DNA of 20,700 nucleotides from a virus, in IMG/VR virus record IMGVR_UViG_3300042504_000534, positions 1-20,700 of that record; one strand, written 5' to 3'. Below are positions 1 through 20,700 of this stretch, one piece after another. The position numbers and the translations under genes are program-made. Below the pieces are notes generated by a model that searched no databases, had not been told where the DNA came from, and worked only from the letters and a program-made list of their open reading frames with translations. Each line of letters opens with the position of its first letter. The stretch's first letter is position 1.

Positions 1-1194
1 CGTCCAGAATCCACCCACCGACACCATCAACTGCGTAAACAGATCCGCAGCGGAAGGGTTGTCACCCGTTGCGACGTAGATTGAACACGGCGCGCCGTTG
101 CTGGAATTCAGCCGCGAGAACGCGGACCAGTCCCGGTCGCCGGATTCCAGATCGGTGAAGTCGTCGGCAATGCGGGCGATAATATCAGCCGCCCGGTAGA
201 CGAAGCCGCCAACTGCATCGCCGGTCACATCCGCCGTCACCGGCCCGACCGGGGTGGCGCCAAGCCTGAACAGGCCCAGAGCGTTGCAGGTGGCGTATTT
301 GCCCGGTGGCACCAGCGCCGCGATCAGGTCGGCGTATGTCGTGTAGTCGGCATTCAGGCTCATGGCGACGGCCTGGTCATATACCCAGTCAACGCCGTTA
401 GCCTGGCGGCTGTGGTACTGGTAAACCAGATAGGCGCTGTCAACGAGCGTGGCCTCAATGTTCTTCGGCGTGCCGAACGCCAGCGGCTTGGGCTTGCCTG
501 TCAGGTCCGATCCGCCTTCCGCGCCGCCCGTCCCAGCGTAAAGCGTCGTCTGGATCGGCTTCTGTAACACCTCGCCATAATCGGCAAGATTGATCGTCAG
601 GGTGTAGCGGTCCCACTGGACGGAGCGGACAGTGCCTTTAAACACCAGCGCCATGTCCGACACGCCACCCGCATCCTGCCTGCCGCGATAGATGAAGATG
701 TCCCGCCCGTCCCAGTAATAGTCGAGCAGGCTGTCATATTCCCCCGCCACAAGCGCGATCTGCACCACGCCGAATGTCGGGACGCCGCCGCCGAACTCGC
801 CCTCGAATACCGATACCTGCGTGCTGATCGCCGTTGTCAGCCGCGCCGGCCACAGCACGCCGTCATAAACCGGGGCCGCCATGTCAGGCCGCCCGGCTGA
901 GAAATAAACGGTGGTTTCCGCTGCGCCCACCGGGTCATAGGGCGTGGCCTTGACCAGCCACACCTTGCCCGCGTCGGAGACAGATGACGCATAGACCAGC
1001 CGCTTGCCAGCGCCGTTGATCTGCCACTCTGCCCATGACCCAGACAGCGCATCCGTGCGGGTGCGGGACCATAGCGTTGACCAGCGACGAGGATCGCGGA
1101 CAGTTGCAGGCCCGCGCCGATAGTAGTCCCACGACGACAAGCCCCAGCGGGCGTCATCCGATAGCCAGTCGCTGCCGCCGAGAAACCGTGTCAA
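1..1194 (-). CDS. Distal tail / hub protein, partial (runs off left edge)
   Basis: This minus-strand frame is open for 398 codons and leaves the window at position 1, so the C-terminus is missing. I place the start at a TTG (1194-1192). AAGGA lies 9 bases upstream, an in-frame TAA at 1209-1207 leaves no room further upstream, and the TTG overlaps the stop of the preceding gene (TTGA). The N-terminus is rich in W, R and Y. Around residues 180-245 there is an FKGTV...LTINLADYGEVLQ...YAGTGG..GGSDLTGKPKPLAFG stretch, of a kind I associate with large siphovirus tail-hub or baseplate proteins of alphaproteobacterial phages. Its place after the tape measure gene matches the lambda M-L-K-I-J region. 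A role in the tail tip or host contact is inferred from this; no catalytic motif is visible in the part present. Confidence 0.6.
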   Translation of the reverse strand, partial: MTRFLGGSDWLSDDARWGLSSWDYYRRGPATVRDPRRWSTLWSRTRTDALSGSWAEWQINGAGKRLVYASSVSDAGKVWLVKATPYDPVGAAETTVYFSAGRPDMAAPVYDGVLWPARLTTAISTQVSVFEGEFGGGVPTFGVVQIALVAGEYDSLLDYYWDGRDIFIYRGRQDAGGVSDMALVFKGTVRSVQWDRYTLTINLADYGEVLQKPIQTTLYAGTGGAEGGSDLTGKPKPLAFGTPKNIEATLVDSAYLVYQYHSRQANGVDWVYDQAVAMSLNADYTTYADLIAALVPPGKYATCNALGLFRLGATPVGPVTADVTGDAVGGFVYRAADIIARIADDFTDLESGDRDWSAFSRLNSSNGAPCSIYVATGDNPSAADLFTQLMVSVGGFWT

Positions 1195-1427
1195 ATGCCC
1201 GTGTCCTTAGCCGATATCAGCAGCCCGCCACGCTCGCCCAGATGCTTCCGGGCGTTGTGGTCGCGCACGCTGTCGATGGCGTGCTGCAACATGGCGACGG
1301 CATACGCCTCGTCATTGATGCTGCCAGCGACCGACATGGCCCCGTTGCGGCGAATACGGACCTCAATCACCGCAACCGTCTGGTCACCGTACAGGTCGTC
1401 AGGGTCGCGGGTGGCCTCGGCGTACAT
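1191..1427 (-). CDS. Small tail-region protein, unknown function (78 aa)
   Basis: This is a 78-residue protein with an ATG start one base after the stop of the upstream gene and a stop that overlaps the TTG start of the hub gene, so translation is probably coupled. It begins MYAEATRDPDDLYG, has a short beta-like stretch (TVAVIEVRIRRNG) and then an alpha-helical segment (DEAYAVAMLQHAIDSVRDHNARKHLG). There is no signal peptide or membrane segment. I do not recognise the family. Its place between a minor tail protein and the hub suggests a tail-tip assembly factor or minor tail component. That it is a real gene rests on tight packing and codon use like its neighbours. Confidence 0.6.
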   Translation of the reverse strand: MYAEATRDPDDLYGDQTVAVIEVRIRRNGAMSVAGSINDEAYAVAMLQHAIDSVRDHNARKHLGERGGLLISAKDTGI

Positions 1428-1428
1428 G

Positions 1429-1860
1429 CTACTCGTCCAAAACTACATGGACGTTGGTGTCGGCTGAGTTGGTCGCCAGATTCCACATCACCAGCGACGG
1501 GCCGGATGCACCCAGGATCAGCCCGCGCGGGAAGGTGTAGATAATGCCAGCGCCCAGCGTGGCCGGCAGATCGACGCGGCGCAGGAACGGGCTGGGGATC
1601 GTCGGCGCGACCGACCACGTTACCGCACAGGTAGTCACGAACGCGGGCCGGTCGGGGTCTTCCGATTGCAGCAGCGTGGTGGACGACTGGGTGGGCGTAT
1701 TAGCCGACCGACCGACGCCGTAGGTCGATGCAGTCGCCGCGCCCAGGTTGATCCCCAGTTCCATAACGGCTGGTTCATTGGTTGCAGCAGCCTTTACGTC
1801 CCACGCGGGAGCGCCTGTGGTCGTGACGGTGGTGTTAAGTGCGAGTGACCCGATGGCCAT
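1429..1860 (-). CDS. Putative minor tail structural protein (143 aa)
   Basis: The start is the ATG at 1860, which has AGGAG about 7 bases upstream; a longer frame to 1917 would run back into the tape measure gene and lacks such a site. The protein begins MAIGSLALNTTVTTTG and is rich in T, A, S, G and P with alternating hydrophobic residues, suggesting an all-beta virion protein. It has no catalytic motif, signal peptide or coiled coil. It lies 17 bases after the tape measure stop and one base before the next start. By position it could take the place of a lambda M or L tail-tip protein, but I see no sequence motif that proves this. Confidence 0.65.
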   Translation of the reverse strand: MAIGSLALNTTVTTTGAPAWDVKAAATNEPAVMELGINLGAATASTYGVGRSANTPTQSSTTLLQSEDPDRPAFVTTCAVTWSVAPTIPSPFLRRVDLPATLGAGIIYTFPRGLILGASGPSLVMWNLATNSADTNVHVVLDE

Positions 1861-1877
1861 TGGTATCTCCTGTTGGA

Positions 1878-4800
1878 TCAGCGGATCGAAGCGACCGCCT
1901 GAGTGATGGATGCCCAATCGACGGTGCCGACCGTCACCACGCCATTTTGCGTCGGTGCCATGCTGCCTCGATTGGCCGATGCGGCCAGCAGCGAGATCAC
2001 GGTGTCCAGCTTGGCGTTCGTGTCTGCGCGCTGGGTTGCCGCACGTTCGGCGTAGGCAGACTGCACGCGGGTGTTGTCGTTGACCGCCGCCGCTGCGTTG
2101 TTGTTCGCCGCGCCCAGAGGATTAGCCGAGCCGGTGATCTGCGACAGGGTGGCGACCACGTTCTGATAGTTCGTCTGGAAGCCCGAGGCAGAGCCGAACA
2201 CCGACCGCGAGGCACTGAGGAAGTCTTGCGATGCACCCTGAAGCTGGCCGATGGCGTCCTTATCCCCGGCCAGCGCCCGGCTTTTGATGCTGTTGTAGTT
2301 GCTCTGCGCCAGGTTCAGCCGGTTGGTCGGCGACAGCGGAGACGCGGACCCGCCCGTCAGGTCGAACAGGTACGCCTTCAGGCCGCCGAGGCTCTGCTCC
2401 ATCGCCGCGTTCTGCTGGTCATTGTACTGCTTGACCAGATCAAGGCGCTTCTGGGCATAGACGGCTTCCAGCTTGGTCTTGTCGGCCTCGTACTTGTCCG
2501 CGAGGATCAGTTGCTGCTGGTATTCGAATTCAAGCCGGGCCTGCGCCTCTGAGAGAGGGTTAGACAGGCCGGTGAACTGGAAGTCCAACTCGCGCTTGAA
2601 GTCGTGGGACGCGATAACGTCCTGCATCGCCTGCTCCACCGAGCCAGCGGCGCGCATCAGCTTCTTGTCGGCGTCGGTCAGACCCTTCACCACGCCCGAG
2701 TTGATCGCGGCCTCGATAGCTGCGGCAATGGCTTCCTCGGCGCTGTCGAACTTCACCGCGCCGTACTTGCCCTTGCCCGCGCTCTTGATGTCGGACTGCT
2801 GCGACTGGAAGAAGAACTTCTTGCCGCGCTGGCCGACGATGCCGAGGAATTCATCATTCTCGATACCCGTCAGCAGTTGCTCGGAGAAGGTCCGCAGCGC
2901 GCGCAGCACGCCCGAGGCCATGTCCTTGCCGATCTTCACGTCAAGGCCGCCAGCGGCCATGGAATCCGTCACGCCGGATGTTCCATAGGAGCTGATCGAC
3001 TTCGGCGTGGATTTCATCAGCCCGCCAATCAGGCCACCGATGACGCTACCGACCATGCTGCCTATGGGGCCGAGTGCTGACCCTATCATGCCACCCACAG
3101 CACCGAGAGCCGCGCCGGTCTTGCCGCCTCCCACCATGCCGCCAATTGCAGCACCACGCATTGCGTTGCCCAATTGGGATTGGAATTCAGTAGGAGCACC
3201 GTTGGAAACCTTGAGGCCAGAGCCGTCGCCCAGATCAGCGAGCGACCCCATGGAGTCACCATTAACGCCCTTGCCGCTTCCACCACCTGTCAACCATGAC
3301 AGCGCGTCCCGCGTGCCCGCAGCACCCGTCCCGCCGCCCTGCATCCCGCCAAACATGGCGTTGAACAAGGGCTGGACGATGCTCTGCTGGGTGCTAAGCG
3401 CGATCATGTCGGCAATGGTCCGCGCCCAGATCGACTTGAGCGATTTGGCGAAGTCGCCGAACTTGAACTTGCCCTTGTCGAAGATGTCGAACCAAAGGTC
3501 AGACCAGCTATCGGAGATGCCGGATTTGGCCTGCTCCCATATGGCGTCAACTTCTTCGGCGGCTTTCTTGGCGGCGTCTATCGTCTGCTGCTGGTCATAG
3601 ATCGCGCCGCGCTTGGCCATCGCATCGGCGACGAACTTGGCGCGTTCGGCGGCCCGCGCCTCGCCCAGGATGCCAACGGCTTCCGTCTCTGCGTTAAGCC
3701 GCTCGATCTCGATGGCGCGTGCGCGGTCGCTCATGCCCAGCAGGCGCAGTTCATCATCTAGCGATGCCTGATAAGCGTTCCGAGCGTCGGTGGCGTCATT
3801 GGTTGCATCAACGCCCTTCATCATGGCGTCGGTCATCTTGTTCATCTGGGCGAATTCCTCGCCCTCGAACCGGAGGCGGTCGGCCAGCGCGGTTGCGGCC
3901 TCTCGCTGGGCCTTCTCTCGGGCGGCGGCGGCCTTGGTGGCTTCCGCATCGCGCTTCGATGCATCCCCCTCACTCTCAGGCGCGACGAAGCCCGGATCGA
4001 CCGGCGCCGTGTCCAACTGAACCATCTTGGTCTTGAGGTCCAGCAGCGTCCGAACCAGATCGGTGCGGCGCACCAACAACTTCTGATATTCAGCCTCAGC
4101 CTTCGCGGTCGCAGTGCCGCGCAACTGGTCAAAACCCGACTGGTCGCTCGCATCCGGGCCACGGGCGATGCGGGCATTCAGCGCTTTAAGCTGGGGTTGC
4201 AGAATATCGATGGACCGCTGCGCCTGCTGGCGTTCGGTCTTGTCCACCAGATTTAGGCTCTGCGCCACGACCACGGCGAACGTGCGCCATTTGGCCGTCA
4301 GCGTGTCCAGCACCTCATCGTATTTATGCTGCATCTCGCCAGCGGCCTGCACCAGGTCTTCGCTGACGATGCGGCCGGCTTCATGGGCTTCCTTGGACAT
4401 TTCTCGGAAACCGTCCGCGCCCTTGCTCACCATCGAGGCGAGGCCGATACCTTCCTTGCCGAACATTGAAATGGCGATACGGGCAATCTCGGTGCTGTCG
4501 CCGGTCTTCTTGGCCGCGTCGGCCAGTTCCAGATAGAGCGCCATCGTCGAGCGCGTGGTGCCGTCTGAATTGCGGAGAGCGATATTGTATTGTTTCAGGA
4601 TGTCGTTGAGCTTGCCGCTGCCCTGGGTGGCCTCGCCGGTCGCTTTGGTGAACTTCTCCCATGAACTGTTCAGGGTCGCTACATCAGCATCGCTGCGGCG
4701 CGCGGCGTTCTGAAGTTCCTGCAATGCAACCGCCGTCAGGCCGACGCGCTGTGCCTGGTCGCCGAGGTCATCAAGCGCAGAGACTGCCGCCTTGATACCC

Positions 4801-5087
4801 ACCGCAGCGCCCGCGAGAAGCGCACCAACACCAACCGAGCGTGCAATTGATGCCAGGCCGACGCTAAACAGGTTGCTAGACTTCGCAGCAATCTCGGCGT
4901 GCGCCGCATAGCCTTTGGTGCTGTTTGAAAGGTTGGTGATGCCGCCGCCCGCCTGGGTCGCAGCCGCGCCAGTCGCCTTGAAGCCCGATGCGGCGCCATC
5001 GTTCGCGGTGCGGACGTCGGCATAGTCGCGCTTTACCTTGTCAGCGCCGACGCTATCCCAGCGGATCGTATTGCGTGTTTCAGCCAC
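1878..5087 (-). CDS. Tail tape measure protein (lambda type, 1069 aa)
   Basis: This is the longest gene in the window, and its product would set tail length and help deliver DNA. The start is a GTG (5087) with AGGA 7 bases upstream, overlapping the end of the preceding gene by 8 bases. Residues 70-100 form an alanine/glycine-rich hydrophobic stretch. About 280-310 and 375-520 are charged, helical and probably coiled coil. Residues 515-565 (EQAKSGISDSWSD then KFGDFAKSLKSIWARTIADM) resemble the conserved block of lambda-family tape measures. Residues 644-691 are a glycine-rich hydrophobic run (GAAIGGMVGGG to VIGGLIGGLM), a plausible membrane-inserting segment. A second helical region lies near 800-870. 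Length, composition and position after the tail chaperone all agree with the call. Confidence 0.93.
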   Translation of the reverse strand: MAETRNTIRWDSVGADKVKRDYADVRTANDGAASGFKATGAAATQAGGGITNLSNSTKGYAAHAEIAAKSSNLFSVGLASIARSVGVGALLAGAAVGIKAAVSALDDLGDQAQRVGLTAVALQELQNAARRSDADVATLNSSWEKFTKATGEATQGSGKLNDILKQYNIALRNSDGTTRSTMALYLELADAAKKTGDSTEIARIAISMFGKEGIGLASMVSKGADGFREMSKEAHEAGRIVSEDLVQAAGEMQHKYDEVLDTLTAKWRTFAVVVAQSLNLVDKTERQQAQRSIDILQPQLKALNARIARGPDASDQSGFDQLRGTATAKAEAEYQKLLVRRTDLVRTLLDLKTKMVQLDTAPVDPGFVAPESEGDASKRDAEATKAAAAREKAQREAATALADRLRFEGEEFAQMNKMTDAMMKGVDATNDATDARNAYQASLDDELRLLGMSDRARAIEIERLNAETEAVGILGEARAAERAKFVADAMAKRGAIYDQQQTIDAAKKAAEEVDAIWEQAKSGISDSWSDLWFDIFDKGKFKFGDFAKSLKSIWARTIADMIALSTQQSIVQPLFNAMFGGMQGGGTGAAGTRDALSWLTGGGSGKGVNGDSMGSLADLGDGSGLKVSNGAPTEFQSQLGNAMRGAAIGGMVGGGKTGAALGAVGGMIGSALGPIGSMVGSVIGGLIGGLMKSTPKSISSYGTSGVTDSMAAGGLDVKIGKDMASGVLRALRTFSEQLLTGIENDEFLGIVGQRGKKFFFQSQQSDIKSAGKGKYGAVKFDSAEEAIAAAIEAAINSGVVKGLTDADKKLMRAAGSVEQAMQDVIASHDFKRELDFQFTGLSNPLSEAQARLEFEYQQQLILADKYEADKTKLEAVYAQKRLDLVKQYNDQQNAAMEQSLGGLKAYLFDLTGGSASPLSPTNRLNLAQSNYNSIKSRALAGDKDAIGQLQGASQDFLSASRSVFGSASGFQTNYQNVVATLSQITGSANPLGAANNNAAAAVNDNTRVQSAYAERAATQRADTNAKLDTVISLLAASANRGSMAPTQNGVVTVGTVDWASITQAVASIR

Positions 5088-5751
5088 TGCGGTTTCCTGA
5101 CAGGCGTTGATATTCGTTGGCGATCATCGAGGGGATTTGCGCGCGCCATTTCGCTTCGAGCGGGGCGATAGAGAACCGCTTCCGCAGCGTCACGACTGGG
5201 ACGAGAATGAAGACGACGATGGTGGCGACGTTTCCGGCAGCGGACGCCTTGACGGAAGCCTTTGCGAACCCGCCGCGCTTGCCGCTTCGGGCACGCACGT
5301 TGTCGGCCACCAAAAGGGACGGCTTGCCCCGCCGATAGATAAACCGCAGTTTCCCATACCGAGCCTCGGCAGCCGCCAGCCGCTTATCACGGTCGCGGCC
5401 CAAGCCCACCTTCGGCGCGTTCTCTGTCGGGATCAGCAGGAAGAAACCGCTTCCAGATCGGATGGTCGATCCGTGGCTGAACGCATACATGGCGTCCTGT
5501 GTGTGCTGGCTGCCCTTCACGAAGATTTCAGCCGACGCACTTAACGAGCCAACACCCTTCCGGGGATAGGCTGCGGACGCCCACGCGCGTGACAGACGGC
5601 CAAGGCCGCTAGACGATGCCGCGCTCTCCAAGTCTTTCTCAAGCCCGCGTGCCGCCGTCCTTAGCCCTTCGGCCTGAGCCTTCTTGCGATATTCCAGGTC
5701 GTCGCGGAGATCCTTTGCTACCGTGCTGATGAACTTGGCGACGGCGTGCAT
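5080..5751 (-). CDS. DUF6441-like phage tail protein (223 aa)
   Basis: This 223-residue protein starts at an ATG with AGGAG 7 bases upstream. The N-terminal half is helical (VAKFISTVAKDLRDDLEYRKKAQAEGLRTAARGLEKDL, about residues 4-42). It continues with GLGRLSRAWASAAYP, a segment around 85-110 (AFSHGSTIRSGSGFFLLIPTENAPK), then RYGKLRFIYRRGKPSLLVADN and a C-terminal IVVFILVPVVTLRKRF. From memory this order matches DUF6441, a family in tail regions of alphaproteobacterial phages and prophages with no proven function. Its length and motifs recall tail completion or HK97 gp10-type proteins, but that is only an analogy. It sits between the frameshifted chaperone and the tape measure gene, a slot that is empty in lambda. 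Confidence 0.6.
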   Translation of the reverse strand: MHAVAKFISTVAKDLRDDLEYRKKAQAEGLRTAARGLEKDLESAASSSGLGRLSRAWASAAYPRKGVGSLSASAEIFVKGSQHTQDAMYAFSHGSTIRSGSGFFLLIPTENAPKVGLGRDRDKRLAAAEARYGKLRFIYRRGKPSLLVADNVRARSGKRGGFAKASVKASAAGNVATIVVFILVPVVTLRKRFSIAPLEAKWRAQIPSMIANEYQRLSGNRSG

Positions 5752-5783
5752 TGTGGATCTCCTGACACATGCGCCAGGAAGCC

Positions 5784-6748
5784 TTAGCCATCCCGCGCCG
5801 ACTTCTTCCAGTCCTGATAATCCGACATCACATGATCCAGCGCGTTGAACGCCGACATGACGAACGCGGCTTGATCGTTCACGCCGCCTTCATCCGGCAT
5901 CCGCAGGTATCCGCCTTCCGGCGAGCGGCACAGACCCCACAGCGTCAGCATGTCCCAGCACCAGGCCGGGATGTCGTCAACCGGGTTGGTGTCTACTTGC
6001 TCGCCGAAGATGTCCCACGGGCCGTCCTCGTCCGGGCCGAAGGCTTCGGCTTGCTGGCGGATGAAGAAGGCCCATCGGAGTTTTTTGCGTCGTCGCCAAT
6101 GGCGTTCATCAGGCCCACGGCGCGCCAGCCGATTTCCAGCGCGTGGCCGGTCGGCAGAGCGCTCAGCGTCTCATCTGATACCAGTCCTGCGGTGCGGCTC
6201 ATCTCGATTTCGGAGTTTTCCGCGCCTACAAGGAACATCGCCGCTGCGGTGAGCGGGGCCATCTGCATCCAGAAAAGCTGTTCGCCGTACTTGCGGCCAT
6301 AGGGCGGGAACATGCGCCGCATCTGGCCTTCGAGATCGTCCATCTGGTCTTTCAGCTCGGTGATCTTCTCGAAGGTTTCCAGCAGTTCGGCGCCGATGGC
6401 CTTGGCTTCCTCGCTGCCATCTTCCAGCCCTTCCGCCCTGATATTGGCGTCGATGATCTCATCGCGGTATTCGGTCAGCCGGGATTCGTATTCATCGAGG
6501 AAGGCCAGCAGTTCGGCGCGCTGGTCCTCGGCGACGACCTTGTTGATGCCACGCCGCATGGACGCATAGAGCGTATCCGATGAGACGTGCTTCGCGCCCT
6601 GATCCGACAGGTGCCGGTGCCATTCAGCACGGGCTTGCAGCGTCGGAGTCTTGATAAGATAGACGACTGCACCAGGACGCGGCTTGCCGTCCTCGTCCAG
6701 ATGGTCAACAGGCGTGAACCTGTCCACCTGCTTTGCAGAGGTGATCAT
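5784..6748 (-). CDS. Tail assembly chaperone, -1 frameshift fusion (GT-like, 321 aa)
   Basis: This is the predicted long product made when ribosomes slip back one base at 6080-6086. The first 223 codons are shared with the short form (codon 223 reads AAA after the slip). Decoding then continues from 6080 in the -1 frame for 98 residues to a TAA at 5786-5784. The extension begins LRWAFFIRQQAEAFGPDEDG and ends DWKKSARDG; it is rich in W and acidic residues and looks like real protein. I found no start codon with a ribosome-binding site for it near the junction. Without the shift, 5784-5992 would hold no gene in an otherwise packed operon. By analogy with lambda G/GT, the long form would bind the tape measure and help recruit tail tube subunits. 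It is absent from mature virions in lambda; here that is inferred. Confidence 0.82.
5993..6748 (-). CDS. Tail assembly chaperone, zero-frame form (G-like, 251 aa)
   Basis: The ATG at 6748 has AGGA 7 bases upstream. The protein starts MITSAKQVDRFTPVDHLDEDG and continues with a PGAVVYLIKTPTLQARAEWHR segment. Residues 75-165 are a strongly charged, probably coiled-coil helix (EDQRAELLAFLDEYESRL and onward). After the slippery codons (222-223) the zero frame gives 28 low-complexity residues rich in S, K, R and T, ending at a TAG (5995-5993). This change in composition is what is expected when a frame lies under a gene encoded in another frame. The pair is placed as lambda G and GT are, after the tail tube gene and before the tape measure, though a DUF6441-like gene and an inserted toxin-antitoxin pair intervene. 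Confidence 0.85.
   Translation of the reverse strand: MITSAKQVDRFTPVDHLDEDGKPRPGAVVYLIKTPTLQARAEWHRHLSDQGAKHVSSDTLYASMRRGINKVVAEDQRAELLAFLDEYESRLTEYRDEIIDANIRAEGLEDGSEEAKAIGAELLETFEKITELKDQMDDLEGQMRRMFPPYGRKYGEQLFWMQMAPLTAAAMFLVGAENSEIEMSRTAGLVSDETLSALPTGHALEIGWRAVGLMNAIGDDAKNSDGPSSSASKPKPSARTRTARGTSSASK
6036..6050 (-). other. Small perfect hairpin downstream of the frameshift site
   Basis: GCCGAA and TTCGGC flank a 3-base loop inside the -1 frame extension. It could pause ribosomes near the slippery site, but it starts 29 bases past the heptamer, so a role in frameshifting is uncertain. Short GC-rich palindromes also occur by chance in coding DNA of this composition. Confidence 0.35.
6080..6086 (-). 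promoter_or_regulatory. Programmed -1 ribosomal frameshift site (A AAA AAC)
   Basis: The minus strand reads GCA AAA AAC in the zero frame of the chaperone gene (codons 221-223). This is the classic X XXY YYZ slippery heptamer in the correct register. A -1 slip allows both tRNAs to re-pair as AAA AAA and opens the 98-codon extension. A perfect 6-bp hairpin with a 3-base loop (6036-6050) follows 29 bases downstream. That is farther than the usual 5-10 base spacer, so it may not be the stimulating structure. The identification rests on the heptamer, its register and the extra open frame together. Confidence 0.85.
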
Positions 6749-6776
6749 TGAAGTATCCTATCTATCGGGAATAGGT

Positions 6777-6808
6777 GATAGGGGCTGGACCCGACTCCAG
6801 CCCCTATC
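6777..6808. other. 13-bp perfect stem with 6-base loop
   Basis: GATAGGGGCTGGA (6777-6789) is the exact reverse complement of 6796-6808, with loop CCCGAC. Neither strand has a U-tract after it, so it is not a standard intrinsic terminator. In the minus-strand transcript it ends 28 bases before the chaperone ATG and leaves the AGGA ribosome-binding site outside the stem. It overlaps a second perfect 8-bp stem (6787-6794 with 6807-6814), giving either two exclusive folds or a pseudoknot between the loop CCC and the GGG at 6809-6811. Confidence 0.7.
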
Positions 6809-6900
6809 GGGTCCGCTGCACACCGGGGAGGAAAGCAGCGGGACGGCTAGTGTCGGGGTAGGATTTGTATCCGTGAGGCTACATTTATTGTTGCCCATCC

Positions 6901-6916
6901 GTATCTGATAGGATAC
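6901..6916 (+). promoter_or_regulatory. Candidate operator/extended -10 of the toxin-antitoxin operon
   Basis: GTATC and GATAC arms flank TGATAG. The box overlaps a possible extended -10 (TG at 6906-6907, TAGGAT at 6909-6914) and lies 9 bases before the toxin ATG. Antitoxins of this type usually repress their own promoter through such palindromes, so this is the best operator candidate. A related box GGAT-TTGT-ATCC lies at 6861-6872. Transcription from here would give a very short leader. Confidence 0.4.
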
Positions 6917-6924
6917 AGTTAGAC

Positions 6925-7218
6925 ATGCTTGAAATCCGCCGCACCGCTGAATTCTCCGACTGGCTTCGCAACCTGCGGGATCGTCAGGCAAAGGCACGGG
7001 TCATTGTTCGGCTGGAGCGCGCCGCCGAAGGAAACCTTGGCGACGTGAAGTCGGTTGGCGACGGTGTCGGCGAAATCCGCATTACCTACGGCCCCGGCTA
7101 CCGCCTTTACTTCGTCCAGAAAGGCGAGGTCGTCGTGATCATGCTTTGCGGCGGCGACAAGTCATCTCAGGCCCGAGACATTCGCAACGCCAAGGCCATG
7201 GCAAAGGAGTTGAAATGA
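6925..7218 (+). CDS. RelE/ParE-superfamily toxin (HI1419-type, 97 aa)
   Basis: This is the first gene of a plus-strand pair antisense to the tail operon. The 97 residues match the RelE/ParE-superfamily group known as addiction module killer proteins (HI1419 type, Gp49-like). Visible marks are MLEIRRTAEFSDWLRNLRD at the N-terminus, KSVGDGVGEIRITYGPGYRLYF (43-63, with R52 and R60), and LCGGDKSSQARDI (75-87). The length is typical for the family. Related toxins act as mRNA interferases on ribosomes or, in the ParE branch, on gyrase; the target here cannot be told from sequence. The ATG lacks a strong ribosome-binding site (AGGA is 11 bases upstream), so toxin translation may be weak. Its TGA overlaps the antitoxin ATG. 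Confidence 0.9.
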   Translation: MLEIRRTAEFSDWLRNLRDRQAKARVIVRLERAAEGNLGDVKSVGDGVGEIRITYGPGYRLYFVQKGEVVVIMLCGGDKSSQARDIRNAKAMAKELK

Positions 7219-7490
7219 TCGAAATCGCCAAGTTTGACGCGGCCGAATACCTCGAAAACGACGAGGATTGCGCCGCCTATCTTGAGGCCGCTCTTGAAGA
7301 TGGCGACCCCGAATTCTTCATCCGCGCGCTGGGCACAGTAGCCCGAGCGCGCGGCATGACGCAGATCGCCAGGGACGCCAACCTTGGCCGCGAGAGCCTG
7401 TATAAGGCATTCAATGGCGACCCCAAGTTCGGGACCGTCGCCAAGGTGCTAAAGGCTCTCGGGCTAAGGCTGAGTGTAGCTGCTCAGTAG
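7215..7490 (+). CDS. HTH antitoxin of the HI1420 family (91 aa)
   Basis: The start is the ATG at 7215, overlapping the toxin stop (ATGA) and preceded by AAAGGAG at good spacing. An earlier in-frame start at 7146 would lie inside the toxin gene and has no such site. The protein opens with MIEIAKFDAAEYLENDEDCAAY, typical of addiction module antidote proteins of the HI1420 type. It then has a Cro/C1-type helix-turn-helix at about 48-86 (MTQIARDANLGRESLYKAF and FGTVAKVLKALGLRLSV). It should bind the toxin and repress the operon promoter. The toxin-first order is normal for this family. The gene ends TAG at 7488-7490 and overlaps the tail tube gene tail to tail by 7 bases. Confidence 0.9.
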   Translation: MIEIAKFDAAEYLENDEDCAAYLEAALEDGDPEFFIRALGTVARARGMTQIARDANLGRESLYKAFNGDPKFGTVAKVLKALGLRLSVAAQ

Positions 7491-8656
7491 AAGCAGATGC
7501 TGAAAGCGTCGTTATCGCCGGTGCAGCGGAAGTTGACGGCCTCGGTGGAAAGCCCGTCGCGGTCGCCGCCCTGGTTGTTCTGGGTGGCCTGCACATTGGC
7601 AGCCGTGACAGCGACACGCGAACCAGCACCCGAGCCAGCACGCGCATGGAGAATGCGGGTGGTGTTGGCGCGCATGTCGGCGAAGATGTCGCGGGTGGCC
7701 AGCAGGGTTTCCAGCGGATCGAACGAGCCGGAAGCGTTGCGCAGCGTGATCTGCGCGGGATCGAAGCCTTCGACGGCTTCCGGGTTGTCCGGGTGGATCA
7801 CGGTGTTGCCGCAATCGAAGCTCAGCGTCTTGCACTGTGCGAGGATACGGTTCCAGCGCATGCGGCTGACAGCGGACGAGGTGCCGCGCCAGATTATCTT
7901 GTTGGTGTCGATGTAAGTCGCCGTGCCCAGCGCCGTGTCGGTGGCCTGCACCCAGACGCCCATAAACGAGAACGAGAACTTGATGCCCTCTCCGTTAACC
8001 CACTGCATCGTGTAGGTGCCACGGCAGCCGACGCCCATCATCTTCTTGCCGTCGCGGTAGGCCCACAGGGTCAGCGACGCGATGGACGATGATGCGAAGC
8101 GGTAGACCACGTTGATCGGGATGACATAGTTGGACGTGGCGACCAGCGCGCCGCTCATGGTGTCGGTCAGGGTCGCCAGCTTTGCAGCGGTGTAGTCGGC
8201 GATGAAGCTGTCACCCGCGACCGTGCTGGAGAACGTGATGGGCATCCCGTTGTAGAGATCGGCGGTGCCGGTCGCGGACGCACCGAGGACGGCGGTCGTG
8301 GTCGAACCGCCAGCCGCCAGCGCCTCGGGGGCAGCCGGGACCGAGGTCGAGGTGATCGTCTCAGCCATGCCGCAGCCTTTGAGCAGCACGCCCAATTCGG
8401 GAGCGGTCGAGCCGGTCGAGCGGCCCTTGACCCACACGTCGAAGGTCACGGTCGTCTTGACGCCGCCGACAATCGGCGCGGACACGTCAAGGGCGCCGGA
8501 ATGCTCGTTGGACTGGATGACGTTAGGCGTCTCCGTCCAGTTGATGTTTTCGATTTTGACCGCGTTGCTGGCAAGCGTCGGCGTAACATCGGTGCCTTCG
8601 GTGACTTCCACCTTGGCCAGAAGTTGTTGGGGGCGTGTCCGCACATAGGCGACCAT
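7484..8656 (-). CDS. Major tail tube protein (390 aa)
   Basis: This 390-residue protein starts at an ATG overlapping the upstream stop (TGATG), with GGAG 7 bases upstream. It has the layout of siphovirus tail tube proteins: an N-terminal TRPQQLLAKVEVTEGTD, then ENINWTETPNVIQSNEHSGA, then TVTFDVWVKGRSTGSTAPELGVLLKGCG (about 69-96). A beta-rich middle follows, with a second block (LWAYRDGKKMMGVGCRGTY, GIKFSFSFMGVWV). It is large for a tube protein, so it may carry an extra surface domain around 110-180, where it is T/S/A-rich. In lambda-like phages the tube gene precedes the tail chaperone; here the two are separated by the inserted toxin-antitoxin pair. The last codons (SICFY-stop) lie over the antitoxin stop. 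Confidence 0.82.
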   Translation of the reverse strand: MVAYVRTRPQQLLAKVEVTEGTDVTPTLASNAVKIENINWTETPNVIQSNEHSGALDVSAPIVGGVKTTVTFDVWVKGRSTGSTAPELGVLLKGCGMAETITSTSVPAAPEALAAGGSTTTAVLGASATGTADLYNGMPITFSSTVAGDSFIADYTAAKLATLTDTMSGALVATSNYVIPINVVYRFASSSIASLTLWAYRDGKKMMGVGCRGTYTMQWVNGEGIKFSFSFMGVWVQATDTALGTATYIDTNKIIWRGTSSAVSRMRWNRILAQCKTLSFDCGNTVIHPDNPEAVEGFDPAQITLRNASGSFDPLETLLATRDIFADMRANTTRILHARAGSGAGSRVAVTAANVQATQNNQGGDRDGLSTEAVNFRCTGDNDAFSICFY

Positions 8657-8844
8657 CAGGCATCTCCGTTATCAATGGCAGCCGGGGCGGCCAGGGTGGA
8701 TTTCGTGGGCTTTGCAGGAGAGGCGTTTGCCACCTCGGATTCGGCGACGATCTCAGCCGCCAGCGCCTTGCCGTGGATGGCTTCCAGGCGCAGCTTTTCC
8801 TCGGGCGGCACGCGGCCGTCCGTCGTTGAAACCGCGTGATACAC
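8656..8844 (-). CDS. Small unknown protein in the tail operon (62 aa)
   Basis: The start is a GTG (8844-8842) with a strong GGAGG 6 bases upstream, and the stop overlaps the tail tube ATG, so it is a good coupled gene despite its size. The first 40 residues look helical and charged (DGRVPPEEKLRLEAIHGKAL), followed by an A/P/T/K-rich tail. It has no signal peptide or membrane segment. I do not recognise it. Between the tail terminator candidate and the tail tube gene, it might be a minor assembly factor. Confidence 0.65.
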   Translation of the reverse strand: MYHAVSTTDGRVPPEEKLRLEAIHGKALAAEIVAESEVANASPAKPTKSTLAAPAAIDNGDA

Positions 8845-8846
8845 GG

Positions 8847-9329
8847 TTAGCCTCCGGTTGTTTGCGAGAAGGGGTTGGCGCTTGAGGTCCAGTACTGGAT
8901 CTCGAACTCGATGGTGAACGAGCCGCTGTTAGTCGCGGCGTCCATGGCGATTTCAGGCGTCATGGACAGGAACCGCATATCGACGGCAATGCCGCCCAGG
9001 GTGCGCGGCTCAGTCAGCACGGCTTGCACGGTGCGGGCGTAAAGGTCATTCACTGCGGCCTCAAAGTCAGCGCCGGCCGCGTCCACGTCGCCTTCCTCGG
9101 CGGCCTGCTGGATGTAGCCATAGACCTCGATGGTCATGGTCAGGTCGAGCTGGCCGTAGCTTGGCTCCTCGCCGCGCTCGCTGCCGGCCGCGATGACCAG
9201 GCAGGGAAACGACGAGACAGGCGTATCCCGCCCACGATCGACCGTCACGGCATCGCCGTGTTCGTCCGTCAGGGTTGCCAGGAGCGCGGCAAAGGCCCGG
9301 ATCACCTGTTCGCGGATCGCAACGGTCAT
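8847..9329 (-). CDS. Tail terminator-like protein (160 aa)
   Basis: This 160-residue protein starts at an ATG overlapping the previous stop (ATGA). It opens IREQVIRAFAALLATLTDEHGDAV, then has DTPVSSFPCLVIAAGSE and a strand-rich LDLTMTIEVYGYIQQ. A helix (DFEAAVNDLYARTVQAVL) and a C-terminal GSFTIEFEIQYWTS follow. This helix-strand-helix-strand order, ending in a beta strand with aromatic residues, is that of lambda gpU-type tail terminators, which cap the tail tube and join it to the head. The slot just before the tail tube gene fits well. The sequence is not diagnostic on its own; a minor tail protein of related fold is the alternative. Confidence 0.6.
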   Translation of the reverse strand: MTVAIREQVIRAFAALLATLTDEHGDAVTVDRGRDTPVSSFPCLVIAAGSERGEEPSYGQLDLTMTIEVYGYIQQAAEEGDVDAAGADFEAAVNDLYARTVQAVLTEPRTLGGIAVDMRFLSMTPEIAMDAATNSGSFTIEFEIQYWTSSANPFSQTTGG

Positions 9330-9637
9330 CGGGTGGTGCCCAGCGAGAGGCGGTAAACAAGGTTGTCGTTAACCTTCTGGACCGACTTGACGTAATAGGA
9401 TGTCGTGCCAAAAAGCACGGTGTCGCGCTCAAGCGGTGCAATATCGAACTGCGCCACATCGGCCTCGTAGATGAGTTCCGGCACCACCATGGCCCCCGCG
9501 ATCTGCATCTCGCTGTCGCCGGCCGTGACCGGGATCATCTTGACGGCGAACGCCGCGCCCACACGCGGGCGATAGCGCGCAGTTTCGCCCATCGGCCCGG
9601 CAAAGATGGCCGCGAGCGGTGCGGTGAAGATGCTCAT
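9326..9637 (-). CDS. Head-tail joining/adaptor-like protein (103 aa)
   Basis: The start is the ATG at 9637, which overlaps the upstream stop (ATGA); a longer frame to 9679 would run into the preceding gene. The protein begins MSIFTAPLAAIFAGPMGETARY and is mostly beta afterwards, with DTVLFGTTSYYVKSVQKVNDNLVYRLSLG at the C-terminus. About 100 residues, with a final pair of strands around a G-T-x-Y-Y-V turn, are typical of lambda FII and gp16-like head-tail joining proteins. Position between head genes and the tail terminator candidate agrees. The family is short and variable, so the call rests on length, ending and position. Confidence 0.5.
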   Translation of the reverse strand: MSIFTAPLAAIFAGPMGETARYRPRVGAAFAVKMIPVTAGDSEMQIAGAMVVPELIYEADVAQFDIAPLERDTVLFGTTSYYVKSVQKVNDNLVYRLSLGTTR

Positions 9638-9960
9638 TCGCCTTGGTTCGCGTATCGGGCGCGCAGCGTGCGCCGCCATGTCTTGGTCAGGTTGGAATAG
9701 ACCGCCGTGATCACCGCCGTGTATTCCGCGTTTTCAGTCAGCGAGACGCTATCCGGCAGCGTGCCGTGATAGACGCCGTTCGTGCCGTAATAGGACAAGG
9801 TGATGCCTGTCGAGCCGCTGACCGTTGCGCCGGTCGAATCCTCGATCTTTGTCAGCGTCACCGTGGCCGTGGTCAGATAGCCACCAGTGGACGTAAGGCG
9901 CAGGTTTTCCACAGAGATCAGGTTGTCTGACCCCACATAAAGAACGTCGGTAGCTGCCAT
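9634..9960 (-). CDS. Beta-rich virion protein of unknown function (108 aa)
   Basis: I use the ATG at 9960, two bases after the upstream stop; a GTG at 9996 would lie inside the previous gene and has no ribosome-binding site. The 108 residues begin MAATDVLYVGSDNLISVENLRL and form alternating strands (GGYLTTATVTLTKIEDSTG, YHGTLPDSVSLTENAEYTAVI) ending TWRRTLRARYANQGE. The pattern suggests an immunoglobulin-like or other beta-sandwich domain. I do not recognise a family. Its place in the neck region suggests a virion decoration or connector component. Confidence 0.6.
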   Translation of the reverse strand: MAATDVLYVGSDNLISVENLRLTSTGGYLTTATVTLTKIEDSTGATVSGSTGITLSYYGTNGVYHGTLPDSVSLTENAEYTAVITAVYSNLTKTWRRTLRARYANQGE

Positions 9961-9962
9961 GA

Positions 9963-10391
9963 TTACGCCAGCGTCAGGATGCCAGAGGCGTTCCACGGCA
10001 GCTTGAACAGCGCGCCGGGGCTGGCCGTGTTGATGCCGCCCAGGTCGAGGAAAGCGATCAGCGGGCTACCGCTGGCCGTGGTGTCCACGATTGCCGCGCT
10101 GTAGGCGCTGACCGCCGACCCGGTGATCGTCCAGCTTGCATCGTCGGCGTCGAGCGTCACCGTTCCGGCGTTATTGGTCCACGTCACGTTGGTCAGCGTC
10201 AGCCCGCCTGTCGTGTAGCCGCTGCCGTTGGCGATCTCCTGCGCCGAGATATCCGCCCATTCGTCGTGCGCGGAATTGTAGGACGCGCCAACACCCAGCA
10301 GCGCGACCTTCAACGTGTCGGCGTTGAGCGCAATGGCCTTCTGCCCGAGCTTGGTCTTAAAGCTCGGGTAAAGCGTGATTGAGATGGCCAT
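9963..10391 (-). CDS. Phage virion protein, unknown function (142 aa)
   Basis: The ATG at 10391 has AGGAGG about 4 bases upstream. The protein opens MAISITLYPSFKTKLGQKAI, has ADTLKVALLGVGASYNSAHDEWADIS, and then EIANGSGYTTGGLTLTNVTW, VTLDADDASWTITGS and SPLIAFLDLGGINTASPG. I have seen this set of phrases in structural proteins of diverse phages, often near fibre or neck genes, with no assigned function. It is all-beta by appearance, with no signal peptide or catalytic motif. It follows the large repeat protein by 8 bases and may assemble with it. Confidence 0.65.
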   Translation of the reverse strand: MAISITLYPSFKTKLGQKAIALNADTLKVALLGVGASYNSAHDEWADISAQEIANGSGYTTGGLTLTNVTWTNNAGTVTLDADDASWTITGSAVSAYSAAIVDTTASGSPLIAFLDLGGINTASPGALFKLPWNASGILTLA

Positions 10392-10399
10392 TGGGCCTC

Positions 10400-13090
10400 C
10401 TAGTTGATGCTGACCTGGCCGGACAGCGCGGGCCGAACTGTAATGGCGCCAGACAGCGCCGGGCGCACCCGGACGACACCGCCCAGCGAGCCGAGATATT
10501 CTTCGCTAAAAGTCGGCGCGTAAGCGGTCATGGTCATTGCCGCCAATGGCGCAGGAATGACGATCTCAACCGATGGCAGAAACGCCGTGAGCGTCATGCC
10601 CGCCATCGGCATCGGCACGTTGATTTCCACGCCGGGCGCATAGGCCGTCATGGCCATGGATGCCGCCGCTACGGTGTCGTACGGGAACGTCCAGCCGGTG
10701 TTGTTGCCCGCATCCAGGTTCCCGTTGTGCGGCTTTGCCTGCCACGTAGCCCCGCCCGTCGCCGCGCTGTCTTTTATGGATAGATACGAAACATCGACCG
10801 TCCCGCTGGCCTTACTTAGGGTAGCCCGCGTGCCTGCCGAACTGCTTTGCAGGGTCACCAGATTGCCCGCCGTGCCCGCTAGGCTCAAGGCGGATACAGT
10901 GGTGGTCGTGCTGGCCGGGAGCGTGAAGCCTGTCGGGCTTACAGTGTTTTGCAGAGCGTTAAACGTGCTGCCGCCGTTGCCGATGGAGATAAACCCCGCG
11001 CCGCCGTTGCTGAGGTTCCAGTACGTCCTACCACCGCTCGTGAAAATCTTGGCCGTTGCCGCAGTCATGAGGATCGTGGCAGTTCCGGGCGTAAACGTGT
11101 GGCTGGCCGCAGCTTGCGTATCCCATGCCGAGCCTGCATCGAGGATCGTCCACGTTCCGCTGCCCATGAGGGTCGCACGGGTGACTGCACCACCGCCTGC
11201 CGAGTAGTTGCCGCAGGTGACGTTCTTGTTGTTGGCGTCGAATGTGCCACCCGTCAGGGTCAGCCTGCGGCCTGCGGCCATCGTCAGCGCATCAGCCAAC
11301 TGCACGGTCGCGCCGGGCGCGTTGACCGTTACCGGGAAGTCCATCGTCACGCCGTTCGACGTGATCACCTGCGTGCCGCTCGTGGCGGCGAAAGTGGTGC
11401 CACTGGTTGTCGCTGTCGCAGTCATTGTTGGTGATAGCGTCAGGTTGCCGTATAGGGTGCGTACAGCACTCGATAACACGCCCGAGAACCCGGTAAAGTT
11501 TAGGTTTCGGATCGGCATATTTGAAGTGACCGGCGCAGCCACGGTGTCTGTCCCTGCCGTCACATTCACGTCAGGGGCCAATGCCTCTGTTTGGCCAACG
11601 ACCCCATAGATTTGACGGATGGCGGTTCCCGACCCGTTGCCTGTGAGGTTGATGGTCGGGCGGTCTACGAACGTCAGGTTGGTTGTGACGTTAACGTTGA
11701 ACGGGATACTCGTACCAGACGATGGCGCCACTGTGCAATAGAACTGCCCCACACCACTGGTGATGGACCGGACGTTGGCGTTGCTGGACGAGAACGCGCC
11801 CGCCGTCAGGTTCTTCCCATTCAGGTCCAACCCGCCAGCCGTCAGCGTGAACGAGCGCGTGCTGCCGATGGTCAGCGCATCGGCCAGTTGGACTGTGGCT
11901 CCGGGGGCGTTCACCGTGATCGGGAAGTCGAGGGTGACGCCGTTGGTAGTGACGACTTGCGTGCCGCTGGTGGCGAGGAAACTGATGACGGTGGCCGAGG
12001 CGCTGAATGTCATAGTCGGCGAGGCTGTCACGCTGCCGTAGGTTGAGCGTGCGATCCTTGAGCACACGCCAGAGAAGCCTATGAAGCTCACGTTGCGCGT
12101 AGAGTCGTTGCCGCTCGCCGTCAGCGTCACCGTTCCAGCGCCAGCCGTGATATTGAAGTCCGGTGATACAGTCTCAGCGACCGCTCCGCACTGGATTACG
12201 CGGGAATCAACCCCGGTGGATGCTCCTGTGATATTAACCGTGGCACGATCAACAAAGGTCAGATTAGTGATCGTACTAACACCCCATGGGTAACCCGTCG
12301 TAGATGTGCAGTAGAACTGGCCCGCACCGGATGTGATGCTGCGGACGTTGCTGTTGCTGCTGTCGAAAAGACCCGCCGTCAGGTTCTTCCCATTCAAGTC
12401 CAACCCGCCAGCCGTCAGCGTGAACGTCCGCGTGCTGCCGATGGTCAGCGCATCGGCCAGTTGGACTGTGGCTCCGGGGGCGTTCACCGTGATCGGGAAG
12501 TCCATCGTCACGCCGTTCGACGTGATGACCTGCGTTCCGCTGGTGGCGGCGAAGGTGGTGGCACTTGCGGTCGGCGTGGCAGTCATCGTCGGCGAGTATG
12601 TCGGGCTGCCGTAGATGGTGCGCGCGCTGTTGACCAGATTGCCGGAAAATCCGGTAAAGTTAACATTACGGCAAACAGCGAGGGAGTTAATAGCGTCCGT
12701 GCCGGCGGTGATGTTGAAACTGATGGCGTTGGCCTCAGTTACCGCGCCGGTCGTGATTGTCCGCTGCCCCACGCTCCCCGAATAGGTGCATTCGATCAGC
12801 GGAGTGCCGGTGTTCGTGCAGGTAGTCGAGCCAGCGAAGATCGCCGCGTTGTTATACGCTAGGCTAATCTTGTATCCAGCCCAATCCAGCGTGCCAGAAA
12901 AACCCGTCTGGTCTAGGATCGCACACGTAACATTCGCGCCTAGCGTGATCACACCACTGTTCGCATTCAGATACGCTACGTCACCTACGCCGGGCACGCT
13001 CGCACCAGTCGCACCGCCGCTCGTCGCGGACCAGATGCCGGTGTTAGACCCGTCCCAAGTGCCGGTGCCTACAGCGTACCGATTTGCCAC
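10400..13090 (-). CDS. Large repeat virion protein, putative fibre/appendage (896 aa)
   Basis: This 896-residue protein is rich in T, S, G, A and N. The start is a GTG (13090) sharing one base with the upstream TAG, with AGAGG 7 bases before it. Residues 1-110 are a unique N-terminal part. Three repeats start near 141, 332 and 527 (RNVNFTGFSG, TRNVSFIGFS, IRNLNFTGFSG). Each contains SPTMT, ATSGTQV, NGVT-DFP, TVNAPGATVQLADALT and, in the first two, LTAGGLDLNGKNLTAG. Residues 640-800 are another beta-like region. The C-terminus has short repeats, MTAYAP/MTLTAFLP (813-859) and two VRPALSG units (875-891). Such repeats suggest a beta-helix or beta-solenoid shaft. Its place after the cement and lipoprotein genes suggests a head or neck fibre, by inference. 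No catalytic motif is visible. Confidence 0.75.
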   Translation of the reverse strand: MANRYAVGTGTWDGSNTGIWSATSGGATGASVPGVGDVAYLNANSGVITLGANVTCAILDQTGFSGTLDWAGYKISLAYNNAAIFAGSTTCTNTGTPLIECTYSGSVGQRTITTGAVTEANAISFNITAGTDAINSLAVCRNVNFTGFSGNLVNSARTIYGSPTYSPTMTATPTASATTFAATSGTQVITSNGVTMDFPITVNAPGATVQLADALTIGSTRTFTLTAGGLDLNGKNLTAGLFDSSNSNVRSITSGAGQFYCTSTTGYPWGVSTITNLTFVDRATVNITGASTGVDSRVIQCGAVAETVSPDFNITAGAGTVTLTASGNDSTRNVSFIGFSGVCSRIARSTYGSVTASPTMTFSASATVISFLATSGTQVVTTNGVTLDFPITVNAPGATVQLADALTIGSTRSFTLTAGGLDLNGKNLTAGAFSSSNANVRSITSGVGQFYCTVAPSSGTSIPFNVNVTTNLTFVDRPTINLTGNGSGTAIRQIYGVVGQTEALAPDVNVTAGTDTVAAPVTSNMPIRNLNFTGFSGVLSSAVRTLYGNLTLSPTMTATATTSGTTFAATSGTQVITSNGVTMDFPVTVNAPGATVQLADALTMAAGRRLTLTGGTFDANNKNVTCGNYSAGGGAVTRATLMGSGTWTILDAGSAWDTQAAASHTFTPGTATILMTAATAKIFTSGGRTYWNLSNGGAGFISIGNGGSTFNALQNTVSPTGFTLPASTTTTVSALSLAGTAGNLVTLQSSSAGTRATLSKASGTVDVSYLSIKDSAATGGATWQAKPHNGNLDAGNNTGWTFPYDTVAAASMAMTAYAPGVEINVPMPMAGMTLTAFLPSVEIVIPAPLAAMTMTAYAPTFSEEYLGSLGGVVRVRPALSGAITVRPALSGQVSIN
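11333..11365 (-). repeat. DNA copy 3 segment shared with repeat copy 1
   Basis: These 33 bases match 12494-12526 exactly. The surrounding repeat copy 3 is otherwise more diverged from copies 1 and 2 at the DNA level, although the protein phrases (NAPGATVQLADALT) are kept. Confidence 0.8.
11799..11929 (-). repeat. DNA copy 2 of the internal repeat
   Basis: It is nearly identical to 12372-12502 (offset 573 bases, 191 codons), including a 74-base exact match from 11856 to 11929. It encodes the LTIGSTRSFTLTAGGLDLNG region with its upstream VNAPGATVQLADA stretch. Identity at third codon positions points to recent duplication or gene conversion rather than selection on protein alone. Confidence 0.85.
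12372..12502 (-). repeat. DNA copy 1 of the internal repeat
   Basis: This is the partner of 11799-11929. Just downstream on the plus strand, 12494-12526 is identical over 33 bases to 11333-11365 of copy 3 (offset 1161 bases, 387 codons), while copy 2 differs there. Copy 1 is therefore a mosaic of sequence shared with copy 2 and with copy 3. Confidence 0.85.
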
Positions 13091-13287
13091 TAGATCACCT
13101 CTTCCGGCGGATCAATCGTCGGCGGCCTCGTCATGGCCTCGCGCCAGTTATCGTATCGAGCCTGCTGCATCGCCGCGACTTCCTCGGGCGTGAGAGCGTC
13201 CCACTGCGCCTGCGTCAGGCACAGGGCATCGTTTAGGATGTAGGGAGCCTCGCCAAACTGGAATGCAACGCAGATCATGTCAGTCAT
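13090..13287 (-). CDS. Small unknown phage protein (65 aa)
   Basis: I place the start at the ATG 13287-13285, which has GGAGG 5 bases upstream; longer frames reach into the lipoprotein gene without a better site. It overlaps the lipoprotein stop by 8 bases and its TAG shares a base with the next GTG. The protein begins MTDMICVAFQFGEAPYILND and ends in a helical stretch (TQAQWDALTPEEVAAMQQAR, then YDNWREAM) and a proline/acid-rich tail. No known family is recognised. Tight coupling to the large repeat protein suggests a helper or partner of it. Confidence 0.6.
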   Translation of the reverse strand: MTDMICVAFQFGEAPYILNDALCLTQAQWDALTPEEVAAMQQARYDNWREAMTRPPTIDPPEEVI

Positions 13288-13654
13288 GCAGCCCTCCATT
13301 GAATCCAGCCTCGACGGGCCACCACGCGTTGGCGACAGACCGCGCCGTGGTTTCGTCAGCGCCGCAGGTATGCGCGACCTCATGGGCCATGCGGTTGTGG
13401 CCATGCGGACCTGATGCCCAATCGTGCTGTGCGTATTTGAGCGGCATCTTGATAACCCCGCCCGGAAACGCCGCAGAAGGCCACTGAGCGGACGCCTCGG
13501 ATACGCCGCCGTAGGTGACCAGCGGGTCAGCCTTGGGGCACGCCAAGCCGTAGCTTGCGGCCTTGACCTTCATGGCGGGGATGTTCTGGTCAGCGGGCGT
13601 GGTGGTGCAGGCTGCCAGCGCCAAGGCGGTGGCAGCAATCAAGATCTTGGCCAT
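13280..13654 (-). CDS. Putative lipoprotein with HEVAH metalloprotease-like motif (124 aa)
   Basis: Residues 1-16 (MAKILIAATALALAAC) form a lipoprotein signal peptide: one lysine, a hydrophobic core and an LAAC lipobox with C16 as the modified cysteine. The mature part has C39 and C97 and, at 91-95, HEVAH, a match to the HExxH zinc motif, followed by E101 in ETTARSVANAW. That arrangement (HExxH, then E-x-x-A a short way on) resembles small gluzincin-like peptidases, but the chain is short and activity is unproven. The start has GAGG 8 bases upstream. It lies between the capsid cement gene and a 65-residue unknown. Possible roles are host envelope modification, superinfection exclusion or cell wall processing; none is shown by the sequence. 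A degenerate, inactive domain is also possible. Confidence 0.75.
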   Translation of the reverse strand: MAKILIAATALALAACTTTPADQNIPAMKVKAASYGLACPKADPLVTYGGVSEASAQWPSAAFPGGVIKMPLKYAQHDWASGPHGHNRMAHEVAHTCGADETTARSVANAWWPVEAGFNGGLHD

Positions 13655-13678
13655 GTCGGGAGCCTCGAAAAGAAGTGA

Positions 13679-13702
13679 GGCCGGAGCGGTTAAGCCCCGG
13701 CC
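13679..13702 (-). terminator. Possible weak terminator or mRNA processing hairpin
   Basis: The 63-base gap after the cement gene contains GGCCGG (13679-13684) and its complement CCGGCC (13697-13702) around a 12-base loop. On the minus strand a short TTTT comes about 9 bases after the stem. The loop is large and the T-run short, so it might reduce rather than stop transcription into the lipoprotein gene. Confidence 0.3.
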
Positions 13703-13717
13703 CTTAGTGGAGAGACG

Positions 13718-14491
13718 TTACGAAACGGTCGCGCTGAACGGCGTGGCCTCGCTGCCGGTCGCGGAGCCGGTCACGCGCACCGACCACAGATCGGCGGCCA
13801 CATCGATCAACTCCACGAAGTCACCCTTGATGCCGCCCGTGGTAGAGCCGTCCATGGTGATCGTGTCGTCGGTGCCGCTGGCCTCGAACATCGCTGCAGT
13901 TGCGCCGCCGTCAGCGGCATTGATGGCGCTGCCCACCATGGTGTCGTTGCCGACAACCTTGATGGTCGTGCCAACCGACGAGACGGTCGTACCCACAAAG
14001 AACTTGTAGGTGTTGCCCGTTCCACTCGCAGCCGGCAGCGTGACGGCGATGCCATCCGCCTTGTTGAGCGTGACGACCTTGCCCGCGTGCTTGGCTGCGG
14101 TGACAGTCAGAGTGGCGGCGGTGACGTTCACCACGCCGTTGTTCAGCGCCGGGGTCAGTCCGTTGAGGCGGACGTTGCCGGTGGTGTCGCCAGCGCCCGA
14201 TGCCACGGCGGCGGTGCACACACCGATGTAGATGCCCGCGCCCGCATCGCTGGAGCAACGCGAATTGGCGTCATCCCAATAGATACGATCACCGACCGAC
14301 CACGCCTGCGAGCCGACTTTCGTCAGCGTCCAGACGCCTTCGGTCGCCAGCTCCACGTCCACCCCGACAAGCTGGGTGGTGGAGGCAACACCGAAGATGC
14401 CAGTGATAAGGTAGGCGTTGCCCGACGTGGTGCCGCCGGTGGGGGCAGCAACCGTGACGAAGCAGCCCTCCTGAACATAATTGGTAGCCAT
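13718..14491 (-). CDS. Capsid cement/decoration protein, DUF2190-like N-terminus (257 aa)
   Basis: The ATG has AGGAG 9 bases upstream. Residues 1-110 (MATNYVQEGCFVTVAAPTGG, then YLITGIFGVAST, GVDVELATEGVWTL and WSVGDRIYWDD) match the DUF2190 capsid cement pattern. From about residue 118 a second beta-rich domain follows (TLTVTAAKHAGKVVTLNKAD, IAVTLPAASGTGNTYKFFVG, VVGNDTMVGSAINAADGG, DFVELIDVAADLWSVRVTG). The second part resembles head decoration domains that occur separately in other phages. The product would bind the outside of the expanded capsid and stabilise it. It lies directly after the capsid gene, the expected place for a decoration protein, and both are expected at high copy number. 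Confidence 0.75.
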   Translation of the reverse strand: MATNYVQEGCFVTVAAPTGGTTSGNAYLITGIFGVASTTQLVGVDVELATEGVWTLTKVGSQAWSVGDRIYWDDANSRCSSDAGAGIYIGVCTAAVASGAGDTTGNVRLNGLTPALNNGVVNVTAATLTVTAAKHAGKVVTLNKADGIAVTLPAASGTGNTYKFFVGTTVSSVGTTIKVVGNDTMVGSAINAADGGATAAMFEASGTDDTITMDGSTTGGIKGDFVELIDVAADLWSVRVTGSATGSEATPFSATVS

Positions 14492-14521
14492 TTTTCAGGT
14501 CTCCTGAATCAGAGGGGGTGC

Positions 14522-15904
14522 TTAGTTGCCCGAGCCGTCATTGCGATAAAGACCGCGATAATCGACGGCCTTGGCCGCGAAGTCGTGGCGGGCCTTGATC
14601 TCCACGCCATCCACCTCGAAACCGATGCGGGTTTCGGTGTAAACACCATCCTGGCCGTCGAGGAAGGCGTACTCGATGGTGTCGATCTGGGACGGGTCAG
14701 CCGAGACGTACCAGGACGTGTCCGTGATACGGGCGTCGGTGATCGGGATCAGGCCGGTGTAGGGATTGACGCCCGACTGCGCGGTCGGCTGGAAGTTCGG
14801 CGATGTGTACTGCGCCCGCAGCGTGTGGGTCAGCCATCCGCCGATCAGGTAGCGGCCCTGAAGGTTCAGGTAGGTGCTCGCATCGAGGCCCGTCTGGGAG
14901 CCGATGGCGGTCATCGCCGCGCCGATGGTGGTCACGTCCGGGGCGGAGCCGGTGCCCTGGAAGTTAGCGTGCGCCGTGGCGAACAGAGCCACACTGTCGC
15001 CCATGGTCGGATTGCCGGTCAGGATCGTGTAGACCGTGTTGCTTTCCAGATTGGCGGCGGCGTTGCCCATCAACTGCGGAACGCGGGTGAAGGCGCCCAG
15101 ATCGTCGTTGATGATGGCCTGACGGCTGATGGCGACGATGCGGCCATAGGTGGCGAGCTGGTAGACCTCGCGGCCTTCGCCGATGGTCCCATAGGTGAAC
15201 TCGCCGTTCTCGTTGACTTCGTTCAGCGCCGGGGCCTCGCCAAGCTGCACGCGGCTGGCCTGCTTGAAGTCGGGCAGGTTCACGCGGCGGCAGAACGGCA
15301 GGAAGGTGCGCGGAGCCTGCTCGTAGCCCATGCGAAGCGACTTGTTCGCCACGTTCGCAAGGATATACGGGAAGTCCGAGGTGGTGTGCAGGCCGCCCGA
15401 GCGGGTGTTCAGGCCCAGCACGTTGCCGGCGCGTTCCACCAGCGACATGCCGCGCGTGTCGATACCGTCGCGGCGGGCGATTTCGCTGCCGAGTTCCAGC
15501 AGGCGAAGGCCCATGAACTGGCGGGCGCCGTCTTCCAGCTTCACACCAGCCGGGTCGGCGCGGTGCATGAGGGCGTTCTCGACCAGCGAACGGGTCGTGT
15601 CGCGTTCGTCCTTGGTGATGGTGATGTGGCTGTCGGTTCGCACCTGTTCGTCCCTTTCGGCGAGGTGATCGAAGATGGCTGCGCGGGCCTGCTCGATGGT
15701 CAGACCCTTGTCCTCAACTTTGCCGAACAGGGCATCGCGGAACTCGGTATCCAGACCGACCGAACGGACGGCGGCGGTGACTTCCTTGAAGCTGGCGTGC
15801 TTCTCGGTGCGGGTTTCGATGGTGGCCGCCTCGATGGCCGCCGCAATGGCGGTCTCGGTACGGGCCTCATCAACGGGCGGGTTGCCCGATACGGCATCGC
15901 TCAT
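14522..15904 (-). CDS. Possible internal-start product: scaffold domain plus major capsid protein (460 aa)
   Basis: Met200 of the fusion (ATG 15904-15902) has AGGAG (15915-15911) with a 6-base spacer, a better ribosome-binding site than that of the full-length start. It lies at the junction between protease and scaffold-like domain, exactly where a separate capsid gene would begin. Starting here would give a 460-residue capsid precursor (MSDAVSGNPPVDEART...) without protease. That would solve the problem that a head needs hundreds of capsid subunits but few proteases. Translation from this site is inferred from sequence only. Confidence 0.55.
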   Translation of the reverse strand: MSDAVSGNPPVDEARTETAIAAAIEAATIETRTEKHASFKEVTAAVRSVGLDTEFRDALFGKVEDKGLTIEQARAAIFDHLAERDEQVRTDSHITITKDERDTTRSLVENALMHRADPAGVKLEDGARQFMGLRLLELGSEIARRDGIDTRGMSLVERAGNVLGLNTRSGGLHTTSDFPYILANVANKSLRMGYEQAPRTFLPFCRRVNLPDFKQASRVQLGEAPALNEVNENGEFTYGTIGEGREVYQLATYGRIVAISRQAIINDDLGAFTRVPQLMGNAAANLESNTVYTILTGNPTMGDSVALFATAHANFQGTGSAPDVTTIGAAMTAIGSQTGLDASTYLNLQGRYLIGGWLTHTLRAQYTSPNFQPTAQSGVNPYTGLIPITDARITDTSWYVSADPSQIDTIEYAFLDGQDGVYTETRIGFEVDGVEIKARHDFAAKAVDYRGLYRNDGSGN

Positions 15905-16501
15905 AAGGGTCTCCTCTGAATGAGCAGGCTCGGGCAAAGCCCGGATGGTGCAGGGATACGTCTTGGTGTTTTCGCTGCGGACCCCTGCGCCCGCATCGGC
16001 CCCAACCGGGACAAAACTCAGTTCCATGGGCTCCCAATCGGTGGCCCGCCATGTGTCGGGGCCATCGTCGGATTCGATCTTCTCGTAGGTGTGGACGCGG
16101 TAGCCGACGCTGACGTTGCGGACGATGCCCTGCTCGACCTTCGCCCAGATCGGATCGACCTCGGGCGTGCGGGCAAAGCGCACGGTGGCGCGGCCCTCGT
16201 TGCCGTCCACAGTCGCGGACTGGACAACGCCGATGACTGCCGCCAGCGAATAGGTGTCGTGCGTGTCGAGAACCGGCGCGCCGCTGTTCAAGCGGTCCAT
16301 GCGGACGTGCGCGGGATCGAGCGACAGGCTTTCGTGGTAGCGTTTGCCCGTCCACCAATCCTGGCGCAGCACTTCCGCGCCCGTGGACCACACCAGATCG
16401 ACGGTGCGCGCCTCTACGTCGATGCTGTCGGCGCGGACGGAACCCGTCCGAACCTGTAGCGGCAGATCAACCGTTCCCGGCGTCTGTTTGCGTTCCGGCA
16501 T
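14522..16501 (-). CDS. Prohead protease-major capsid protein fusion (659 aa)
   Basis: One open frame joins two functions. Residues 1-190 look like an HK97-type prohead protease (S78 group). SGAPVLDTHDT has the candidate catalytic H81, GIVRNVSVGYRV the candidate S131, and WEPMELSFVPVGADAG is the usual following segment. Residues 200-330 are charged and helical, like a scaffold or delta domain. From about 340 to the end is the capsid protein, with phrases such as QLGEAPALNEVNENGEF, GRIVAISRQAIINDDLGAF and HANFQGTGSAP that recall the Mu gpT-type major head protein. The ATG at 16501 lies within the portal gene (35-base overlap), with AGGAG about 9 bases upstream. Self-cleavage between the parts is expected from the family. 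No separate scaffold or protease gene is present. Confidence 0.88.
   Translation of the reverse strand: MPERKQTPGTVDLPLQVRTGSVRADSIDVEARTVDLVWSTGAEVLRQDWWTGKRYHESLSLDPAHVRMDRLNSGAPVLDTHDTYSLAAVIGVVQSATVDGNEGRATVRFARTPEVDPIWAKVEQGIVRNVSVGYRVHTYEKIESDDGPDTWRATDWEPMELSFVPVGADAGAGVRSENTKTYPCTIRALPEPAHSEETLMSDAVSGNPPVDEARTETAIAAAIEAATIETRTEKHASFKEVTAAVRSVGLDTEFRDALFGKVEDKGLTIEQARAAIFDHLAERDEQVRTDSHITITKDERDTTRSLVENALMHRADPAGVKLEDGARQFMGLRLLELGSEIARRDGIDTRGMSLVERAGNVLGLNTRSGGLHTTSDFPYILANVANKSLRMGYEQAPRTFLPFCRRVNLPDFKQASRVQLGEAPALNEVNENGEFTYGTIGEGREVYQLATYGRIVAISRQAIINDDLGAFTRVPQLMGNAAANLESNTVYTILTGNPTMGDSVALFATAHANFQGTGSAPDVTTIGAAMTAIGSQTGLDASTYLNLQGRYLIGGWLTHTLRAQYTSPNFQPTAQSGVNPYTGLIPITDARITDTSWYVSADPSQIDTIEYAFLDGQDGVYTETRIGFEVDGVEIKARHDFAAKAVDYRGLYRNDGSGN
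15902..15915 (-). promoter_or_regulatory. Internal ribosome-binding site and start codon
   Basis: The minus strand reads AGGAG-ACCCTT-ATG inside the protease-capsid frame. Spacing is ideal. The encoded residues here (EETLM) are a linker with no evident need for this codon choice, so the site may have been kept for initiation or be left from ancestral separate genes. Confidence 0.55.
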
Positions 16502-18005
16502 CAGCCGTGTCTCCTGTGATTACTGCGTTGCCGTTGCCCGCGCGTTGCCGCACGTCGATGTCGAGGACGATGCCAAGCGCGTCGGCCTTCTTCTGGAATG
16601 CTGCGATTTCTTCCATCGCCTCGTCAGGGTCGTAGCCGTTGCGGGTGGCGGCATCCGCCCACAGCAGAAGACCGCTGCGGATTTGTGCCTTGTCGGCGGC
16701 GGTGTCTTTTTCGCGGTCGATGGACTGCCACGGCGGCGCAACCCATGCCGCTTCAAAGTCAGGGCGGATCAACGCACCCGACGCATAGCCCGCCGACATG
16801 AACCAGCCCCAGACAGGGGCCGAGAACTGGCAGACGATCATCTGCCAGCGGTGCCGCTCAGTGGATGCGCGGAACTCGATGTTTCCGAACTGGATGCTGG
16901 AATAGTTCACCAGCGACAGATCGCCGGTCATCTGCTCGTACATGACGCCAGCGCCAGCAGCGATGCCGCGAAGCTGAACCTGCATGTATTCGCCATATCC
17001 GCCCGTCCCCTGCGGATTGTTGAACGACACACTCTCGCCGGGGCGCATGTATTCGATCATCCCCGGCTCGAAACTCTCGCGGCGGGTCGCGCCCGATGTC
17101 CCGTCCGTGTTCGTGCCGTTGGCGACCTTGCCCAATGGGCGGATGTCACCGCCTGCTTCCTGCTCAACGAAGGCCGCGATGCAGGCTTCCACCCGCTTCC
17201 GCATCAGCTCGGCTTCGTCATAGGTGGCCAAGTCCCACGCCCGCAGGATCACCGGAGCGAACCACGGCACGCCTCGGTCTTGTCCGGGGCGCAGCTTGTC
17301 GTAAACGTGCAGGATGTCCTCAGCCGGGACGCGGCTGGACGAAATGCCAGCCACCATCATGGCCCGGTTGTCGCCGGGGTGGCGGTTGTAGAGCCAGTAA
17401 GCAGTCCTGCGGCCCAGCGCGTCGAACTCGATACCGTCGATGGTGTAGCTGCTGGACGTGCTGCCCTGGCGGCTGGTGTCGATGAAGTCAGGCTCCAGAA
17501 CCTGTATCTGAAGCGGTACTGCCAGCCCGTCCGACAGGCGGCGAGAGCGGCGGCGGATCAGACATTCGCCGGATTCCACCACAGTCCGGGCCACAAGGGC
17601 TTGCAGGCCGTAAAAATCCAGCATCCCATCAGCGTCGGCGCGTGCCGCCCAGGTGTCCCACACCTTGCGAACAGCCTTGTTCTGCTTGGGCGTGCCGCCT
17701 GACGGCTTCGGAATGACGCCCGATCCGACAAGATTGTTGACGTGCACGTTGACGGCCTTGGCCGCGTAAGGATTGTTTCGCACCAGGTCGCGCGACCGTT
17801 CCCGGATGCGCGGAAGCTGGGGCGATATCTCCGAGTTTGCCGAGGAACCAGAAACGCTGGTCCATCCGTCCGTCCGGTGGCCCACCTTGGCCGCGTCATA
17901 CGAGCGCACGGAACCGCTCAGCAGGTTAAGCTTGGCCTTGGCCACGGCACGCCGAAGGCCCGCCTCGGGGGATACCGAAGCGATGAACCTTTCAAGAATG
18001 CTCAT
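16467..18005 (-). CDS. Portal protein, lambda type (512 aa)
   Basis: The portal is the dodecameric ring at the head vertex through which DNA passes. The 512 residues match the lambda portal family (Phage_portal_2). Marks are an N-terminal SILERFIASVSPEAGLRRAVAKAKL, then RDLVRNNPYAAKAVNVHVNN with LVGSGVIPKP (about 73-102). Further on are ESGECLIRRR, VPLQIQVLEPDFIDT and ILHVYDKLRPGQDRGVPWFAPV, followed by the long helix RAWDLATYDEAELMRKRVEA. Length is usual. The ATG shares a base with the gpW-like stop (TGATG). Its 3' end overlaps the protease-capsid gene by 35 bases. It should work with the two terminase subunits encoded just upstream. Confidence 0.95.
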   Translation of the reverse strand: MSILERFIASVSPEAGLRRAVAKAKLNLLSGSVRSYDAAKVGHRTDGWTSVSGSSANSEISPQLPRIRERSRDLVRNNPYAAKAVNVHVNNLVGSGVIPKPSGGTPKQNKAVRKVWDTWAARADADGMLDFYGLQALVARTVVESGECLIRRRSRRLSDGLAVPLQIQVLEPDFIDTSRQGSTSSSYTIDGIEFDALGRRTAYWLYNRHPGDNRAMMVAGISSSRVPAEDILHVYDKLRPGQDRGVPWFAPVILRAWDLATYDEAELMRKRVEACIAAFVEQEAGGDIRPLGKVANGTNTDGTSGATRRESFEPGMIEYMRPGESVSFNNPQGTGGYGEYMQVQLRGIAAGAGVMYEQMTGDLSLVNYSSIQFGNIEFRASTERHRWQMIVCQFSAPVWGWFMSAGYASGALIRPDFEAAWVAPPWQSIDREKDTAADKAQIRSGLLLWADAATRNGYDPDEAMEEIAAFQKKADALGIVLDIDVRQRAGNGNAVITGDTADAGTQTDAGNG

Positions 18006-18202
18006 CAGCGGAAGAACGCAGCCGTCGAGTAGCGCGGGGCATCATCCTCGGTCAGCCCAAGGTCTGCGCGCATGATCTCGCGGACCTTCAGCATCTCGTC
18101 CAGCGTCCCATATTTCACAGTCTTGTCGCCGATCCGGTATTCAGTCACGCCAGCCGCGATGGCGCTTTCAAGCGCGTCTAGCTGCGTCTGGGTGAAGGCC
18201 AT
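18005..18202 (-). CDS. gpW-like head-tail joining protein (65 aa)
   Basis: The 65-residue product begins MAFTQTQLDALESAIAAGVT and continues EYRIGDKTVKYGTLDEMLKV, then REIMRADLG. This helix-hairpin-helix layout, with G-D-K-T-V-x-Y in the turn and a D-E-M-L-K helix, is that of lambda gpW, which joins the filled head to the tail. The gene also has the lambda position, between large terminase and portal. It begins one base after the terminase stop. The C-terminus ends RYSTAAFFR. Confidence 0.88.
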   Translation of the reverse strand: MAFTQTQLDALESAIAAGVTEYRIGDKTVKYGTLDEMLKVREIMRADLGLTEDDAPRYSTAAFFR

Positions 18203-18203
18203 G

Positions 18204-20123
18204 TCAGATCCATTTCTTGCCGCGTCCGCCCATCCATTCCCCTTGGGGCTTGGCAGGCTCGCGGCGGTGTCGTTCCGGGGCTTGCGCCACCTGTTCCGGC
18301 GTCGGCCCCGCGTATTCCTCGCGCAGCTTCTGCCAGTCGTCCTCGGTCATGATGTCCACGCCCGCCCAATAGGCGGCGGCGCGCGCCCCGACGCGGCAGT
18401 CCAGCCACTCGTTGCGCTCGCCCTGCTTGACGTTCCAGTTGCCGTCAGAGCCGTAGATTTCAGACACCAGTTGGCGGCATCCATCCTCGGAAACCGCTTC
18501 CGGCAGGTGGACGTAGCCATGTGGGAACGGGTCGCCGCTTTCAACGGTCGGCCTGTCCAGCCTCAACTGGCGGTAGAAGTCGTGCTTCAGCTGTGAGGTG
18601 GCGATGTTCCGTATCTTCCGCCCGCCGTGCTTGCGCTTGCCCGCGTCATCGATGTCGGCGCCGATCCATGACACGTTCTTGCCAGCCTTCTGGCCCTTCG
18701 CGGCGTGTATCCGGCGCGCATCCTGGGAGCGGATGAACTTGTAGACCTCGGACGTGTAAGCGCCCGAATCCACCATGCCCACCGTCACCCGCATCAGGTG
18801 GCCCGATGCGTGGCGCCATGTCCTGTTGTTCAGCAGATCGGCCAGTTGTGCCCACGGCTCCGATTCATTCGGCGCGCCACGGATCACTACATGCTCGACG
18901 TGCCAGCTTTCCAGCCCCTCGCCCCACGCCCAGACGGACGTTTCGAGGCGGTCGCCTTGCACGTCAGTAAAGGACGTGAGAACCAGCCCGCCAGCAGGCA
19001 CAGTGCCAACGGGCCAGTTTTCACGGCGGTCGTAAAGCCGTTGCCAGTCCGGCGCATCGCCCCGGTCCTCGTATGTCTCGGCGAGGATGGTATTGACGAA
19101 GGTCTTGTGCTTCTCAGGCTTGCCCAGCTTCAAGTCGGCGTTGGCTTCTTCCCATTCCGCCGCGATTTCCTCCCAGCCCATCCAGCCGGGCGGCGAGTAC
19201 AGCGAATTCAGGTGAAACCCGGCGACGTTGCGTTCGGGATATGCAGCGATCCACTGACCGCCGGCCAGCATGTCTTCCTTGGACGCCTCGTAAACGATGC
19301 ACCCGTTGTGTTCGCAGACGTAATGGACCGAGGCGGGATCGCCCCACGTCCATTTCAGGTTGCCGAACTTCAGCGTTTGCGTCTCGCCGCAGTGCGGGCA
19401 CGGCACATGATACATTCGCTGGTCGCTCGCCAGATATTCGCTTTCGATCCGCGACCGCCCCTTGGTCGTCGGCGTCGAGACGAGGAAGATCTTCCGCCGA
19501 TGCCCGAATGTCTGCGTCCGCCTCTCGGCCAGTTTGATCGGGTCGCCTTCGTCCTCGGCCTCGGCCTCGTAGCTGTCCACCTCGTCGGGGAACAGGAACC
19601 GCGCCGGCATGGACCGAAGACCCACAGCCGAGTTCGCCCCGGTCATGATCAGCGTCCCGCCGGGGAAGTCCTTTTGCAGCATGGTGTTGCCGCTATCCCG
19701 CGCCCGCGCATCCGATACCCTGGCGCGCAGTGCTGGCGATTCCGCAATCATCGGCGCGATGCGCTGTTTCGAGACGCGCTTGACCGAATCCACGGTCTTC
19801 TGAATGAACATGATCGGGCACGGCGAGTGCGCGATGTAGAAGCCGATGGCGTTCAGCCCGATCTGGGTGCCGCCGATCTGCGTGCCCTTGATGAACACCA
19901 CCCGGTTCACCGGGTAGTGTGGGCTTAGGCAGTCCTGTATTTCGCGGGCGTAGGGTGTGCGGCTTACCCGATACGGGCCAGGCTCCGCGGCCGATGCGCT
20001 CGACAGGATGACGTTTTCTTCCGCCCAGCTCGTGACGGTGTGGTCGGGGTCGGGGCGCAGCGCATCCGCGACAAAGAAGGGGACACTCTCACAGCCGTAG
20101 TTGGCGGTCTGCAAGCTCGACAA
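18204..20123 (-). CDS. Terminase large subunit, lambda gpA type (639 aa)
   Basis: This is the ATPase-nuclease motor that cuts and packages DNA. The Walker A-like loop is KGTQIGGTQ (79-87), Walker B is FLFPDEVD (D180, E181), and the coupling motif is VSTPTTKGRS (215-224). A zinc-finger-like set C242/C245/C270/C275 follows. The nuclease domain opens with TSFTDVQGDRLETSVWAWG (D387, D391), typical of GpA terminases. The start is a TTG (20123) with AAGGA 5 bases upstream; no ATG or GTG lies near it in frame, so the N-terminus depends on this TTG. It overlaps the small subunit gene by 35 bases. A cos-type packaging mechanism is expected from the family. Confidence 0.95.
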   Translation of the reverse strand: MSSLQTANYGCESVPFFVADALRPDPDHTVTSWAEENVILSSASAAEPGPYRVSRTPYAREIQDCLSPHYPVNRVVFIKGTQIGGTQIGLNAIGFYIAHSPCPIMFIQKTVDSVKRVSKQRIAPMIAESPALRARVSDARARDSGNTMLQKDFPGGTLIMTGANSAVGLRSMPARFLFPDEVDSYEAEAEDEGDPIKLAERRTQTFGHRRKIFLVSTPTTKGRSRIESEYLASDQRMYHVPCPHCGETQTLKFGNLKWTWGDPASVHYVCEHNGCIVYEASKEDMLAGGQWIAAYPERNVAGFHLNSLYSPPGWMGWEEIAAEWEEANADLKLGKPEKHKTFVNTILAETYEDRGDAPDWQRLYDRRENWPVGTVPAGGLVLTSFTDVQGDRLETSVWAWGEGLESWHVEHVVIRGAPNESEPWAQLADLLNNRTWRHASGHLMRVTVGMVDSGAYTSEVYKFIRSQDARRIHAAKGQKAGKNVSWIGADIDDAGKRKHGGRKIRNIATSQLKHDFYRQLRLDRPTVESGDPFPHGYVHLPEAVSEDGCRQLVSEIYGSDGNWNVKQGERNEWLDCRVGARAAAYWAGVDIMTEDDWQKLREEYAGPTPEQVAQAPERHRREPAKPQGEWMGGRGKKWI

Positions 20124-20649
20124 GGTAGTCCTTCAACCGTTTGCTCAGCGCCGCGTTTACCTTCACGGCAGGCGCGCCCAGTTCAGCGCCGATCTGCGCC
20201 GAGTACCGGACGGGGAAATTCTCGATGGCGTCTCTCAGGCCGCGCACGAACTCGAAGATGATCTTCTCGGCGCCTGCCTTGTCGATCAGCGTGCCCGACT
20301 TTTCGGCCAGTTCCAGTTCAGCAAGCGCCGCAGCCGCAACCGCCTTCCGGCGCTGCGCTTCAGCCAGGGTAACGTGGGTTTCGCCGTATTCGTCCGGTTC
20401 GGCGTCGGTTTCGTCCGACATCGCGGCATTCCTGACGGCTTTCAGCCCTTTGTGGCTGTAGCTTGGGTGCAGCGTTTCGCCCAGCCGCTTCAATGTGGCC
20501 TGATACGCCACCAACTGCTTGCCGTCGCGCTTGGCCATCACGATCTTGCCAGCGTTCTTCAGCTTGGCCACCGCTGGTGTGGTCATGCCCAGCCGCTTCG
20601 CAAGTTCCGTCTGCGTGATGTACTCGTCAGTGGCTTTCGGGTGTGCCAT
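20089..20649 (-). CDS. Terminase small subunit, Nu1-like (186 aa)
   Basis: The N-terminal 45 residues hold a winged-helix or helix-turn-helix motif (YITQTELAKRLGMTTPAVAK, LKNAGKIV) for binding the packaging site. The middle (about 90-150) is a long helical segment (LAEAQRRKAVAAAALAELEL) suited to oligomerisation. The C-terminus (AALSKRLKDYLVELADRQLRL) would contact the large subunit. This fits lambda Nu1-type proteins in length and order, and the large subunit gene follows at once with an overlap. The ribosome-binding site before the ATG at 20649 is weak. Only 51 bases upstream are visible, too few to judge the promoter or cos site. Confidence 0.88.
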   Translation of the reverse strand: MAHPKATDEYITQTELAKRLGMTTPAVAKLKNAGKIVMAKRDGKQLVAYQATLKRLGETLHPSYSHKGLKAVRNAAMSDETDAEPDEYGETHVTLAEAQRRKAVAAAALAELELAEKSGTLIDKAGAEKIIFEFVRGLRDAIENFPVRYSAQIGAELGAPAVKVNAALSKRLKDYLVELADRQLRL

Positions 20650-20700
20650 CTAACTCAAAAAACAATTCTGTCGGTAGGTAACTTGTGCGCTTCAGGGCCC
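20650..20700. other. Edge region upstream of the small terminase gene
   Basis: These 51 bases are less GC-rich than the genes, with an AT-rich run (TTGTTTTTTGAGTT on the minus strand) next to the terminase ATG. In lambda-like phages cos and a promoter could lie here or just outside, but I see no clear palindrome or promoter boxes. Confidence 0.3.

Follow-up and report, generated by a model that had tools for sequence, protein, structure and literature searches.

The window analyzed here, a 20.7-kb phage fragment from IMG/VR, carries all identified virion genes (those for terminases, adaptor, portal, capsid/protease, decoration, tail terminator, tube, chaperone and tape measure) on the minus strand. 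Between the tube and the chaperone gene lies a toxin-antitoxin gene pair on the plus strand, and its position antisense amid minus-strand virion genes, which had been pointed out in the initial annotation, was confirmed. The features of the locus are listed below, with the basis of each assignment in parentheses.

5993-6748, minus strand: tail assembly chaperone G, 251 amino acids (aligned with relatives L006, 85%, and L007, 47%)
5784-6086, minus strand: GT extension reached by -1 frameshifting at A-AAA-AAC (6086-6080), yielding a fusion of 321 amino acids (slippery site and frame conserved)
6749-6857, minus strand: ancestral tube-G intergenic region with three covarying stem-loops in the late mRNA (covariation and folding)
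6858-7483, plus strand: inserted cassette of 626 bp, missing from the near-identical contig L003/L009 (contig comparison)
6867-6882, plus strand: upstream operator-like site GTATCC-GTGA-GGCTAC (6-4-6 pseudo-palindrome paired with the site at 6901)
6891-6919, plus strand: candidate sigma-70-like promoter TTGCCC-N17-TACAGT spanning the operator (inferred by eye)
6901-6916, plus strand: putative main operator GTATCT-GATA-GGATAC (GTATCTGATAGGATAC), 24 bp before the toxin ATG (conserved before the same gene pair elsewhere)
6925-7218, plus strand: toxin of the HI1419 type, RelE/ParE superfamily (PF05973), 97 amino acids (profile matches and structure model)
7203-7209, plus strand: strong ribosome-binding site of the antitoxin, AAAGGAG (sequence)
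7215-7490, plus strand: antitoxin of the HI1420 type with HTH domain, 91 amino acids from the ATG (profile matches and sequence)
7484-8656, minus strand: intact tail tube-like gene (phrog_290; the same 390-amino-acid product is encoded by the empty contig L003)

The families of the two plus-strand genes were assigned with the curated cut-offs of NCBIfam, which both genes exceeded about twofold. The toxin matched TIGR02683 (upstrm_HI1419) with an E-value of 3.6e-39 and 133 bits (cut-off 62.85), and also PF05973 and phrog_3445 ("toxin"). The antitoxin, encoded directly downstream, matched TIGR02684 (dnstrm_HI1420; E = 8e-34, 115.7 bits, cut-off 53.7) as well as PF21716. With both family models this far above their cut-offs, the HI1419/HI1420-type identity proposed at the outset holds, and by its sequence the pair is an ordinary member of this family. 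In an alignment of 17 sequences including the window toxin, the latter retained all 21 invariant columns; R52, R60 and K79 count among the conserved residues of this toxin. An AlphaFold model of the toxin (pLDDT 90.5) had its best fold match in the PDB with HigB1 of M. tuberculosis (7nbu, E = 2.3e-4), followed by RelE of E. coli (4fxe, E = 1.0e-3), and ParE-type proteins appeared lower in the list. HigB1 was also retrieved by sequence, using a profile of 17 toxin relatives (E = 4e-4). The toxin is thus most likely a ribosome-dependent mRNA endonuclease with a RelE/HigB fold, as judged from the structure model. PADLOC reported just weak matches of the toxin (E = 0.001) to a candidate family. 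The stop codon of the toxin gene and the start codon of the antitoxin gene overlap in the sequence ATGA. This overlap and the strong ribosome-binding site of the antitoxin, compared to the weak one of the toxin, favor an excess of antitoxin. When phages, plasmids, IMG/VR and GTDB contigs were searched for a donor, no close relative was found (best toxin identity about 64%), and a DNA-level search of public phages gave no match.

The genes on either side of the pair had been described as tail tube and tail chaperone; the chaperone was confirmed, and the other gene is tube-like. The product of this right-hand gene shares 30% identity with the protein annotated as tail tube in Agrobacterium phage JP1, and its stop codon and that of the antitoxin gene overlap tail-to-tail by 7 bp. 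The slippery sequence A-AAA-AAC is located at nucleotide 662 of the G gene in the window, L006 and L007, with predicted fusions of 321, 321 and 320 amino acids, respectively; on this sequence evidence the left-hand neighbor is a true G/GT tail chaperone. In L006 (8257-8697, minus strand) and L007 (8310-8537, minus strand, cut by the contig end), which lack the toxin-antitoxin pair, a different antisense gene is present just after GT and before a gene for a DUF6441 protein. This gene is absent from the window. The two products are 34% identical over 58 residues, the N-terminus of the L006 protein is hydrophobic, and neither has a Pfam match; the L007 copy weakly matches phrog_29597, whose function is not known. 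Antisense genes have thus arrived at both edges of the chaperone gene in this phage group.

The intergenic region between tube and G has equivalents in L006 (7177-7282) and L007 (7174-7278). Among 31 base pairs tested, 98.9% of the alignment cells were paired and eight pairs had changed in both partners, a result that none of 500 shuffles gave, and the folding z-scores of the three stem-loops were -5.3, -3.6 and -2.3. The middle hairpin has an invariant 6-nt loop, GUCGGG, which complements both CCCGAC at the 5′ edge of the element and CCCGAY, the loop sequence of the last hairpin, and the stem of the last hairpin covers the ribosome-binding site of G. A kissing loop that controls chaperone translation is therefore possible. 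The element had no match in Rfam, and a search of 385 alphaproteobacterial genomes with the RNA model gave one marginal match and was otherwise negative, so that within the sequences searched it is confined to this clade.

To check for the presence or absence of the pair at the tube-to-chaperone junction, a comparison suggested by the initial annotation, we used six distinct genomes or loci that inform on this site. The contig L003/L009 differs from the window by four SNPs in 12,748 bases (99.97% identity) and aligns with it ungapped, except that the block 6858-7483 is missing; the flanks of the cassette are contiguous in L003 (positions 6222 and 6223). L006, which is approximately 80-85% identical at the DNA level, is empty at the same base as L003, and L007, whose tube is 65% identical, is empty as well. 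In three alphaproteobacterial loci (L057-L059), tube and chaperone genes are adjacent without a pair between them. As is characteristic of a moron, the pair is absent, with contiguous flanks, from the close relatives L003, L006 and L007. Because the site is empty both in a near-identical contig and in more distant relatives, the pair most likely was inserted recently, and the view of it as cargo placed antisense between two genes that are otherwise neighbors was borne out. The outcome that the initial annotation had named as contradicting this view, a pair found here in every relative and with no trace of insertion, was not observed.

An exact junction scan of IMG/VR revealed, besides the window, two contigs with the empty and two with the filled junction. 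The cassette thereby occurs in contigs from at least two other metagenomes, and one of the filled contigs, L005, differs from the window elsewhere. At the SNP at position 6851, the empty L003 and the filled L005 have one base and the window and L004 the other. If L003 is ancestral, the SNP is younger than the insertion, and the simplest order of events suggested by these sequences would be an empty site, then the insertion, then the SNP. We had considered this SNP, located 7 bp from the junction, as a scar of the insertion, but since the filled L005 has the base of the empty L003, it arose separately.

On the plus strand, the empty site reads GTCGGG followed immediately by TCAGTAGAAG. In the filled site, GTCGGG is followed by the cassette, which begins with GTAGGATTTG and ends with GTAGCTGC, and then by TCAGTAGAAG. 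The junctions are blunt and their placement is unambiguous, with no sliding possible. The inserted DNA represents one complete transcription unit comprising a 67-bp promoter/operator region, toxin and antitoxin, and has a GC content of 58.1% compared to a window mean of 62.9% (standard deviation 1.7). The last codon of the antitoxin gene (CAG) and its stop codon (TAG) are target DNA from the 3′ end of the tube gene, which implies that the insertion either used sequence that was already alike or acquired its stop codon there. At its other end, the cassette directly adjoins CCCGAC, with which the conserved part of the intergenic RNA element begins. Both the tube ORF and this element were left unbroken. 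The cassette had initially been delimited as 6925-7490; these coordinates are correct for the two ORFs, whereas the inserted unit includes the promoter and excludes the last codon and stop codon of the antitoxin gene.

Several further candidates for signals at or near the ends of the cassette were discarded. A 10-bp inverted repeat, GTATCCTATC/GATAGGATAC (positions 6753 and 6907), resembled a signature of insertion but has one arm in ancestral phage DNA, and by our own estimate chance alone gives about 0.5 such pairs per 1 kb. A 13-bp hairpin at 6777-6808, considered as a terminator of the cassette, also occurs in the empty contig. On the plus strand, no intrinsic terminator was found after position 7490 up to position 9000, and in the convergent arrangement of the pair and the late operon there is a terminator on neither side of the pair. 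A terminator of their own is common in described morons, but not universal.

The 67 bp ahead of the toxin gene are A+T-rich (42% GC) and contain the pair of 6-4-6 pseudo-palindromes, which resemble each other and are spaced by 34 bp; their pair score was reached in none of 2000 shuffles of this region. When GTATCTGATAGGATAC was compared with the region preceding the same gene pair in other genomes, 15 of 16 positions matched in Pasteurella phage Pmp13, 14 of 16 in a Giesbergeria MAG, 12 of 16 in a Synechococcus plasmid, a Bradyrhizobium plasmid and a Hydrogenedentes MAG, and 11 of 16 in four Bradyrhizobium genomes; of 1000 shuffled sequences, 0 to 19 scored as high. Other homologs are preceded, about as far upstream, by palindromes of another sequence. 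By this sequence comparison, the element travels with the gene pair rather than with the phage, as would be expected of an operator bound by the antitoxin. The candidate promoter agrees with the consensus in 8 of 12 positions, is weak, and lies below the threshold of a generic promoter scan. In Pmp13, TTGATT-N17-TACAAT is located around the same operator and has the same spacing.

A sister contig, which is 99.99% identical to the window across 13.2 kb around the cassette and reaches past the window, encodes a tyrosine integrase. This integrase, on a contig other than the window, makes it probable that the phage is temperate. Among named phages, the nearest have Rhodobacter, Rhizobium, Agrobacterium and Synechococcus as hosts, and several distant relatives of the tube gene are found in alphaproteobacterial genomes. 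Three other observations concern the remainder of the window. Of 27 differences between the window and the sister contig L011, 26 lie at window positions 19-745, many at third-base spacing, and this pattern identifies positions 1-750 as a region of local exchange with a diverged phage. The minus-strand region 10400-13090 encodes an 896-amino-acid late protein of repeated modules with a marginal PHROG match; the underlying DNA repeats of about 250-325 bp are 76-82% identical and visible as off-diagonal matches in DNA comparisons. At 13280-13654 (minus strand), the late operon encodes a small predicted lipoprotein with an HExxH motif (AHEVAHTCG), which suggests a metallopeptidase; it also matches Rz-like spanins weakly (E = 0.002).

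Taken with the identity of the genes, the insertion and its boundaries, the conservation of the operator and the integrase of the sister contig, we consider it probable that the pair is a moron acquired recently in one event, a complete type II unit that is expressed in the lysogen, autorepressed, and likely of benefit in maintenance or defense. The unit, consisting of two operators, promoter, toxin and antitoxin, would have entered a temperate alphaproteobacterial siphophage by non-homologous recombination, landing between the stop codon of the tail tube gene and the structured leader that precedes the chaperone gene. With the late operon off in the lysogen, the pair, which points against this operon, could be transcribed from its own promoter. 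We infer that the antitoxin, alone or with the toxin, would repress this promoter by binding to GTATCTGATAGGATAC across it, and that the toxin with its RelE/HigB fold, a predicted RNase, would be held by the antitoxin. The likely benefit would be prophage maintenance or abortive defense in the lysogen, a role proposed for other phage toxin-antitoxin genes in passages of PMC4553209. Upon induction, minus-strand late transcription would cross the pair, which the initial annotation had read as possible silencing. When a type II pair is switched off, the labile antitoxin disappears first. Late antisense transcription would therefore be expected to free the toxin and not to disarm the system, so that late toxin activity would be expected from the geometry, unless copy number or a stable antitoxin offsets it.

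Two of the other explanations we weighed question the insertion or its vehicle, and we regard both as very improbable. The empty state of L003, which is one contig representing a single near-identical genome, might reflect secondary loss or an assembly error, the pair being an old part of the operon. The junction of L003, however, equals that of L006 at the breakpoint despite an identity of only about 80-85%, L007 and the three alphaproteobacterial loci are empty too, and a loss would need to have regenerated the ancestral sequence without any change. The small, precise and self-contained insertion could also be explained by arrival on an insertion sequence, another transposon, a MITE or an integron cassette, but the comparison of the junctions showed neither terminal inverted repeats nor a target-site duplication, no recombination site was found, no transposase or recombinase accompanies the cassette, the placement of the junctions is unambiguous, and the ends of the 626-bp block were found in this context only.

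The other alternatives accept the insertion and differ in its consequences. The pair might be a neutral or selfish passenger that landed where it does no harm, between the stop codon of the tube gene and the G leader, and drifted up in frequency without benefit to the phage. This agrees with a single insertion event, the lack of the pair in all other relatives and the blunt, illegitimate junctions, whereas the intact reading frames and operators, and the persistence of the cassette in more than one genome, speak against a mere passenger; we consider this reading unlikely, yet the most plausible of the alternatives. Somewhat less probable in our view is that the antisense layout is a regulatory device, a non-contiguous operon in which late transcription collides with the promoter of the pair, shuts off its synthesis at induction and releases the toxin late. 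The pair indeed has the geometry of a non-contiguous operon, as far as gene layout alone can tell, with a convergent arrangement and a terminator on neither side; the antitoxin gene at the 3′ end would be the part first lost by collision, and in S. aureus prophages the Tha/Ith non-contiguous operon provides an example of working antisense switching (PMC11087260). On the other hand, a recent event with unchanged flanks leaves little time for a tuned device, and in the case of Tab, described below, orientation serves expression in the lysogen while control is exerted by a separate protein (PMC10884400). More doubtful still is the further idea that the tail operon became the trigger of the toxin-antitoxin system, late transcription stopping the renewal of antitoxin and freeing the toxin at a set time of the lytic cycle, with read-through from the pair being antisense, in the lysogen as well as in superinfecting relatives, to the mRNA of the tail tube.

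The recently acquired, lysogen-expressed moron that we favor has counterparts in several described systems. The pair of Pasteurella phage Pmp13 resembles that of the window in being toxin-first with overlapping genes of the same two families, a nearly identical operator and the same promoter spacing, but it is located beside the repressor in the early/lysogeny region and not antisense inside the tail operon. Tab of Pseudomonas phage JBD26 lies on the opposite strand between the terminase genes, has its own promoter and is expressed in the prophage (PMC10884400). It thus shares with the window pair the antisense position between late structural genes and a promoter of its own, which in the window is a candidate; it differs in that Tab is one gene whose product blocks tail assembly and which has an anti-Tab counterpart on the late strand, whereas the window has a pair and no late-strand partner gene. 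STMMW_20121 of the Salmonella prophage ST64B has its own promoter and is antisense to lytic genes, a position that the authors regard as characteristic of morons (PMC7067206); it is a different gene whose transcription was measured, whereas the window pair is known from sequence. According to passages of PMC4553209, lambda-like phages of Mannheimia contain hicAB in the late operon between the genes for the major tail protein and the tape measure, likewise a toxin-antitoxin pair in the tail region but of another toxin family, and these passages describe no near-identical empty site. For Tha/Ith, where RNA-seq showed the arrangement of a gene antisense within an operon, mutually exclusive expression was proposed (PMC11087260); it belongs to the lysogeny module and its effector is not a toxin-antitoxin pair, in contrast to the window pair in the late tail operon. 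In Helicobacter prophages, members of the same toxin family neighbor portal and primase genes and are encoded on the strand opposite to them. Another HI1419/HI1420 pair was observed in contig L020 (3672-4288, plus strand), divergent from and next to minus-strand portal and head-protease genes, and its toxin frame appears broken.

The initial annotation had presented the pair as a moron in an unusual place. The antisense insertion is real, but the place is less unusual than implied, given the precedents in PMC10884400, PMC7067206 and the passages of PMC4553209. Both antisense morons within late operons and tail-region toxin-antitoxin genes are thus known already, and what this locus offers is unusually clean evidence for the event. 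Morons are usually inferred from comparison of diverged phages. Here, two genomes that are separated by four SNPs in 12.7 kb and one clean insertion show directly what was inserted, where it begins and ends and where it landed, and the window and L003 form a natural control for the effect of a toxin-antitoxin moron on the prophage and for the effect of antisense placement in a late operon.
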